A stretch of 62,741 bases of DNA from NCBI RefSeq assembly GCF_002286735.1, contig NZ_NRTA01000024.1, forward strand, positions 1 through 62,741. Reading direction: 5' to 3'. Shown piece by piece: positions 1 through 62,741 of the stretch. The translations under genes and the position numbers were made by a program. The notes under the pieces were generated by a model. The model ran no database searches, had not been told where the DNA came from, and saw only the letters and a list, made by a program, of their open reading frames with translations. Positions within the stretch are counted from its first letter, which is position 1; each line of letters begins with the position of its first letter. The DNA comes from Leptolyngbya sp. BC1307 (lineage in GTDB: Bacteria; Cyanobacteriota; Cyanobacteriia; Phormidesmidales; Phormidesmidaceae).

Positions 1-198
1 CGATTATGGAGATCCTTAAAGTATGAGTTGATCTATCTCAAAGCGTTTGAAGACGGACGACATCTATCACGAGAGGTGACGACTTGGTTTCATTGGTATA
101 ACCGGCAAAGACCGCATCAGTCGCTAGACTATCGGACACCTGATGAAATTTATTATGAACGTCGATCTGAAAAGGAGGGGATGTGTAATACTCGTTGA
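1..198 (+). mobile_element. IS3-family transposase, C-terminal fragment
   Basis: The reading frame is open from base 1 to the stop at 196-198 and encodes the last 65 residues of a DDE transposase. It has the IS3 OrfB-type end: WRSLKYE, then WFHWYNRQRPHQSLDYRTP and DEIYYER. The catalytic core and the 5' half lie outside the window. The fragment ends about 50 bases before the arsH remnant, so the element or a deletion next to it probably truncated arsH. Whether the full element is active cannot be judged here. Confidence 0.85.
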
Positions 199-246
199 AA
201 GCGTATTGATTACGTAGACCCTTCAGAGCTTAACTGCCCTTTCAAG

Positions 247-534
247 TTGTCCAGTCTCTGGGGTCCACTTCAGATGTTTACGATTCCGAATCAGTCATCG
301 GTAGCGAAAGCGTATCAGGAATTTAATGAAGATGGCACGATGAAAGAATCGGCTTATCGCGATACTCCTTCGGAGTGGCCTCGCCATCGCGTCATTGACG
401 TAATGGAAGAACTTTATCGCTTCACTTTACTTCTACGGGAAAACGTAGACGAACTAACAGATCGCTACAGCGAACGCAAGGCAGAAACGGCTAAACAGAT
501 CCAGGAAACCGTCAAACAAGCGTTGAACCTTTGA
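247..534 (+). pseudogene. arsH: arsH 3' remnant (arsenical resistance flavoprotein)
   Basis: About 90 residues match the C-terminal end of ArsH, an NADPH-dependent FMN reductase that oxidises organic arsenicals. Recognisable parts are [33 protein letters not shown] and [11 protein letters not shown]. The N-terminal flavodoxin fold and its FMN-binding part are absent; in-frame stops at 208 and 232 separate it from the IS3 fragment. A TTG at 247 opens the frame but is unlikely to be a true start. Eight extra residues (TPSEWPRH) split the usual YxDRV(I/V)DV segment and come from the 32-nt repeat at 359-390. It is probably non-functional debris of a metal(loid) resistance locus. Confidence 0.8.
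359..390 (+). repeat. 32-nt HIP1-associated palindromic insert, copy 1 (in arsH)
   Basis: The element begins GCGAT and ends ATCGC, and contains the hairpins ACTCC-TTC-GGAGT and GGC-CTC-GCC. Removing 24 nt leaves GCGATCGC (HIP1) and restores the expected ArsH reading (Tyr-Arg-Asp-Arg-Val). Near-identical elements lie at 1505-1536 and, on the other strand, 39023-39054. Confidence 0.85.
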
Positions 535-550
535 AGAACGCAAGCAGCCC

Positions 551-588
551 TGATTTCATTTTGATTTCACATTCGCAAAAGAGAATGT
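551..588 (+). promoter_or_regulatory. Possible OmpR/PhoB-type response-regulator box upstream of copper operon
   Basis: Two exact copies of TGATTTCA lie at 551-558 and 562-569, an 11-bp period (8-bp repeat with 3-bp spacer), as in boxes bound by OmpR/PhoB-family regulators. An overlapping inverted repeat ACATTC/GAATGT (569-574 and 583-588) follows. The block sits 20-55 bases before the multicopper oxidase start. No regulator gene is present in the window, so the link to a CopR-like protein is inferred. Confidence 0.4.
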
Positions 589-606
589 AGATGTAGAAAT
601 CTTGCG

Positions 607-2172
607 ATGGGGCAGTTTATGAAACGCAGACATTTTCTCTCCATAAGCGCAGCAGGTGCCGGTTCGGTTTTCCTAGCTCAGTGCAGCCGCGTATCTACGT
701 CTTCGACCAATGAAGCTCAAAAGGTTGCTCAGTCCTTTAGCCAAAAGTCTCTGCCCGCCGTCTATACCAGTACCGATGGCCTACTAGACCTGGATTTGGA
801 AGCGAGCTATAAAACCATCAACTTGAACGGCAAACCAGCCACACTCATGGCTTACAACGGGCAGGTGCCAGGGCCACGGCTAGAAGCCAGACCAGGAGAT
901 ACCGTTCGGATTCGCTTTACCAACAACTTGCCAGACCCGACCAATATCCACTATCACGGGCTGAATATTTCGCACAGCGGCAATGCCGACAACGTCTTTT
1001 TGAGCGTTCAGCCAGGTGAAACTTTCACCTACGAATTCAGCCTGCCTGAAGACCATCCGGCGGGAACTTTCTGGTATCACCCGCACCGTCATGGCTTTGT
1101 CGCCAATCAGGTCTTTGCCGGACTCAGCGGTTTTTTTGTGGTGCGCAGCGACCTGGATGAAATTCCCGAGGTAAAAGCCGCCTCAGAAGCATTTCTCGCC
1201 CTAAAAGATTTTCAGCTAGACGATGAAGGCAATATCGCCTCGCCCGACCGGATGGCGGTGATGATGGGCCGGGAAGGGGCGCTCGTGACGGCCAGCGGAC
1301 AGGTCAACCCCAGTCTCTCAATTCCAGCGAACGGACTGCTGCGCTTGCGTCTGCTCAACGCCTCCATCTCGCGGTTTTACCGATTGCAGGTAGAGCAGCA
1401 TTCGATGCAGCTGATCGCGACCGATGGCGGAGCGCTATCGGCACCAGTGGAGGTGAAAGAGCTATTGCTGGTGCCTGGAGAGCGGGCAGAAGTTTTGATT
1501 CGCGGCGATGGCGAAGCCTCTCCGCAGGAGAATCGCACCCCAGGCTCATACCGCCTACTAAACCTACCCTACGACCGGGGCGGCATGGGCATGATGGGCG
1601 GCAACTCAATGGGCGGCATGCAAATGGGCGAAGGCCATTCGATGGGCGGCATGGATATGAACTCATCTGATCCGGCAACGAGCGGAGAAACCCTGCCCTT
1701 AGCCACCTTTACTTATAGCGATTCTCCGCAGAATGAAATAGCCGTGCTCCCAGCTCAACTCATCCCGATAGAGCCGCTGCCTGCGGCCCAAAACACGCGG
1801 CGCATAGAACTCTCCATGCGAATGTTATTTATGAGAGGCATGGCGTTTACCCTCAATGACAAAACCTACAGCGAAGACCGCACAGACATTCAGGTACCGC
1901 TCAACACGGTAGAAGAATGGGAAATTGCTAACGTCGATGCCGACATGATGGATCACCCCTTTCATCTGCACGCCGCTCCTTTTCAAGTAATCAGCCGCAA
2001 CGGTCAGCCCGAGCCCTACCCTGCCTGGAAAGACACCGTCTTAGTCCGGGGCGGCGAAACTCTGCGGATTCGCATTCATTTTAAGGACTTTCCGGGTAAA
2101 AGCGTTTATCACTGCCACATTCTCGACCATGAGGAGCTAGGCATGATGAGCGTGATCGACGTACAGGCATAG
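607..2172 (+). CDS. Multicopper oxidase (CueO/CopA-oxidase/laccase-like)
   Basis: A 521-residue exported multicopper oxidase that probably oxidises Cu(I) or phenolic substrates in the periplasm. All four copper motifs are present: HYHGL (H115, H117), HPHRHG (H158, H160, H162), HPFHLH (H450, H453, H455) and HCHILDHEELGM (H502, C503, H504, H508, M513). A Met/Gly-rich segment at about 325-352 resembles the CueO copper-sensing loop. The N-terminus (KRRHFL, then a hydrophobic stretch ending LAQC) looks like a Tat signal, possibly a poor lipobox. The start may be 607 or the ATG at 619. Eight residues (about 301-308) before RTPGSYRL come from the repeat at 1505-1536. It is first gene of a copper cluster with copZ and copA. 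Confidence 0.92.
   Translation: MGQFMKRRHFLSISAAGAGSVFLAQCSRVSTSSTNEAQKVAQSFSQKSLPAVYTSTDGLLDLDLEASYKTINLNGKPATLMAYNGQVPGPRLEARPGDTVRIRFTNNLPDPTNIHYHGLNISHSGNADNVFLSVQPGETFTYEFSLPEDHPAGTFWYHPHRHGFVANQVFAGLSGFFVVRSDLDEIPEVKAASEAFLALKDFQLDDEGNIASPDRMAVMMGREGALVTASGQVNPSLSIPANGLLRLRLLNASISRFYRLQVEQHSMQLIATDGGALSAPVEVKELLLVPGERAEVLIRGDGEASPQENRTPGSYRLLNLPYDRGGMGMMGGNSMGGMQMGEGHSMGGMDMNSSDPATSGETLPLATFTYSDSPQNEIAVLPAQLIPIEPLPAAQNTRRIELSMRMLFMRGMAFTLNDKTYSEDRTDIQVPLNTVEEWEIANVDADMMDHPFHLHAAPFQVISRNGQPEPYPAWKDTVLVRGGETLRIRIHFKDFPGKSVYHCHILDHEELGMMSVIDVQA
1505..1536 (+). repeat. 32-nt HIP1-associated palindromic insert, copy 2 (in multicopper oxidase)
   Basis: This is the reverse orientation of copy 1: it starts GCGATGGCGAAGCC and ends AGGAGAATCGC. 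It adds GEASPQEN between Arg-Gly-Asp and Arg-Thr-Pro-Gly. Deleting 24 nt regenerates GCGATCGC and the continuous reading RGDRTPGSYRLLNLPYDRG, as expected for this oxidase family. The host frame is kept. Confidence 0.85.
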
Positions 2173-2324
2173 CCTCGACCCGCCTTAAACCAAATCTCTC
2201 TACCCCCCTTTACCCTCGACCGAACTAGAGAGTTTATACTGATAGCAACAACGGGTTAGGCAGTCCTAAGCCTCCGCCCGCCCGAGCAAATTCAGACACA
2301 GCAAACTCAACAGTCATCAAGCTT

Positions 2325-2519
2325 ATGAAACTCCAACTCAACGTCCCTAGCATGGCCTGCGGCTCCTGCGCCAAAACCATCACCAACGCCGTGAAATCAG
2401 TCGACCAAACCGCCAAAGTCGAAGCTGACCCCAAGACCAAGCAGGTCGTAGTCGAAACAGAATCTTCTGAAACCGCCATCCGAGAAGCCATTAAAGGCAC
2501 AGGCTACGCTGTCTCTTAA
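2325..2519 (+). CDS. CopZ/Atx1-like copper chaperone (HMA domain)
   Basis: A 64-residue single HMA-domain protein with the metal motif MACGSC (M-x-C-x-x-C) at about residues 10-15 and the usual beta-alpha-beta-beta-alpha-beta length. Such proteins carry Cu(I) in the cytosol and hand it to P1B ATPases. It lies 44 bases before the CopA-type ATPase, which also starts with an HMA domain, so the two very likely work as donor and pump. The 152-base gap after the oxidase gene could hold its own promoter. A zinc or mercury chaperone is less likely given the oxidase and CPC-type ATPase next door. Confidence 0.88.
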
Positions 2520-2563
2520 TCTCCTCTGCTCTCCCTCCCCCTCCGCCCCCACGAGCAACTACC

Positions 2564-4831
2564 ATGACCACGACCACCTTAAAGCTCAAAGGCATGAGCT
2601 GCGCCTCCTGTGCCAACAGCATCGAAACAGCCATCCAACAGGTGCCGGGAGTCAGCAGCGCGCAGGTCAACTTCGCCGCCGAACAGGCCAGCGTTGAATA
2701 CGACGAGCACAATACCAACTTAGAAAAGATTCAGACCGCTGTCGCCGACGCAGGCTATGAAGCCAGCGAAAAAGAAGACCTGAGCATCGGTGAAGAAGAT
2801 GCCCAGGAACAGAAAGAACGCAAGACTCAGCAAAAAGCACTGCTGACCAAAACCATCGTCAGCGGTGTAGTCGGCATAGTTCTGATTCTGGGCACTTTGC
2901 CGATGATGCTGGGCGTCGATATTCCTGGCTGGCCAATGTTTTTACACAACCCGTGGCTTCAGCTTGTTCTAGCCACGCCGGTTCTGTTCTGGTGCGGGCA
3001 ATCTTTTTACGTCGGCGCTTGGAAAGCCTTTACCCACCGCGCTGCAAATATGAATACGCTAGTCGCGCTAGGGACGGGAGCGGCTTATCTCTATTCTATT
3101 TTCGTGACTCTGTTTCCTGGCTTCTTGATCGCGCAGGGCCTTGCCCCGGAGGTGTACTATGAAGTCGCTGTCGTGATTATCGCGATGCTACTATTAGGCC
3201 GCTATCTGGAGAATCGAGCTAGAGGACAAACTTCAGACGCGATTCGTCAGCTCATGGGGTTGCAGGCGAATACGGCGCGGGTGGTGCGTCAGGGCGAAGA
3301 GATTGACTTGCCCTTGGAAGAAGTGGTTGTCGGCGATGTGATCATCGTTCGCCCGGGTGAGAAGATCCCGGTAGACGGTGAGGTTGTAGAAGGGTCTTCT
3401 ACCGTCGATGAGTCGATGGTGACGGGCGAACCTGTGCCGGTGAAAAAAGGGCAGGGCGCAGAAGTGATCGGGGCAACCATCAATAAGACGGGTAGCTTCC
3501 GGTTCAAAGCGTCGCGCGTGGGTAAAGATACCGTGCTCGCGCAAATTGTGCAGCTTGTGCAAGATGCTCAGGGTTCGAAAGCGCCTATTCAAAAGCTTGC
3601 CGATCAGGTGACTGGGTGGTTTGTACCGGTGGTGATTGCGATCGCGCTCATCACCTTCATCCTCTGGTTCAACATCATGGGCAATACGACATTAGCCCTC
3701 CTCACTACAGTCGGCGTGCTGATCATCGCCTGCCCTTGCGCCCTGGGCCTGGCTACCCCCACCTCGATTATGGTCGGCACCGGCAAAGGCGCTGAAAACG
3801 GTATTTTGATCAAAGACGCCGAAAGCTTAGAGCGGGCCCACAGGCTACAGGCTGTTGTTGTCGATAAAACCGGTACGCTGACTGAAGGCAAGCCAACAGT
3901 CACAGACTATCTGACCGTGCGAGGCACCGCCAACAGCAACGAAATTAAGCTGTTGCAAATGGCGGCAGCGGTCGAGCGCAATTCTGAACATCCCCTGGCT
4001 GAAGCGGTTGTCAACTATGCCGGGTCTCAGGGCATTGAGCAGAAAAAGCTGACCGGCGTGCAGGACTTTGACGCGGTGACCGGCAGAGGCGTTCAAGGAA
4101 CCATCAACGGCCATTTGGTGCAAATCGGCACCGAGCGCTGGATGCAAAGCTTAAGTATTGACACTAGCTCACTTCAGTCCCAGCGACAGGCTTGGGAAGC
4201 AGCCGCCAAAACCACCGCCTGGATTGCCGTAGATGGCGAAGCGGAAGGGCTGATGGGAATTTCTGACGCGCTGAAGAAAACCTCCGCTCAGGCAGTGAGT
4301 GCCCTGCAAAAAATGGGCCTGGAAGTGGTGATGCTCACTGGCGATAACCAGCAGACAGCGGAAGCGATCGCCCAGGAAGTCGGCATCCGCCGCGTCTTTG
4401 CAGAAGTGCGCCCCGACCAAAAAGCCGATCAGATCAAGCAGCTTCAGTCCGAGGGTAAGCAGGTGGCGATGGTCGGCGACGGCATTAACGACGCGCCTGC
4501 CCTAGCTCAGGCCGATGTCGGGATTTCGATTGGGACGGGGACGGATGTAGCGATCGCAGCTAGTGACATCACCCTGATCTCCGGCGACCTGCAAGGCATC
4601 GTCACCGCCATTCAGCTCAGCAAAGCCACCATTGCCAACATTCGCCAGAATCTGTTCTTTGCCTTCATTTACAACGTAGCGGGCATTCCGATTGCGGCAG
4701 GTATTCTCTACCCCATCTTCGGCTGGCTGCTGAACCCGATTATCGCCGGGGCCGCGATGGCCTTCAGCTCAGTTTCAGTGGTTACTAACGCGCTTCGTCT
4801 AAGAAACTTTCAACCCAAAGGTGTTCGCTAA
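2564..4831 (+). CDS. P1B-type Cu(I)-transporting ATPase (CopA/PacS/CtaA type)
   Basis: A 755-residue copper ATPase with an N-terminal HMA domain (GMSCASC, C13 and C16), membrane helices at about 95-215, the actuator motif TGEPVPV, a second helix pair, the transmembrane metal site C390-P-C392 in [13 protein letters not shown], the phosphorylated Asp434 in DKTGTLT, the SEHPLA motif of the nucleotide domain, and GDGINDAP at about 638. CPC plus SEHP places it among Cu(I) pumps. It lies between the chaperone and a cupredoxin gene, only 15 bases before the latter. Direction (export, or import into thylakoids as in CtaA/PacS) cannot be told; the oxidase context favours detoxification. Confidence 0.95.
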
Positions 4832-4846
4832 AGCACCCCCGAACCC

Positions 4847-5356
4847 ATGAAACTCACATCCTTAAAAAACAAATGGCTGCTCAGCGGTCTGCTCAGCACC
4901 AGCCTGTTACTGGGAGGTGCCCATACCGCCCAGGCTCAGATTTCTCAGTCCGACACCGGTGAATTTCGCCGAATCAACCAGTCGCTTGGTCTGAAGGTCG
5001 GCGTTACGGCTGTTGGCCTTGGACTCATCGGGTTAGAGCTGTGGTGGTTTCTCTTCAGCAAAACTAAAGCTCAGAGCGCACAAGCCTCTGACGGCGTTCA
5101 GTCAATAGACATCACCGTAGACGGCGGCTACTCCCCCGACCAGATTGTGGTGCAGGCCGGTCAGCCAGTGAAGCTAAACTTCTTGCGCAAAGACCCCAGT
5201 AGCTGCTTGGAGCAAATCATTCTCCCCGACTTCAACAAAGCGATAGACCTGCCGCTAAATCAGGAGGCGACGGTAGAAGTTTTGCCCGAGAAAGCAGGCA
5301 ACTATACCTTTCACTGCGGCATGAACATGTTTCGCGGCACCCTCATCGCGCAGTAA
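4847..5356 (+). CDS. Membrane-anchored cupredoxin-domain protein
   Basis: A 169-residue protein with a signal peptide (cleavage near AQA-Q, about residue 30), one transmembrane segment (about 50-70, VGVTAVGLGLIGLELWWF) and a C-terminal cupredoxin-like beta-sandwich (about 85-169). Candidate copper ligands are Cys in SSCLEQI and the FHCGMNMFRG motif near the end (His, Cys, two Met). It has probable copper-binding function on the outer face of the membrane, as electron carrier or copper acceptor; the exact role is unknown. It follows copA by 15 bases and is probably the last gene of the copper operon. Confidence 0.8.
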   Translation: MKLTSLKNKWLLSGLLSTSLLLGGAHTAQAQISQSDTGEFRRINQSLGLKVGVTAVGLGLIGLELWWFLFSKTKAQSAQASDGVQSIDITVDGGYSPDQIVVQAGQPVKLNFLRKDPSSCLEQIILPDFNKAIDLPLNQEATVEVLPEKAGNYTFHCGMNMFRGTLIAQ

Positions 5357-5687
5357 GGCTGGCCTGTCTTTTGAGCAAAAGAGGAGCAACCGCATTAGGG
5401 CTCCTAACGCTTGTGGTCACCGGATCAATCAGGGGGATGATCTCTCCTGGCCGCAAACATAAGAAAATCGACTGCCGGGATGACGCAATGGCTACAGCGC
5501 AGCCAAGACAGCATTTATAACGCTTAATCCCTTGAGAGAATAGTGAATTTTCCGGAATTTAGCCGCATCAAAGTATGCACTAACTGCAGCCGTTGTGTCA
5601 CCCCAGCAGGTAGTTGCCATCCGATACTTCCTAATAAACCGAGGGAATTCTCGGGGTAATAACAATTCGAAAGATGGCCCTTATATT
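5357..5687. other. Intergenic stretch, no gene seen
   Basis: This 331-base gap lies between the cupredoxin and the kinase. An AGGAGC/GCTCCT inverted repeat (5382-5405, 12-nt loop) lacks a T-run, so it is not a clear terminator. A GTG-initiated extension of the kinase frame (5595) runs through its last part. No conserved promoter was identified. Confidence 0.5.
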
Positions 5688-7766
5688 ATGTCTACCTTTC
5701 CAGACGCTGATCAGTCCTCTAATACACTTCAGCAAGCGGCGTACCAGCTAGCCTCATGTACTGATCAAATCTTCCTACAAATTAAGCAGGAGGAGGCGTT
5801 AACTAGAATTATTGACCGCATCAGGACATCAATGCGGCTAGACGCTCTCTTTAAAACGACGGCAACAGAAATTCGAGAGTTGCTGAATGCGGACCGCGTG
5901 GGCGTCTTTCGATTTACACCAGGCAGTGGATGGGATGAAGGCGAGTTTGTAGCAGAAGATGTGATCGACAGCTTTCCTTTGGCAATGGCTGAGAAAGTTT
6001 ATGACCACTGCTTTGGGTCGCAGTTTGCCACCTACTACACCCAAGGTCGGGTACAGGCTGTTGCCGATATCCGAGATGCCGGTCTCAGCGATTGCCATAT
6101 TCGGGTACTCGAACAGTTCAAAATTCGGGCCAACTTGATTGTCCCGGTACTCAAGGGCAATGAACTATGGGGATTATTGTGCATTCATCAGTGTGCTCAT
6201 CCTCGACGCTGGCAGTTGGGAGAAATTGAGTTTGTCAAAAAAATAGCAGGTCATTTTGCGATCGCCCTTCAGCAGGCAGAATACGTAGAGCAACTACAAG
6301 ACAAAGTCGCTCAGCTAGATCGAGCAAAAGCACAGGAAACCGCCCTGTTTAAGATTACTAATCGGATACGGCGTGCCTTGGGCTGGGAGACTATTTGCGA
6401 AACGGCGTCTGAAGAAGTGCGTCATTTACTCGGGGCGGATCGCGTTGCTATTTATCGCTTCAATTCAGACTGGAGTGGGGACTTTGTGAGCGAATCGGTG
6501 GCCGATGAATGGAAGCCCCTCGTCGGCGTTTCTGCCACGATTGCCGATACGCACCTGATGGAAACCCAGGGTGGGCGCTATGCCAACAATGAAACCTTTG
6601 CCGTCACCGATATTTACGCAGATGGCCATACCGACTGCCATTTGGCTCTGCTAGAAGAATTTCAGGCGAGAGCTTATTTGATTACCCCCATTTTTCGAGG
6701 CGATTGTCTTTGGGGTCTATTAGCCGCTTTTCAAAACGCTGCCCCCCGCCACTGGCGCGAAGATGAGATCAATTTACTCGTGCAGATCGGCGAACAACTC
6801 GGGATTGCCCTACAACAAGCCGAATCAGTGCGAAAAATACAAGCGCAGTCTATAGAGCTAGCGCAGACTCTTAAAGACTTGAAGCAGTCCCAAATGCAGC
6901 AAATTCAGAACGAGAAAATGGCCAGCTTGGGCCAGCTCGTTGCGGGCGTCGCCCACGAAATCAACAACCCTGTCAACTTTATTCATGGCAACATACGCCA
7001 TATAGATCAATATGTTAAGGCTCTACTGGCACTCATCGACTTCCATCAGAAACAGGCTGCTGAATCGACTAAAGATAGCAACACATACAAGGAGAAAATA
7101 GAGGAGCTTGACTTCGATTTTATCCTAGAAGATTTACCCAAAATGTTGACCTCGATGAAAATGGGTGCCGAGCGCATCCGCGATATTGTTCTCTCGCTTC
7201 GTAATTTCTCGCGACTAGACGAAGCTGACTTTAAAGCGGTTGATATTCATGAAGGCATTGACAGCACCTTATTGATTCTTGGTAGCAGAATAAAGGATTG
7301 TGGTGGTCAGCGTGTCGTGGAAATCATCAAGGAATATAACGATATCCCACCTGTAGAATGTTATCCAGCCCAACTCAATCAGGTGTTTATGAACCTCGTG
7401 AGCAATGCTCTAGATGCTATTGAAGAAGCCATAAAAGCGGAGACGCCAACCAACGAAACATCCACAGATTGCCAAAAGCATAAGATTTGGATCAGTACAC
7501 AGGTAACCGGGCAAGAACAGGTGGAAATTCGGATTCGAGACAGCGGCATAGGTTTGAAGGAGACCATTGCCCCTCAAGTCTTCGACCATTTCTTCACCAC
7601 TAAGCCGGTTGGCAAGGGAACCGGCTTAGGCTTGTCTATTTCCAGGAATATCATCACGGAAAAACATTTTGGTACGCTTGGTGTAAAGGCCGTGCCTGGG
7701 CAAGGCGCAGAGTTTATTGTCTGTTTGCCCATCAAACTAAAAAGTAGCCTTGCGGCAAAGCATTGA
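5688..7766 (+). CDS. Double-GAF sensor histidine kinase, possible cyanobacteriochrome
   Basis: A 692-residue soluble histidine kinase with two GAF domains (about 35-195 and 215-375), a coiled linker, a HisKA domain with phospho-acceptor His423 in AHEINNPVNF, and an HATPase domain (NLVSNALDA, RDSGIGL, GKGTGLGLS). Both GAF domains carry the Cys-His pair that binds bilin in cyanobacteriochromes (C136-H137 in LSDCHIRVLEQF; C317-H318 in HTDCHLALLEEF) followed by the usual R-A-x-L/Y-I-P segment. It is therefore probably a light sensor, though Cys-His GAF domains without chromophore exist. ATG 5688 is preferred over the in-frame GTG at 5595. No response regulator is adjacent. Confidence 0.88.
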   Translation: MSTFPDADQSSNTLQQAAYQLASCTDQIFLQIKQEEALTRIIDRIRTSMRLDALFKTTATEIRELLNADRVGVFRFTPGSGWDEGEFVAEDVIDSFPLAMAEKVYDHCFGSQFATYYTQGRVQAVADIRDAGLSDCHIRVLEQFKIRANLIVPVLKGNELWGLLCIHQCAHPRRWQLGEIEFVKKIAGHFAIALQQAEYVEQLQDKVAQLDRAKAQETALFKITNRIRRALGWETICETASEEVRHLLGADRVAIYRFNSDWSGDFVSESVADEWKPLVGVSATIADTHLMETQGGRYANNETFAVTDIYADGHTDCHLALLEEFQARAYLITPIFRGDCLWGLLAAFQNAAPRHWREDEINLLVQIGEQLGIALQQAESVRKIQAQSIELAQTLKDLKQSQMQQIQNEKMASLGQLVAGVAHEINNPVNFIHGNIRHIDQYVKALLALIDFHQKQAAESTKDSNTYKEKIEELDFDFILEDLPKMLTSMKMGAERIRDIVLSLRNFSRLDEADFKAVDIHEGIDSTLLILGSRIKDCGGQRVVEIIKEYNDIPPVECYPAQLNQVFMNLVSNALDAIEEAIKAETPTNETSTDCQKHKIWISTQVTGQEQVEIRIRDSGIGLKETIAPQVFDHFFTTKPVGKGTGLGLSISRNIITEKHFGTLGVKAVPGQGAEFIVCLPIKLKSSLAAKH

Positions 7767-7869
7767 GTTCTGCTCACGACGCAACTATTCTATACATTCG
7801 AAACGCTGCTACTTATGGGGTGGATCAAACCAGGATTACGCTTTCGGTGCAATTAGGAAGTTCAGTAAC

Positions 7870-7901
7870 GCGATTCTCTGGACGAGAGGCTCTACCAACG
7901 C
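7870..7901 (+). repeat. Diverged 32-nt HIP1-associated insert, candidate copy 5
   Basis: The sequence starts GCGATTCTC, has GAGAGGCT in the middle and ends CCAACGC. Over 32 nt it matches the reverse complement of the copy at 1505-1536 at 24 positions, with the same total length. It is intergenic. A chance match or a related subfamily is possible. Confidence 0.5.
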
Positions 7902-7990
7902 ATAGCTGAATGGTTGTGGTCATCTCCCCTGCGATCGCTCCGTATGGGACCTATGAAGTTATCCATAACGACGCAGGCTCCCGCCCATAA

Positions 7991-8016
7991 CGTCGGTGCG
8001 ATCAGTCGCACCGACG
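7991..8016. repeat. Perfect 26-nt hairpin
   Basis: CGTCGGTGCGA and TCGCACCGACG form an 11-bp perfect stem with the 4-nt loop TCAG. No T-run follows on either side, so a terminator role is doubtful. It lies between the kinase and tRNA-Pro, and could be a palindromic repeat or a protein site. Confidence 0.7.
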
Positions 8017-8066
8017 ATGCTATAGATTGCTGAGAGCGATCGCCATTTAGTGTTATCCTAGATAGC

Positions 8067-8140
8067 CGGGATGTAGCGCAGCTTGGTAGCGCGCCTGCTT
8101 TGGGAGCAGGATGTCGCAGGTTCGAATCCTGTCATCCCGA
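8067..8140 (+). tRNA. tRNA-Pro (TGG anticodon)
   Basis: A 74-nt cloverleaf. The acceptor arms CGGGATG and CATCCCG pair, with A as discriminator. The anticodon stem CCTGC/GCAGG encloses a TTTGGGA loop with anticodon TGG. The T-arm has GGTTCGAATCC. CCA is not encoded. A run of five T follows. Confidence 0.95.
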
Positions 8141-8331
8141 TTTTTACTAGAATGATTGAGTCTCAAACATTTAAGCTTTGAATGCTAAAGCTCAGCGCGA
8201 GGCCGATTTCTACTTGATCATTGATAAATCTTACCAAACAGATCAGTTTATTAATTGTCCACCCGGGCTTGAGTGATGTGGAACAGCTCGCCCATGATAG
8301 ATGAGCAATTTTTGCCGAATCGGGAGAATCT

Positions 8332-9069
8332 ATGAAGCCTTTTATTCGCCGCGTCTGTAGTCAAACCCTGGCCTTAGGGATTATCGGCACCACTCTTTTA
8401 GGAACGGGGCTGGCGGCACGCCCTGCCTTTGCACTCACGCCAGAGCAGGTAGCTGAGAAGCTCTCTAGCGTGCCGGTTTTTATCTTAGGTAATGACAGTG
8501 GCCTGATTCTCATCTCCAGCTCTCAAGAAGGTCAGCCTGAGCAGCCCAGTCTCTACGTCTTTATGACCGAGCAGGACGCTGAAACCTTTTTGGCACGGGC
8601 TAACGAATCTAATCCCGAATTCGCGCCCGATGCGCAAGTAGGGGTCACCAGCCTCCAGCGGCTCTACCAGGAGACCCAGTCCAGCGAGCAGCCGCTACAG
8701 CTGGTCTACGTGCCTGAGGAAGCTGAGGCTAGCCAGGCTGCTGAAGTCAATACCAGCTACAGAGGCGGTGTGCCGCTGTTTTTTGCCCGGTTTGAAGATG
8801 GTTCGCTCGCTCCGGTACAGCAGAATAACGGTGAGACTATCTTCCCGATGTTTTTCTCACGCGCAGATTTAGAGGCGCTGCTGAATGAACTAGGGGAGCG
8901 CAATCCTGAAGCTCGCGCGGCTATTAGCGTAGGAGTGTTGCCATTAGAGGCGATGCTGATAGAAATGCGCAATAGCGACGATGAAACGCTCAATCAGATT
9001 CGCCTGCTGCCCGACTCTGAGACGATCAGCGACATTCAGCAGAATGCCGCGCCGAGACCAGGTAACTAA
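8332..9069 (+). CDS. Tic22-family protein
   Basis: A 245-residue protein with a clear signal peptide (MKPFIRRVCSQ, then a hydrophobic core and cleavage near AFA-L, about residue 34) followed by the Tic22 pattern: LTPEQVAEKLSSVPVFIL, then a duplicated fold with MTEQDAETFL and FFSRADLEALL. Cyanobacterial Tic22 is a periplasmic or thylakoid-lumen protein implicated in outer-membrane biogenesis, and is the ancestor of the plastid import component. It stands alone and converges with coaBC, whose end is 28 bases away. Confidence 0.85.
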   Translation: MKPFIRRVCSQTLALGIIGTTLLGTGLAARPAFALTPEQVAEKLSSVPVFILGNDSGLILISSSQEGQPEQPSLYVFMTEQDAETFLARANESNPEFAPDAQVGVTSLQRLYQETQSSEQPLQLVYVPEEAEASQAAEVNTSYRGGVPLFFARFEDGSLAPVQQNNGETIFPMFFSRADLEALLNELGERNPEARAAISVGVLPLEAMLIEMRNSDDETLNQIRLLPDSETISDIQQNAAPRPGN

Positions 9070-9097
9070 TAACCGGCGACTGGCAAAATCGCGCTGA

Positions 9098-10348
9098 TTA
9101 CGGCTGTCTTTCGCTCACCAGTAAGAAATCTTCTAGCAAGAAATCATACAGCTGGTGAGCGAGAGCTAGCTTGCTGCCATGCACTACCTGCCGCTGCCTG
9201 CCGTCAGCAGACAAAATGACGGCTTCATTATTCGAGCTGCCAAAGCCGCTGCCTGGTTTATCAATTGGGTTAGCGACAATGGCATCTAGCTGTTTACGCT
9301 TGAGTTTGTCGAGCGCTGGCGCGACAATTTCACCGGTCTGGGCGGCAAAGCCAACAATGCACTGGCCCGGCGCTCTGCGAGCTGTGAGCTGAGCAACGAT
9401 ATCGGGAACGGTGTCCAATGGTAGCTGGCTGGGCAGGTCCTTTTTGGGGAGCTTGTGCGGGGCCGTATCGACTGGGCGAACGTCAGCAACGGCAGCGGCC
9501 ATGATTACCCAGTCGGCCTCGGCCAGGCAGGTGAGCATGGCTTGTTCCATTTCGGCAGCGGTGGTGGTGGCGATCGCCCGCCCGCCCACCGGCAAAGTCG
9601 CTTCTAGTTCTAAAGCAAGCGGGCCGTGAACGACGGTCACCTGCGCCCCTCGATGCTGTGCCGCTGCTGCCAGGGCCAGCCCCATCCGCCCAGTAGCCGG
9701 GTTGCCGATAAATCTTACGGGGTCTAAATATTCTCGGGTGCTGCCCGCGCTGATTAAAATATGCTTCCCTGCCAGATCTCGCCGTCCGCTGGTATGCAGC
9801 AGCGAAGTGATATGAGCCACGACGGTCACTGGTTCAGCCAGGCGACCGGGGCCAACGCGATCACACGCTAGCCGACCTGCCCCCGGCCCGACAGCATGGT
9901 AGCGAGCATCCTGTAGCAGCATCTGCCAGTTGCGCTGTACGGTAGCCTGCTGCCACATATCAGTATTCATCGCCGGGGCTAGCAGCACGGGGCAGACAGA
10001 GGCCAGCACAGTATTAGTCAGTAAATTATCCGCCAGGCCGTGAGCCAGCTTACCTAACGTGTTGGCCGTCAGCGGTGCAATTATGAACACATCGGCCCAT
10101 TCGCCCAGCGCAATGTGTAGCGGTTTATAGACCGAATGATCTGAATGATCTGAGCGCGCTGACCAGAAGTCGGCATCGGTGTAGACCGGATGACGCGATA
10201 GGGCTGCAAACGTCACTGCTGACACAAAGTGCTGTGCCTGATCGGTCATCAGCACCCGTACCGCGACCCCCGATTTTGCCAGGGTCGAGACCACTTCACA
10301 GACCTTATAGGCCGCGACCCCGCCGGTTATGCCGATCAGTACACGCAT
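9098..10348 (-). CDS. coaBC: CoaBC, phosphopantothenoylcysteine synthase/decarboxylase
   Basis: A 416-residue bifunctional enzyme for two steps of coenzyme A synthesis. The N-terminal flavoprotein decarboxylase half has GITGGVAAYK, the catalytic-His region PLHIALGEWAD, APLTANTLGKLAHGLADNLL, the PAMNTDMW signature and the RLACDRVGPGRLAEP Cys loop. The C-terminal synthase half has ISAGSTREYLDPVRFI, GNPATGRMG and KLPKKD. A small Ser-Asp-His duplication (from a 9-bp tandem repeat near 10136) precedes the catalytic-His region. ATG at 10348 is 13 bases from the end of the DUF2555 gene, so the two are probably co-transcribed. Confidence 0.95.
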   Translation of the reverse strand: MRVLIGITGGVAAYKVCEVVSTLAKSGVAVRVLMTDQAQHFVSAVTFAALSRHPVYTDADFWSARSDHSDHSVYKPLHIALGEWADVFIIAPLTANTLGKLAHGLADNLLTNTVLASVCPVLLAPAMNTDMWQQATVQRNWQMLLQDARYHAVGPGAGRLACDRVGPGRLAEPVTVVAHITSLLHTSGRRDLAGKHILISAGSTREYLDPVRFIGNPATGRMGLALAAAAQHRGAQVTVVHGPLALELEATLPVGGRAIATTTAAEMEQAMLTCLAEADWVIMAAAVADVRPVDTAPHKLPKKDLPSQLPLDTVPDIVAQLTARRAPGQCIVGFAAQTGEIVAPALDKLKRKQLDAIVANPIDKPGSGFGSSNNEAVILSADGRQRQVVHGSKLALAHQLYDFLLEDFLLVSERQP

Positions 10349-10361
10349 GCAGCGACTGGTA

Positions 10362-10631
10362 CTAAGACTCGTCGTACGCTTCTAAATCGAGCAGATGCAT
10401 GTAAGGTTCGACTAGCTCAGAACGTTGAAAGGCCACCGCCCTTAGCCGGTGCCAATCTTGCAAACCTGCGAAAGCGGTATTATACTCGTCCTGCTCCAGA
10501 CGCTGGGCCAGCTGAGCCACGTCATCTGGCGTCATCTGGGCGATTTCCTGAGCGGAAATATGTGTTGAAGCTTGGTTAGCGGTCGATCCGGCACTCGGCC
10601 TGGACTGACGATATTCTGCTGATTGCTGCAT
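10362..10631 (-). CDS. DUF2555 family protein
   Basis: A small (89 residues from ATG 10631; 114 from an upstream GTG at 10706) cyanobacteria-specific protein. Its C-terminal half has the conserved DVAQLAQRLEQDEY, GLQDWHRLRAVAFQR and the LVEPYMHLLDLEAYDE end. Function is unknown. The ATG is preferred because the upstream extension is not conserved-looking and a G-rich stretch precedes it. It sits directly upstream of coaBC on the same strand. Confidence 0.75.
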   Translation of the reverse strand: MQQSAEYRQSRPSAGSTANQASTHISAQEIAQMTPDDVAQLAQRLEQDEYNTAFAGLQDWHRLRAVAFQRSELVEPYMHLLDLEAYDES

Positions 10632-10862
10632 TGCCCATCCCCTATCTTGCAGTGACAGATTCAAACTTGAGTGGAACCCGAGAGCTAAGACTATTCGCTT
10701 ACTCACAAACCGCTGTCGATTTGTGCTTACAACAGACTAGCCTAGCTTAGCTATTTTTAGTGTAGGCGCTATAGAAATAACTGCTACCAATCATTGTCTA
10801 AACGTTAAAGAGTTCAATCAATACTTGGGTTGTGCCTACCCTCAGCCTTAAAAACAGCTGTT

Positions 10863-11534
10863 TCAGCTTACTATTCTGGCTGATTGACTCACTTTCAGGC
10901 AAAACTGACCGGCAATTTTGAGCGCTTCTAAAGTGACTTCGTGTCCCATGTCAAACTCTTGATAGGTAACAGTTAGTCCCTGCTGCTCTAGCTGCGCTTT
11001 GGTGTCGTGGGCTTTGGCTAGGGGCACGACTGGATCTTGCCTGCCGTGTAGCAGCAGCACGGGGCGCGGCGTGATGCATTTGGCAATGGGCGCATGGCTG
11101 TAGCTGCTCAAGATCATCATAGCGGCTAGGGGAAGCTGAGGCCCTACATCGAGCGTCATCGCACCGCCCTGAGAAAAACCGCCCATAATGGTTTTCTCCA
11201 GCGGAATGCCGGTTTTCTCGGGCAGTGATTCCATCCAAGCTGTGAGCTGCCGACGGCTCGATTGCAGATCGGCCTGGGCCGAAAAGTCGTGCGGCATTTG
11301 AAAGTTGTAGTTGGGCGGAAAGCTATACCAGGCAAGTCCTCCTGGCACCATCGGATGGGCAAAGGGAGCGTTGGGCAAGCGGGCTGCGATGGGGGCGCTG
11401 ACCATGCCGATACCTTCGATTAGTCCGGCAACGTCTTGAGCGTTGGCTCCCCAGCCGTGAAGCAGCACCAGCAGACAATCGCTGTGAGCAGCTGTCGTAG
11501 CCTTGGGGGTGAGAGCGATCGCACGCAAAGCCAA
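10863..11534 (-). CDS. Alpha/beta hydrolase, carboxylesterase/phospholipase type
   Basis: A 223-residue cytosolic serine hydrolase of the carboxylesterase/lysophospholipase (YpfH-like) family. It has LLVLLHGWGANAQD (oxyanion region), the nucleophile in GGFSQGGAM, the acid in GRQDPVVP and the His in DMGHEVT. The start is a TTG at 11534, supported by a strong Shine-Dalgarno sequence (AAGGAGG, six bases before). It is divergent from purH, 115 bases away. Substrate unknown. Confidence 0.85.
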   Translation of the reverse strand: MALRAIALTPKATTAAHSDCLLVLLHGWGANAQDVAGLIEGIGMVSAPIAARLPNAPFAHPMVPGGLAWYSFPPNYNFQMPHDFSAQADLQSSRRQLTAWMESLPEKTGIPLEKTIMGGFSQGGAMTLDVGPQLPLAAMMILSSYSHAPIAKCITPRPVLLLHGRQDPVVPLAKAHDTKAQLEQQGLTVTYQEFDMGHEVTLEALKIAGQFCLKVSQSARIVS

Positions 11535-11649
11535 AGGAGACCTCCTTGCAAAAAAATCAACTTGTTCATCATAGAAGAGAATAGATCTTCCCTAATCTTG
11601 GCTATTGCCTGTAATGTTTTAAACCTGTCCTTTCCTTGCTTGTCTGCCC

Positions 11650-13215
11650 ATGTCCCGCCTTGCCCTGCTGAGTGTTTCAGATAAGACTGGTCTAGTTGAG
11701 CTGGCGCGATCGCTGACCCAAGACCTCAACTTTGAAATTGTCAGCTCAGGCGGCACGGCCAAAGCCATCAGCGCCGCTGGGATCGCCGTTACTAAGGTCT
11801 CTGACTACACGGGATCACCTGAAATTCTAGGCGGGCGGGTAAAAACGCTGCATCCCAAAGTCCACGGCGGCATTTTAGCCAGGCCCGACCAGACAGACGA
11901 TGCGCAAGACCTAGCAGACAATGACATTCGCCCCTTCGATCTGGTCGTGGTCAATCTATACCCGTTTGAGCAGACCATTGCCAAACCTGACGTGAGCTTA
12001 GCGGGCGCGGTAGAAAATATAGACATCGGTGGCCCGACCATGATTCGCGCCGCTGCCAAGAACTACGCTTATCTGACTGTGCTGTGTAATCCCAATCAGT
12101 ATGAGGATTACCTGGTCGTCGCCAAGGCTAACCAGGGCAACCCGCCGCTGGCGTTTCGAGCGTCGTGCGCGCAGCAGGCATTTTGGCATACGGCTAACTA
12201 TGACTGCGCGATCGCCCAATATCTGACCCAGGTACAAACGCTCGCCAACCAGCCCGATGTAGCAGCACTCCCGGCCCACTACGCCATCAGCGGGCAGCTC
12301 AAGCAAACTTTGCGCTATGGCGAAAACCCGCATCAGGCCGCAGGCTGGTATCAGCATGGTGCAGTTGCCAGCGGTTGGGCAGCCGCTCAGCAGCTCCAGG
12401 GCAAAGCACTCAGCTATAACAATCTGATCGATTTAGAAGCAGCCCGCCGGATCATGGCCGAATTTCCTAGCTCAGAGCAGCCTGCCGCCGCTGTCCTCAA
12501 GCATACTAATCCCTGCGGTGTGTCCCTCAGCGATGCGCTCTCTACCGCCTATCAGCAAGCGTTCAATGCTGACTCGACCTCTGCTTTTGGCGGCATTGTG
12601 GCGCTTAACCAGCCAATTGACGAAGCAACGGCTGACGCGCTGACTGGCACTTTCCTGGAGTGTGTCGTGGCTCCTGGCTGTGACCCGGCAGCCAAAGAAA
12701 TTCTCAGTCAAAAGAAAAATTTGCGGGTGCTGGTACTGCCCGATCTGGTGGCAGGGCCGAGTCAGAGTGTGCGGGCGATCGCCGGTGGATTCCTCAGCCA
12801 AGCGACAGACGATTTGCGCCCCGACCCCAGCCAGTGGACATTTGTCACCCAGCTAAAACCTAATGAAGCCGAACTCGCTGAAATGCTATTCGCTTGGCGA
12901 GTGGTGAAGCATGTGAAATCTAACGCGATCTTACTAACGGGCAATAGAACTACGCTAGGCGTTGGCGCAGGTCAGATGAACCGAGTGGGTGCTGTGAAAA
13001 TTGCCTTGGAGCAAGCAGGCGAGCAAGCCCAGGGCGCAACCTTGGCTAGCGATGGGTTCTTCCCATTTGACGATTCGGTTCGCACTGCCGCTGCTGCTGG
13101 CGTTAAAGCTATCGTGCAGCCAGGCGGCAGTATTCGCGACCAAGACTCGATTGCCGCCGCTGATGAACTCGGGCTAATGATGGCCTTTACCGGCACTCGT
13201 CACTTTTTGCACTGA
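11650..13215 (+). CDS. purH: PurH, AICAR transformylase/IMP cyclohydrolase
   Basis: A 521-residue bifunctional enzyme for the last two steps of IMP synthesis. The N-terminal MGS-like cyclohydrolase domain (about 1-190) starts ALLSVSDKTGLVELA and includes GGRVKTLHPKVHGGIL and ENIDIGGPTMIRAAAKN. The transformylase domain has the catalytic Lys-His in VLKHTNPCG, SAFGGIVALN, the SNAILL segment, and ends GGSIRDQDSI and GTRHFLH. Full length and intact. Confidence 0.97.
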   Translation: MSRLALLSVSDKTGLVELARSLTQDLNFEIVSSGGTAKAISAAGIAVTKVSDYTGSPEILGGRVKTLHPKVHGGILARPDQTDDAQDLADNDIRPFDLVVVNLYPFEQTIAKPDVSLAGAVENIDIGGPTMIRAAAKNYAYLTVLCNPNQYEDYLVVAKANQGNPPLAFRASCAQQAFWHTANYDCAIAQYLTQVQTLANQPDVAALPAHYAISGQLKQTLRYGENPHQAAGWYQHGAVASGWAAAQQLQGKALSYNNLIDLEAARRIMAEFPSSEQPAAAVLKHTNPCGVSLSDALSTAYQQAFNADSTSAFGGIVALNQPIDEATADALTGTFLECVVAPGCDPAAKEILSQKKNLRVLVLPDLVAGPSQSVRAIAGGFLSQATDDLRPDPSQWTFVTQLKPNEAELAEMLFAWRVVKHVKSNAILLTGNRTTLGVGAGQMNRVGAVKIALEQAGEQAQGATLASDGFFPFDDSVRTAAAAGVKAIVQPGGSIRDQDSIAAADELGLMMAFTGTRHFLH

Positions 13216-13222
13216 GCCCATC

Positions 13223-13327
13223 TATAGCGTTACCCGGATGCATTCGGGCAACGCGAGTCACTTGGCCTGTTGTTATGCAAAGGTTTTGCCTGCGTTGCTG
13301 TATTCAAGCCAAGTGACCAACGCTATA
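13223..13327. repeat. 105-bp nested-palindrome repeat, copy A
   Basis: The outer inverted repeat TATAGCGTT/AACGCTATA bounds the element. Inside are GCGAGTCACTTGGCC and GCCAAGTGACC, which pair around a variable centre, and a small palindrome near the left end (CCGGATGCATTCGGG). Copies are at 40183-40285 (reverse, diverged) and 41518-41622 (reverse). It lies between the convergent genes purH and DUF2996. Confidence 0.85.
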
Positions 13328-13343
13328 GCTCGCCAACTATAGG

Positions 13344-13913
13344 TCAATTGCGGGTCAGCCACTTTTGCCCATTTAGCCGCTGCAAGGTGTACAGCACCAT
13401 CAGATCTAAGGTAATTCGGCGCTCGTCGCCCATAAACTGCTCAATCGTGCTGGGCACTGCGCCATTAGAGGCTAGTGTAAAAACCTTTTGGCCGCTGATA
13501 TCCTCGTCAATGAAAGCGATATTAAACTGGCGCTGGCCTTCTTCTGGTTCTTGCCACTCGCCCTGCACCTGCCAGTAGGGGTCGCTGTCGGTCTGCCCAA
13601 CGGCCACTAGCTTGCGCTTGGCAAATTCTAAGCTGAGATCGTCAATACCTTCTTTCGCCAAAGCTTCCTTGAGACTGGGCAGGTAGTGCTGCTCCATAAA
13701 CTCGTCAAAGGGCTTGTCTTCTAGCTTGGGCGGCTTTTCTTTTTTGGCCTTAGCAGCGGGTTTTTCGCCGGATTTGTCGGCAGATTTCGCGGCCTTATTA
13801 TCAGACCCTTTATCGGCCTTAGCGTCGGCTTTTGCCCCTTCTGACTTAGCTTCGGACTTCGCTGCCTGATCGGTTTCCTGAGCGTTCTTGTTTGACGGGT
13901 TTTCTTCTGCCAT
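13344..13913 (-). CDS. DUF2996 protein, probable NDH-1 subunit NdhV
   Basis: A 189-residue protein with a long Lys/Ala/Glu-rich, probably disordered N-terminal third (residues 1-65) and a conserved DUF2996 domain from DKPFDEFMEQHYLPSL to the end (QFMGDERRITLDLMVLYTLQRLN). DUF2996 proteins in cyanobacteria and chloroplasts include NdhV, a peripheral subunit that stabilises the NDH-1 complex for cyclic electron flow; the assignment here rests on that family link. The low-complexity N-terminus is longer than in many homologues. The frame starts at ATG 13913. Confidence 0.75.
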   Translation of the reverse strand: MAEENPSNKNAQETDQAAKSEAKSEGAKADAKADKGSDNKAAKSADKSGEKPAAKAKKEKPPKLEDKPFDEFMEQHYLPSLKEALAKEGIDDLSLEFAKRKLVAVGQTDSDPYWQVQGEWQEPEEGQRQFNIAFIDEDISGQKVFTLASNGAVPSTIEQFMGDERRITLDLMVLYTLQRLNGQKWLTRN

Positions 13914-14050
13914 ATCTAGCTAAATGTCCTCTAAACGCCTGAGCAAGCTGCAAGCGCAGCAAATCTATAGCGTTGATACTGGCTACAGGTCTGCCGCGCC
14001 CTAATTATAGAAGCTATGCGGTTTAATTTTCCATTTAACCTATGGCTGAC

Positions 14051-15004
<954 letters not shown>

Positions 15005-15119
15005 TCATCTTGCTTTGAATACGCACTTATAGACATCTTTACGAAATAGATACCCCTATCATTCGCACTCATTCAAACCTGAGAGCTGAAATTTATTAGT
15101 TCTCTACGCATACAAATGT

Positions 15120-15149
15120 GAGCCAACACCATCCGCAAGACGTTGGCTC
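15120..15149. other. Hairpin in the gmd-fcl spacer
   Basis: GAGCCAAC and GTTGGCTC form an 8-bp perfect stem with a 14-nt loop. There is no T-run downstream in the gene direction. It may be an mRNA processing or attenuation structure between gmd and fcl. Confidence 0.4.
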
Positions 15150-15208
15150 GCAGTCTACATTTCACATGCTCTTGATATTCAGATACAGAACGCTCAAATA
15201 TAGGGCGC

Positions 15209-16288
15209 TTAGGACATCGAACCGATCATTTCGCGGCGGATGGTCGCCATATCTAGATTGCTACCGGACTCGGAGGCGCTGATTGCCTTTTGCCCGATCG
15301 CTTCTAGATCAGAATCGACCATTAACTTCACTAAGCCTTCAAATGTGATTTCAGGTTCCCAGCCCAGAACCTTCTTTGCTTTGGTCGGGTCGCCAATCAG
15401 CAGGTCTACTTCTGCCGGGCGCAGATAGCGCTCATCAAAAGCGACATAGTCTTGCCAGTTGAGGTTGGCATAGTTGAAAGCCACTTCCAAAAATTCGCGG
15501 ATAGAGTGAGTTTCACCGGTCGCTACGACAAAATCGTCGGGCTTCTCCTGCTGCAGCATCAGCCACATTGCTTTGACATAGTCTTTGGCGTAGCCCCAGT
15601 CGCGCTTAGAATCGAGGTTGCCCAAGTAAAGCTGCTTTTGCTGACCGGCGACGATGCGAGCGATCGCCCGCGTGATCTTCCGCGTGACAAAGGTTTCGCC
15701 CCGACGCGGTGATTCGTGGTTAAACAAAATGCCGTTGGTGGCAAACATGTCGTAAGACTCACGGTAGTTAATCGTTTGCCAGTGCGCGTACACCTTGGCG
15801 CAGGAGTAGGGGCTGCGCGGATAAAAAGGCGTCTCTTCTGACTGAGGGACGTGCTGCACTTTACCAAACATCTCTGATGAGCCTGCCTGATAAAAGCGAA
15901 CTTCGTCACCCGTGCGCTGCTGATAGTCACGAATGGCTTCTAGCAGACGTAGTGCGCCCATAGCGACCGTATCTACGGTGTACTCTGGTGAATCAAAGCT
16001 GACCCGCACATGTGACTGAGCGCCCAGGTTATAGACTTCGGCGGGTTTTACCTGCTCTAGAATGCGGCGCAGCATAGTGCCGTCGTTGAGGTCGCCGTAG
16101 TGCAGAAAAAGCTTGGCACCTTCTTTGTGAGGGTCTACATAGATGTGATCAATGCGGTCAGTATTGAAGGTAGAAGTTCGGCGGATGACGCCATGAACTT
16201 CGTAGCCTTTGTCGAGCAATAGCTCCGCTAGATATGAACCATCTTGCCCTGTGATTCCGGTGATAAGTGCCCGCTTCGGTTGCGTCAT
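15209..16288 (-). CDS. gmd: GDP-mannose 4,6-dehydratase
   Basis: A 359-residue NADP-dependent dehydratase making GDP-4-keto-6-deoxy-D-mannose. It carries [19 protein letters not shown] (about 9-27), [41 protein letters not shown], the catalytic YSCAK (Tyr-x-x-x-Lys) in [29 protein letters not shown] and RPAEVD near the end. All typical family blocks are present and the length is normal. ATG 16288. It is upstream of fcl in the same direction. Confidence 0.97.
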
Positions 16289-16624
16289 TATTCTCAGCGT
16301 CCTTGAAGTGTGTAGTGTGTAGATGTAGCTCTGGCAGTAGGGCTACTCAGCAAGCTTTAGTATAGGGTGCCCAAAAACAGCAACTGGCCGAAAAACCTCC
16401 GATAGCTATCTTTGGGTCTAGCTACTCAGATGAGCTAGATAAAGCTTTGTGTAGAAACGGTAGAAGAAAGCTAACGGTATGTTTGTACGCCGCGCTTCAT
16501 TCAAGAGTACATAACCTTAGGCGGATAATCCGGTCAGGCACATCAAGAGTCTGTGATGTGTGTGCAAAATGTCTATGGAGTGTTCAGGTAAAATCGCTAG
16601 AGCATTAAGGGAAAAGCCGCGCTG
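16289..16624. other. Intergenic stretch upstream of gmd
   Basis: This 336-base gap should hold the gmd promoter on the minus strand, but no convincing -10/-35 pair or conserved structure was found. No small coding frame with a recognisable product was seen. Confidence 0.4.
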
Positions 16625-16915
16625 CTAGACCCTGCGATCGCGCTCAATATCATAAATAGCTTTCTCCCAGCACCACTGCTCTGTGCGGCCCGGATTGTGT
16701 ACCTGCACGTCTTTTACTAGCCGCTGAGCCACGGCAGCATTGCCCCCCACTAATCTCATGAGCTGTTTACGGGTAGACCGCGATACGCCCCGGTCGCGCT
16801 GAATGCTGCGGCTACGGCTCGGGCGGCGGCCTTGAATGGGCAATCGGCGACCGGTGAGCCAGCTAAATACGGCTAGGATGCTGGCGATCGCCAGCACAAT
16901 CGGTAGAAAAGACAT
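16625..16915 (-). CDS. Small conserved cyanobacterial membrane protein
   Basis: A 96-residue protein with one N-terminal transmembrane helix (SFLPIVLAIASILAVFSWL), an Arg/Ser-rich basic stretch, and a C-terminal helical region (LMRLVGGNAAVAQRLV, then HNPGRTEQWCWEKAIYDIERD). The last part resembles short uncharacterised cyanobacterial proteins. Function unknown. ATG 16915 starts just before the membrane helix; the frame could extend to 16966, but that part overlaps the upstream region of the divergent DUF924 gene. Confidence 0.65.
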   Translation of the reverse strand: MSFLPIVLAIASILAVFSWLTGRRLPIQGRRPSRSRSIQRDRGVSRSTRKQLMRLVGGNAAVAQRLVKDVQVHNPGRTEQWCWEKAIYDIERDRRV

Positions 16916-17000
16916 AAAAACTGAATGTAAAGACGTTTCAGTAATATTAGGAGGAACCGCACTCAAGTCGCTGTTACTGCCGTGCCACTGGTTTAAAACT

Positions 17001-17618
17001 ATGCCCTCACAACCCTCCTCTCTTCAGCAGAGCCGGGCAGACACCATTCTGACCTTTTGGTTTGGCGAACCCTCTGCCCCTAACTATGGTAGCTATCGTC
17101 AAGCCTGGTTTAGTAAGCGTGACGATTTTGACGCTCAAATTCGGCAGCATTTTTTAGCTGACTACGAAAAAGCCGCTGCCGGAGACTATGCCAGTTGGCA
17201 AGACTCACCGCGCCACGCTCTCGCGCTCCTCCTTTTACTCGACCAGTTTCCGCGCAATCTATTCCGGGGCAGCCCGCGCAGCTTTGCGACCGATGCTCAA
17301 GCCCTAGCGGTGGCCCAGCAGCTCGTCGAGACAGGCGCAGACAAAGCGCTGATGCCTGTCTATCGTTTCTTTATCTATGTGCCGTTTGAGCACAGCGAGG
17401 TGATGGCCCATCAAGATCGCTGCGTTGAACTGATGAAGGATTTTATTGAAACGACACCCGAACTCGATGACGGGCTAAAGGGCGGGCTCGACTATGCCAT
17501 TCGCCACCGGGAGGTGATTGAGCGCTTTGGTCGCTTTCCCCATCGCAACGAAATTTTAGGACGCCAGAGTACGCCTGCAGAAATCACCTTCCTTCAGCAG
17601 CCCGGATCGCGCTTTTAG
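17001..17618 (+). CDS. DUF924 family protein
   Basis: A 205-residue DUF924 protein. It has ILTFWFGE near the N-terminus, WFSKRDDFDAQI, the central LLLLDQFPRNLFRG, and the helical end FFIYVPFEHSEVMAHQDRCVELM plus RFGRFPHRNEILGR. The fold is TPR-like alpha-helical; the biochemical role is unknown. ATG 17001 is chosen because DUF924 similarity starts right after it, although the open frame reaches back to 16836. Confidence 0.85.
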   Translation: MPSQPSSLQQSRADTILTFWFGEPSAPNYGSYRQAWFSKRDDFDAQIRQHFLADYEKAAAGDYASWQDSPRHALALLLLLDQFPRNLFRGSPRSFATDAQALAVAQQLVETGADKALMPVYRFFIYVPFEHSEVMAHQDRCVELMKDFIETTPELDDGLKGGLDYAIRHREVIERFGRFPHRNEILGRQSTPAEITFLQQPGSRF

Positions 17619-17642
17619 CGGCATCCCTGGTCAAGAATTCTA

Positions 17643-18200
17643 CTAGCGGTTGACCACATATTGCAGCCATAGCGAGCAGCACAGCCCAATGTAGTGAGCA
17701 AAAATAGTATTGGTTGCCGAGCACACCACAGCAATATCAGCGGCGTTGATAAAGGCTGAGGAATCTCGCGTGGCCCCAATCACTACCGGCCCTTGCCTGA
17801 GCCCGCGCAGCAGCAGCGGCCCAACGATGGACTGAGTGCCTAAGATAGTGACCAACATGCCCACTAAGCTGATAATCAGGCCAATGCGGATAGCTCTAGC
17901 GGCATCTTTAGGCTTGGGCCGCAGGTCGGGGTTGGGGTTGCGCAGTTTGCGGGCCAAACGGGTGTAGCGAAAACCCCAGAACGCGCTGACGAAGGCAGTC
18001 ACAATGCCGATGGAGGTAAAGATGCCAGCACTGGCCTCCCCTGGCCCGGTCTCCGGCTCTAGCGAGTAGATGACAAACAGCCCGCTCGCTACGACGCCAA
18101 TTACGGCCTGAGCCCACAGCCCAATCCAGCCCGCTAGCCGAAAGTTGGTAGCAATGCGGCGAATGGCCGGAGGCAAGGAGTAACCAAGTTCACCTGTCAT
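17643..18200 (-). CDS. DUF3611 family membrane protein
   Basis: A 185-residue protein with four predicted membrane helices (about 24-46, 60-80, 103-125, 150-180) and the DUF3611 pattern: RRIATNFRLAGWIGLWAQ, SAFWGFRYTRLARKL, IRIGLIISLVGML, and FINAADIAVVCSATNTIFAH. The family occurs in cyanobacteria and plastid-bearing eukaryotes; function is unknown. It is convergent with DUF924 (24-base gap). Confidence 0.8.
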   Translation of the reverse strand: MTGELGYSLPPAIRRIATNFRLAGWIGLWAQAVIGVVASGLFVIYSLEPETGPGEASAGIFTSIGIVTAFVSAFWGFRYTRLARKLRNPNPDLRPKPKDAARAIRIGLIISLVGMLVTILGTQSIVGPLLLRGLRQGPVVIGATRDSSAFINAADIAVVCSATNTIFAHYIGLCCSLWLQYVVNR

Positions 18201-18248
18201 AGCGTCATTTTTTTAGTGTAATGGGGGTGGCGGGTCGGAAAAATCGCT

Positions 18249-18290
18249 TAGCTCTATGGGTCTAGCTCTATGGGCCTAGCTCTATGGTAA
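18249..18290. repeat. Three-unit 14-bp tandem repeat
   Basis: TAGCTCTATGGGTC, TAGCTCTATGGGCC and TAGCTCTATGGTAA lie head to tail between the divergent DUF3611 and tldD genes. Confidence 0.85.
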
Positions 18291-18381
18291 TACGAGACGC
18301 CTGCCGTTAGGCATCCCCCAACAATCGCGCAACATTTCACGGCACAATAACACCACTAAAGAATGCAGGCATAGGACTGAC

Positions 18382-19833
18382 ATGCAGACATCTGACGCTT
18401 CATTTGGGTCACAAATTGGGGGCAGTCGCCAGCGGACTGAATTTACCCTGGATAGCTATAAAGATCAGGTCAGCGATCTGATCGGTCGGCATCGCCACCG
18501 GGTAGATTATCTGGCGATTCGGCTGGAGCGATCGCAGGGCTGCGAAATTCGACTGCGCGGCGATCGCCCCGAAGCCCTCAGCGAAGACATTTCCATCGGT
18601 GGTCAAGTGCGAGCCTGCTACAGAGGCGGCTGGGGCTTTGCCAGTTTCAATCGGCTAGCCGATCTGGGGTTGAGGCTAGAAGATGCGATCGCCGCCGCCC
18701 GACTGATTGGCGATGACACCACCCAACTCGCCCCGATTGACATTGTTCAAACCCGCTGCGTGTTGCCCCTGAGCGGTACTGACCCCCGGCAGGTCTCCCT
18801 GGCTGATAAAAAAGCGCTGTGCCATCACTACACCGAGGTTTTGCGCAGCGCCCATGCCGACATTGCCTCCACCGCCGTCCGCTACGAAGACAGCTATCAG
18901 CAGATCTTGCTAGCGACTTCTGAAGGCACGCTGATTGAGCAGGGCTGGGCAGATATTGAAATGCGCTTTGTAGCGACAGCGCGGCGGGGCGAACAAGTGC
19001 AAACCGGCAGAGAAACAGTCGGATCGCGGCGGGCCTATGAAGATGTGCTGGGGCTCGAAGCGAAAGTGAAAGCGGCAGGCGATCGCAGCGTCACCGCCCT
19101 CACCCTGCCTCCAGCCAAAGGCGGCATCTATACCGTGGTGATTGACCCTATCCTCAGCGGGCTGTTTGTCCACGAAGCCTTTGGTCATCTCTCTGAAGCC
19201 GACATGATTTACGAAAATCCTGAGCTGCTAGAGACCATGACACTGGGGCGACGGTTTGGCCCTGAAAACCTACAGATCTTTGACGGCGCAGCGCCTACTG
19301 GTCATCGCGGCAGCTACTTTTACGACGATGAAGGCACGCCCGCTACCACTACGCAGCTGATGACTGATGGGGTACTCACAGGCCGACTGCACTCCCGCGA
19401 AACGGCTGGCGGCTTAGACGAAGCGCCCACTGGCAACGCCCGCTGCCTGAACTATCACCATTCTCCCCTGGTTCGCATGACCAATACCTGGATTGAGCGT
19501 GGCAGCACGCCCGTCGCCGACCTGTTTACCAACATCGAGACCGGCATTTACGCCCGTAACTGGGTAGGCGGTGAAACCAACGGTGAGCTGTTTACCTTTA
19601 CTGCCGGAGAAGCCTGGATGATTCGCCAGGGCGAAATTGCTGAGCCGGTGCAGGATGTCACGCTATCGGGCAACGTATTTAGCACGCTGGCCAATATAGA
19701 AGCAATTGGCGATGACTTTTACTGGGATGAATCGGGTGGCTGCGGTAAAGGCGGTCAGAGCGGGTTGGCGGTTGGCTGCGGCGGGCCAAGTCTGCGCATT
19801 AAAAACGTTGTCATTGGCGGCGACGCTGACTAG
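18382..19833 (+). CDS. TldD-family metalloprotease
   Basis: A 483-residue TldD-type protein of the TldD/PmbA (TldE) zinc protease group, which clips unfolded peptides and matures some modified peptides. The HExxxH zinc motif is H264-E265-A-F-G-H269, followed by SEADMI; other blocks are GTPATTTQLM, SRETAGGLDEAPTGNAR and GCGKGGQ near the C-terminus. No partner tldE/pmbA is in the window. Full length. Confidence 0.9.
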   Translation: MQTSDASFGSQIGGSRQRTEFTLDSYKDQVSDLIGRHRHRVDYLAIRLERSQGCEIRLRGDRPEALSEDISIGGQVRACYRGGWGFASFNRLADLGLRLEDAIAAARLIGDDTTQLAPIDIVQTRCVLPLSGTDPRQVSLADKKALCHHYTEVLRSAHADIASTAVRYEDSYQQILLATSEGTLIEQGWADIEMRFVATARRGEQVQTGRETVGSRRAYEDVLGLEAKVKAAGDRSVTALTLPPAKGGIYTVVIDPILSGLFVHEAFGHLSEADMIYENPELLETMTLGRRFGPENLQIFDGAAPTGHRGSYFYDDEGTPATTTQLMTDGVLTGRLHSRETAGGLDEAPTGNARCLNYHHSPLVRMTNTWIERGSTPVADLFTNIETGIYARNWVGGETNGELFTFTAGEAWMIRQGEIAEPVQDVTLSGNVFSTLANIEAIGDDFYWDESGGCGKGGQSGLAVGCGGPSLRIKNVVIGGDAD

Positions 19834-20268
19834 CTGGGCCATATCTAGGACTACATCTGGGACCACATCGCAGATTGGACGCTGCCTCCGCCCCGGCTAA
19901 GCGCCTCTAAAAGTGCCCAAACTGTAAAATTCGCTACACAATCTTCATCAGAATCTGTGAGCATTTGACCCCAGCTTCACACTATAATGCGGCTATCTAA
20001 GAAGCATCTACCATAATTGTTTAAAGGTATTGGTTGAGCGTTCCTAATGCTCCCATCGTTCACGACTGCCCCTATCAGCCAGCTGGGAGCACTCTAGGCT
20101 TATAGCTTGCGTGAGCATCTGTACCTTTGCAGTTGTCGGTAGCAACCATCATTTTTCTAGTGATTAATGCCTTTTTTATAAGGTGATTCTTCGCTGATGA
20201 ATTTTTACAGGCTGGGTTGCTACACCCCTCATTTGGTCACCTTCGCCTGAAGCTTCTTCGATAAAGTA
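19834..20268. other. Intergenic stretch before the matrixin gene
   Basis: This 435-base gap has a TGCTCCCA/TGGGAGCA inverted repeat (20048-20055 and 20084-20091, 28-nt loop) and a TATAAT at 19983-19988 without a good -35 at normal spacing. No coding frame stands out. It likely holds the matrixin promoter and could hold a small RNA, unproven. Confidence 0.4.
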
Positions 20269-21858
20269 ATGTCTTTGCCTGCTAATACAGCGAACGGTTT
20301 CAGCCGTTCATTCTTAGAGTCGCTGGAGAGCGATTTCCGTACTGCTCTTTTAGAAATTTTGCCTGACCTCAATCAGGACATGATTGCGGAAGTTTTTTCT
20401 GGCATCGCCGCATACGTCAGTTCTCAGAGCGGCGGCGATGAGAGTGATCCTCGCGCTGAGTTAGTCAATTCTTTAACAGACTTGTTAACGGCTCCCCAAG
20501 CATCAGCTAACCCGACGCTGAGTGATTTTCAGCAGAAAGCCGCTAGTTTGGGCGCTAATCTGGGCCTGAATGACACTTTGAACGGAGTAGGGCTAATCCG
20601 TCAGCTTTTAGCTGCTGTGCCTTTCGTCACTCCTGGGGATGCCGCCGCGTTTACAACGGTGACTGCTACTGGTCAGCTTGTGAGCAACGGCAACCCTCAG
20701 AGTCCTAACCAGCTCAAATGGACTCAGCTCAACACCAAAGCCAATGGCAAGACGAGCACTGCCGTCACGTTTGCCTTTGCTGACAGCTTCGCCATCACCG
20801 GACTGGAGACGGGCCGGGCCAAAACTTTGTTTGCCTCGGCACTGCAGACTTGGGCAGACTATGCGCCGCTAGATTTTTTTGAAATCGAGAATCCGGGCTC
20901 GGGTGATGCGGTAGATATTTGGGCGCAAAGCGCTAACATTGATGGGCCGGGCAGTACGCTGGCTTTCGCTTACTTTCCTAGCATTGGCGACATTACTTTT
21001 GACATCGGTGAAAGCTGGACTGAGCCGCTGTTTTTAGAGACGGCTGTGCATGAGCTGGGGCACTCGCTGGGCCTAGCACACGAAGACGGCACCGAGGCGA
21101 TTATGAACTCGGTTTTGGCCAACCGCTTTGCTGGCGTAGATCGGCCGTTTTTGCTAGCAGATGATATCAACGGTATTCGCAGCCTCTACGGGGCTGGCCT
21201 CGGATCGGTAAAGACGTTGGCGATGCCGCTGCTTGCGCCTAACCTGGTGGTGAACGGTAGCTTTGAAGAAGTCCCAATTGGTCCGGGTGAATCTGGTGTG
21301 TATAAGCCGATTAAGGGCTGGTCTGTTATCTCTGGCTTAGGGATACAGGTGGATAAGCGCACTGAGCTACTAGGCGCGGCGGCTGAGGGCGTGGCCTGGG
21401 CAACGCTTGATGTCTACGGTCAGAACAGCACTATTGGTCAAAATATAGACACCGTCACAGGCCAGACCTATCGCCTTTCTGGGAGCTACAGAGGTCGCGG
21501 ACAGTTACTAAATACCGCAGATATCCAAGTATTTTGGGAAGGTCAGCAGGTAGATGTCTTGACGGGGGGTGGTCTCGACGAGTGGCTCAGGTTTGACTAT
21601 GAGGTGAAGGGCGGCGATCGCGCTATGAGTACCCTGGCTTTTCGTGCCATTGGCCCTGCTGATGGCATTGGCGGCTTTATTGACAATATATCTGTGACCG
21701 CTAAGGCATCGCCCCTGGCTCTTGCCGAGGTAGACAGCTTGGGGATGAGTACTCAGCCGCTGCCCGATGACCCGAGCCCAGCGCCCGACTTTACCCCAGC
21801 TCCGAGTGCTAGCGACCCGACGGCTAGCCCCTTTCCGACTGTATCCAGTTTCGTTTAA
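20269..21858 (+). CDS. Matrixin-like zinc metalloprotease with C-terminal beta domain
   Basis: A 529-residue protein. The catalytic domain (about 140-305) contains the metzincin motif HELGHSLGLAH (H261, E262, H265, H271) and a following Met-turn IMNS; FADSFAITGLE and DDINGIRSLYG are typical matrixin edges. Residues about 325-485 (NLVVNGSFEE, GLGIQVDK, GQTYRLSGSYRG) resemble a DUF642-like or carbohydrate-binding beta-sandwich, followed by a Pro/Ser-rich tail. There is no Sec or Tat signal peptide. The N-terminal 130 residues are helical and unassigned. Export may use another route (type I-like), inferred only. Confidence 0.82.
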   Translation: MSLPANTANGFSRSFLESLESDFRTALLEILPDLNQDMIAEVFSGIAAYVSSQSGGDESDPRAELVNSLTDLLTAPQASANPTLSDFQQKAASLGANLGLNDTLNGVGLIRQLLAAVPFVTPGDAAAFTTVTATGQLVSNGNPQSPNQLKWTQLNTKANGKTSTAVTFAFADSFAITGLETGRAKTLFASALQTWADYAPLDFFEIENPGSGDAVDIWAQSANIDGPGSTLAFAYFPSIGDITFDIGESWTEPLFLETAVHELGHSLGLAHEDGTEAIMNSVLANRFAGVDRPFLLADDINGIRSLYGAGLGSVKTLAMPLLAPNLVVNGSFEEVPIGPGESGVYKPIKGWSVISGLGIQVDKRTELLGAAAEGVAWATLDVYGQNSTIGQNIDTVTGQTYRLSGSYRGRGQLLNTADIQVFWEGQQVDVLTGGGLDEWLRFDYEVKGGDRAMSTLAFRAIGPADGIGGFIDNISVTAKASPLALAEVDSLGMSTQPLPDDPSPAPDFTPAPSASDPTASPFPTVSSFV

Positions 21859-22022
21859 GCGATCCTAATGAGACCCGCGTAGCCCAACTGCGATCGCTGA
21901 CAAATCCTGATCTATCGCTAGCTATCAGGACAGTATAAAACCTGTTCAGATGGCTTTTTCTTCGGCTGGCCGCATACTATTAGGTAGCGTATACCCCATG
22001 CCCTCTCGCCAGACTGCGCCCA

Positions 22023-22745
22023 ATGCTTTCGCGAATCACGCCCGACGATACGAATGGCCCCTTGCTGTCTACCGATCAGCCTCATTTACGGCTTTATCTG
22101 GACACTGCCGATGTGGCTGCCTGGCAGACCTGGCTCCCAGTAGGACTTTTTCATGGGGTGACCTGCAATCCGCTGCTGACTGAGCGGGCGAGAGTTGATT
22201 GTCAGCCAGAGATTCTACAGGATTTAGCTAAAAAAGCGTTTGACTTGGGCGCTCAAGAAGTCCACCTGCAAGCCTGGGGTGGCTCCGTTGATGAGCTGCT
22301 ACGAGTTGGCAAGGCGCTGGGCAGTGCCGATAGTCGCATTGTCGTTAAGCTACCGGCAACTCGCATGGGGACAGCGGCGGCTAAAACGCTAATTCAAGAG
22401 GGCATTTTGGTGACGCTGACGGCGGCATACGCAGTCCATCAGGCTCTGATCGCGGCGGCGATTGGGGCGAGCTATGTCGCGCCTTATCTGGGTCGGATTA
22501 ATGACAGCGGTCGCGACGGCCGTGAGGAAATTGCCACCATGCAGCAGGCGCTCAATGGCGTTCGCAGCCAGACCCGCATCCTCACTGCGAGCATTCGCCA
22601 GGTAGAAGATATTGCTGTCCTGGCGGCTCGGGGCGTTGATACGTTTACTTTTTCGGCGGCGATCGCCCAATCCCTTTTTGAGGTACCTGCTACACTCACC
22701 GCTACCGCCGACTTTGAGCGAGCCGCCCAAGCCATCAGCCGTTAA
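22023..22745 (+). CDS. Transaldolase-like protein (FSA/TalB-like family)
   Basis: A 240-residue TIM-barrel of the small transaldolase/fructose-6-phosphate aldolase group. It has LRLYLDTADVAAW, GVTCNPLL, the Schiff-base Lys in VVKLPATRMG, then LTAAYAVHQALIAAAIGASYVAPYLGR and DGREEI. Short members interconvert sugar phosphates, but exact activity varies. ATG 22023 gives a 20-residue leader before the conserved start. Followed 24 bases later by an SRPBCC gene. Confidence 0.85.
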   Translation: MLSRITPDDTNGPLLSTDQPHLRLYLDTADVAAWQTWLPVGLFHGVTCNPLLTERARVDCQPEILQDLAKKAFDLGAQEVHLQAWGGSVDELLRVGKALGSADSRIVVKLPATRMGTAAAKTLIQEGILVTLTAAYAVHQALIAAAIGASYVAPYLGRINDSGRDGREEIATMQQALNGVRSQTRILTASIRQVEDIAVLAARGVDTFTFSAAIAQSLFEVPATLTATADFERAAQAISR

Positions 22746-22769
22746 ACCTAATGTCGTTCCTGCACTGCC

Positions 22770-23225
22770 ATGTCTCAGCCCAACCTGTACGAGCAGTCTG
22801 TATTTATTAAAGCTAACGCCACTAAGGTAGAGCGCTGCTTTACCGAGCAAAAGCTAATGCACCAGTGGCTCAACCCGGCCCTGGTATGCGAGCCGGTCGG
22901 TCAATGGCAGACGACGCTGGGCAGCGAATTTAAGTTTAAGCTGAAGGTGCCGCTGCTGGCTCCGGCCTTACCTAGCACAGTGATAGAACGCGCGCCGGGG
23001 CTGATTGTCTGGGCGTTTGATGGGTTTTTTCGGGGACGCGATCGCTGGGAATGCCAGCCCGAAAATCAGAACAATATTAGGGGCACTCGCCTGCTCAATC
23101 GCTTTGAATTCACCATTCCTAATCCCCTAGTCAGCTTTGGCTTTAAGCAGTTTGCCGCTGACTGGACCAAACAAGATATGGAGACTCAACTGCAGCGGCT
23201 CAAGCAAATTGCCGAAAGACTCTGA
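22770..23225 (+). CDS. SRPBCC-family protein
   Basis: A 151-residue START/Bet v1-like (SRPBCC) protein: the N-terminal strand SVFIKANATKVERCFTE, the helix KLMHQWLNP, strands around LIVWAFDGFFRGRDRWEC, and a long C-terminal helix (ADWTKQDMETQLQRLKQIAERL). These domains bind hydrophobic ligands. No catalytic residues or ligand can be named. It lies close behind the transaldolase-like gene and may be co-transcribed. Confidence 0.75.
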   Translation: MSQPNLYEQSVFIKANATKVERCFTEQKLMHQWLNPALVCEPVGQWQTTLGSEFKFKLKVPLLAPALPSTVIERAPGLIVWAFDGFFRGRDRWECQPENQNNIRGTRLLNRFEFTIPNPLVSFGFKQFAADWTKQDMETQLQRLKQIAERL

Positions 23226-23251
23226 CTGCTGGCATTGAGCAGAAAGCGGGC

Positions 23252-23536
23252 TCAGACAAAATCCAGGACGGTCACTTTGCTCTCAGGCTGAGTCAGATAG
23301 GGCTGAGCTGCTGCTTCAATCTGTCTGAGCTGGCCTAGCGCGCGGCTACAAGGAAATCCGTATTTGGCCTGGACGCGATCGCTGGCAATCTGTAGCGATT
23401 CACGAGAACGGTTCAAAAACTCAGTCACGGTATAGGCTTCACCCGGATCAAAGTAGTCTTTGACCACCAAAGAAGGAGAATAACAGCTCTCTTGTTTGCC
23501 ATCGGGCCACTGAATTTTGAAATGAATTTCAGGCAT
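23252..23536 (-). CDS. MSMEG_0570-family nitrogen starvation response protein
   Basis: A 94-residue protein with the family signature MPEIHFKIQWPDG, CYSPSLVVKDYFDPGEAYTV, EFLNRSRESLQIASDRV and KYGFPCSRALGQL. The family was named from a nitrogen-starvation gene cluster; its molecular role is unknown. Here no other member of that cluster is adjacent, so it is an orphan copy. Confidence 0.85.
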   Translation of the reverse strand: MPEIHFKIQWPDGKQESCYSPSLVVKDYFDPGEAYTVTEFLNRSRESLQIASDRVQAKYGFPCSRALGQLRQIEAAAQPYLTQPESKVTVLDFV

Positions 23537-23701
23537 AGATAATGGGAATAGAGAGAAAGGATATGCGAATAGAGTAGCTACCGGCTGCTCGCTCTTTTGT
23601 CTGCCAAACTACATTTGTCTGCTAAAAATCAGGGTCAAGTCTTGCAGACTTCAGGGTTCGGGCAAAGTTCTTAGCCTGCCGAATGCAGCAAATGCAGTTG
23701 C

Positions 23702-24316
23702 TTATTTTCTCCCTAAAAACGGCTGCGTCTCAAACCCCAACATCCCAGCGACCACGACGGTTGGAAAGCCTTCAACTGAGCGGTTATAGTTTTCAACCGC
23801 CTGGTTGTAGCGCATTCGCTCTGTAGCGATTCGGTTTTCGCTGCCTGCAATCTCATACTGTAAATTGACAAAGAGCTGGCTGGCCTGAAGCTGTTGGTTA
23901 TTGGCGGAAAAGGATTGAAAATTGGCGATCGCTCCCTTCATCTTCTGATCTGCCACATTCTGCTCAGCTACGGTTGCCGCTGATAAAAAAGTCGCTCGCG
24001 CCGCACTCAGATTTTCGACGATCTGCGTTTCGCGCCCGACATACGACTCCGCCACCTGCGTTAGCTGAGGAATGAGATCGGCCCGGCGCTGCATCTGATT
24101 TTCGACCTGAGCCCATCTACTATCGACGGTTGTTTTTGCTTTGTTTAACGAATTGTAAACGCTGCCTATCCAAAGCGCAGTGGCTAAAGAGAGGGCTGCT
24201 ATTAGCTCTTCTAAGGAGAACGCATCGTCTGAAAAAATTTGCTGCTGATTGAGGAGAATGTCCTTTTCTGAAGCAATAGGCACCAAGTCTTTAGAAATAT
24301 TGTTGTCAGAATTCAT
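23702..24316 (-). CDS. LemA family protein
   Basis: A 204-residue LemA-type membrane protein: one N-terminal transmembrane helix (LIAALSLATALWIGSVYNSL), the hallmark YNSLNKAKTTVDSRWAQVE, NQMQRRADLIPQLTQV, and a long helical bundle ending YNRSVEGFPTVVVAGMLGF. The topology predicts a short outside segment and a long coiled domain. ATG 24316 overlaps the end of the upstream zinc-ribbon gene by 11 bases, so translation is probably coupled. LemA often pairs with TPM-type proteins, which fits this neighbour. Confidence 0.9.
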   Translation of the reverse strand: MNSDNNISKDLVPIASEKDILLNQQQIFSDDAFSLEELIAALSLATALWIGSVYNSLNKAKTTVDSRWAQVENQMQRRADLIPQLTQVAESYVGRETQIVENLSAARATFLSAATVAEQNVADQKMKGAIANFQSFSANNQQLQASQLFVNLQYEIAGSENRIATERMRYNQAVENYNRSVEGFPTVVVAGMLGFETQPFLGRK

Positions 24317-25142
24317 TTGGCTCACCAACTCCCCCGGCACCGCCGCCACCGCTGCTGCCACCACCGAAACTACTACCGCTGCTAGAACTAGAGCTGCTAG
24401 AACTAGAGCTGCTAGAGCCAGAGCTGCTAGAACTAGAGCTACTAATCCTTGGAATCACGTATTCATGCTCACTACGGTGACTGCAGCAGTGGCACTGCCC
24501 TATAGTTTTCGCCCAACCACTTGATCGAGTAGTCGCCGCTTCGAGGGTGACATCTTTGACTGCAACAGTGAGTGCTTCGCAGGTCGGACAGTCCACAAAA
24601 CCTCGCTTGCCCAACAACTGAGACCACAAGTGGATATTCGAACTGTTCTGATCCGCGTTAGGAGAGCAGTGTGTACAGCGCCACCCTTCATAAAATTTGG
24701 TTTGAAGCTGTATTTCAACCTGCGCTGGCTGGCTCAGGTAAGGTTTCAGCTGGCTGCCGCTCAGTAACTGTAGAGGATGCTCACAGCTTTGGCAAACAAC
24801 GGACGGCTCTGCCGGCAGCGATCGCAATAGCCGTAAAACGCCCGCACCAGCGCCATAAAATGAGGTCAATGCAGCCATCATTATCCAGGCTGCAGCGTTT
24901 TCAATAAGAGGGGCTGATAAGGTACACAACAAAGCAAAGCCAAAGCTGACGCTAATAACCCAAAACAGATTTTGACCGACTAGCGATCGCAGCCCGGTAT
25001 TTGTTAATTTATTTGTCTGCTCCTTTTTGACGCTGAGCCAAAGCTCATATCCAAGCCATACCCAAGCCAGCAAAGGAGCGAGAAATACTTTCTCTTTAAT
25101 AAACAGCCTCGATATAGACACGAGTATGAAGCACAAAAACAA
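24306..25142 (-). CDS. Membrane protein with zinc ribbons and Ser/Gly-rich tail (TPM-like, lacking TPM domain)
   Basis: About 278 residues: four hydrophobic helices (about 1-15, 17-35, 55-80, 83-105), two zinc-ribbon-like Cys pairs sets (CQSC, CTHC; CPTC, CHCC), then a poly-Ser run and a Gly/Ser tail. Cytosolic zinc ribbons plus a SSGGGGAG-type tail are seen in TPM-domain (YgcG-like) proteins paired with LemA, but the TPM domain itself is missing and there is no room for it upstream. The start is uncertain: a TTG at 25142 is used, and the frame stays open further up into the neighbouring gene. Confidence 0.6.
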   Translation of the reverse strand: MFLCFILVSISRLFIKEKVFLAPLLAWVWLGYELWLSVKKEQTNKLTNTGLRSLVGQNLFWVISVSFGFALLCTLSAPLIENAAAWIMMAALTSFYGAGAGVLRLLRSLPAEPSVVCQSCEHPLQLLSGSQLKPYLSQPAQVEIQLQTKFYEGWRCTHCSPNADQNSSNIHLWSQLLGKRGFVDCPTCEALTVAVKDVTLEAATTRSSGWAKTIGQCHCCSHRSEHEYVIPRISSSSSSSSGSSSSSSSSSSSSSGSSFGGGSSGGGGAGGVGEPNEF

Positions 25143-25162
25143 CAGCTTAAGGCCGCTGTCGA

Positions 25163-25849
25163 TCAGCTCTCTATGACAACCTCGCTTTCGGCCAACAGCT
25201 CTTCGATACCGTCAATGCGTTCTCTAATCAGCTCAGGATATTGGCGAGTGGTATCGGTAAAGGTGCCGTTACTAAAGGCCATCACCAGCGGCGGTGGAAA
25301 AGAGCCTGCGTAGGAAGAAAAGGCATAAAGAAAGGCATTGTCAGCGGAGACGAACTCGTAATTGCCATCGCCATCTAAATCTTCAAACTGGCCGCCGTCA
25401 CCGTCTAGGTAGCCTGTCTCGACCTGGCTGAAGTTATCTCCTTGCCAGCTGTAAACTACGGTGTTAGTGCAGCAGTGAGCGCCGCCGTTAAAGTCTTTCA
25501 CGATGACTTCTGCGGTGCGATCGCCGTCTAAATCTTGCAGACTGATGCTAGAGAAGCCAAAAGCCTCAGTTGCCGCTTCGATGAACGGCACACCGTCGTA
25601 ATAAACCTGATACTGCAAATGCTCGCCGACATCGTCCGCTAAAGCGTCATAGTCAGGCGGTGTGTAGTCTAAATTGATAGACACCGATCCTTCGCTGAGT
25701 GTCAGATGGCTGAAGGCAGATGTCTCAGAGCTAATCTCTAGCTGGGCAGCGGCTACCTGGTCTATCAAGAGCCCGCCCAAGCATACGGTTGTGATGCCAA
25801 TAGCCGCGATCGCCCCTGGCCGCATCGTTAGGTTTTTATCCACTTGCAC
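25163..25849 (-). CDS. Exported VCBS/FG-GAP-like protein of unknown function
   Basis: A 228-residue secreted protein with a signal peptide (IAAIGITTVCLGGLLIDQVAAA). The mature part has Asp-rich calcium-loop-like motifs (LQDLDGDRTAEVIV; FEDLDGDGNYEFV; YLDGDGG) and a conserved GGAHCC Cys pair. Similar short proteins occur in cyanobacteria without known function. The end is 20 bases before the zinc-ribbon gene start on the same strand. Confidence 0.65.
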   Translation of the reverse strand: MQVDKNLTMRPGAIAAIGITTVCLGGLLIDQVAAAQLEISSETSAFSHLTLSEGSVSINLDYTPPDYDALADDVGEHLQYQVYYDGVPFIEAATEAFGFSSISLQDLDGDRTAEVIVKDFNGGAHCCTNTVVYSWQGDNFSQVETGYLDGDGGQFEDLDGDGNYEFVSADNAFLYAFSSYAGSFPPPLVMAFSNGTFTDTTRQYPELIRERIDGIEELLAESEVVIES

Positions 25850-26045
25850 ATTACTAGACCCGATAGCTGGGCCGGTTCAGTCACTACCTCTAATAGCTTC
25901 ACTGGCGATGCTCTCTTCTGCAGAAAATCGTTTGATTTTGTTGCAATTGTCAATAAGCTGCCCAGATAGAAAACCGCCGCAGATGCCTGTTTAACAGGAC
26001 CTACGGCGGCAGTGAGGAGCTATCAAAATGAGCTAAACCAGAGTG

Positions 26046-27281
26046 CTAGCTTTGAGCCGGTAGCGGGGCTGGTCGCAGAGATACCGTCTGGCTTTCACCA
26101 TCGCGCTCAATCTCTAAACGCAGGTCGCGGCTCAGTCCGTTGGCTTCTACGGCATCTTGCACTGCCTGACCATCGGCGATCGCCGTACCATTGACCCGAC
26201 GCACCACATCGCCCGCCCGTAGCCCGGCTCTAGCTGCTGGCGAATTTGGGATGACCTTATCGACAAAGACGCCGCTATCGGCCTCTACGCTCACTCCACT
26301 GTTAGAGTCTTGGTTAGTAGCGTCTCGAATCTCAGGCGTGAGGTTCACCATCTGAATGCCGATGAAAGGATGCTCTACCTTACCTGTCGCGACAATCTGC
26401 TCAGAGATCCGCTCGATGTCGCTGATCGGAATGGCAAACCCTAATCCCTGCGCGCCGCTGATAATCGCGGTATTCATGCCGATCACTTCGCCCCGGGCAT
26501 TGAGCAGCGGCCCGCCCGAGTTGCCGGGGTTAATGGCCGCATCTGTCTGAATGAAATCTACTCGCTTATCGGGAACGCCGACCTGATTGCTGGTGCGTCC
26601 GGTAGCGCTGACGATGCCCACTGTCACCGTGTTATCGAGTCCGAGGGGGTTGCCGATGGCGATCGCCACTTCCCCCGGCTGTAGCTCAGCCTGATTGATA
26701 GCCACCGTCGGCAGGTCATTAGCGTCGATATCGATTACAGCCACATCGGTCACCGGGTCGCTGCCAAGCACTTTCCCTTCAAAACTGCGTCCGTCTTTTA
26801 GCGTCACCTGAACCGTATCTGCTCCTTCTACCACGTGAGCATTGGTCAAAATTTGTCCGTCTTCCTGCACGATGAACCCCGACCCGACGCCGCGCTCAGT
26901 TCTTTCTTGCGGCCCCTCTGAGGGCACCTGATCGCCAAAGAACTGGCGAAAAGCTTCGGGCACCTGGGGAGACTGGCTGGTCACCGTGCGGGAGGCATTA
27001 ATCCGGACGACAGCTGGCCCCACCGCTTGCACTACATCTGCGACAGACCCTACCTCTGCTGGCAACGCTAGACTGGCTGGCACCGTCTCGTAGGTGGGCT
27101 GAGCCGCATTAGCAGCAACTGGCTCTAGGTTGCGAGGTTGGCCCCAAGCATAGTAGGCACCCGTCGTGGCTGTGCCCGCACCGAGCAGCACCAGTGCTAG
27201 AGAAGTCGCTACCCGTTTGCTGACGGTCTTGCCAGCAGGCAGCGGCTGATCAGATGAATGGTTGGAGTGATTGGCTTTCAT
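26046..27281 (-). CDS. HtrA/Deg-family serine protease (HhoA/HhoB/HtrA type)
   Basis: A 411-residue exported trypsin-like protease with one PDZ domain. A short N-terminal membrane segment ([21 protein letters not shown]) acts as signal or anchor. The catalytic triad is His149 in NAHVVEG, Asp in [11 protein letters not shown] and Ser255 in NPGNSGGPL. The PDZ part (about 300-400) has [23 protein letters not shown]. It degrades or refolds damaged periplasmic and lumen proteins. Cyanobacteria have three Deg homologues; which one this is cannot be fixed by eye. Confidence 0.93.
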
Positions 27282-27700
27282 AAATCCCTACACGTATCGA
27301 CGAATGTCTTTAATATCAATATAAGGAGTCGATTTGACAGGGAGATGACAAAGGTATGGCTATCGTGTGAAAGATAAGCGGACATGTCTTCCCGGCATCC
27401 CCAGGCAAATCAGCCCGGCGAAGGATAACTCAGATGCGGTTAGCTGTTCTAATTGGGGTGAAATAACTGAGAGCAGTTACTAGAACTGACTCCAAAGCGA
27501 TGGTTAGCGATTTGTCGCTGATAGCTCGGTAGTAGGTAAGCCTGTAGGGCAAACGCTGTAAAAGCAGGTATCTTCTCAAGTCAGCCAGTTTTCAGTGGCA
27601 GCCGCCTGTCGGTCAACTTTTACCTTTCAGTTCTCATCAGCTTATTTCCATTAGCTAGCGGCTTTTGGAGAGGTTCTTATCGTTTTTAAGGAGATTCACT
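27282..27700. other. Intergenic stretch between htrA-like and osmC genes
   Basis: A 419-base divergent gap. It contains TTGACA at about 27334 and a small inverted repeat (AGCGATTTGTCGCT), but no convincing full promoter. AAGGAG lies seven bases before the osmC ATG. No coding frame is recognised; it probably holds promoters in both directions. Confidence 0.4.
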
Positions 27701-28126
27701 ATGGACAGTACCTCTACCGTTGTTTGGCAAGGCAGCGTTAAAAAAGGACAGGGCAAGATTACGACCGAGAGCGGCGTACTCAAGGAGTCGGTATATACCT
27801 ACGGCACCCGATTTGAAGACAATCCGGGTACCAATCCGGAAGAGCTAATTGCCGCCGCTCATGCCGCCTGCTTTACGATGGCGACCACTGATTTTCTCGG
27901 TGAGTCAAACGTCACCCCCGACAGCATTCGGACGGTCGCTAAGGTAACGCTCAGCACAGAGGGCAATGCGCCTGAGGTGACTAAAATTCACCTGGATGTC
28001 ACTGCCAAGTTACCAGGTGACGATAAAGCAGCTTTTGAAAAGGCAGCTCAGAAAGCAAAGGAAAACTGCCCTATTTCCAGACTGCTCAATGCTGATATCA
28101 CCATGGATACTCACGTAGAGCGCTAG
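27701..28126 (+). CDS. OsmC-family peroxiredoxin
   Basis: A 141-residue OsmC/Ohr-type thiol peroxidase. Active-site cysteines are in AAAHAACFTMA (first Cys) and ENCPISRLL (second Cys), with the dimer-type N-terminal beta sheet (WQGSVKKGQGKI). It reduces organic hydroperoxides. ATG 27701 is chosen because AAGGAG lies seven bases upstream; an open frame extends to 27665. It heads a run of three stress-type genes in the same direction. Confidence 0.9.
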   Translation: MDSTSTVVWQGSVKKGQGKITTESGVLKESVYTYGTRFEDNPGTNPEELIAAAHAACFTMATTDFLGESNVTPDSIRTVAKVTLSTEGNAPEVTKIHLDVTAKLPGDDKAAFEKAAQKAKENCPISRLLNADITMDTHVER

Positions 28127-28203
28127 GAACTTAAAGCATTACAGAGGTAGCACAGAAAAAAACTAAAGCAAAGATGTCAGAGATTAAACAGGAGTTATAT
28201 AGT

Positions 28204-28776
28204 ATGGCAACTCAGACCAATCAGCTCAGTGGTAAGCGAATCGCCTTTTTGGCAACCGATGGCTTTGAGCAGGTAGAGCTGACTCAGCCTTGGGAGGAAA
28301 TTAAATCGGCAGGCGCAACGGTGGAGCTAATTTCTCTAGAGTCTGGAGAGATTCAGGGCATGAACCATGCCGACAAGGGAGATGCGTTTTCAGTCGATAA
28401 GACGCTCTCAGAAGTTAAACCGACGGACTACGACGGGCTGGTGCTGCCGGGCGGCGTGCACAACCCCGATACGCTGCGGACTAAGCCAGCGGCTGTGAAG
28501 TTTGTCAAAGCTTTTTTTGAGCAGTCTAAGCCGGTGGCTGCTGTTTGCCACGGCCCTTGGCTATTGGTAGAAGCTGACGTAGTAAAAGGCCGTACGCTCA
28601 CGTCTTGGCCGAGTTTGCAGACTGATATTCGCAATGCGGGCGGCACCTGGGTTGATGAAGAGGTGCATGTGGATAGTGGCTTGGTGACCAGTCGTAAACC
28701 TGGCGACCTGGATGCTTTCTGCGCCAAGGCAATTGAAGAATTTAGCGAAGGCTATCACGCTCAGCAGGCTGCTTAG
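28204..28776 (+). CDS. PfpI/DJ-1 family protein (YhbO/general stress type)
   Basis: A 190-residue protein of the PfpI/DJ-1 superfamily. It has KRIAFLATDGFEQVEL, DYDGLVLPGGVHNPD, the nucleophilic Cys in AVCHGPWLL, and GRTLTSWPS. Members act as glyoxalases or deglycases that repair glycated proteins, or as proteases; which is not settled for this one. ATG 28204 is preferred (AGGAG nine bases before); the frame could start at 28174. It is 77 bases after osmC. Confidence 0.88.
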   Translation: MATQTNQLSGKRIAFLATDGFEQVELTQPWEEIKSAGATVELISLESGEIQGMNHADKGDAFSVDKTLSEVKPTDYDGLVLPGGVHNPDTLRTKPAAVKFVKAFFEQSKPVAAVCHGPWLLVEADVVKGRTLTSWPSLQTDIRNAGGTWVDEEVHVDSGLVTSRKPGDLDAFCAKAIEEFSEGYHAQQAA

Positions 28777-28827
28777 TTAGCTTCGACTGCAGGTTTTAAT
28801 CAGGTTTTAGCAGGGCGATCGCTTCAT

Positions 28828-28854
28828 GCCGTCAGGGTATAGTGCTCTGACGGC
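28828..28854. terminator. Hairpin after the pfpI-like gene, possible terminator
   Basis: GCCGTCAG and CTGACGGC form an 8-bp perfect stem with an 11-nt loop, 50 bases after the stop. No T-run follows, so termination is only suggested. Confidence 0.4.
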
Positions 28855-28937
28855 GTGTCCGTTCGTCCTAAAAGCCTGACGAGATTCTGTTTATTCTACA
28901 GAAACCCGATATTCGCGTAAGAGAGAACTTAAATAAA

Positions 28938-29606
28938 ATGGCTGAAATAATCACCTTCCAACGTCCTGATGGGAAAAGCTGCTCAGGCTACTACTCAGAA
29001 CCGAATGACGAAGGCAGCAGCGCGCCGGGCGTGGTTGTGATCCAGGAGTGGTGGGGCTTAAATGACCAGATTAAAGGTGTCGCTAACCAGCTAGTAGACG
29101 TGGGCTATCGCGTGCTAGTCCCTGATTTGTACAAGGGAGAAGTCACGCTCGAAGCGGCTGAAGCTCAGCATAAAATGGAATCGCTAAATTTTGAAGATGC
29201 CACTCAGCAAGACATTCGCGGGGCCGCGCAGTATTTACAAAAGGCCAGCCCTGACGTGGCGGTGATGGGCTTTTGTATGGGCGGTGTGCTGACGATGCTG
29301 GCGGCGATTCACCTGCCGGAAGTCGATGCGGCGATTAGCTGGTATGGCTTGCCTCCTGAGGGTGCAGGCGATCCTGGCGATATTGACATTCCGCTACAGG
29401 GGCATTTTGGCGAAAAGGACAGCTTCTTTCCGATCGCGCAGGTAGATAAGCTAGAGGAAACGCTCAAAGATGACGAAGTAGCCTACGAGTTTTATCGGTA
29501 CGCGGCTGAACATGCCTTTGGTAACGAAACCGGCGATAGCTATAATCCTGAGGCTAAAGCGCTGGCATGGGAGCGATCGCTCGACTTTTTAGATAAGCAT
29601 CTCTAA
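28938..29606 (+). CDS. Dienelactone hydrolase family protein
   Basis: A 222-residue alpha/beta hydrolase with Cys nucleophile in MGFCMGGVL, the acid near FGEKDSFFP, and His in EHAFGNE. The N-terminal blocks VVVIQEWWGLNDQIKGVA and GYRVLVPDLYKGEVT are typical of the dienelactone hydrolase family. Cyanobacterial members have uncertain substrates. It is third in the osmC-pfpI-DLH run, but 161 bases and a hairpin separate it from the second. Confidence 0.9.
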   Translation: MAEIITFQRPDGKSCSGYYSEPNDEGSSAPGVVVIQEWWGLNDQIKGVANQLVDVGYRVLVPDLYKGEVTLEAAEAQHKMESLNFEDATQQDIRGAAQYLQKASPDVAVMGFCMGGVLTMLAAIHLPEVDAAISWYGLPPEGAGDPGDIDIPLQGHFGEKDSFFPIAQVDKLEETLKDDEVAYEFYRYAAEHAFGNETGDSYNPEAKALAWERSLDFLDKHL

Positions 29607-29693
29607 GCCATTGGGCACGAAAAATAGGTGATTTTGCCCCGACTTTTGCACAGACTGGCACAATAGAGGGGTTCTCTACTTATCCATGACTTT

Positions 29694-32342
29694 GTGTTAG
29701 CGCCTGAAACCCTTTTTCCTTTTCCGCTAGATGACTTTCAGCTAGAGGCGATCACTGCCCTCAATCAGGGCGAATCGGTGATTGTCTGTGCGCCGACTGG
29801 CTCCGGAAAAACCCTGGTCGGCGAATATGCCATTCACCGGGCGCTAGCAATGGGGCGGCGGGTATTTTACACCACGCCGCTCAAAGCCCTTTCCAACCAA
29901 AAACTGCGAGACTTCAGACAGACCTTTGGTGACGAAAATGTCGGCCTGCTCACAGGCGATAGCTCCGTCAACCGCGATGCGCCCGTCGTGGTGATGACCA
30001 CCGAAATCTTTCGCAATATGCTCTACGGCACCACCATCGGCGAAGTCGGCACCTCCCTGCGAGGCGTGCAGGCCGTCGTGCTAGACGAGTGTCACTACAT
30101 GAACGACCGGCAGCGCGGTACCGTCTGGGAAGAATCGGTGATTTACTGCCCGCCCGAAGTGCAGCTAGTCGGCCTTTCTGCCACCGTTGCCAATGGGGGG
30201 CAGCTTACTGACTGGATTTCCGAAGTCCACGGCCCTACCCGACTGATCTATTCAGACTTTCGCCCGGTGCCGCTCAATTTTCACTTTGCTGTAGATAAAG
30301 GCATTTTTCCGCTGCTAAATGAGCGCGGCGGCGGTATGCACCCCCGGCTTAAGAGACGCCGCAAGCCCCCTCGTCAGCAGCGCGGCCAGAAAAAAAAGCA
30401 GGCAGTCCCTACCATTCCGGGTATCGTCGCGCAGCTTCAGCGAGAAGATATGCTGCCCGCTATTTACTTTATCTTCAGCCGTAAAGGCTGCGATCGCGCG
30501 GTGCAAGCAGTCACTCATATGAACCTGGTTACTGCCGCCGAGGCTGAACTGCTCAAGCGCCGCATCGATAGCTTTTTACAGCGGCACCCCGACGCGGTCA
30601 GAGACAATCAGCTAGAGCCGCTTTATCAGGGCATTGCCGCTCACCATGCCGGTATTTTGCCTGCCTGGAAGGGGTTGGTCGAGCAGCTGTTTCAATCGGG
30701 GCTGATCAAAGTAGTCTTTGCGACCGAGACCCTGGCCGCTGGGATCAATATGCCCGCCCGCACCACCGTCATTGCCAGCCTGTCTAAGCGTACCGATGAC
30801 GGCCACCGACTGCTGCACGCTTCTGAATTTTTACAGATGTCAGGCCGGGCCGGGCGGCGCGGGATGGATAGTGAGGGTCATGTGGTCACCGTAGAGTCGC
30901 CTTTTGAAGGTGCGCGTGAAGCCTCTCAGCTCGCCCTATCGCCGCCTGATCCGCTGGTGAGCCAGTTTACGCCCAGTTATGGCATGGTGCTCAACCTGCT
31001 GCAAATCCACACTGTAGAAGAGGCCCAAGAGCTGATCGAACGCAGCTTTGGGCAGTATTTGGCGACGCTACACCTGACTCCGCAGCGTCAGGCCCTGACG
31101 GATGTAGATGACCAGATTGCAATGCTGCAAGATCAGCTAGCGCATGTGGATGAGGCCGCGATCGCGGAGTACGAAAAGCTGCGCGGCTGGCTAAAAGAAG
31201 AGCAGAGACTGCTAAAAATCTTGCACAAGCAAGCTAGAGAAACGCTAGGCGGTAGCGATTCGGTAACGGTTTCATTTGCGATGACCGGCACCATGCTTTC
31301 GCTCAAGGGGCAGAACATAAAAGTGTCTGTGCCTCTACCGGCAGTGCTGGTGAGCAAGGTGCCGGGGCCCGGGCAGTTTCCTTTTTTGGTGTGTTTGGGG
31401 CAAGACAATCGCTGGTATGTGGCGGCAGTGAAGGACGTTGTGGTACTGCATAGCGAGGCTGAGCGCGTCAGTGCAGCGGAGACACTCACCCTGCCAACAG
31501 ACTGGGAGATGAAGCCTGGCTCTACTTACAAAGGAGATGACACAACAGCGGCAGTCGTCGCTGAAATGCCCCAGATTGTTCCTTTTGAAGAACAAGCCCC
31601 GGAGGTCAAAGAACAGAGCCAGAAGATAGACGCTGTTTGGGCTAAGATCGCGGCTAATCCGGTGGGTCAGTTAGAGAAGCCTAAAGCGGTGGTTAAACAG
31701 CGACAGCGACTGCAGCGACTGCAAGAAGAGAAAAGCGATCGCACGCAAAAATACGAACAAGAAACCCACCGCTACTGGCTAGAATTTGCCAGCCTGATGC
31801 AGGTACTAGAAAACTTTGAGTGCTTAGAAGACAACTTTCCAACGCCGCTAGGACAGATGGCCGCTGCTATTCGCGGTGACAATGAGCTTTGGCTGGCCCT
31901 GGCCTTAGCCTCAGGCGAATTTGACGATCTAGAGCCGCAGCAGTTTGCCGCCGCCTGCGCTGGCCTGCTAATGGAAAACAACCGCCCCGACACCTGGATT
32001 TACTACCGGCCTAGCAGCCCAGCGGTCGAAGCTTTAGAAGGCTTACGCCCGCTCAGACGGCGAATCTTTCAAGAGCAGCGGCGACAGGATATTCAAATTC
32101 CGGTTTGGCTGGAGTGGGATTTTATTGCGCTGGTAGAGCACTGGGCGCTAGAGGCCAGTTGGCAAGATCTGTGCGATAACACCAGCCTCGATGAAGGTGA
32201 CATCGTGCGCATTCTTCGCCGGACGTTGGACTTTCTCTCGCACATTTCTCACGTTCCCTATCTGTCGAGTGCCGTAAAAAACACTGCCCGGCAAGCAGCT
32301 TTTCTCGTTGACCGATTTCCAGTTAAGGAAGCCTCTGAGTGA
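29694..32342 (+). CDS. Ski2/Mtr4-like DExH-box RNA helicase
   Basis: An 882-residue helicase: motif I APTGSGKT, Ia TPLKALSNQK, II DECHYM (DExH), III LSATVAN, and the C-terminal RecA half with SRKGCDRA, ATETLAAGINMPARTT and motif VI QMSGRAGRRGMD, followed by winged-helix/stalk parts. This arrangement is the Ski2-like family (bacterial and chloroplast ISE2-like). A likely role is RNA turnover or ribosome assembly. The start is GTG 29694; the upstream ATG at 29686 is in a frame that stops at once. Confidence 0.92.
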   Translation: MLAPETLFPFPLDDFQLEAITALNQGESVIVCAPTGSGKTLVGEYAIHRALAMGRRVFYTTPLKALSNQKLRDFRQTFGDENVGLLTGDSSVNRDAPVVVMTTEIFRNMLYGTTIGEVGTSLRGVQAVVLDECHYMNDRQRGTVWEESVIYCPPEVQLVGLSATVANGGQLTDWISEVHGPTRLIYSDFRPVPLNFHFAVDKGIFPLLNERGGGMHPRLKRRRKPPRQQRGQKKKQAVPTIPGIVAQLQREDMLPAIYFIFSRKGCDRAVQAVTHMNLVTAAEAELLKRRIDSFLQRHPDAVRDNQLEPLYQGIAAHHAGILPAWKGLVEQLFQSGLIKVVFATETLAAGINMPARTTVIASLSKRTDDGHRLLHASEFLQMSGRAGRRGMDSEGHVVTVESPFEGAREASQLALSPPDPLVSQFTPSYGMVLNLLQIHTVEEAQELIERSFGQYLATLHLTPQRQALTDVDDQIAMLQDQLAHVDEAAIAEYEKLRGWLKEEQRLLKILHKQARETLGGSDSVTVSFAMTGTMLSLKGQNIKVSVPLPAVLVSKVPGPGQFPFLVCLGQDNRWYVAAVKDVVVLHSEAERVSAAETLTLPTDWEMKPGSTYKGDDTTAAVVAEMPQIVPFEEQAPEVKEQSQKIDAVWAKIAANPVGQLEKPKAVVKQRQRLQRLQEEKSDRTQKYEQETHRYWLEFASLMQVLENFECLEDNFPTPLGQMAAAIRGDNELWLALALASGEFDDLEPQQFAAACAGLLMENNRPDTWIYYRPSSPAVEALEGLRPLRRRIFQEQRRQDIQIPVWLEWDFIALVEHWALEASWQDLCDNTSLDEGDIVRILRRTLDFLSHISHVPYLSSAVKNTARQAAFLVDRFPVKEASE

Positions 32343-32372
32343 ATTTTATTCAGTCTAAGTGAGTCAAAAGCT

Positions 32373-32984
32373 TCACCAGATTTTACTCATCTGAAGCCTG
32401 AATTCGGGCAGCTCTGGGTCACAGCTGACGCTGTCAGGATGTTCTAAGACTTGAGGCAAAGCGTTGGGTCGGTAGAGAGAGACTGTCCGCTGTTTTCGGT
32501 CAATCAGTAAGCCGAGTAGAGCCCCATTCTCTGTATATTCCGCCATCTTTTTTTGAAGACTCGTCAGCGAATCGCTAGCGGATCGCAGCTCAATAACAAA
32601 ATCTGGGCAAATGGGTGCAAACGAAGCCTTTTGCGTTTCTGAAAGGGTGTTCCATCGGGTAAGCTTAATCCAAGCGGCATCGGGCGATCGCACCGCTCCA
32701 TTTGGTAAGGTGAACCCCGCACTAGAATCAAATCCTTCTCCAGTGCCATCTTTTGCTGCCCAGATGCCTAGCTGCACCGCAATTCCAAAATTCCGGTTGC
32801 CCGTATCCGAAAAGGCTGGTGGCATGACGATGACTTCCCCCTCTGCGGTTCGCTCAATCCGTAGATCTCGATTGGCCTGACAAAATGCATAGAATTGCTT
32901 AGCCGTCATTGTCGTCTGCTGCATAATTGACGATATATCAACTGTCAGCGGTGTCAGCTCACTTTTAATTTGCAGGCGGGTCAT
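32373..32984 (-). CDS. Uma2-family endonuclease (DUF820)
   Basis: A 203-residue Uma2/DUF820 protein with the restriction-like PD-(D/E)xK core. Recognisable parts are RTAEGEVIVMPPAF, GFTLPNGAVRSPDAAWI, PDFVIELRSASDSL (the D..E..K-type catalytic strand), KMAEYTENGALLGLLIDRKQRTVSLYRP. These are extremely abundant in cyanobacteria and of unclear function. Methionines at about 21 and 26 are alternative starts. Confidence 0.9.
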   Translation of the reverse strand: MTRLQIKSELTPLTVDISSIMQQTTMTAKQFYAFCQANRDLRIERTAEGEVIVMPPAFSDTGNRNFGIAVQLGIWAAKDGTGEGFDSSAGFTLPNGAVRSPDAAWIKLTRWNTLSETQKASFAPICPDFVIELRSASDSLTSLQKKMAEYTENGALLGLLIDRKQRTVSLYRPNALPQVLEHPDSVSCDPELPEFRLQMSKIW

Positions 32985-33070
32985 CGTAGCATTAACTCCT
33001 CAGAGGGCTGCTGCTGCTGATCTTAGCAAAGGTCTGGTGATCTCTAAAAATGCCAGATAACAAGCAAACA

Positions 33071-33247
33071 TCAGAACGCGCAGCCGTTGGGCTGTGGCTC
33101 AGCCTCGACCAGTTCTAAGGCGAAACTGGGCGGCAGCGCGGCTGACTCAAAGCCGCTACTGACACTGCCCTGCATCGCTTGACTGGCGTAGCCGGTAGGA
33201 TTCATACGGACTCGCACCCTCACAACCTGGTCAGCGCAGTCAAAAAA
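33071..33247 (-). pseudogene. In-frame continuation of the Pro/Thr-rich secreted protein after a TGA
   Basis: Directly after the TGA at 33248-33250 the same frame stays open for 58 codons, from FFDCADQVV to EPQPNGCAF. The part VRVRMNPTGYASQAMQGS with SSGFESAAL looks like a TonB C-terminal-type fold. It could be the severed C-terminal domain of the preceding gene, giving a 209-codon original. A sequencing error, a real nonsense mutation and coincidence are all possible. Confidence 0.45.
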
Positions 33248-33700
33248 TCACCACAGCGCTCTCGGGCTAGAACCGGTACTGCCCCCAGTTGGCGTTGGGG
33301 TGGCTGCTGGCGAGGGCGACGGGGTGGCTGCTGGGGACACGACGGGCGTCGCAGCAGGGACTGCCGGAGCACCTACGTCAGCGTCTGGCATTTCTGCTGC
33401 TTCGGCTTCAGCCGCTGCTCCAGTTCCTGGCTCTGTTTCCTCAACCAGCGTCCCCTCAACTGGCGTTTCCTCGACTGGCATTTCTGAGCCAGTATCCGGA
33501 TCAGTTTCCATCATCGGTGCTGGCGTCGGCTCTGGGGTGACGCTGGGCGTTGCTTCAGGCAGCGGCATGGTAGAAGGGGTCGACTCAGGCGTGTCTTGAG
33601 CTGAGGCGGCTATGGGCCAGGCTGCCGATAGTCCGACTGTAGACAAGATAGAAACTGCTACAAGCAAACGCTTTGCCGGGGCGAAGGGCTGCTGACGCAT
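33248..33700 (-). CDS. Secreted Pro/Thr/Ala-rich protein, possibly truncated
   Basis: A 150-residue protein with a good signal peptide (LLVAVSILSTVGLSAAWPIAASA) and a low-complexity mature region of Thr-Pro, Glu-Thr-Pro and Ala repeats, probably a flexible linker. By itself it has no globular domain. The frame ends at a TGA and continues open for a further 58 codons with a domain-like sequence, so this may be only the N-terminal part of a broken gene. Function not recognised. Confidence 0.55.
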   Translation of the reverse strand: MRQQPFAPAKRLLVAVSILSTVGLSAAWPIAASAQDTPESTPSTMPLPEATPSVTPEPTPAPMMETDPDTGSEMPVEETPVEGTLVEETEPGTGAAAEAEAAEMPDADVGAPAVPAATPVVSPAATPSPSPAATPTPTGGSTGSSPRALW

Positions 33701-33779
33701 CGTGATTGGCCTCTTGATAATTGTGCATTGTGCTATCGGACGGGAATGTGGTCACTCAACAGGCGCGATTTTTCTCCTA

Positions 33780-33821
33780 AAAGTTTCGCAGTGAAAGTTT
33801 CGCCGTAAAAGTTTCATAGAG
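33780..33821. repeat. Three-unit 14-bp tandem repeat
   Basis: AAAGTTTCGCAGTG, AAAGTTTCGCCGTA and AAAGTTTCATAGAG are tandem, between the secreted protein gene and the pentapeptide/MORN gene. Confidence 0.85.
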
Positions 33822-33845
33822 AAAAGCTTAACAGAGAGAACACCG

Positions 33846-35003
33846 CTAACCGTTGAGAGAAGACGGCAAACTTAGGTCGCCTTGGTCACAGGAAAGGTCG
33901 TCGTTTGATAGCTTTCCCTGCGTCCACACGCCTGACTTGGAAGACCCGTCAGCATATATAAAGGTTCCTTGACCGCTGCACTGGTTGCCTTTAAATTCAC
34001 CGATATAGCGATCGCCATTTTCTAAAGTCCAAATGCCCTGACCGCTGAACTGATCGGCTTCAAACTGACCGACGTAGCTTCTGCCGTTAATAAAGGTGAA
34101 GGTACCACAGCCGCTGCGCTGGCCGTTGGCATACTCGCCGTCATAGCGATTGCCGCTGGCATAGACCATGATGCCGCGACCGTCAGCTGGCTGTCCGTCA
34201 ATCAATTTGCCATAGTAAATTGCATCGTTTTCATATCTGTAGCGGTTTGCATCTACAGGCAACGTTGGCAGCGTTGATGCTTGGCAATCAGGGGAGCGTG
34301 CCAGTTCGTCAGCCGAAGCTGCAGTGGCCTGTTCGCCAGTCGAGATGATAGCGTCATTTTCGCGGAAGGCGAAGATTGTCCCTGTGAGGGCGATCGCCGC
34401 TGCTGTCCCGAGGCCCACAAGTAAGCGCTGTCGGGTATCGCTTTTGGGGGCGATCGCCGCTGGCTCCAAGTCGGGCAACTGTCGAATAAAGACCGCCAGC
34501 TCGCCCGGCTGAAAAGCGCCCTTCCAAGGCTGTCGCTGCCGTCCGGCGGACTTTGTATCCCCCGTGTAGATGTAGCTACCGCCAAGGTTATCAAGCGCAG
34601 TCGCCAAATCGGTCTGCCAGTATCCTAGATGAGCACCTTCAAGACGAGCATTTGCCAGACTCGCTCCCTGCGCTTGCACAGTCAATAAATTGGCATGACT
34701 AAAATTGGCCTCACTAAAGTTGCCTCCGCTGAGGTCGGCTCCGCTGAGGTCGGCTCCGCTGAAATCGGCGCTGCTAGCATAAACCCCTTGCAGACAGGCG
34801 GCACTCAAATTAGCTTTGCGTAGATTCGCCCCGATCAGGCAGGCCCGGCTCAAGTTAACACCGCTTAAGTCGAACCCTTCCAGGGCTTGACCAAACAGAT
34901 AGGCTGCGCTCAAATCCGGCTGAGCGTCAGGGTGATTTGTGCGCCAGCGATTCCAGCTCTCGGCTCCCTCTGCGATTAAATCTAAAAAGTCAATATCTAC
35001 CAT
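33846..35003 (-). CDS. Pentapeptide-repeat/transmembrane/MORN-repeat protein
   Basis: A 385-residue chimera. Residues about 30-140 are pentapeptide repeats (A(D/N)LSGA-type, e.g. ANLRKANLSAACL, SGADLSGADLSGG); about 190-208 is one transmembrane helix (LLVGLGTAAAIALTGTIFAF); about 255-365 are MORN repeats (YYGKLIDGQPADGRGIMVY, RYDGEYANGQRSGCGTF, RYIGEFKGNQCSGQGTF). The MORN part probably faces the opposite side from the pentapeptide part. Both repeat types mediate protein or lipid contact; no enzymatic domain is seen. Confidence 0.88.
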   Translation of the reverse strand: MVDIDFLDLIAEGAESWNRWRTNHPDAQPDLSAAYLFGQALEGFDLSGVNLSRACLIGANLRKANLSAACLQGVYASSADFSGADLSGADLSGGNFSEANFSHANLLTVQAQGASLANARLEGAHLGYWQTDLATALDNLGGSYIYTGDTKSAGRQRQPWKGAFQPGELAVFIRQLPDLEPAAIAPKSDTRQRLLVGLGTAAAIALTGTIFAFRENDAIISTGEQATAASADELARSPDCQASTLPTLPVDANRYRYENDAIYYGKLIDGQPADGRGIMVYASGNRYDGEYANGQRSGCGTFTFINGRSYVGQFEADQFSGQGIWTLENGDRYIGEFKGNQCSGQGTFIYADGSSKSGVWTQGKLSNDDLSCDQGDLSLPSSLNG

Positions 35004-35242
35004 GAGCTATGGTGCTCCGCTGAAAAGCTTAGCCGGCTCCTAGAATCGCTTTCTTAGACTCGCTAGAGAGCCGTATTGTTGCCCGCATTCATGTTACTTC
35101 ACAGTATCAGACTGCCCGCGTAAGATCCGCTGCCAACGGCTGCCTTCTCAGATTAGACAAACTAATGACTGCAGCGTACGATTTCGGATCAGCCTTTTTA
35201 TCTTTTTACTGCGCCTGCCCTTCGAGAGCAAAATTGCACAGC

Positions 35243-36748
35243 CTACTGTACAGTCTGATGCCAGTCTTTAGCCTGCTGACTAATGTCATCGCGCTCTTCG
35301 TCAGACATCTTGTCTAAGTTGTTCAAAATGAAGTTCATCCGCCCTTGCTGGCTCAGCTTGTCGCGATGACGGGCCAAAAAATCCCAATAGAAAAAGTTGA
35401 AAGGGCAGGCGTCTTCTCCGGTGCGGGCTTTGTGATTGTACTGGCAGCCTTTGCAGTAGTCGCTCATTTTGTTGATATAGTTAGCGCTGGCCGCGTAAGG
35501 CTTGGTTGCCAAAACACCGCCGTCAGCGAATAGGCCCATGCCAATCACGTTGGTTTGCATTACCCAGTCATAACCGTCAATAAAGGCGGCGTGAAACCAG
35601 TCTTCTACTTGTTGGGGAGAGAGCCCGGCAATTAAGGAGAAGTTTGCCAGCAGCATTAACCGCTGAATGTGGTGAGCGTAGCCGGTTTGCTTGAGCGTGG
35701 TAATCGTCTGATGCAGGCAGTTCATCTGCGTGTCGCCGCTCCAGAAGAAGTCGGGCAGTGGCTGAATATGCTCAAAGTAGTTGCGCGAGGGGTAGTCAGC
35801 ATCAACATGGTTGTAAATGCCGCGCATGTATTCACGCCAGCCCATGACCTGACGGATGAAGCCTTCTACACAGTTGAGCGGCAGATCGTTTTCTTCGTAG
35901 GCATGTTCTGCCGCTGCAATGACTTCCATCGGCTGCAACAGACCGATATTAAGATAAGGAGAAAGGAGAGCGTGCCACATAGTACTTTCGCCTGTGACCA
36001 TCGCGTCTTGATAGGGACCAAAGGTTTTGAGGCGATCGCTCACGAAATAGTCCAATACTGCCAATGCCTGCTCTCGGGTCACCGCCCAACCAAACCCTTC
36101 AGCATCTCCAAAGGTAGAATAGTCAGCCGACTCAATCGTTTTGATCACAGCTTGGGTAATCTCATCCGGCTCAAACTCTAGCGGAGCAGGCGGAGAGATT
36201 TTACCTTTTGGGGGCTTGCGATTCTCTTTATCAAAGTTCCATTTCTCTCCCACTGGCTTTTTGCCGTTCATCAAAATGTTGAATCGTTTGCGACCTTCCC
36301 GGTAAAACGATTCCATTAAAAGACTTTTGCGAGTTGCCGCCCAGTCTTCAAACTCATCTTTCGACCAGAGAAAGTGATTGTTTGGCATCTGCACCAGGTT
36401 ACAAGAGAGAGTGAGACCCGCTAAAAACTCTGCAAAAGGCCGGTCGGCGGGCTCCATCACCCTCAGCTCATTAATTTTGTTTTGCTCAATCCACTGAGCC
36501 AAAGGTTCTTTAAACATCTCAGCCGTTTCATAAGTTACCGACCAGCCGTCATTTTTTAGTTCCTCAGCAAAGTGACGCATTGCCGACCAGAGCAAGATCA
36601 GCTTTTGCCGGTGATAGCGCCGCTCTTTTACGTGGCTCAATGACTCGATCAGAATAATCGATGTGTGGGCTTTGTCCGCTGCGCAGCTAGCGATCGCCGA
36701 CTGCCCAGCCCACAGCTGATCGCCCAACACCCAAATGCCGATAGTCAT
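35243..36748 (-). CDS. Fe-S bacterial photolyase/cryptochrome (PhrB/CryPro type)
   Basis: A 501-residue photolyase-like flavoprotein. It has the N-terminal antenna-domain start GIWVLGDQLW and the FAD-domain blocks VEGFIRQVMGWREYMRG, YAHHIQRLML and NVIGMGLFADGG. Four cysteines match the [4Fe-4S] ligands of Agrobacterium PhrB with identical spacing (C344, C432, C435, C448; gaps 88, 3, 13). These enzymes repair (6-4) photoproducts. ATG 36748 begins the conserved antenna domain; the open frame to 36844 adds 32 unconserved residues. Confidence 0.93.
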   Translation of the reverse strand: MTIGIWVLGDQLWAGQSAIASCAADKAHTSIILIESLSHVKERRYHRQKLILLWSAMRHFAEELKNDGWSVTYETAEMFKEPLAQWIEQNKINELRVMEPADRPFAEFLAGLTLSCNLVQMPNNHFLWSKDEFEDWAATRKSLLMESFYREGRKRFNILMNGKKPVGEKWNFDKENRKPPKGKISPPAPLEFEPDEITQAVIKTIESADYSTFGDAEGFGWAVTREQALAVLDYFVSDRLKTFGPYQDAMVTGESTMWHALLSPYLNIGLLQPMEVIAAAEHAYEENDLPLNCVEGFIRQVMGWREYMRGIYNHVDADYPSRNYFEHIQPLPDFFWSGDTQMNCLHQTITTLKQTGYAHHIQRLMLLANFSLIAGLSPQQVEDWFHAAFIDGYDWVMQTNVIGMGLFADGGVLATKPYAASANYINKMSDYCKGCQYNHKARTGEDACPFNFFYWDFLARHRDKLSQQGRMNFILNNLDKMSDEERDDISQQAKDWHQTVQ

Positions 36749-36867
36749 ATATACTCTCAAACTCCCAACCCATCTCAGCCGTAGTGTATCGCTGAACCTA
36801 TGGGATTTTGACTGTCGGTAGGCTGAGAGCTTCAGAGGCTTCATTGATCAAGTGTTGGGGCAGGCCG

Positions 36868-37623
36868 TTAACGCTTGATCGCAACGCCCCACTGAGATAG
36901 ATGGTTACACAGCCACAAAATCTCATGACGAGTGCCGCCGATGCGCAGCCGGTTGATACGGCGCGACTGATGTTCGTAAAGCGTAAGACTGATCTGGCAG
37001 CTCAGCGGACTCAAGCAGACCGAGAGCGATTCTCCTTGCAAGAGGCTGTGCCATCTGGTCGGGGCTAGCTTGATGCTTCGTAGCGGCATGTTAAAGAGAT
37101 GATGGGTACCCTTCAAGTGTCTGGCTGACTTAGAACTGTTTTGTAGGTGGCTTCTCGGCGGCAGCGGCGCTGTAGACAGGCTCAACAATGTTCGGCCATC
37201 GGGCGAGCGGCTGATCGCCAGGCTTGCCATCCGAACCGGCTGAACCCTGATCGGAGGAACTGCCAACCCAAAGAAAATAGGCAGAACTGCCGCCACCATC
37301 ACACCCGGCCACACCGCCCCGGTAAAAATAACAGCGCCACCGACAAAGACGACTGTGCATAAAACCGTTAACACGCCCAGACTGACGCTGTCCCACGAAC
37401 GGCTTTCAGAAGTAACTGGGAAAAGGGCTTCTCGAATGCGATGCTGAGAAAACTGAATTTTTAGCACTTGATCGCTTGACTGCACCTTGAAATCGGCGCG
37501 GATGGTCTGCGGAGAACGGGACAGACCCGGACGCACCTGGGTCAGATTGAATTGATTGAGAGGGCTTGACGCTCTAGGCGTTTGAGCCGTATCGTCGTAG
37601 CGATTCATAGGGGTTAGGGGCAC
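36868..37623 (-). CDS. Hypothetical two-helix membrane protein
   Basis: A 251-residue protein with two adjacent membrane helices (about 82-100, VLTVLCTVVFVGGAVIFTG, and 104-120, VMVAAVLPIFFGLAV). The soluble N- and C-terminal parts are rich in Ser, Arg and Leu with no recognised motif. The end is 20 bases before the longest possible photolyase frame, on the same strand. I do not recognise the family. Confidence 0.55.
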   Translation of the reverse strand: MPLTPMNRYDDTAQTPRASSPLNQFNLTQVRPGLSRSPQTIRADFKVQSSDQVLKIQFSQHRIREALFPVTSESRSWDSVSLGVLTVLCTVVFVGGAVIFTGAVWPGVMVAAVLPIFFGLAVPPIRVQPVRMASLAISRSPDGRTLLSLSTAPLPPRSHLQNSSKSARHLKGTHHLFNMPLRSIKLAPTRWHSLLQGESLSVCLSPLSCQISLTLYEHQSRRINRLRIGGTRHEILWLCNHLSQWGVAIKR

Positions 37624-37727
37624 TAGCTTTTCTAACGTAGTCTGAGGTTTGAATATATTACCGTGTAAATACTGAGAAAGTCAGAATAAACAGACACAGC
37701 GTACTAATATAAAGAGTCAGTATTTCT

Positions 37728-38567
37728 ATGCAAAATCCGGGAACTTTCAGCAAACTGGTAGACTGCCTCGCGCAGACTTTTGTCATTGCTTATAAAGAAC
37801 CGACTGAGCAACTGACGACAGCGTTAACTCAAGCCGGGTGCGACTGTACGGTACTGCGGCAGGTCCATCAGCCGGGCTATGAAACCTACTCACCCAGTTT
37901 TTTGTGCCTGCTAAACCACCGCAGTGCCTGGGAGCTAGCCCTTCGCTCCGAAAAGCCCACGCTGATCGTAGAAGCTGATTTTGTGCCAGTGAAGAATTTT
38001 TCTGAGCTGCCGCCGCCTTTTGACCCGGCTGATGCAGATGTAGGAATTGCCTGGCTCTATACTTGCGCAGCGCAAATTTACAGCATTCGCAGCGATTTTG
38101 CGCAGGGCTACTCAACTTCGATGGTGGCCTATGTGGTGACCGCTAAAAGCGCCCGGCTGCTGATTGAGCTAGCTGCGCAGATAGAAAAAGAGCCGGGGCC
38201 GAGAGCTTATTCGCCCTGGGACTCGGGAATTGAATACTACCTGAGGGATCGCCACCTGCATAACTATGTGCCTTTTCGCAACTATGGCGAACATGGAGGA
38301 CGCCCCAACCCTGAACATGGCAAGAACAAACTTAGCAAAGCCCACCGAGCTGATGTGCTGTACGGCAAACTCGCTTTTGCGCCGATGTACGCTGAGATAA
38401 ATGGTGAAGTGAATCGCTGGCAGTGGCTGAAAGGGAGAGTATACGGTCGGATTAAAGGATTTGGAAGGTTGTTGCTGATGAAATATTTACGCGGCGCAGT
38501 CATTAAAAAATCAAGCCAGGGCGGGCAGCTAATTCGGTGGGCGATCGCTCGTCAGCTCACCCTATAA
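37728..38567 (+). CDS. Glycosyltransferase family 25-like protein
   Basis: A 279-residue putative transferase. The central SFLCLLNHRSAWELALRSEKPTLIVEADFVP resembles GT25 (LPS galactosyltransferase) proteins, with E-A-D in place of the usual E-D-D metal/sugar motif, and SAYV-type SMVAYVVTAKSARLLI. The C-terminus is Lys/Arg-rich. A role in surface polysaccharide is inferred from family. It overlaps no neighbour and ends 14 bases before the convergent MBL gene. Confidence 0.65.
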   Translation: MQNPGTFSKLVDCLAQTFVIAYKEPTEQLTTALTQAGCDCTVLRQVHQPGYETYSPSFLCLLNHRSAWELALRSEKPTLIVEADFVPVKNFSELPPPFDPADADVGIAWLYTCAAQIYSIRSDFAQGYSTSMVAYVVTAKSARLLIELAAQIEKEPGPRAYSPWDSGIEYYLRDRHLHNYVPFRNYGEHGGRPNPEHGKNKLSKAHRADVLYGKLAFAPMYAEINGEVNRWQWLKGRVYGRIKGFGRLLLMKYLRGAVIKKSSQGGQLIRWAIARQLTL

Positions 38568-38581
38568 ACGCCAATTTGGGC

Positions 38582-39544
38582 TCAGCAGAGGTCGCCAGGT
38601 TCGGCCTCTGGATGGGCATCTTCGTAGCTGAAAAAGCGGTCGGGGACGCCGTTGTAAATGATGTAGTCGTTAAAAATGTAGGTGCCTGGTTTGCCGTTGA
38701 CATGAGCGATCGCCTCCCTTACCGATTTCAACTGGTCTACCGTCATTTGCAAGGGGCATTCGTAGGGCTGGTAGCTGCTGCGAATCAGGTAGTCAAGCTT
38801 GGGGTAAATCGACATTTCAATATGACAGCCCAAAAGATAGGCAATCGGATGGGCCTCACAAAAGGCAATCATCCGCTCAATGCTGCCGACAAAGGCATTC
38901 CAGTCTTCGATATACAGCCTACCAGGATAGAAGATATCTCCGGTGAACAGAATGTGGGTGTAGGGATCGTAAATGGAGACTTCGGCGGCTTCGTGGCCGG
39001 GCGTGACGATGATGCGAAGAGTGCGATGGCAAAGCCACTCCTTCGGAGTATCGCCTAAGTCGGAGGTGACTTCATCCTGCGGCCAGTTTTGAAAGCCATA
39101 AAAGGCGATGGTGGCCTCTAGGCTTTTGCCGACGACGGTGGTGTCGGGCCGGTCGGCAAATTGAGAGTCGGCTTCAAAGTGATCGCGGTGCAGGTGGGTG
39201 TGGGCCACGACGAGGGGATAGCCGTCTCTAGGGTGATTAGCTAGCCACTGGGCGATGAGGGTATCTACGGTTTGGCGGAGGGGGAAGTACTCGGGCGATC
39301 GCGTTGCTCCGGTATCGAGCAGAATGACGCGCTCATTGCCAAAAAGCAAAAACATGAAAGGCGCTTCGACATGCACCGCCATGTTTTGCCGAAGGATAAA
39401 GGTGTGCTCGTTGTAGGTGTGAATTTGGATATCGGGGTCGGTGTTGTGCTTGGCGGAAACTGACCCCGATATCCAGTTCACTTCTAGGCTACCGGGCGCG
39501 GGCGTAGAAAAGTCAATCACTTCAGCGGTCGTGGATAGCGACAT
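38582..39544 (-). CDS. MBL-fold metallo-hydrolase
   Basis: A 320-residue metallo-beta-lactamase-fold hydrolase. It has the metal motif THLHRDHFEAD (HxHxDH), the second His in TPGHEAAEVSI, Asp in LFTGDIFYPG, and the last His in LLGCHIEMS. The N-terminal FILRQNMAVHVEAPFMFLLFGNERVILLDTG is typical. Substrate unknown. An eight-residue insert (TPKEWLCH) between LGD and RTLRIIVTPGH comes from the repeat at 39023-39054; the expected reading is LGDRTLRI. Confidence 0.88.
   Translation of the reverse strand: MSLSTTAEVIDFSTPAPGSLEVNWISGSVSAKHNTDPDIQIHTYNEHTFILRQNMAVHVEAPFMFLLFGNERVILLDTGATRSPEYFPLRQTVDTLIAQWLANHPRDGYPLVVAHTHLHRDHFEADSQFADRPDTTVVGKSLEATIAFYGFQNWPQDEVTSDLGDTPKEWLCHRTLRIIVTPGHEAAEVSIYDPYTHILFTGDIFYPGRLYIEDWNAFVGSIERMIAFCEAHPIAYLLGCHIEMSIYPKLDYLIRSSYQPYECPLQMTVDQLKSVREAIAHVNGKPGTYIFNDYIIYNGVPDRFFSYEDAHPEAEPGDLC
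39023..39054 (-). repeat. 32-nt HIP1-associated palindromic insert, copy 3 (in MBL hydrolase)
   Basis: On the plus strand it runs GCGATGGCAAAGCC, then ACTCC-TTC-GGAGT, then ATCGC. On the coding strand it encodes DTPKEWLCHR, in the same frame as [10 protein letters not shown] from copy 1. Removing 24 nt restores GCGATCGC and the continuous family reading. Confidence 0.85.
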
Positions 39545-39672
39545 TGTTTATATCCCAATTTCTACAGGTAAATTGCTCGGTGTGTACGATAGTGAGTATT
39601 CATATTTTGTACCGTAATAGAGACTTTAAGCCTCTACTAGCTGTTGAAATAACGCTCAAGCTGAAATGAGTA

Positions 39673-39756
39673 TTATGGGTTCGATTGCCAAAAGCGCTGA
39701 TGAACGGCGGCAATTTCGGCTTCTACTTCGGGAACGGGACCTTGGATAGCGATCGC
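39673..39756 (-). pseudogene. Possible 3' remnant of an unknown gene
   Basis: On the minus strand 27 codons end at TAA (39673-39675) with a protein-like C-terminus (PVPEVEAEIAAVHQRFWQSN). A TAG stops the frame immediately upstream and nothing coding is seen before it. It looks like the tail of a gene lost by deletion or insertion. Identity unknown. Confidence 0.25.
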
Positions 39757-40049
39757 CTACCTATTCATCGCCATTTCGGAGTCGCTTTCTCTCAGTGATG
39801 GGTAGACCGGTAGTTTGACTAATCGTTTCGTTGGGCAGCTTGCTTAGGAGGGCACGGGTGAACAATAGTTTCCATAGCTATCCAGGTGGGTTCTTTGTGA
39901 TTATTGACACCCTACATCCTGGGTAGCTTTTCTGTCTAAGCCTCTCCTTCTTTTGTCCGGACTATTGAGCACTTGAAGTAGCAGAGCAGGAAAAAGTCAG
40001 GGTGAGCCATTCCACCATGAGGAGAATCACCCGAGTCCTTGGACTCAGC

Positions 40050-40192
40050 CGGAAAAAGATGATCGAGGCTTTGAGCGTGAGCGGATTGCTGGCCCCGATG
40101 ACTTGGCAAGGCGGTACCGACGGCATCACGTTTTTGACCTATATGTCGAGCAGGTACTCGCACCGATCGCACTGATCGCATCGGTCACTTAG
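40050..40192 (+). pseudogene. Frameshifted IS630-family transposase fragment
   Basis: The plus-strand reading MIEALSVSGLLAPMTWQGG and then TDGITFLT continues after a shift (near the T5 run at 40131-40135) as YVEQVLAPI. This is the central DDE region of cyanobacterial IS630-type transposases. Both flanks are gone. Repeat copy B starts inside its last bases. Confidence 0.6.
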
Positions 40193-40285
40193 CTTGAATA
40201 CAGCAGCGCAGGACAGGTAAAACCTTTGCATAACAACAGGCCAAGTGACTCGCAGCGTACAGATGCATCCGCACACCACTATATA
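40183..40285. repeat. 105-bp nested-palindrome repeat, copy B (diverged)
   Basis: Read in reverse it matches copy A: GCGAGTCACTTGGCC, TTATGCAAAGGTTTT, GCTGTATTCAAG and AAGTGACC are shared, and the ATGCATCCG-side arm is kept. The outer TATAGCG ends have decayed. It lies just before the DUF4332 gene. Confidence 0.7.
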
Positions 40286-40325
40286 ATTCCAAGTTCAGCC
40301 ATTCCAATTCAGCCGGATCCGCCTT

Positions 40326-40733
40326 GTGAAGTCTGCCAACCATTCAATTGCCCATTTGCCCGGCCTGAGCGAACCTCAGATCGAGCAGCTCAGCGCCCTG
40401 GGCATCTCCACTACCTTCGACCTACTGCGTCAGGGTAACAGCCTCAGCCAGCGCCAGCAGCTTTCGCGACAGCTGGACACGCACATCAAGCACATTAATA
40501 AATGGACGGCGCTGGCAAATCTGGCTCGGATTCCGGGCGTGGGCTGTCAGCACTGCGGACTGCTGCTGCATGCGGGCGTGAGCACTCCTCAGCAACTAGC
40601 GGCGATGTCCGTACAGCAGCTGCATCCCCAGCTTCGCCGTTTTCAGGTGCAGTTGCTTAACCGCGCCGATTTAGCGCCAGACACCGCTCAGGTAGCTACC
40701 TGGATTCAACAGGCGAAAAGCCTGAACCGATGA
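40326..40733 (+). CDS. DUF4332 helix-hairpin-helix protein
   Basis: A 135-residue helical protein. Two helix-hairpin-helix-like segments are visible: LPGLSEPQIEQLSALGISTTFDLL (about 11-34) and LARIPGVGCQHCGLLLHAGVSTPQQLA (about 65-91), the latter typical of DUF4332. Such modules bind DNA or pack with other helices; no enzymatic motif is seen. GTG 40326 is the start used, as no ATG precedes the conserved part in frame. Confidence 0.75.
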   Translation: MKSANHSIAHLPGLSEPQIEQLSALGISTTFDLLRQGNSLSQRQQLSRQLDTHIKHINKWTALANLARIPGVGCQHCGLLLHAGVSTPQQLAAMSVQQLHPQLRRFQVQLLNRADLAPDTAQVATWIQQAKSLNR

Positions 40734-40787
40734 GGTAACCAGGCGCGCTCCCTATTCATCGCGCATCGTTCCTATTTCATCGCTGCT

Positions 40788-41309
40788 TTAATCTGGATAC
40801 CAGAACATGCCTTTAATGCCTTCTGGGTCGGGCATGAAACCAAGCTGCTTGTAAAAGTTCACCACGTCCGGATCAGCAAACAGAGTGACGTTGCTGATAT
40901 CTTCGCTGCGCAGCTTTTTGATCAGCTGTTTCATCAGCGCTTTGCCTAATCCCTTACCCTGTGAATCGGGATGGACGACCACGTCCCAAATGGTGGCGTT
41001 AAAGGCATGGTCAGAGGTTGCCCGCGAAAATCCGATCAGGCGCTTGCGGTTGCCTTGCTGCTCCCACATCGTGATTACCAGAAAGCTATTTTGAATGGCT
41101 TTGCGCACTTTGCGAATGGGGCGGCGCGACCAGCCGACCGCATCACACAGCTCCTCTAGCTCGTAGAGGTCGATGGCGCGGTCGGTGCTGAAAAAGATGC
41201 GGGCAGCACTGTCGGCAGTCGGGGCTTCGGCAAGATAACCGGCGGAGGCTGTTTGCTGGGAAGCTGAAGTAACTTCAGAGGTGGTAAATAAGCTTTTCCA
41301 GAAACCCAT
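40788..41309 (-). CDS. GNAT acetyltransferase, plastid NSI/GNAT2-like
   Basis: A 173-residue GNAT enzyme. The acetyl-CoA loop is [17 protein letters not shown] (Q/RxxGxG/A type), followed by the [19 protein letters not shown] strand-helix. The end [10 protein letters not shown] and the N-terminal [20 protein letters not shown] resemble the cyanobacterial and chloroplast GNAT group that includes NSI/GNAT2, a lysine and N-terminal acetylase needed for state transitions in plants. Whether this bacterial relative has a similar role is inference. Confidence 0.85.
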
Positions 41310-41687
41310 GCAGGCAAAGTAATGATGTCGTCAAGTCAAGCGGCGCTTAATAGAAGTATATCCTCTGTCAGCTCACTTCATGAGCCAGATTGTCTGTGAT
41401 TACCTGAGGCAATAGCCTCAACGCAGCGTCAATGTATCAAATGAACCCAATAGAACCTAACGAATTGCCAGCAAACCGGGCAAACTAAAGCGGCGCTCAG
41501 ATTGGGTACCAGGCGTTTATAGCGTTGGTCACTTTGCTAAGGTACATCACACCGGCTGAAAGCCTGATGTTGCAACGGGCAAAGTGACTCGCGGTCCCCG
41601 AATACATCCGGGAACCGCTATATCTCTGTGGGTACTGATATTTCGTCTAATGCTCTTTAAATATCCTCTTAAGAGGTCAGGCCCCTT
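41310..41687. other. Divergent intergenic region with repeat copy C
   Basis: This 378-base gap is dominated by the 105-bp repeat at 41518-41622. The remaining sequence should hold promoters for the GNAT (minus) and ACT-like (plus) genes, but none is clear. Confidence 0.5.
41518..41622. repeat. 105-bp nested-palindrome repeat, copy C
   Basis: TATAGCGTTGGTCACTTTGC at the left and GCAAAGTGACTCGCGG at the right nest around a variable centre; CCCGAATACATCCGGG and a final CGCTATA complete the arm. The length is the same as copy A and the orientation is reversed. It lies between divergent genes. Confidence 0.85.
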
Positions 41688-42428
41688 ATGGCATCTGGTT
41701 TAGACCCCTCTACTTTAGAGTTGCTCAAACGCTTTAATAGAGCTTTTCCCCAGTTCTACGAGCAGTTTGTGGGTAGCGATATTCAGCTGCAAAATCTGCG
41801 GCTGGCCTATCAGCTGTTTAGAACTCGAAAAGCAGTGATTGAGCTGACCGCTGAGGGCGATCGCACCACCCTACATTTTGCCTACCGCAATCAATCGTTT
41901 TTACTCAGCGATATCTTCGGCGTTTTAGCCGCTTATGGCCTGACGATCCACAGCCTGAGCCTGTACGGGCAAATCTATCCGCCGATGCTGGTATTTGCCA
42001 AGCTAGTCGTCTCCAGAGGGGGCAAAGAGCTTTCGGCTAAAACCGCTGACAACGTGCGAAGAGCGATGCGAGAGGCCCTGTCGGGCCGCTTTGAAGTCGA
42101 AAATATGCTCAATATAGAATTTAATTTAGATGCGGGACTAGAGCAGGTAGAAACCGAGTTTTATGTTGATCCAGTGTTTCATCTGCCAGCGCTATTGATT
42201 GAGGCCGACAATCAGCCCGGCCTGTTTTACAAGGTGATGTACACCATTTGGCAGGAAGACTTGCTGGTGGTCAACGCTAATTTACTGGTGTGGCGAGGCC
42301 GTACTCGGCTGATTCTGTACTTGCTGGGGCCTAACGAAGGGGTGATTCCGGAGTATTTGGGCCAGAAAATTGCCGAGGGCGTCCGCTGTCGGCTGCTAGA
42401 ACATCAGGTCAGAGAGCCGGTCAGCTAA
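41688..42428 (+). CDS. ACT-domain-like conserved cyanobacterial protein
   Basis: A 246-residue protein with two ACT-like segments: FLLSDIFGVLAAYGLTIHSL to LVFAKLVV (about 65-110) and ALLIEADNQPGLFYKVMYTI to RLILYLLGP (about 160-215). This resembles the C-terminal ACT pair of GlnD-type uridylyltransferases, without the catalytic or HD domain. ACT pairs usually bind amino acids. Ligand and role are unknown. ATG 41688. Confidence 0.7.
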   Translation: MASGLDPSTLELLKRFNRAFPQFYEQFVGSDIQLQNLRLAYQLFRTRKAVIELTAEGDRTTLHFAYRNQSFLLSDIFGVLAAYGLTIHSLSLYGQIYPPMLVFAKLVVSRGGKELSAKTADNVRRAMREALSGRFEVENMLNIEFNLDAGLEQVETEFYVDPVFHLPALLIEADNQPGLFYKVMYTIWQEDLLVVNANLLVWRGRTRLILYLLGPNEGVIPEYLGQKIAEGVRCRLLEHQVREPVS

Positions 42429-42487
42429 CCGCGTGTAGACAGTTTTTTGTCTGACTCTGGGTGACGCTTGGCGCTAGCATATTAAGT

Positions 42488-43453
42488 ATGCCGACTGTCA
42501 AAATTTTGGGTGTCCCCCACAGTTACACACTCACCGAGCCAGCCCTTGCTGAGCCTCCTAGCAGCGAGCCTGTCAGCAGTGACCAGGCGCTGGTCTTTAT
42601 CCACGGTTGGCTGCTGAGCCGCGCTTACTGGCAACCGCTAGTTTCGCAACTGGCTGCTCATCACCGCTGTCTGACTTACGATTTGCGCGGCTTTGGTGGA
42701 TCTGCTCAAGGGTCTCATGCTGATAAGCAAGGACGACAGGCTGCAAAAGGATCGCCGCCCCGTCAGCTCAAAATTCCCACTGGCTATAGCTGGACAGCGC
42801 CCCATTCCGCTTCGGCGTATAGCTTGGCGGCCTATGCTCAAGATCTCGGTGAACTGCTAGATCGGCTAGGTCTTGACCAGGTATGGCTGCTCGGCCATTC
42901 TCTAGGCGGCAGCATTGCGCTATGGGCCGCTTATCTACTGCCTGAGCGAGTCAAAGGGGTAATTTGTATCAATGCTGGGGGCGGCATTTACATTCCCAAA
43001 GAGTTTGAAAAGTTTCGGTCGGCGGGTCAGCAGATGGTGAAGTACAGACCTACTTGGCTGCCAGCCGTGCCCCTGTTGCCTCGATTATTTTCGCGGCTGA
43101 TGGTACACCAGCCTTTAGATACTCGTTGGGGACGGCAGCGCATAGATGACTTTATCCAAGCCGATAAGCAGGCGGCAGCGGGCGCACTGTTAGAATCGAC
43201 GACCTGCGAAGCGGTGCATCAACTGCCTCAGCTAATTGCTCAGCTTAAGCAGCCTGTTCACTTCATCACCGCTAGCAAAGATCAGGTAATGCCGCCTCGC
43301 TATGTGAACTATCTGGCCAGTTTTCACCCTCACTTTCAGGCCGGCATGTCGGTGTCTGAGCTGGCAGACTGCGGTCATATGGCGATGGTGGAGCAGCCGG
43401 AGGCGGTGGGGGAAGTGGTGCGGGTGGTTTTGGAGAATGGCAGTAGGCAGTAG
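42488..43453 (+). CDS. Alpha/beta hydrolase
   Basis: A 321-residue (from ATG 42488; 330 from a GTG at 42461) alpha/beta hydrolase: VFIHGWLLSRAYWQPL with oxyanion HGW, CLTYDLRGFGGS, the nucleophile in LLGHSLGGSIALW, the acid in ITASKDQVMPP and His in ADCGHMAMVEQP. A Gln/Lys-rich stretch at about 85-105 is an insertion relative to typical members. Substrate unknown. The last codons (NGSRQ, stop) lie in the heptamer repeat at 43439-43459. Confidence 0.85.
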   Translation: MPTVKILGVPHSYTLTEPALAEPPSSEPVSSDQALVFIHGWLLSRAYWQPLVSQLAAHHRCLTYDLRGFGGSAQGSHADKQGRQAAKGSPPRQLKIPTGYSWTAPHSASAYSLAAYAQDLGELLDRLGLDQVWLLGHSLGGSIALWAAYLLPERVKGVICINAGGGIYIPKEFEKFRSAGQQMVKYRPTWLPAVPLLPRLFSRLMVHQPLDTRWGRQRIDDFIQADKQAAAGALLESTTCEAVHQLPQLIAQLKQPVHFITASKDQVMPPRYVNYLASFHPHFQAGMSVSELADCGHMAMVEQPEAVGEVVRVVLENGSRQ

Positions 43454-43459
43454 GCAGTA
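43439..43459. repeat. Heptameric tandem repeat (GGCAGTA x3)
   Basis: Three perfect copies of GGCAGTA are followed by a degenerate GGCATTG. The array overlaps the last codons and stop of the alpha/beta hydrolase gene. Heptameric STRRs are common in cyanobacteria. Confidence 0.85.
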
Positions 43460-43474
43460 GGCATTGGGCGGGCG

Positions 43475-44530
43475 CTAGTTGTGGTAGAGCTGAGCAATGT
43501 CGGTGATAGATAGCTTGGATTGGCCGCCGAGGGTGAGGGGCGATCGCTCTCCTTTCTCAAAATGCTCAACCGCTGCGCAGGCAATCATCGCGGCATTGTC
43601 GGTGCAGTACTTGAGCGGGGGAAACAGCACTTTTAAATGACGATTAGCGGCTGCTGCCTGCAGTTCCCGGCGCAAACCGCTGTTGGCCGCTACGCCACCG
43701 CCAACGACGATAGTAGAGAGGCTATGGTCTTGAGCGCAGGCGATCGCTCGCTTCACCAATGCCCGCACGACAGTCGACTGAAAGCTAGCGGCAATATCAG
43801 CTACCGGCAATTCGCCCCCATTTTCATTTTTTTCAGTCTTCAGCTTTTCAGTCAGTCGCAGCACCGCTGTCTTCAGCCCGCTAAAGCTGGCGTCATAAGG
43901 ATGGAAGCCGCCCTCGGGCAACGAAATCTTTCCCTCTGGCAAAGCAAAGGCTTTGGGATTACCCGTTTGCGCCAATCGATCAATCACGGGGCCGCCGGGA
44001 TAACCTAAGTCCAGCAGCCGCGCCACTTTGTCAAAAGCTTCACCCGCCGCGTCGTCACGAGTCTTACCCAAAATCACGTAGTCTCCAGCGCCCCGCACAT
44101 GTACAAAGCTGGTATGTCCGCCAGAAACCAGCAGGCACAAAAACGGCGGATTTACAGCCGCATCGCTCAAATACGAGGCGTAGATATGGCCTTCTAAATG
44201 GTGAATGCCGAGGAAGGGCTTGCTGTGTACCATTGCCAGGGTTTTTGCAGCGGTGATGCCCACCATGAGCGCACCGACTAGACCCGGGGCGCAGGTGGTG
44301 GCTACTGCATCAATGGCAGACCAGGGGAGATGCGCTTCGGTGAGGGCCTGTGCGATCGCCACCCCAATAGCGCTCACATGCTCTCTAGAGGCGATCTCAG
44401 GCACCACCCCGCCATAGCGCCGATGCACTTCAATTTGCGAGGCCACGACACTGCTCAGGACCTGCCGACCCTCAACAATGGCAACTGCTGTTTCATCGCA
44501 GCTAGTCTCTATGGCTAAAACAGTACTCAT
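43475..44530 (-). CDS. tsaD: TsaD, tRNA threonylcarbamoyladenosine synthase subunit
   Basis: A 351-residue ASKHA-fold protein that transfers threonylcarbamoyl to A37 of ANN-decoding tRNAs. It has VLAIETSCDETAVAIVEG, GGVVPEIASREHV, the metal motif HLEGHIYASY (HxxxH), LLVSGGHTSFVH, LDLGYPGGPVIDRLA, ASFQSTVVRALV, and VVGGGVAANSGLR. Full length and intact. ATG 44530. Confidence 0.97.
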   Translation of the reverse strand: MSTVLAIETSCDETAVAIVEGRQVLSSVVASQIEVHRRYGGVVPEIASREHVSAIGVAIAQALTEAHLPWSAIDAVATTCAPGLVGALMVGITAAKTLAMVHSKPFLGIHHLEGHIYASYLSDAAVNPPFLCLLVSGGHTSFVHVRGAGDYVILGKTRDDAAGEAFDKVARLLDLGYPGGPVIDRLAQTGNPKAFALPEGKISLPEGGFHPYDASFSGLKTAVLRLTEKLKTEKNENGGELPVADIAASFQSTVVRALVKRAIACAQDHSLSTIVVGGGVAANSGLRRELQAAAANRHLKVLFPPLKYCTDNAAMIACAAVEHFEKGERSPLTLGGQSKLSITDIAQLYHN

Positions 44531-44772
44531 TGGCTTGGCTCTTTAGGTAGATTTGTAGCAGAGGATAAATTTACTTTTTTAGGTATTTTTTGAGCCGCTG
44601 CGGGCAAGTGTGTCGGGATGTAAAGCCTTGCCATGCTTTCTTTACGGGATTTCCGACTGAGGAGTATGATTACCTAAAAGCTGGGCTGAGCTTGTAGGTC
44701 TTCATTCATTAAGACTTAATCAAAATATAAGTTAGCCTACGTCTTTTTAATCAAATGAGAGGAAACCGATTT

Positions 44773-45273
44773 ATGAGACGATTGTTTGCTCTGGCTTTAG
44801 TTCTTTGTCTTTCCTTGGGGTTTGCCTCTCCGGCTACCGCAGGCATTGCAGGTGACGATGTGTCAGGTCTAGTGCCCTGTGGCGAGTCAGCCGCTTTTCA
44901 AAAGCGCGCCGCTGCTGCGGCAACTGATTCCGATAAGGCTCGCTTCGAGTTCTATGCCAACACTAGCCTTCTGTGTGGCCCTGAAGGACTTCCCCATCTT
45001 GTCGTAGACGGCGATCTTGCCCATGCTGGCGAGTTTCTAGTTCCTAGCGTTCTATTCCTGCTGATTGCTGGATGGATTGGCTGGGCCGGTCGTTCTTATG
45101 TGATTGCCGTCCGCGAGACTAAGTCTCCTGAAGAGAAAGAGGTCATCATTGATGTGCCGCTAGCTATCAAATGTTCGCTAACTTCACTGACCTGGCCTCT
45201 GTTGGCTTTTAAAGAGATTACGACGGGTGAGATGTTTGCCAAGCGCGAAGAGATTACGGTCTCACCTCGCTAG
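44773..45273 (+). CDS. psaF: PsaF, photosystem I subunit III
   Basis: A 166-residue photosystem I subunit that docks plastocyanin or cytochrome c6 in the lumen. The signal peptide ([22 protein letters not shown]) is followed by mature [18 protein letters not shown] (Cys), [18 protein letters not shown], and the helix [25 protein letters not shown] 44773 is preferred over 44755 because GAGAGGA lies about eight bases before it and the leader then matches PsaF leaders. It is followed by psaJ and psaL in the same direction. Confidence 0.96.
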
Positions 45274-45438
45274 CTGTCTTAGCTGATTTTAGTCTGGGCT
45301 ACTTTTGATCTGGCCATCCGTTTTTGATCGCTTGCTTTTCAGCAGTAGAACAAAAGACGAGGTGCATGAATAAGGTACATAGAGGCCGGTTGATGAAGTA
45401 GCCAATTTGTTGTCTATTGCTCCACAGGAGGAGTTCTT

Positions 45439-45567
45439 ATGAGCAGTAATTTCTTGAAGTATCTTTCAACAGCGCCAGTGCTAGCGACCGTTGTGACGAT
45501 CATTGCTTCTGGCATCATTATTGAGATCAATCGGTTTTTTCCTGACATGCTGCTGTACCCGCAGTAG
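45439..45567 (+). CDS. psaJ: PsaJ, photosystem I subunit IX
   Basis: A 42-residue single-helix protein starting [18 protein letters not shown], with the core [14 protein letters not shown], which is diagnostic of PsaJ. AGGAGGAG is seven bases before the ATG. It binds PsaF and chlorophyll at the edge of photosystem I. The last codons and stop overlap an 18-bp tandem duplication (45552-45587). Confidence 0.95.
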
Positions 45568-45587
45568 CGGCTGTACCCGCAGTGGCG
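45552..45587. repeat. 18-bp tandem duplication over the psaJ stop
   Basis: GCTGTACCCGCAGTAGCG and GCTGTACCCGCAGTGGCG are adjacent. The first contains the last psaJ codons and the TAG stop; the second differs by one base, so the TAG reads TGG there. Confidence 0.9.
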
Positions 45588-45607
45588 AGCACACTTGGCG
45601 GGTTTTT
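45575..45607 (+). terminator. Possible terminator/attenuator between psaJ and psaL
   Basis: ACCCGC (45575-45580) and GCGGGT (45598-45603) pair, with five T at 45603-45607. The stem is short and the loop is 17 nt, so it may lower rather than stop psaL read-through. Confidence 0.4.
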
Positions 45608-45656
45608 AACATTTTCGTAGCGTGTTGAGTAAGTTTGGAGAACCCATAATAAAGAT

Positions 45657-46148
45657 ATGCCGACATCATCACAGTTTATTAAACCCTGGTCTGGCGATCC
45701 GCAGATTGGCAACCTGGAGACCCCGTTAAATTCATCGGGTCTGTCAGAAGCATTCATTAGCAACCTGCCTGCCTACCGTGAGGGGCTGTCTCCTCAGCGT
45801 CGCGGGTTAGAAGTAGGGATGGCCCATGGCTATTTGCTATATGGCCCATTTTTCTTGCTAGGGCCGCTAAGAGATACTGACGTACCTGCGATCGCTGGCC
45901 TGCTGGCCTCAGTTGGCCTAGTGATCATTTTGACCGTTTGCCTCTCGCTCTATAGCGGTGCTAACGTCAGCCCCGCCATCTCTCGTAACACTCTGCCCTA
46001 TAAGCCGCCCGAAGGGCTGAGCACCGATGAGGGCTGGAGTGAGTTTGCTGGCAGCTTCCTGATTGGCGGTATTGGGGGCGCGGCCTTTGCCTACCTGCTA
46101 TCAGCGAATTTGCCGTTGATATCTGGTCTGATGGCAGGCGCTCAGTAG
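45657..46148 (+). CDS. psaL: PsaL, photosystem I subunit XI
   Basis: A 163-residue subunit that holds photosystem I monomers together. It has the N-terminal IKPWSGDPQIGNLETPLNSS, the loop PAYREGLSPQRRGLEVGMAHGYLLYGPF, and helices around AGLLASVGLVIILTVCLSLY and FLIGGIGGAAFAYLL. Linked to psaF-psaJ rather than psaI: no psaI frame is seen before the next gene, ald. Confidence 0.96.
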   Translation: MPTSSQFIKPWSGDPQIGNLETPLNSSGLSEAFISNLPAYREGLSPQRRGLEVGMAHGYLLYGPFFLLGPLRDTDVPAIAGLLASVGLVIILTVCLSLYSGANVSPAISRNTLPYKPPEGLSTDEGWSEFAGSFLIGGIGGAAFAYLLSANLPLISGLMAGAQ

Positions 46149-46201
46149 CGTCTGACCATTATCTGATTTGGGTGGGCATGGCCTACTGATTGAATTGGAG
46201 T

Positions 46202-46245
46202 AAAGAATCCCCTGTCTGGTCACTTGGCCTGCAGGGGATTCCTTT
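46202..46245 (+). terminator. Terminator-like hairpin after psaL
   Basis: AAAGAATCCCCTG (46202-46214) and CAGGGGATTCCTTT (46232-46245) form a long stem with 17 nt between, and end in T residues. It lies 54 bases after the psaL stop. Confidence 0.65.
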
Positions 46246-46384
46246 ATGTTTAGATATTTGGCGTTGGGCAGTTTGTCTTTGGGTTGCAGATTAGAGAAAG
46301 GCGACTGTAAAGCTACAGCTCTTCTGAAAAAATCGCTCTAGAATAGTCATGTTTTAACCGTAGCTTAGCCTCAGGCGACTTTTC

Positions 46385-47482
46385 ATGGATATTGGTGTTC
46401 CCAAAGAGATAAAGGACCAGGAGTTTAGAGTGGGGCTGAGTCCTGCGAGTGTGAAGGAACTATGCGATCGCAATCACCAAGTGGTCGTCGAGACCCAAGC
46501 GGGCATCGGAGCCGGGTTTGGCGATGAGGACTATGTAAAAGCGGGGGCTAAAATTGCGCCTGATGCAGCGACGGCTTGGGCGCAGGCAATGGTGGTGAAG
46601 GTCAAGGAGCCGCTAAGCGCCGAATATGGCTATATGCGCTCAGAGCAGCTGCTGTTTACCTATTTGCATTTGGCCGCTGGCAGAGAACTCACTGAGAAGC
46701 TGATGGCGAGCGGGGTGAGTGCGATCGCCTACGAAAGCGTCGAACACAAGGGCACCCTGCCGCTGCTAATGCCCATGAGCGTGATTGCTGGGAGGCTGTC
46801 AGTACAGTTTGGCGCGCGTTTTTTAGAAAAGCAGCAGGGCGGGCGCGGTGTGTTGTTAGGTGGCGTCCCGGGAGTCGCTGCGGGTAGCGTTGCTGTTTTG
46901 GGCGGCGGCGTGGTCGGCACTGAAGCGGCGAAAATGGCCGTTGGGCTAGGCGCGCAAGTCACTATTATCGACATCAATATAGAGCGACTGTCGCAACTAG
47001 AAACGCTCTTTGGCTCTAGAGTAAATCTGCTGTATAGCAACAGCGCCAACGTCGCTGCCGCCGTTACCGCCGCTGACTTGGTGATTGGGGCGGTGCTGGT
47101 ACCGGGTCGCAAAGCACCGACGCTGGTAACTCGTGAGATAGTCGCTCAGATGCGGGCGGGCTCGGTGATCGTCGATGTGGCTGTCGATCAAGGCGGCTGC
47201 ATTGAAACGCTGCGAGTAACCTCCCATAGTGAGCCGGTGTATACAGAGTCTGGGGTGGTTCACTACGGCGTGCCCAATATGCCAGGCGCAGTGCCCTGGA
47301 CAGCCACTCAGGCGCTGAACAATAGCACCTTGCCCTACGTTTTACAGCTAGCTGAAGGTGGTTTGACCGCGCTCAAGAGTAGCTCTGCTGTCGGCAAAGG
47401 TTTAGCGACTGGCCTCAACGTTCATAACCATCGGCTGGTACATCCAGCTGTACAAGAGGTCTTCCCAGATCTAGCGGCTTAG
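46385..47482 (+). CDS. ald: Alanine dehydrogenase
   Basis: A 365-residue NAD-dependent alanine dehydrogenase (pyruvate + ammonia to L-alanine). It starts MDIGVPKEIKDQEFRVGLSP, has the Lys/His region MVVKVKEPLSAEYGYM and FTYLHLAAG, the Rossmann motif AVLGGGVVGTEAAKMAVGLGAQVTI (broken here), VDVAVDQGGCIE and YGVPNMPGAVP. Full length. ATG 46385, immediately after the psaL terminator region. Confidence 0.96.
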   Translation: MDIGVPKEIKDQEFRVGLSPASVKELCDRNHQVVVETQAGIGAGFGDEDYVKAGAKIAPDAATAWAQAMVVKVKEPLSAEYGYMRSEQLLFTYLHLAAGRELTEKLMASGVSAIAYESVEHKGTLPLLMPMSVIAGRLSVQFGARFLEKQQGGRGVLLGGVPGVAAGSVAVLGGGVVGTEAAKMAVGLGAQVTIIDINIERLSQLETLFGSRVNLLYSNSANVAAAVTAADLVIGAVLVPGRKAPTLVTREIVAQMRAGSVIVDVAVDQGGCIETLRVTSHSEPVYTESGVVHYGVPNMPGAVPWTATQALNNSTLPYVLQLAEGGLTALKSSSAVGKGLATGLNVHNHRLVHPAVQEVFPDLAA

Positions 47483-47514
47483 TGCTGTTAGGTCTGCGCG
47501 CCTGCTGGTCTGAG

Positions 47515-47754
47515 CTAGAGCACTTTTTCTCCGCCTGCTTCAATAGCTTCTAGCTTGTCCAGGCGGATGATGGTGTCATTTTCTAGCTTGCAGTAGTCTG
47601 CGCCGTCTTTGGCATAGACATCGACGATTTTGCTTTCTACGTCTACTTTGTCACCAGCTTCGTTGCGGTAAGCGATTTGGCTGGTGCGGTGGAGAGTGGC
47701 GATTGCCTCTAGCTTGTCATATAGCTCGCAGCTCACAGGCGTATAGTCGCTCAT
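47515..47754 (-). CDS. Rof-like (Rho-binding antiterminator) protein
   Basis: A 79-residue small beta-barrel protein. It resembles Rof: YTPVSCELYDKLEAIATLHRTSQIAY, then two strands, KVDVESKIVDVY, and the terminal RLDKLEAIEAGG. In E. coli Rof binds Rho and inhibits termination. Cyanobacteria generally lack Rho, so a different partner is likely. ATG 47754 has AGGA six bases upstream; the open frame reaches 47799. Convergent with ald. Confidence 0.75.
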   Translation of the reverse strand: MSDYTPVSCELYDKLEAIATLHRTSQIAYRNEAGDKVDVESKIVDVYAKDGADYCKLENDTIIRLDKLEAIEAGGEKVL

Positions 47755-47842
47755 AATTATCCTAATCGTATCGTTCTGATGCAGACTAGCACAGGTCATT
47801 TGCTGCCGAACTCTGCCCGTGGTGGGGCGCTAATCTTATGTG

Positions 47843-49348
47843 CTAATCTTGCGTGCTAACCGTGAGCACTTGAGGCGGCGTGGCATCCGGCGGATAGAGA
47901 AACTGAAAGTTAACGTTGCGCTGTTCACCGGGGGCAAGCGTAATTTCTATCAGCGGCTGACCTTGCTGCCCCTGGCTTTGCTCTAGATACGTGTAGTAAG
48001 CGCGAGACCTGCCATCGTCTTCTCTATAGATAAACAGCGCCGTCCCTCGAAAGAAAATGCGAGAACTGGGTGAGGTGTAAAACTGAAGCGCATCGCTCAG
48101 ATTGTCGTTTTGTAAAGGCGTCTGTACAGACAGTGACACCGTTTGCGCACTGCCTGTATTGTTGGTCAGCGGTAGGTCCAGGTTATATTCGACGCCATAG
48201 TTGCCGTTAGCACGATAGGCCGTGTCCGAGTAGCGAGCGTCAATCGGCGCGCTTTGAATCTGGCCAGTGCCAAACGTATTGCGCTCCAGGGTGCTGAGCC
48301 CGTAGGAAAACTGCTCGCCTGGCTTGGGAATCGCTAGCTGGTCGCTCCGACCATCAGTCAGGGTTGCTTTCCACTGCGAGCCCCGAGCGACGCCGGAGAC
48401 CCGGCCATAGCGAAAGGGATTAGCGCGGCTGCCCGGCTGGCTGGGCGGCTGGTCACGAGGGGTCGCTAGCCGCCCCCGGAATAAGACCTGTTTCCAATCT
48501 TCTAAGCTCGGAACGCGCTCTGTGCCATTGACCTGAGGGGCATGCATGGCCAAACTCGCCACATAGACCGGGCCGCTGCTGTGCAACCGCACCAGGGTAG
48601 AGCGGCCGTTCAGCCGGGGGCCTTCTCCCGATGAGACGCGAACGGGTGCTGGCAAAATCTCGCTGCCGGGGGGTAAGCTGCCATCGGTAGCCACGCTCAA
48701 GCGACGTAAGGGAATGGGGGCGTTTAAGAGCAGGCGGCTTTCACCAGGCGGGAGGGTGAGCTGATCGGGTAGAGGAGACTGACGGCGATCGCGCAGCACA
48801 TCGTTCATCACCCGGCTACCCGGCCCAGAAAAATTATTGCTATACAGGTTAGAGCTACCTGAGGCGATCTGATTCCAGGGAGACTCCTGGCTAATTTGAG
48901 AAGCGCCTTCTCGCACAGAGAGCGTCACCGGGCGACTGCCAGGGTTATGAACGATAATGCCTTCGTATATCGTTCGCGTATCGGCATCGTCCTGGCCTCG
49001 GGCCACGTGATGAGAAAAAATATCAAAGCGACCGTTAAAAGCGTAGTCAAGGTGAGCTTCGGGCGCACTCTTACCTCGGGAGGGAAAAGTAGAGAGCAAA
49101 ATGCCATCAGACTCAATGATTTCGGGGCTGTTGCTATTGAAGACTGGGACGCTGTCTAAGCCACCGGGTAGAGGGCGCACCTCTTGCGGAATCGTGATGA
49201 GGGTACTCTCGGCCTGAGCTGTCAGCGGCGCGCTTTCTATCGGTTCAGCCCAGGGCAGTGAAGTGTCGGCTGAAAGTGGGGTAGCCAGAACGTTAGCTAG
49301 TGACAAAAAAGAGAGTAGCGAAAACATTAATTCCAGAAACCTGCTCAA
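47843..49348 (-). CDS. DUF3370 family exported protein
   Basis: A 501-residue cyanobacterial DUF3370 protein: a signal peptide at the N-terminus (FSLLSFLSLANVLATPLSA), then EVRPLPGGLDSVPVFNSNSP and ILLSTFPSRG (the family start), a beta-rich body, and the end EQRNVNFQFLYPPDATPPQVLTV. Proteins of this family are predicted secreted or surface associated, with no known activity. Confidence 0.85.
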   Translation of the reverse strand: MSRFLELMFSLLSFLSLANVLATPLSADTSLPWAEPIESAPLTAQAESTLITIPQEVRPLPGGLDSVPVFNSNSPEIIESDGILLSTFPSRGKSAPEAHLDYAFNGRFDIFSHHVARGQDDADTRTIYEGIIVHNPGSRPVTLSVREGASQISQESPWNQIASGSSNLYSNNFSGPGSRVMNDVLRDRRQSPLPDQLTLPPGESRLLLNAPIPLRRLSVATDGSLPPGSEILPAPVRVSSGEGPRLNGRSTLVRLHSSGPVYVASLAMHAPQVNGTERVPSLEDWKQVLFRGRLATPRDQPPSQPGSRANPFRYGRVSGVARGSQWKATLTDGRSDQLAIPKPGEQFSYGLSTLERNTFGTGQIQSAPIDARYSDTAYRANGNYGVEYNLDLPLTNNTGSAQTVSLSVQTPLQNDNLSDALQFYTSPSSRIFFRGTALFIYREDDGRSRAYYTYLEQSQGQQGQPLIEITLAPGEQRNVNFQFLYPPDATPPQVLTVSTQD

Positions 49349-49598
49349 ACGTACAGACCGTTCGGCAAGGTGTACAGAAGATCAGACACCCGGTCAAACG
49401 GACGGATAAGACCATATCACTGCAGGTGAACAGCTCGCAATTGGAAGTGGACAGTTAGGGTCAGTCGTGCCAGCAAAAACGCTGGTTCGGCAAACTTAGC
49501 GCCCAGTAGCGCTTAAACCTGGAGGGCTACCTTTATGAATCTTCTATTTCCCTAAAGTTGTATTCAAAAGGAAGCACGCGCCTCTTAACCCTGACCCA

Positions 49599-50165
49599 CT
49601 AGGGTTCGCGTCGAGTTACCTCATTTGCGCCAGCGGCTAAAACGGCAGTACCAAATACCAACGTGGTTACCCCATTGATTAATAATCCGATGCCTATCCA
49701 TAAGCCCAATATCCAGGGGGCGTTCAGAGGCCACTGAGACCAGATAAAAATGCCTAAAATAATCATCAAGATGCCATTGAGCAAAATCCATCCCCATCGG
49801 GACGCAGGCTTCACTCTAAAAGCGAGAAAGACGCGAAAGATGCCGTCTACGAAAAAGAAAATGCCGATCAGCAAAGTCAACGAGACTGCGCCAGCCAATG
49901 GATTGAACAGTAGCAAAGCGCCCACGACTATGTACAAAACACTGAGGATGAGCCGGAGTGCAAGAGTGCCACTACTGCGATGGTGCCGAAAAGCATCAAC
50001 CGCCTGAACAATGCCGCCAATAACAAACACCCAGCCCAAAAATATGCTGACTGCAACCCCTGCTAGCAAAGGACTGGCGATCGCCAAAATCCCCAATATA
50101 ATCATGACAGCGCCTAAGCCAACTACCCAGCCTGACCCTCGCTTAACTTGTTCACGGCTTTCCAC
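49599..50165 (-). CDS. HdeD family (DUF308) membrane protein
   Basis: A 188-residue protein with six predicted membrane helices in DUF308-type pairs (GLGAVMIILGILAIASPLLAG; FLGWVFVIGGIVQAVDAF; LILSVLYIVVGALLLFNPLAG; LLIGIFFFVDGIFRVFLAF; ILLNGILMIILGIFIW; LGLWIGIGLLINGVTTL). HdeD proteins are linked to acid resistance in enterics; in cyanobacteria the function is unknown. Confidence 0.9.
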   Translation of the reverse strand: MESREQVKRGSGWVVGLGAVMIILGILAIASPLLAGVAVSIFLGWVFVIGGIVQAVDAFRHHRSSGTLALRLILSVLYIVVGALLLFNPLAGAVSLTLLIGIFFFVDGIFRVFLAFRVKPASRWGWILLNGILMIILGIFIWSQWPLNAPWILGLWIGIGLLINGVTTLVFGTAVLAAGANEVTRREP

Positions 50166-50469
50166 TTTTCATCTCCTTTTTCTGGCTGTCAGCATTCGAC
50201 TTGCGCTTGTTCTGACGATTAGCGTTATGGAGCGTAGTTCTAGAGCCCTCTAATCAAACCCGGCGTTCCTATTATGTAAAGTATGTAAAGTCAACCTCAA
50301 ATTTCATCCCTCTAAATCTAGAGAGCAGCCTGCGCTAGCTCTCTCCATAAACCAATGATAAGTTGCAAATGAATTTCAAAGTAGTTAAATCTTGGCTAAG
50401 CAGTCGCTCAGACAATTTTCTGGACAGCTCGCGCAGGCAAGGGATGTAGCTTTGCAGATAATGACCACA
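50166..50469. other. Intergenic stretch with a small direct repeat
   Basis: This 304-base gap contains TATGTAAAG twice in tandem at about 50274-50291, upstream of the HdeD gene on its strand. It is AT-rich there and may be promoter-like. The rest has no recognised element. Confidence 0.4.
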
Positions 50470-50952
50470 TCAGGACGGTTTGAGGAGATACCAGGTCTCT
50501 ACTTCGGCATCTCCCGCTTGAAAATCGGGACTGAGATACACCTCGAAGGGGCTGTCTTGGGTTTGGCGGGGCCGGGCGGCGATCGCAGCGCTGAAGGTGC
50601 CGCGCACCCGGTAGACATCCCCAGAGAGACGATTGGACAGGGAATCACCTAGCGCTTTTTGCAATGTCGGGCCGGACAGCTTTTCACGTTCAGAAACTGC
50701 TAGCTGTTTGATTTTAAAGTTGGGCTCAAGCTCAGCTGCGCTCGGCTGACCTAAGGCTTGGGTGATGGTCTGCTGCGTTTGGGTGAGCTGCTGAGCGATC
50801 GCTAACTTAACAACCTGATCGGGCGGCAGCTGATTGAGCAAACCGCAGCCGGTAAGAGCAAACATCGCCAAACACGCCAGCAGCAGTCCTACTACCTTAC
50901 GGCTATGCCACTGCCTGGTGATTTGCGATATTTTCTGAGCGAATAACAACAT
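50470..50952 (-). CDS. Putative lipoprotein
   Basis: A 160-residue protein with a lipoprotein signal: hydrophobic core VVGLLLACLAMFAL then the lipobox LTGC (about residue 36). The mature part is mainly helical (DQVVKLAIAQQLTQTQQTITQ) followed by strands (YRVRGTFSAAIA). No motif is recognised. GAGGAAAA lies before ATG 50952. Its stop is far from other genes; function unknown. Confidence 0.7.
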   Translation of the reverse strand: MLLFAQKISQITRQWHSRKVVGLLLACLAMFALTGCGLLNQLPPDQVVKLAIAQQLTQTQQTITQALGQPSAAELEPNFKIKQLAVSEREKLSGPTLQKALGDSLSNRLSGDVYRVRGTFSAAIAARPRQTQDSPFEVYLSPDFQAGDAEVETWYLLKPS

Positions 50953-51034
50953 GGGTTTTCCTCACTAAGGTTAGGCCAAATACTAGAGGCTAGATGCGGT
51001 CGCTTGTTCAAAAAACAGATATAGAAAAGACAAT

Positions 51035-51955
51035 CTACGCAGATAGGACAGCGGGCGCGTGATGGGTGTGCCAGTGGCGAGCAATATCCACTCGGCGGGC
51101 AATCCAAACCTGGTCGTGCGTTTTCACATAGTCTAAAAATCTAGCGATCGCAGCGGCTCTGCCGGGGCGTCCGGACAACCGACAGTGTAGGCCGACGCTC
51201 ATCATCTTAGGGGCGGTTTCGCCCTCGGCATAGAGCACATCAAACGCATCTTTGAGATAAGTAAAAAATTGCTCGCCTGAGTTAAACCCCTGATAGGTGG
51301 CAAAGCGCATATCGTTGTTGTCTAGCGTGTAGGGAATGACCAGATGGGGCTGGCCATAGTCGTGATTCCAGTAGGGCAAGTCATCGGCGTAGCTGTCGGC
51401 ATCGTAGAGAAAGCCACCGGTTTCAACCACCAGGCGGCGGGTGTTGGGGCTCACACGACCCTGATAAAATCCAAGCGGACGACTGCCCGTTACCCGAGTG
51501 TGAATGTCGATGGCGGTTTGAATGTGCGATCGCTCCATTGCCTCACCCGCATACTGATAGTCAATCCAGCGATAGCCGTGACTAGCCACTTCCCACCCGG
51601 CTGCCACCATTGCCGCCGCCACGTCCGGGTTGCGCTCCAAAGCCATCGCCACCGCATAAACCGTCAGCGGCACATCCCGCTGGGTAAACAGCCCGTGCAG
51701 CCGCCAAAACCCGGCCCGGCTGCCGTACTCATACATCGACTCCATATTGATATTGCGAACGCCCAGCAGCGGCTCAGCGCCGATCGTCTCAGATAAAAAG
51801 GCTTCCGAAGCAGCATCCCCATGCAAAACGCAGTTTTCGCCTCCCTCTTCGTAGTTAATGACAAACTGCAGCGCTAGCCGGGCGTCATTGGGCCAGCGAG
51901 GGTGCGGTGGATTTTGGCCATAGCCAATCAGATCTCGGGGATAGCTGGAAGACAT
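51035..51955 (-). CDS. puuE: PuuE-type allantoinase (polysaccharide deacetylase fold)
   Basis: A 306-residue enzyme of the PuuE group, which opens allantoin to allantoate without metal-amidohydrolase fold. It starts YPRDLIGYGQNPPHPRWP and has ALQFVINYEEGGENCVLHGD, YEYGSRAGFWRLHGLF, WEVASHGYRWIDY, and GFYQGRVSPNTRRLV. No other purine-catabolic gene is adjacent. ATG 51955 is preferred to 51967. It diverges from the GNAT gene. Confidence 0.88.
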   Translation of the reverse strand: MSSSYPRDLIGYGQNPPHPRWPNDARLALQFVINYEEGGENCVLHGDAASEAFLSETIGAEPLLGVRNINMESMYEYGSRAGFWRLHGLFTQRDVPLTVYAVAMALERNPDVAAAMVAAGWEVASHGYRWIDYQYAGEAMERSHIQTAIDIHTRVTGSRPLGFYQGRVSPNTRRLVVETGGFLYDADSYADDLPYWNHDYGQPHLVIPYTLDNNDMRFATYQGFNSGEQFFTYLKDAFDVLYAEGETAPKMMSVGLHCRLSGRPGRAAAIARFLDYVKTHDQVWIARRVDIARHWHTHHAPAVLSA

Positions 51956-52046
51956 CGGAACGATCACCTAAGGGTTAGTGCAGTTGGGTCAGGGCTGACT
52001 AAAATTATTGCATCCCACGATGGCACTCTACGAGGGCACTTGTCCG

Positions 52047-52913
52047 ATGATCTCGCCTGACTACAGCATCAGGCCCATGACTCGCCCTGATTTAGACTTG
52101 GCGATAGATTGGGCAGCAGCGGCAGGGTGGAACCCTGGCCTATACGATGCCGATTGCTTTTATGCTGCTGACCCCACCGGTTTTTTGATGGGCCAGCTAG
52201 CAGACGAACCGATTGCCGCGATCTCGGTCGTCAAATACGGAGCCACCTTTGGATTTTTGGGCCTGTATATCGTGAAGCCAGCCTTTAGGGGGCAGGGGTA
52301 CGGTCTGCAGCTTTGGCACGCTGGGCTTGAGACCCTGAAAGGACGCAATGTAGCGTTAGATGGCGTCGTGGCTCAGCAGGATAACTACATCAGGTCTGGA
52401 TTCCGACTAGCCCACCGCAACATTCGGTATCAGGGAATCCGTCCGACCCAGCTGCCAGATCTGCCACCCAGCGTTCAATCTTCCCTGGTCTCGCTAGCCT
52501 CGCTGCCCTTTAGCACCGTCTTAGAGTACGACCAAGCCGTCTTTTTAGCAGCGCGATCCGCCTTTCTCAAATGCTGGCTAGCTCAGCCTGGAAGCCACGC
52601 CATCGGCTTAGTCCATCATCAAAAACTAGCCGGTTACGGCGTAATGCGACCTTGCCGAGAAGGATACAAAATTGGCCCCCTCTTTGCAGACACGCCAAGC
52701 TTTGCAGAGGAAATTTTTCTCGCCCTAATTGCTCAAATTGAACTCGGCAGCACGTTTTACTTAGACGTACCCGAGCCCAATTCACCAGCCGTTACCCTAG
52801 CCGAGAGATATGGCCTAATCAGCGTCTTTGAAACCGCTAGGATGTACAACCAGCAGATACCCCCGCTACCGCTAGATCGCATATTCGGCGTGACCACCTT
52901 CGAACTAGGTTAG
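52047..52913 (+). CDS. Two-domain GNAT acetyltransferase
   Basis: About 288 residues. The N-terminal GNAT domain starts YSIRPMTRPDLDLAIDWAAA and has LGLYIVKPAFRGQGYGLQLW (acetyl-CoA loop RGQGYG). The C-terminal half (about 150-288) is a second GNAT-like fold of the YitI type (HAIGLVHHQKLAGYGVMRPC). Substrate unknown. ATG 52047 fits the family start; ATG 52020 and TTG 52008 are alternatives. Divergent from puuE. Confidence 0.8.
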   Translation: MISPDYSIRPMTRPDLDLAIDWAAAAGWNPGLYDADCFYAADPTGFLMGQLADEPIAAISVVKYGATFGFLGLYIVKPAFRGQGYGLQLWHAGLETLKGRNVALDGVVAQQDNYIRSGFRLAHRNIRYQGIRPTQLPDLPPSVQSSLVSLASLPFSTVLEYDQAVFLAARSAFLKCWLAQPGSHAIGLVHHQKLAGYGVMRPCREGYKIGPLFADTPSFAEEIFLALIAQIELGSTFYLDVPEPNSPAVTLAERYGLISVFETARMYNQQIPPLPLDRIFGVTTFELG

Positions 52914-52940
52914 CGTCAGCGACAAGGGCTGAAGAATCCT

Positions 52941-53411
52941 CTAATGAACGGGCTGCGAGTAAGGGTAAAACCTTTGATATCGAACGTATCGTCGGTTGCG
53001 ACCAGTCGTTGGGCGACCAATCGTTGGGCGAATAGTTATCGAATAGTGGCTGCGGCTAGCGCTATCAGCATTGGGCGCAGGGGATGGATAAAGCTGGGCG
53101 CGGTTTGGCGGGGAGACCAGGACGCCATTCACATAGACAGCAGAGCCCACATTAGAGACCACCTCAACGGCTACTGCTGGCGATCTGACCTCTGCGGTGG
53201 TGCGAGGTTCGGTGGTGCGGGATGAAGCGGGGCGATCGCTGCTCACCTCAACCTCACGACAAAGACTTGCCAAGCTCACCCGAACATCATTCTCCCATTC
53301 GACATAGCAGGTATCAGCGGGCACCGCCGTCGCCGCCTGCTGTGCCAGGGCCGCCGTCGTCAAAAAAAGCAGCGAGACGGTAGCCGTCCCTAAGCTGATA
53401 AAAAATTTCAT
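52941..53411 (-). CDS. Small secreted protein, unknown
   Basis: A 156-residue protein with a signal peptide (MKFFISLGTATVSLLFLTTAALAQ; cleavage near residue 24) and a mature part with two Cys (DTCYVEWEN, SLCREVEV), a Ser/Thr-rich linker, and an Arg/Tyr-rich tail. ATG 53411 starts the signal peptide; the open frame to 53444 adds no similarity. I do not recognise the family. Confidence 0.6.
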   Translation of the reverse strand: MKFFISLGTATVSLLFLTTAALAQQAATAVPADTCYVEWENDVRVSLASLCREVEVSSDRPASSRTTEPRTTAEVRSPAVAVEVVSNVGSAVYVNGVLVSPPNRAQLYPSPAPNADSASRSHYSITIRPTIGRPTTGRNRRYVRYQRFYPYSQPVH

Positions 53412-53852
53412 GCGCGCTATTGCGATTGGTGACAGCCAAAGCAAGTCAAGGGTTAGCTAGTGCGTCATCAGGCCACTTAAATTAAGCTATTTGACCGGCT
53501 CGCTCTAGCACTGATTTAAATCATAGAGCATCCGTAGAATCACTGTGCTAAAAACCCGCTAAGGACATGCCTATGTTGGCGCGGGGATCATTACTTCATA
53601 CATTTGCGGCGCGGCTGGCCCTGATCGAATTTTGAAAACGTGTTTATCATGACCAGTAGTAGGACCAATAGATAGGCGGCTGATTTTAACCTGGGGTGTC
53701 TATGCTGCTAGAGGTTGCTATGCCCGATAGCGCAATCATCCCTTCTTTAAGACCTCAGGTAAAACCCAGTTATAAAAACTTCAGCTAAAAACTTCAGCTC
53801 GGGTATAAGCCGCCCGACAGGCCCAGTTAGTTCAGGCTCTCAGGAGAAACCA
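53412..53852. other. Intergenic region upstream of the oxidase operon
   Basis: This 441-base divergent gap should contain the promoter of the DUF2231-ctaCDE-GMC operon. It has a 13-bp tandem repeat (53774-53799). No sure -10/-35 pair was found. Confidence 0.4.
53774..53799. repeat. 13-bp tandem duplication
   Basis: AAAAACTTCAGCT occurs twice in direct tandem, 54 bases before the first DUF2231 gene. Confidence 0.9.
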
Positions 53853-54356
53853 GTGTTCGAGAATTTATTGCCCCCATTGAACGATCACAATCTGCCCTAT
53901 CCCGACACGATTCATCCGATTGTGGTGCACTTTGTTATCGCTATGGTGCTGTTTGCCGTCATCTGCGATGGGGTTGGCTACTTTACCAAAAATGCTCAAC
54001 TGCATGAGGTGGGCTGGTGGAATATGGTCTTTGCGACCATCTCTATTTTTATCGCGATTCTGTTTGGCCAGGTGGAAGCGGGATTAGCCATGCCTTACGC
54101 GGCAGCGGTGGGCGACCTCAACCTGCATACTTTGCTGGGTTGGTCGCTGTCGGGCATTTTGGCGGCGATCACCGGCTGGCGCTACATCATTCGGCTCAAT
54201 TCACCGGGATCGTTACCCAAGGCTTACATGGGTCTGAACGCGGTGCTGACGCTGCTCGTCGGTTTTCAAGTTTACTTGGGTGACAAGCTGGTGTGGGTGT
54301 ACGGTCTGCACACAGAAGCGGTTGTTGAGGCAGCGCGAGGAGGTCTGCTGAAATGA
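53853..54356 (+). CDS. DUF2231 membrane protein 1 of terminal-oxidase operon
   Basis: A 167-residue protein with four membrane helices (about 27-45, 57-77, 92-110, 125-143). DUF2231 features are the N-terminal DTIHPIVVHFVIAMVLFAV with His pair, GWWNMVFATISIFIAILFGQVEAG, and LNLHTLLGWSLSGILAAITGWRY. Conserved membrane His could bind heme, unproven. GTG 53853 (as VFEN) is the annotated start. Its stop overlaps the next start (ATGA at 54353). Confidence 0.85.
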   Translation: MFENLLPPLNDHNLPYPDTIHPIVVHFVIAMVLFAVICDGVGYFTKNAQLHEVGWWNMVFATISIFIAILFGQVEAGLAMPYAAAVGDLNLHTLLGWSLSGILAAITGWRYIIRLNSPGSLPKAYMGLNAVLTLLVGFQVYLGDKLVWVYGLHTEAVVEAARGGLLK

Positions 54357-55009
54357 TGATGTTTGGCTTAGCAGGCAACAATGGCCTCCCTTACGGTATC
54401 CCGATCCATCCCAATCTGGTGCATCTGACGCTGGGGCTGTTTATTGTGGCGATCGCCTTCGACATCGTCGCCGCCCTTTACCCACTAGAAAAGCCCATTT
54501 TCAAATTTCTGGCAATTCCGGTCACCAGCTCTGGCCTTTACGATGTGGGCTGGTTTAACCTGGTCGCAGCTGCCATCATCACCTTTTTTACAGTCGCGGC
54601 TGGGTTCTACGAAATTTTGCTGGCCGATCCGCCAGATGACATCGTGAGCCCCTGGGGACTCAACGCCACCGACACCATGGTATGGCACGGCCTTGGCGGT
54701 GTTTTGCTGCTGGCGCTGATTGTCAGCATGACGATTTGGCGAGGCTTTCAGCGCTACTCATGGCGCGAAGATCGGGCTAGGCAGGTGCAGTGGAGCTATC
54801 TGGCTGCTGGGCTGTTTATTTTTGGGCTGATGTTTGCCCAGGGGACACTAGGTGCCCATTTGGGCGGTGATTTCGGCGTTCATGTGACCGCCGACCGGCT
54901 GATTCGAGCGGGGATCAATCCTAACGAGCAGGTACCGGGCACGCCACCAGCCGAGGTACTGACCCAGCCACGGGTCGTTGGGCCAAGGGATTTTGGGCCA
55001 AAAGGTTAG
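54353..55009 (+). CDS. DUF2231 membrane protein 2 of terminal-oxidase operon
   Basis: A 218-residue second DUF2231 protein: LPYGIPIHPNLVHLTLGLFIVAIAFDIVAAL, then YDVGWFNLVAAAIITFFTVAAGFYEILLA, TDTMVWHGLGGVLLLALIVSM and a last helix LAAGLFIFGLMFAQGTLGAHLGG. It has His at the ends of helices 1 and 3, as in the first DUF2231 protein. Translationally coupled with gene 1 by the ATGA overlap and followed by ctaC after a 53-base gap. Confidence 0.85.
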   Translation: MMMFGLAGNNGLPYGIPIHPNLVHLTLGLFIVAIAFDIVAALYPLEKPIFKFLAIPVTSSGLYDVGWFNLVAAAIITFFTVAAGFYEILLADPPDDIVSPWGLNATDTMVWHGLGGVLLLALIVSMTIWRGFQRYSWREDRARQVQWSYLAAGLFIFGLMFAQGTLGAHLGGDFGVHVTADRLIRAGINPNEQVPGTPPAEVLTQPRVVGPRDFGPKG

Positions 55010-55016
55010 CCCAGAA

Positions 55017-55041
55017 AATTAGTTTAGAGAATTAGTTTAGA
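55017..55041. repeat. 12-bp direct repeat, period 13
   Basis: AATTAGTTTAGA occurs at 55017-55028 and 55030-55041, in the short spacer between the second DUF2231 gene and ctaC. Confidence 0.85.
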
Positions 55042-55062
55042 AAATGAAACCTAGAGAGTCGA

Positions 55063-56040
55063 GTGAATACTGAGAACGAGAGGACAAGCGATCTAAACCG
55101 GGTACTCAATCGGCGCAGGATTATGGGGCTGGCCGGGTTAGCGACTGCAAACCTAGGCATTAGTTACTGGATGGGCCAGCAAGCCTACAAATGGATGCCG
55201 ACCCAAGCCTCCGCAGAATCGGTGCTAGTCGATAAGCTTTTTAGCTTTATGACCGCCGTTGGCACCTTTATTTTTATCGGGGTGGTCGGGACGCTGTTGT
55301 ATTCCATGGTCTTTCAGCGAGCAGCCAAGTACGACCCTACCGATGGCCCACCGATTGAAGGCAATCTTTGGCTGGAGATCGTCTGGACAGCGGTTCCTAT
55401 TGTGCTGATTATCTGGATTGGGTCGGTTAGCTACAACACCTACGATCAGATGAGCCTATTGAGCCCCTTTGCTCCGAGGGAGATGAAAACGGCGGGCACC
55501 GTGCCTGGAGACAAAAAGGAAAAAGTGCCAGGCGATACCGAACCGACCAAAAACTGGCCGCCGATTGAAGTACATTCACGGCAGTGGTCCTGGGAGTTTC
55601 GCTACCCAGAGGACGACGTTAGCAGCACCGAGCTACATCTGCCGATAAACCAGCGAGCCCGCTTCAAACTGACATCAGAAGACGTATTACACGGCTTTTA
55701 CATCCCCGCGTTTAGGGTGAAGCAAGACATTATTCCCGGCAGGGAAATTGACTTTTCGTTCACACCCATTCGAGCAGGTCGCTACCGCCTGCGGGATTCG
55801 GCCTATAGCGGCACCTACTTCGCCGACAACCAAACCAATGTCGTCGTCGAATCGGAAGAAGACTATGAGCAGTGGCTGTTAGCTGCTGCCCAGATGCCGC
55901 CCGCCGCCGCCGAAAATGTGGCCGATGAAGCCTTTAGCCGCGCTGCTGAAGGCTCGATTAGCTTGGGCTGGGCGACTGTGAAGCCTGCCCCCGCACCCAT
56001 TGTCAACTACAGCAGTTCAGTGAAGGATTCTTATGAGTAA
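55063..56040 (+). CDS. Subunit II of heme-copper oxidase without CuA site (CtaCII/CoxB, ARTO type)
   Basis: A 325-residue subunit II: an N-terminal twin-Arg-like or anchor helix, a second helix (FSFMTAVGTFIFIGVVGTLLY), the third GNLWLEIVWTAVPIVLIIWIG, then the cupredoxin domain with IEVHSRQWSWEFRYPED and FKLTSEDVLHGFYIPAFRVKQDIIPGR. Where CuA subunits have Cys-x3-Cys, it has DSAYSGTYFADNQ (245-257) with no Cys, so CuA is absent. This is typical of the alternative terminal oxidase, thought to take electrons from quinol or another non-cytochrome donor. GTG 55063. Confidence 0.9.
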   Translation: MNTENERTSDLNRVLNRRRIMGLAGLATANLGISYWMGQQAYKWMPTQASAESVLVDKLFSFMTAVGTFIFIGVVGTLLYSMVFQRAAKYDPTDGPPIEGNLWLEIVWTAVPIVLIIWIGSVSYNTYDQMSLLSPFAPREMKTAGTVPGDKKEKVPGDTEPTKNWPPIEVHSRQWSWEFRYPEDDVSSTELHLPINQRARFKLTSEDVLHGFYIPAFRVKQDIIPGREIDFSFTPIRAGRYRLRDSAYSGTYFADNQTNVVVESEEDYEQWLLAAAQMPPAAAENVADEAFSRAAEGSISLGWATVKPAPAPIVNYSSSVKDSYE

Positions 56041-57754
56041 TGCATCTTTGGAGGTGAAGCCGCCTGAGGCGCAGCCGGTTATGCAGCCCGAACCGGGCGC
56101 ACCGGATAACTGGCAGCGGTTTTTCACCTTCAGCACCGACCACAAGGTCATCGGTATTCAGTATATTGTCACGGCCTTTACCTTCTTTTTGTTTGGCGGG
56201 CTGCTGGCGATGGTGATGCGCGGCGAGCTGATTACGCCCGAGGCAGATCTGGTAGATCGCACGGTCTATAACGGGCTCTTCACCATGCACGGCACGATCA
56301 TGCTGTTCATGTGGACCTTCCCGATGCTGAACGGGCTGGCGAACTATCTGGTGCCGCTGATGATTGGGGCGAGGGATATGGCTTTCCCTCGGCTGAACGC
56401 CGCTGCCTTTTGGATGGTGCCTGTGTTCGGCGTTATTCTCATTACCAGCTTTTTTATCCCCGGTGGCCCCTCTCAGTCGGGCTGGTGGGCCTATCCGCCC
56501 GTGAGCTTGCAAAACCCGACCGGCAATTTGATCAACGGTCAGGCGATGTGGCTAGTGGCGGTAGCGCTGTCGGGTGTGTCCTCGATTATGGGCGCGGTGA
56601 ATATTGTCACGACCATTTTTAGAATGCGCGCTCCCGGCATGGGCTGGTTCAAGATGCCCGCCTTTTGCTGGACGGTGCTGTCGGCGCAGATGATTCAGCT
56701 GATTGGCTTGCCTGCTCTGACGGCGGGCGCGGTGATGCTGCTGCTCGATCTCACAGTTGGCACGAGCTTTTTTGACCCGACTCGCGGCGGTGACCCGGTG
56801 CTGTATCAGCACTTCTTTTGGTTCTACTCTCACCCGGCGGTATATGTGATTGTTTTGCCGATCTTCGGCGTGTTTTCAGAAGTGTTTCCGGTGTATGCCC
56901 GCAAGCCACTGTTTGGCTACCGGGTGGTGGTGGTTTCTTCTGTGCTGATCACCGTGCTCAGCCTGATGGTGTGGGTTCACCATATGTTTGCGAGCGGCAC
57001 GCCGGGCTGGATGCGGATGCTGTTTATGTTTACGACGATGGCGATCTCGATTCCGACAGGCATTAAGGTGTTTGCGTGGGTAGCGACGGTGTGGGGCGGT
57101 AAGCTGCGGCTGACTACAGCAATGCTGTTTGCTTTGGGCGGGCTGTCGATGTTCCTATTTTCGGGCATTACCGGCATCATGCTGTCTTCGGCTCCTTTTG
57201 ATATTCACGTGAACAATACCTATTTTGTGGTGGGTCACTTTCACTATGTGATTAACGGCGCGGTGGTAATGGGCTTTTATGCGGCAATTTATCACTGGTT
57301 TCCTAAGATGACGGGGCGTATGTATTACGAGGGCTTGGGCAAGCTGCATTTTGCGCTGACCTTCATTGGCGCAAATCTGATCTTTTTGCCAATGCACCCG
57401 CTGGGTTTGATGGGAATGCCTCGGCGCGTGGCCTCTTACGATCCTGAGTTTGCTTTTTTGAATGTGATAGCGAGTCTGGGCGGCTTTTTGCTGGGCGTTT
57501 CGACGTTGCCTTTTATTTTGAACATGCTGAGTTCCTGGAATCAGGGAAAAGAGGCGGGGGATAATCCTTGGCGAGCGATTGGACTGGAGTGGATGGTGTC
57601 ATCGCCGCCGCCGCATGAAAACTTTGAGGAGATTCCGATAGTGGTGTCGCCGCCGTATGGCTATGGCAGTGATGAACCGCTGGTGTCTAATAATCCTGCG
57701 GGTAAGCCTGTGGGAGAGACGATGGCAAAGCCTCTTAAAGGGAGAATCGCATGA
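56033..57754 (+). CDS. Subunit I of heme-copper oxidase (CtaDII, A2-type)
   Basis: A 573-residue catalytic subunit with twelve helices. Ligand motifs: heme His in FTMHGTIMLFMW, CuB His267 with the cross-linking Tyr in YSHPAVYV, the His pair in VWVHHMFASG, and the two last His in VVGHFHYVING. The YSHPxV motif in place of GHPEV defines the A2 class. It overlaps ctaC by 8 bases and ctaE by 4 (ATGA at 57751). The last codons (MAKPLKGRIA) and the ctaE ribosome-binding site lie in a 32-nt repeat-like segment (57719-57750). Confidence 0.95.
   Translation: MSNASLEVKPPEAQPVMQPEPGAPDNWQRFFTFSTDHKVIGIQYIVTAFTFFLFGGLLAMVMRGELITPEADLVDRTVYNGLFTMHGTIMLFMWTFPMLNGLANYLVPLMIGARDMAFPRLNAAAFWMVPVFGVILITSFFIPGGPSQSGWWAYPPVSLQNPTGNLINGQAMWLVAVALSGVSSIMGAVNIVTTIFRMRAPGMGWFKMPAFCWTVLSAQMIQLIGLPALTAGAVMLLLDLTVGTSFFDPTRGGDPVLYQHFFWFYSHPAVYVIVLPIFGVFSEVFPVYARKPLFGYRVVVVSSVLITVLSLMVWVHHMFASGTPGWMRMLFMFTTMAISIPTGIKVFAWVATVWGGKLRLTTAMLFALGGLSMFLFSGITGIMLSSAPFDIHVNNTYFVVGHFHYVINGAVVMGFYAAIYHWFPKMTGRMYYEGLGKLHFALTFIGANLIFLPMHPLGLMGMPRRVASYDPEFAFLNVIASLGGFLLGVSTLPFILNMLSSWNQGKEAGDNPWRAIGLEWMVSSPPPHENFEEIPIVVSPPYGYGSDEPLVSNNPAGKPVGETMAKPLKGRIA
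57719..57750 (+). repeat. Diverged 32-nt HIP1-associated insert, candidate copy 4 (ctaD/ctaE junction)
   Basis: It starts ACGATGGCAAAGCC and ends GGGAGAATCGC. It matches copies 2 and 3 at 25 of 32 positions with equal length. It encodes the last ctaD residues and contains the AAGGGAG ribosome-binding site of ctaE. The match is good but this copy is diverged and could be chance. Confidence 0.55.
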
Positions 57755-58365
57755 GCAGCATCAACGTAGATCCTTCACTCGACGGCAAAGTCGCTCATCT
57801 AGAGCACGCCCATTTAGAATCCGAAGAAGACCATCGCATGTTTGGCTTCGTGGTCTTTCTACTGTCTGAAAGCATTATCTTCTTTAGCTTTTTTGTCGGC
57901 TACATCGTCTTTAAAACCGGTGCCGCAGATTGGCTTCCTGCCGGGTTTGAAGGATTAGAGGTAAAAGAGCCGCTAATCAATACGATAGTGCTAGTTTCGA
58001 GCAGCTTTGTAATCTACTTTGCCGAGCGCTTTTTGCACCGTGACAATCTGTGGGGCTTTCGGATCTTTTGGCTGCTGACGATGGCGATGGGCAGCTTTTT
58101 TCTCTACGGCCAGGCGGTGGAGTGGATGGGCCTGCCCTTTGGCTTTACCGATGGGGTGTTTGGCGGGACGTTTTACCTGCTGACGGGCTTTCATGGGCTG
58201 CATGTCTTTACCGGGGTGCTGTTGCAGGGCATTATGCTGGCTCGTTCGTTTATCCCGAACAACTACGCGGGCGGCGAGTATGGCGTTGCGGCGACTTCGA
58301 TCTTCTGGCACTTTGTCGATGTAATCTGGATTATCTTGTTTCTCTTGATTTACGTGTGGCAGTAG
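57751..58365 (+). CDS. Subunit III of heme-copper oxidase (CtaEII)
   Basis: A 204-residue subunit III with five membrane helices. Typical parts are MFGFVVFLLSESIIFFSFFVGY, PLINTIVLVSSSFVIYFAER, FTGVLLQGIMLA and SIFWHFVDVIWIILFLLIYVW. Together with the two previous genes it makes the core oxidase. It starts within the stop of ctaD (ATGA) and ends three bases before the GMC gene. Confidence 0.93.
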   Translation: MSSINVDPSLDGKVAHLEHAHLESEEDHRMFGFVVFLLSESIIFFSFFVGYIVFKTGAADWLPAGFEGLEVKEPLINTIVLVSSSFVIYFAERFLHRDNLWGFRIFWLLTMAMGSFFLYGQAVEWMGLPFGFTDGVFGGTFYLLTGFHGLHVFTGVLLQGIMLARSFIPNNYAGGEYGVAATSIFWHFVDVIWIILFLLIYVWQ

Positions 58366-58368
58366 CTC

Positions 58369-59895
58369 ATGATTTTTGACGACCAACACTACGACGTGAT
58401 CATTGTCGGTACGGGGGCGGGCGGCGGTACGCTGGCGCAAAAGTTGGCCCCGACTGGCAAGCGGATTTTGATCTTAGAGCGCGGGTCTCAGATGGCGCTT
58501 GGGGAACAGAACCGGGCGGATGTTGATGTGTTCAAAAAAGAGCGCTACCACGCCCCAGATCAGTGGTACGACGAGACAGGTGAGCCGTTTTCACCGCAGA
58601 CGAACTATGCCATCGGTGGTAATACAAAGGTATACAATGCTTCGCTGATGCGGATGCGCGATCGCGACTTTGAAGCGGTTACCTACCAGGACGGTGTCAC
58701 CCCCGAATGGCCCCTGAAATATGCCGATTGGGATCCTTATTACACAGCGGCAGAGCAGCTATACCAGGTGCATGGCGATGCCAAAGCTGACCCAACCGAG
58801 CCGACTCACAGCGCTGACTATCCCTTCCCCGCAGTCGGTCACGCGCCCGTGATGCAGCCGATTGTAGAGGCAATTCAAGGCAAAGGGCTCAGCGCTGCCC
58901 CGCTGCCAATGAGCCTGACTAAGCGAGAGGATGATCCGACTGGGGACGCGGAGGTCTTTGGGATTGATCGGGCGATCGCCCACCAAAACGTCACCCTCAA
59001 AGCCAACGCCCAAGTAGTCGCCCTGCACACCAATCCCACCGGCACCGAGATCAAAGGCGTACAGGCCGAGGTCGATGAGCAGCCGATGCTATTCACTGCC
59101 GATATTGTGGTGCTGGCCTGTGGCGCGGTCAACTCTGCTGCCCTGATGCTAATTTCTGCTAACGACCAGCATCCGCACGGACTAGCTAACAGCTCAGACC
59201 AGCTAGGCCGCAACTTAATGAAGCATCTGATGACGGTGATTGTAGAGCGGGGGGCAGCCAAAAACGACGGCAAATTTGCTCGCAGCGTCAGCATCAACGA
59301 CTATTACTGGGGCGATGAGTACTACGATTTCCCCATGGGCCATATTGAAAACAGCGGCGGACTGCTGCAAGACATTATCTTTGCAGAATCGCCACCCCTG
59401 CTCTCAGTTCTGGCCCGCCTTCTTCCTGGCTTTGGTCTAAAAAAGCTGGCAACCGGCTCCATCGGCTGGTGGGCTCAAACCGGCGTGTTGCCCAAGGCCG
59501 AAAACCGCATCTATCTCAAGCAAAGCCGAAAGAAGAAAAAGCTACGCTACGAATTTACCCCCAACAATCTTGAAGCCCATGACCGCCTGGTGTATCGCTG
59601 GATGGGAGTGCTCAAAGAGCTAGAGGGCTCAGCGCTCGGTATGAGGCAGAGCACCGTTTACCCCCGAGGAGAGTCGCCCATCGAGGTAGTCGGCTACCAG
59701 TGCGGCACCTGTCGCATGGGACACGATCCAGCGACATCTGTTTTAGATATCAACTGCCGCACCCACGAAATCGACAATCTCTATGTAGTAGACAGCAGCT
59801 TTTTTCCCTCCTGCGCCAGCGTCGGCCCAGCCCTGACAGTGATAGCCAATGCGCTGCGGGTAGGGGAGCACCTGATAGAGCGGCTAAAAGCTTAG
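58369..59895 (+). CDS. GMC-family FAD oxidoreductase linked to the oxidase
   Basis: A 508-residue GMC (glucose-methanol-choline) flavoprotein. The FAD motif is DVIIVGTGAGGGTLAQKL (about 8-25) with ERG at the end of strand 2; later blocks are GGNTKVYNASL, VLACGAVNSAALML, the Cys/Met motif CGTCRMGHDP, and the C-terminal VDSSFFPSCASVGPALTVIANALR. There is no signal peptide, so it is probably cytosolic or membrane-peripheral. It starts 3 bases after ctaE and is the last gene tightly coupled to the oxidase. It is inferred to feed electrons from an alcohol or sugar to the quinone pool or directly to this oxidase. Confidence 0.92.
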   Translation: MIFDDQHYDVIIVGTGAGGGTLAQKLAPTGKRILILERGSQMALGEQNRADVDVFKKERYHAPDQWYDETGEPFSPQTNYAIGGNTKVYNASLMRMRDRDFEAVTYQDGVTPEWPLKYADWDPYYTAAEQLYQVHGDAKADPTEPTHSADYPFPAVGHAPVMQPIVEAIQGKGLSAAPLPMSLTKREDDPTGDAEVFGIDRAIAHQNVTLKANAQVVALHTNPTGTEIKGVQAEVDEQPMLFTADIVVLACGAVNSAALMLISANDQHPHGLANSSDQLGRNLMKHLMTVIVERGAAKNDGKFARSVSINDYYWGDEYYDFPMGHIENSGGLLQDIIFAESPPLLSVLARLLPGFGLKKLATGSIGWWAQTGVLPKAENRIYLKQSRKKKKLRYEFTPNNLEAHDRLVYRWMGVLKELEGSALGMRQSTVYPRGESPIEVVGYQCGTCRMGHDPATSVLDINCRTHEIDNLYVVDSSFFPSCASVGPALTVIANALRVGEHLIERLKA

Positions 59896-59927
59896 TAGGC
59901 TTTCATCTCTAGCGGTTGAACACACCT

Positions 59928-60701
59928 ATGAAACGCCGTCAGTTCACGTTCTTCCTGGTAGGGCTACTCTCTACACTGTTGATCTTCGCTTGTAGTATCC
60001 GTGAACAGCCGGTGACTATTACGGTATCGGCAGCGGCGAGCTTGCAAGATGGTTTAGAAGCGATCGCTCCTCAATTCAGCACCGCCTATCCTAAAATCGC
60101 CGTAGACTACAACTTTGGCGCTTCCGGTGCGCTTCAGCGACAAATTGAACAAGGTGCCCCGGTCGATGTCTTTTTCTCTGCGGCGACTAAACAGATGGAC
60201 GCGCTGGCCGACAAAGCGCTAATCCTACCTAGCTCTCGTCAAAACCTGCTCACCAACAGATTAGTACTGATTGCGCCCACCGCCTCTAACCTCAACATCA
60301 CCAATCTTTCTCAGCTTAAAGACACCGACATCAGCCGCTTCGCTGTTGGAGAATTTCGCAGCGTCCCCGCCGGACAATACGCCGAACAAGTCTTTCAAAA
60401 GCTGGATTTCTTAGACGCCCTACAGTCCAAATTCGTCTTTGGCAACAATGTGCGCAGCGTGCTCTCTGCCGTCGAAAGCGGCAACGCTGACCTGGGCATG
60501 GTATACGCTACTGATGCGGCACTTTCTGAACGGGTCAAGGTAATCTTGACGGTGCCCGCCGACGCTCACTCGCCTATCACCTACCCCATCGCAGTCGTAC
60601 AGAATTCGCCCAGTCCTGAAGCCGCTCAAACCTTTATTAATTTTCTCACCACAGAACCCGCTCAGGCAATCTTTCAAGCATTCGGATTTGGTCAAAGCTA
60701 G
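59928..60701 (+). CDS. modA: ModA, molybdate-binding lipoprotein
   Basis: A 257-residue molybdate-binding protein for ABC import. Lipoprotein signal: FFLVGLLSTLLIFACS (lipobox Cys about 22). Mature part: VTITVSAAASLQDGLEAIA, NFGASGALQRQIEQGAPVDVFFSA, and AVESGNADLGMVYATDAAL, all typical of ModA. ATG 59928 is preferred to TTG 59916. It starts 32 bases after the GMC gene and ends 20 bases before modBC, so these may be read from the same transcript. Confidence 0.95.
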   Translation: MKRRQFTFFLVGLLSTLLIFACSIREQPVTITVSAAASLQDGLEAIAPQFSTAYPKIAVDYNFGASGALQRQIEQGAPVDVFFSAATKQMDALADKALILPSSRQNLLTNRLVLIAPTASNLNITNLSQLKDTDISRFAVGEFRSVPAGQYAEQVFQKLDFLDALQSKFVFGNNVRSVLSAVESGNADLGMVYATDAALSERVKVILTVPADAHSPITYPIAVVQNSPSPEAAQTFINFLTTEPAQAIFQAFGFGQS

Positions 60702-60721
60702 TACCCATTCCTCACTTCCCT

Positions 60722-62548
60722 ATGCTCACCCTCTCACCGCTCTGGATATCTCTGCGGATTGCCGCGATCGCCACCCTGATCACCTGCTTTCTCGGTATCG
60801 CCGCCGCCCACTTCATGCAGCGCTACCGGGGTCGGGGGCGATCGCTCCTCGACAGCCTCTTTCTCGCCCCCTTAGTCATTCCCCCAACCGTACTGGGTTT
60901 TTTGCTGCTGCTCCTGCTCGGTAAAAATGGCCCATTGGGTTCGCTACTCTCCCATCTCGGCCTCAATATTGTTTTCACCTGGTATGCCGCAGTCCTAACG
61001 GCAACCGTTGTCGCCTTTCCGCTCATGTACAAAACAACCCTGGGCGCATTCGAGCAAATCGACAGCAACCTGCAACAGGCCGCCAGAACCCTGGGCGCTT
61101 CAGAACTCACCGTCTTTTGGCGAATCACTCTCCCTCTGACTCTACCCAGTCTTTTAGCCGGAACAACCCTGTCCTTTGCCCGCGCCCTCGGTGAATTTGG
61201 AGCCACCCTGATGCTCGCAGGCAACATCCCGGGCCGCACCCAAACGCTACCGATGGCCATCTACTTCGCCGTCGAAGGTGGCGACTTTCGCGAAGCTGCC
61301 CTCTGGTCATCAGCCACCCTCATTCTCTCTTTAGGCGCAATCATCCTCGTCAACCAATTCGCCACCCGCAAAACCCTTCTAAAAACACCTCCCCATTCCC
61401 CATTCCCCATTCCCCATCCCCCCCCGCACACGGCGGCTGAGCGTAGCCGAAGTCCCACTCCCCCCTGCCTCCAAGTCAACATCTGCAAACAACTCCCCGG
61501 CTTCACCCTCGCTGTCAACTTCACCACCGACGACCAGCACCCTCTCGGACTTCTCGGCGCATCCGGAGCCGGTAAAAGCCTGATTCTGCGCTGCATCGCT
61601 GGCATCGAAACGCCCGATGCGGGTCGAATTGTACTGAATGGCCGGGTACTGTTTGACTCTGGGCAAGGAATCGATCTGCCAAGCTGCGATCGCAAAGTCG
61701 GCATTCTCTTCCAAAACTACGCCCTTTTTCCCCACCTCACGGTCGCTCAAAACGTCGCCTTTGGTCTTCATAGCCATCCACTTCCCCCCTCCAAAATGGA
61801 AGCCGCCGTCAGCCAACAGCTCACCGCTGTTCACCTCAGCCCATTAGCTCAGCGATATCCTCACGAACTGTCAGGCGGGCAACAGCAGCGCGTAGCCCTC
61901 GCCCGGTCACTAGCCAACCAACCCGAAGTTTTACTCCTCGATGAACCCTTCTCAGCGCTGGATACCCACCTGCGTAGCCAAGTTGAACAGCAGCTCAAAC
62001 TTCGACTTCAGAGCTATTCTGGTATTACCCTCTTAGTCACTCACAATTTAGAAGAAGCCTACCGAATTTGCCGTTCCCTCCTTATCCTCGAAAGTGGCCA
62101 TGTAGCGGCCCATGCCCCCAAACACCGTATATTTGAGCAGCCTAAAACCGTGAGTATTGCCAGGCTCACAGGCTGCAAAAACTGCTCTACAGCGATCGCC
62201 CGTGGCCCCCACCAAATAGAGGCGCTAGACTGGCAATGCACGCTTACCACCGTCGAACCGCTTCCTACAAATCTCACCCATATTGGCATCCGCGCTCACC
62301 AAATAACCTTCCTCACTGCCTCAGCAGATGCGCCAAAGCCCAATACCTTTCCCTGTTGGCTAGCCGCTACGAGCGAAACGCCCCACCGCATGACTTTGTT
62401 CTTAAAGCTCAATGCTCCCGCTGACAGCGATCGCGATTATCACCTCCAGGCAGAGATCTTTAAGGAAAAATGGGCCACTATTAAAGACCAGGCTTTCCCC
62501 TGGCAAGTCGTTTTAGATCCGCTGCGGTTGATTTTGTTAAGCGATTGA
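60722..62548 (+). CDS. modBC: ModBC, fused molybdate permease and ATPase
   Basis: A 608-residue fusion. Residues 1-215 are the ModB permease (six helices; QAARTLGASELTVFWRI EAA loop, GEFGATLML). Residues about 215-250 are a low-complexity Pro/His/Ser linker. Residues about 250-480 are the ModC ATPase: Walker A GASGAGKS, Q-loop FQNYALFPHLT, signature LSGGQQQR, Walker B LLLDEPFSALD, H-loop VTHN. The last 110 residues are a TOBE-like domain. ModBC fusions are known in cyanobacteria. The linker is encoded by a heptamer repeat and a short dispersed sequence (61391-61450), so it may have formed by repeat insertion. Confidence 0.95.
   Translation: MLTLSPLWISLRIAAIATLITCFLGIAAAHFMQRYRGRGRSLLDSLFLAPLVIPPTVLGFLLLLLLGKNGPLGSLLSHLGLNIVFTWYAAVLTATVVAFPLMYKTTLGAFEQIDSNLQQAARTLGASELTVFWRITLPLTLPSLLAGTTLSFARALGEFGATLMLAGNIPGRTQTLPMAIYFAVEGGDFREAALWSSATLILSLGAIILVNQFATRKTLLKTPPHSPFPIPHPPPHTAAERSRSPTPPCLQVNICKQLPGFTLAVNFTTDDQHPLGLLGASGAGKSLILRCIAGIETPDAGRIVLNGRVLFDSGQGIDLPSCDRKVGILFQNYALFPHLTVAQNVAFGLHSHPLPPSKMEAAVSQQLTAVHLSPLAQRYPHELSGGQQQRVALARSLANQPEVLLLDEPFSALDTHLRSQVEQQLKLRLQSYSGITLLVTHNLEEAYRICRSLLILESGHVAAHAPKHRIFEQPKTVSIARLTGCKNCSTAIARGPHQIEALDWQCTLTTVEPLPTNLTHIGIRAHQITFLTASADAPKPNTFPCWLAATSETPHRMTLFLKLNAPADSDRDYHLQAEIFKEKWATIKDQAFPWQVVLDPLRLILLSD
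61391..61418 (+). repeat. Heptameric tandem repeat (CCCCATT) in the modBC linker
   Basis: Three perfect CCCCATT units and one CCCCATC encode Pro/His/Ser codons between the permease and ATPase halves. A GGCTGAGCGTAGCCGAAG motif follows at about 61435, of a type seen dispersed in cyanobacterial genomes. Confidence 0.9.
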
Positions 62549-62685
62549 AGACAAGGTTACTGAGAGAGATTGGCACTTAGTGAAACATGACAAAAAACAA
62601 TAGCTATACTCTAAACGACTAAGAACTGGACATTTCCGGGATATTTAAGGTGAAATACAGTTGTCGCGTCTAATCCTCCTGAGAG

Positions 62686-62741
62686 ATGATTACTCTAGAA
62701 TTCACCGAAGCCGATATTGCAGCGCTTGATTATGAGCGCTA
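62686..62741 (+). mobile_element. IS630-family transposase, 5' fragment at window end
   Basis: ATG 62686 opens MITLEFTEADIAALDYER, which is the start of IS630-type transposases in cyanobacteria, and runs off the window. TCCTCC with a nearby purine-rich site precedes it. It is unrelated in position to the fragment at 40050. Confidence 0.65.

Follow-up and report, generated by a model that had tools for sequence, protein, structure and literature searches.

A CuA-less oxidase of ARTO type accompanied by two DUF2231 membrane proteins and a GMC flavoprotein in Leptolyngbya sp. BC1307

In cyanobacterial respiration it is not yet settled how ARTO acquires electrons and which proteins assist it. The locus described here makes the question testable through two sets of partners: a pair of DUF2231 proteins with a marked histidine pattern, and a GMC flavoprotein that lost its catalytic pair once, in parallel with its place in the operon. 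The window, the whole stretch of DNA that was analysed, is contig NZ_NRTA01000024.1 of Leptolyngbya sp. BC1307 (62,741 nt, forward strand), and the run of interest lies at 53853-59895. Six ORFs on one strand encode, in order, DUF2231a, DUF2231b, a CuA-less subunit II, subunit I, subunit III, and a GMC protein (Table 1). The junctions from 5' to 3' are a 4-base overlap, a 53-base gap, an 8-base overlap, a 4-base overlap, and a 3-base gap. The ORF coordinates agree with the first-pass annotation, which had given overlaps of 4-8 bases and gaps of 3-53 bases; the contents that it had named (two DUF2231 proteins, a CuA-less oxidase, and a GMC protein) were confirmed by Pfam and by the subunit II alignment. 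A promoter scan was at chance level and not informative (4 found; shuffled mean 4.3). A terminator scan counted 13 over both strands, where shuffled sequences averaged 7.4, and was likewise not informative. A PHROGs search returned nothing useful.

Table 1. Features of the six-gene run in window coordinates.
Feature	Description	Position	Strand	Pfam match
DUFa	DUF2231 membrane protein, 167 aa, GTG start	53853..54356	+	129.6 bits
DUFb	second DUF2231 membrane protein, 218 aa	54353..55009	+	123.7 bits
C2	CuA-less oxidase subunit II, ctaCII/qoxB type	55063..56040	+	COX2 + COX2_TM
D2	oxidase subunit I, ctaDII	56033..57754	+	COX1, 526.8 bits
E2	oxidase subunit III, ctaEII	57751..58365	+	COX3, 105.7 bits
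GMC	GMC-family flavoprotein, 508 aa	58369..59895	+	GMC_oxred_N + GMC_oxred_C

Alignment of the subunit II proteins, with the CuA positions mapped on Thermus caa3 subunit II, showed that the cysteine ligand positions are occupied by Asp245 and Ser249, and the second histidine position by Phe253, in all 53 proteins aligned. The first CuA histidine (H210) is retained. The same Asp/Ser/Phe set was found in 11/11 further loci, including the lower-scoring ARTO copies L135, L139, and L144. In subunit I, the usual HPEVY motif is replaced by YSHPAVY (55 of 56 sequences; the remaining one is gapped), and the heme and CuB histidines (His86, 260, 316, 317, 402, and 404) are conserved at 90% or more. A clear score gap separates the ARTO subunit I from CtaDI (781 vs 731 bits). 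The run combines the features of ARTO, namely a subunit II without CuA, the histidine set of subunit I, and two accessory genes upstream. In the explanation that we prefer, the run codes for a type-1 ARTO (Qox) of cyanobacteria, an A-type heme-copper oxidase that lacks CuA, together with two accessory parts.

The aa3-600 quinol oxidase and the bo3 ubiquinol oxidase also have a subunit II without CuA. Subunit II of the aa3-600 quinol oxidase (6kob) is the second-best PDB match of C2, with a similar CuA loop in the same place; the window subunit I, however, matches cytochrome c oxidases at better scores than it does aa3-600 or bo3. No DUF2231 pair or GMC gene is known in the aa3-600 or bo3 operons. 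A two-gene-plus-ARTO operon has already been described in Anabaena PCC 7120 as type-1 ARTO/Qox (alr2729-alr2730-coxB3-coxA3-coxC3; PMC6616624). By gene order it is like the run, with two genes followed by the CuA-less subunit II, subunit I, and subunit III (PMC6616624); alr2729 and alr2730 are given as hypothetical proteins in PMC4390870. Unlike the window run, the operon as described in PMC6616624 is not given a GMC gene. The donor of ARTO, or cyanobacterial Qox, is stated there as plastoquinol.

The gene order was surveyed in 194 genomes with 57 ARTO subunit I genes and 20 full-length GMC matches. The co-occurrence proposed in the first-pass annotation was found: a DUF2231 gene (DUFb match) lies directly upstream in 51/57 ARTO copies, and a GMC gene lies downstream in 19/57. 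The place of the GMC gene beside ARTO in other genomes, on which that annotation had staked its reading, is kept, since all but one of the 20 full-length matches (19) share the strand of an ARTO subunit I gene and follow it at 0.6-1.4 kb. Of the 68 members of the ARTO-type GMC clade, 57 follow subunit III at a distance of no more than 1.4 kb; for clade members not seen linked, ARTO was found elsewhere in the genome in 6/6 genomes queried. The link persists where different genes have come to stand between subunit III and GMC. Judging from the genomes compared, the six-gene order is conserved beyond chance, and this linkage supports a probable functional coupling of the DUF2231 pair, the CuA-less oxidase, and the GMC flavoprotein, as had been suggested. 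The GMC-ARTO link and the catalytic loss of the GMC protein were not found in the published literature searched.

A chance neighbourhood, in which GMC only happens to follow ARTO, is very improbable. It might be argued for by the 19/57 frequency and by the molybdate transporter genes, which are as close behind in the window (ModA/ModBC, 20 bases downstream of GMC). Against it stand the position of 19/20 full-length matches and the survival of the link across inserted genes; moreover, all 19 GMC genomes are among the 48 ARTO genomes of the 194 (hypergeometric 1.2e-13, without phylogenetic correction). No GMC gene was found adjoining 38/57 ARTO copies, so that ARTO cannot depend on GMC as an obligatory donor. 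The molybdate genes were rejected as part of the module: among 109 other loci searched, many of them short, only L041 has a match to ModA (at E 1e-15 or better), and it lies on the opposite strand.

The DUF2231 family (PF09990; cut-off 26.4 bits) is almost unstudied and hardly named in the literature. Each protein of the pair contains four histidines, His21, His26, His92, and His153 in DUFa and His19, His24, His112, and His177 in DUFb, which are invariant in 50/50 sequences each. The DUFa structure model has four long helices (mean pLDDT 86.7). The charge bias places both histidine faces on the predicted periplasmic/lumenal side; for DUFb, the loop boundaries used in counting charges were chosen by eye. 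A second DUF2231 type (23 sequences), with no oxidase gene close by, keeps His21 and His92 in all 23 sequences, His26 in one, and His153 in none. Most of its rows have a histidine three columns before position 153, so that the helix-4 histidine may be shifted rather than absent. Searches with DUFa gave no match up to E 1 by profile against PDB sequences, and none at 0.001 or below with Foldseek (best E 0.03). Cytochrome b561, a di-heme b-type cytochrome whose four-helix membrane bundle holds heme through histidine pairs, was matched at E 0.88, and the fold matches are ordinary four-helix bundles. By VIA-align, the best Z score (14.8) belongs to a designed bundle and the de novo di-heme bundle 4D2 reaches 11.3, where helical models without a clear match reach about 14. 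With four invariant histidines in each protein, all on the same predicted side of the membrane, heme binding is possible, but none of the fold matches is decisive for it. Should DUF2231 turn out to be a redox subunit, the family would gain a function.

The pair also occurs in other settings. In one genome (G069), subunit I lies elsewhere and the pair is still beside subunit II. In locus L131 (genome G154), the neighbours of the pair are a cbb3-like oxidase and a pyridine-nucleotide flavoprotein, and locus L132 (genome G045) has the same set of CcoN-like, DUF2231 pair, and flavoprotein genes. All eight histidines are also invariant in the alignments that include these two loci (32/32 and 27/27). 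The DUF2231 proteins might instead help to assemble heme-copper oxidases or to insert their cofactors, with GMC as their redox regulator. Their occurrence with oxidases of two classes would fit such a role, and a histidine cluster could deliver copper or heme. However, no DUFb match lies within 5 kb of any CtaDI-type gene among those listed, although CtaDI needs similar cofactors, and we consider this explanation unlikely.

The GMC protein scores 26.3 bits with GMC_oxred_N (cut-off 23) and 69.3 bits with GMC_oxred_C (cut-off 24.6). The FAD motif is at the very N-terminus, with no leader seen, and the FAD-site residues Gly14, 16, 19, and Glu37 are conserved. The structure model had a mean pLDDT of only 39.1. 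The GMC set contained 105 of 106 rows, after the 52-residue fragment L123 (a frame with a stop) was left out; L115 and other GMC pieces no longer than 1 kb were also left out of the alignment. The 105 rows represent 101 different sequences, with L107/L119, L088/L129, and L113/L126 as identical tree rows from same-place loci. In the tree, the 68 ARTO-type GMCs form one clade (SH-aLRT 100), nested among dehydrogenase-type GMC enzymes. The loss of the catalytic pair appears as one change, coinciding with the move to ARTO, on this tree from a quick search with all kept columns, including the two catalytic ones.

With the catalytic His position mapped on His1147 of fructose dehydrogenase, the window GMC has Tyr443 there and Gly486 at the catalytic Asn/His position. 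The complete His-Asn pair is found in 0/68 ARTO-type GMCs but in 37/37 paralogues compared. Both residues are lost in 47/68, including the window protein; His443 is kept in 20, of which 19 carry Ser486 and one Gly486, and Asn486 is kept in one, so weak activity may persist in some clade members. Only three columns combine a conservation of at least 95% in paralogues with less than 30% kept in the clade, and H443 and N486 are two of them; 69 columns are conserved in both. The GMC dN/dS was 0.055-0.060 in three comparisons (dS near saturation in two), like that of subunit I (0.058), and 0.17-0.18 in two close pairs. By these rates, the GMC gene is under purifying selection, and a pseudogene was rejected (0.055-0.18).

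The first-pass annotation had proposed a chain from an active GMC sugar or alcohol dehydrogenase through quinone (or a DUF2231 heme) to ARTO, read here as reduction of plastoquinone, which ARTO then oxidises. Membrane-bound fructose dehydrogenase (FDH) and FAD glucose dehydrogenase (FAD-GDH) deliver electrons into quinone or cytochrome chains. FAD-GDH (6a2u) and FDH (7w2j/8jej) are the nearest solved relatives and best profile matches of the window GMC. The neighbourhoods also speak for a sugar link in several Cyanobium-type genomes, where the run is followed by a glycoside hydrolase and by a further GMC whose pair is intact. An MGH1/GH63-like glycoside hydrolase continues the run in 9 linked loci (cluster 7), with the intact His/Asn GMC behind it in 8 of them; L090 is a tenth case with a partial match at the contig end. 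In L139, an intact paralogue lies near a CuA-less ARTO-like oxidase, a glucose-1-dehydrogenase-like SDR, a debranching-type hydrolase, and an SMP-30-type lactonase. However, the window protein differs from the FAD-GDH/FDH large subunits in its replaced catalytic residues. No cysteine stands opposite the Cys-rich stretch of 6a2u, which binds 3Fe-4S, and Pfam found no small or cytochrome subunit gene for a dehydrogenase among the six genes of the run. Weighed against the 20/68 with His443, Asn486 is lost in 67/68, and this chain is rather improbable. As written, an alcohol- or sugar-oxidising flavoprotein is not what the residues suggest; the coupling of the three parts is supported, and the oxidation assigned to GMC is not.

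The GMC protein may also have acquired new catalytic chemistry through other residues. Fatty acid photodecarboxylase, with the key residues Cys432 and Arg451, is a GMC superfamily member with different chemistry, and photodecarboxylases are among the PDB matches of the window protein. The retained FAD motif and 69 columns, the purifying selection, and His404 (68/68 in the clade, 5/37 in paralogues) would be consistent with this. However, the photodecarboxylase match covers only a short C-terminal stretch, and the variation of residue 443 (N, H, Y, G, L, S, Q) would be odd for a new active site; such chemistry seems doubtful.

The loss of the catalytic pair, with the FAD site kept under purifying selection, suggests that GMC most likely passes or senses electrons. 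Our preferred reading, offered with somewhat less than even confidence, is that ARTO is a quinol oxidase with the DUF2231 pair as core partner and GMC as an optional cytosolic flavin module on a non-canonical route. The pair, two membrane proteins with four invariant histidines each and near-constant partners of the oxidase, would most likely carry a b-heme/metal or quinol-handling site. It might assist the transfer of electrons from plastoquinol to the low-spin heme, at the place otherwise taken by CuA. GMC would pass electrons to plastoquinone, or sense them or act with a partner dehydrogenase, instead of the usual GMC alcohol oxidation. Of this reading, the gene anatomy, the linkage, the histidine pattern, and the loss of the pair are observed, and the DUF2231 cofactor, the membrane side, the direction of electron flow, and the role of GMC are inferred. 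A more specific version is improbable as a whole: a flavo-quinol oxidase complex in which a periplasmic/lumenal cofactor of a DUF2231 heterodimer replaces CuA, and GMC docks cytosolically as an FAD relay or redox switch. It would further hold that the non-catalytic GMC, present in about a third of ARTO loci, lost its catalysis at recruitment, and that the pyridine-nucleotide flavoprotein fills the GMC slot in the cbb3-like DUF2231 operon. MftG, a GMC-family mycofactocin dehydrogenase, links a redox cofactor to the respiratory chain; it is the best NCBIfam match of the window GMC (TIGR03970, 79.2 bits), far below the cut-off of 387.45.

Six genes of the window form a real, conserved module. Their order and junctions match the first-pass annotation: two DUF2231 genes (DUFa and DUFb), subunits II, I and III (C2, D2 and E2) of ARTO, the cyanobacterial CuA-less oxidase, and a GMC flavoprotein (see the table). 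Subunit III was found near the GMC gene in 28/30 fetched loci of relatives, the window itself being one of them. Among 80 named GTDB loci, the best 80 of at least 408 confirmed, GMC stood at most 1.5 kb behind subunit III in 55, and all six genes were in order in 45; many of the remaining loci are paralogues or contig ends. Within these 80, the run occurs in Leptolyngbya-like cyanobacteria, Moorena, Xenococcaceae, some heterocystous genera, Cyanobium, and Synechococcus.

Features of the ARTO-linked gene run and related loci (L, fetched loci of relatives or of the window's own genome)
Feature	Position	Content or remark
Six-gene run	window 53853-59895 (+)	DUF2231, DUF2231, COX2 + COX2_TM, COX1, COX3, GMC_oxred_N and _C
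GMC gene	window 58369-59895	last gene of the run
Molybdate transporter	window 59916-62548	ModA + fused ModB-ModC; starts 20 bases behind the GMC gene
ARTO run continued by further genes	L081:10001-15466; also L083, L085, L086, L089, L092, L104, L108	MGH1/GH63-like hydrolase; second GMC keeping the catalytic pair
GMC clade members outside the 57 linked	L041, L050, L052, L056, L059, L064, L068, L070, L106, L117, L118	11 members
Second oxidase operon type	L131:1008-6132; L132:5581-10657	CcoN-like COX1, DUF2231 pair, TIGR03169-like flavoprotein
Third DUF2231 gene	L114:6463-7101	own genome, contig C23
GMC paralogue piece	L115:4278-5093	own genome, contig C1

A further survey covered 194 genomes spread evenly over the phylum, the window's own included (requested completeness at least 90%). 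ARTO subunit I, split from CtaDI by a clean score gap (781 versus 731 bits), was represented by 57 genes in 48 genomes. DUFb lay directly upstream on the same strand in 51/57; one of the six exceptions, in genome G235, runs into a contig end. In 19/57, a full-length GMC gene lay directly downstream, and these are 19 of the 20 full-length GMC matches; the single exception, in genome G168, is 91% identical to a paralogue (L099). Thus, ARTO is almost always accompanied by the DUF2231 pair; the GMC keeps to ARTO, which can do without it. Some genomes carry genes inserted between E2 and GMC, and these are not the same ones each time, so the link persists despite the insertions. The adjacency of GMC and ARTO is conserved in other genomes, as expected on the first-pass reading.

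In a quick search tree, 68 of 105 GMC rows form one clade (SH-aLRT 100); the other rows are called paralogues here. Fifty-seven clade members were seen at most 1.4 kb behind subunit III. Five of the other 11 (L041, L056, L059, L068, and L117) have at least 7 kb of upstream DNA with no ARTO there, and in most other unlinked loci the DNA ends close by; L106 has subunit I directly upstream of GMC, with subunit III unmatched. All six searched genomes in which a clade GMC was seen without ARTO alongside carry ARTO elsewhere, in G014 at 17.7 kb on the same strand.

The oxidase lacks CuA, as had been proposed: both Cys ligands and the second His are replaced in the aligned C2 proteins. The CuA loop of Thermus caa3 subunit II (two Cys, the second His, and Met) aligns to Asp245, Ser249, Phe253, and Asn256. 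All 53 C2 sequences share the first three of these residues; at position 256, 28 have Asn and 25 Met. The first CuA His, H210, is retained in all 53. Identical Asp/Ser/Phe letters were found in 11/11 further loci, including the lower-scoring ARTO copies L135, L139, and L144. The C2 loop resembles that of the aa3-600 quinol oxidase; subunit II of this enzyme ranks second among the PDB matches of C2. The heme and CuB His residues are retained in D2. Its family carries YSHPAVY (55/56, one gapped), the A2 pattern, where the best PDB matches carry HPEVY.

The DUF2231 proteins each contain four invariant His (50/50 for DUFa and for DUFb), also invariant (32/32 and 27/27) in alignments including cbb3-linked pairs. 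In DUFa, helix 1 carries two of them at its start, helix 3 has one close to its start, and the last follows helix 4 (model with mean pLDDT 86.7; helices 20-45, 48-79, 83-116, 123-149, and a short one at 155-166). Fold searches with DUFa gave no decisive match; the structures they turned up were ordinary four-helix bundles, heme proteins among them. On average, net charge is positive in loops 1-2 and 3-4 and negative at the termini and in loop 2-3; by this bias, all four His are predicted to face the periplasmic/lumenal side, the one on which CuA would be. A second DUF2231 type (23 sequences, retrieved with the third DUF2231 copy of the window's own genome and aligned to a pair sample, n=13) has His21 and His92 in 23/23, His26 in 1/23, and His153 in 0/23; most sequences have a His three columns ahead of 153. 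No ARTO or GMC gene was found in the 2-4 kb covered at each of these 23 loci, with a wider view for the window genome's copy alone. That third gene is without the second helix-1 His and His153, and no oxidase gene was seen alongside. At L130, L133, and L134, every ARTO subunit I match found with the pair is partial or interrupted; these three are perhaps decaying ARTO loci.

The best matches of the GMC profile are FAD glucose dehydrogenase and fructose dehydrogenase. Fructose dehydrogenase His1147 aligns to residue 443 of the window protein, a Tyr; the Asn of the catalytic pair (Ala in entry 8xcn) aligns to residue 486, a Gly. The full pair is present in 0/68 clade members and 37/37 paralogues, which one change on the tree explains; 47/68 have lost both residues. 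The 443/486 types are His/Ser (19), Asn/Ser (16), Tyr/Gly (11), Tyr/Ser (6), Gly/Gly (4), Asn/Gly (3), Asn/Thr and Leu/Gly (2 each), and Ser/Ser, Asn/Asn, Ser/Gly, His/Gly, and Gln/Gly (1 each). Only columns 305, 443, and 486 combine conservation of at least 95% in the paralogues with retention in <30% of the clade; 69 columns, FAD motif included, hold at 95% or more in both groups. His404 occurs in 68/68 clade members versus 5/37 paralogues. Three GMC pairs gave a dN/dS of 0.055-0.060, two of them at a dS close to saturation (subunit I is similar at 0.058), and two close pairs gave 0.17-0.18; one pair of the intact second GMC gave 0.105. The operon GMC is under selection, but it is unlikely to work by the hydride-transfer chemistry that is standard for the family. 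Because no leader precedes its FAD motif, which begins at residue 14, we infer a cytosolic location.

The sugar context tells against reading the operon GMC as a non-standard enzyme. In nine Cyanobium/Synechococcus-type loci, it is directly followed by a glycoside hydrolase (PF22422 and PF03200 in the single one scanned), and eight of the nine have a second GMC with an intact pair about 4.2-4.6 kb behind subunit III. Similar hydrolases lie near intact paralogues elsewhere (e.g. L087, L088, L107, L113, L120, L121, and L125); one also neighbours an ARTO lacking GMC (L144). At L139, the genes near the intact paralogue include an SDR whose scores are glucose-1-dehydrogenase-like, a hydrolase of the debranching type, a lactonase of the SMP-30 type, and an ARTO-like oxidase lacking CuA. 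These neighbourhoods suggest that the intact paralogues are probably sugar oxidisers, and that the operon GMC may work together with such an enzyme. Of the proposed chain from an alcohol- or sugar-oxidising GMC to ARTO, the conserved coupling of the genes stands; oxidation by the operon GMC itself is doubtful, given Tyr443/Gly486 and the absence of the pair throughout the clade. In the window's own genome, one GMC paralogue is a C-terminal piece that looks interrupted, and the same contig holds another short GMC match away from it.

The two-gene-plus-ARTO part is already known in outline. ARTO has been described as a quinol oxidase of the bo3 type that receives its electrons from plastoquinol, and the Anabaena operon as alr2729-alr2730-coxB3-coxA3-coxC3, with further subunits uncertain (PMC6616624); alr2729 and alr2730 are entered as hypothetical proteins (PMC4390870). 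In literature searches with most subscription journals outside coverage, no match was found for a GMC oxidoreductase with ARTO in cyanobacteria or for DUF2231 with cyanobacteria, glucose-methanol-choline with cyanobacteria and terminal oxidase matched Thaumarchaeota only, 'GMC oxidoreductase' was absent among the matches listed, and DUF2231 was named in a single paper. The GMC link, the GMC catalytic loss, and the DUF2231 His pattern are apparently new.

The molybdate transporter genes behind the window's GMC were not found there in the other loci searched. The second oxidase operon type (L131 and L132) includes a CcoO/FixO-like subunit in L131; none of its CcoN-like, CcoO/FixO-like, and TIGR03169-like matches reaches the curated NCBIfam cut-off. 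The DUF2231 pair is common to this CcoN-like oxidase operon and the ARTO operon.
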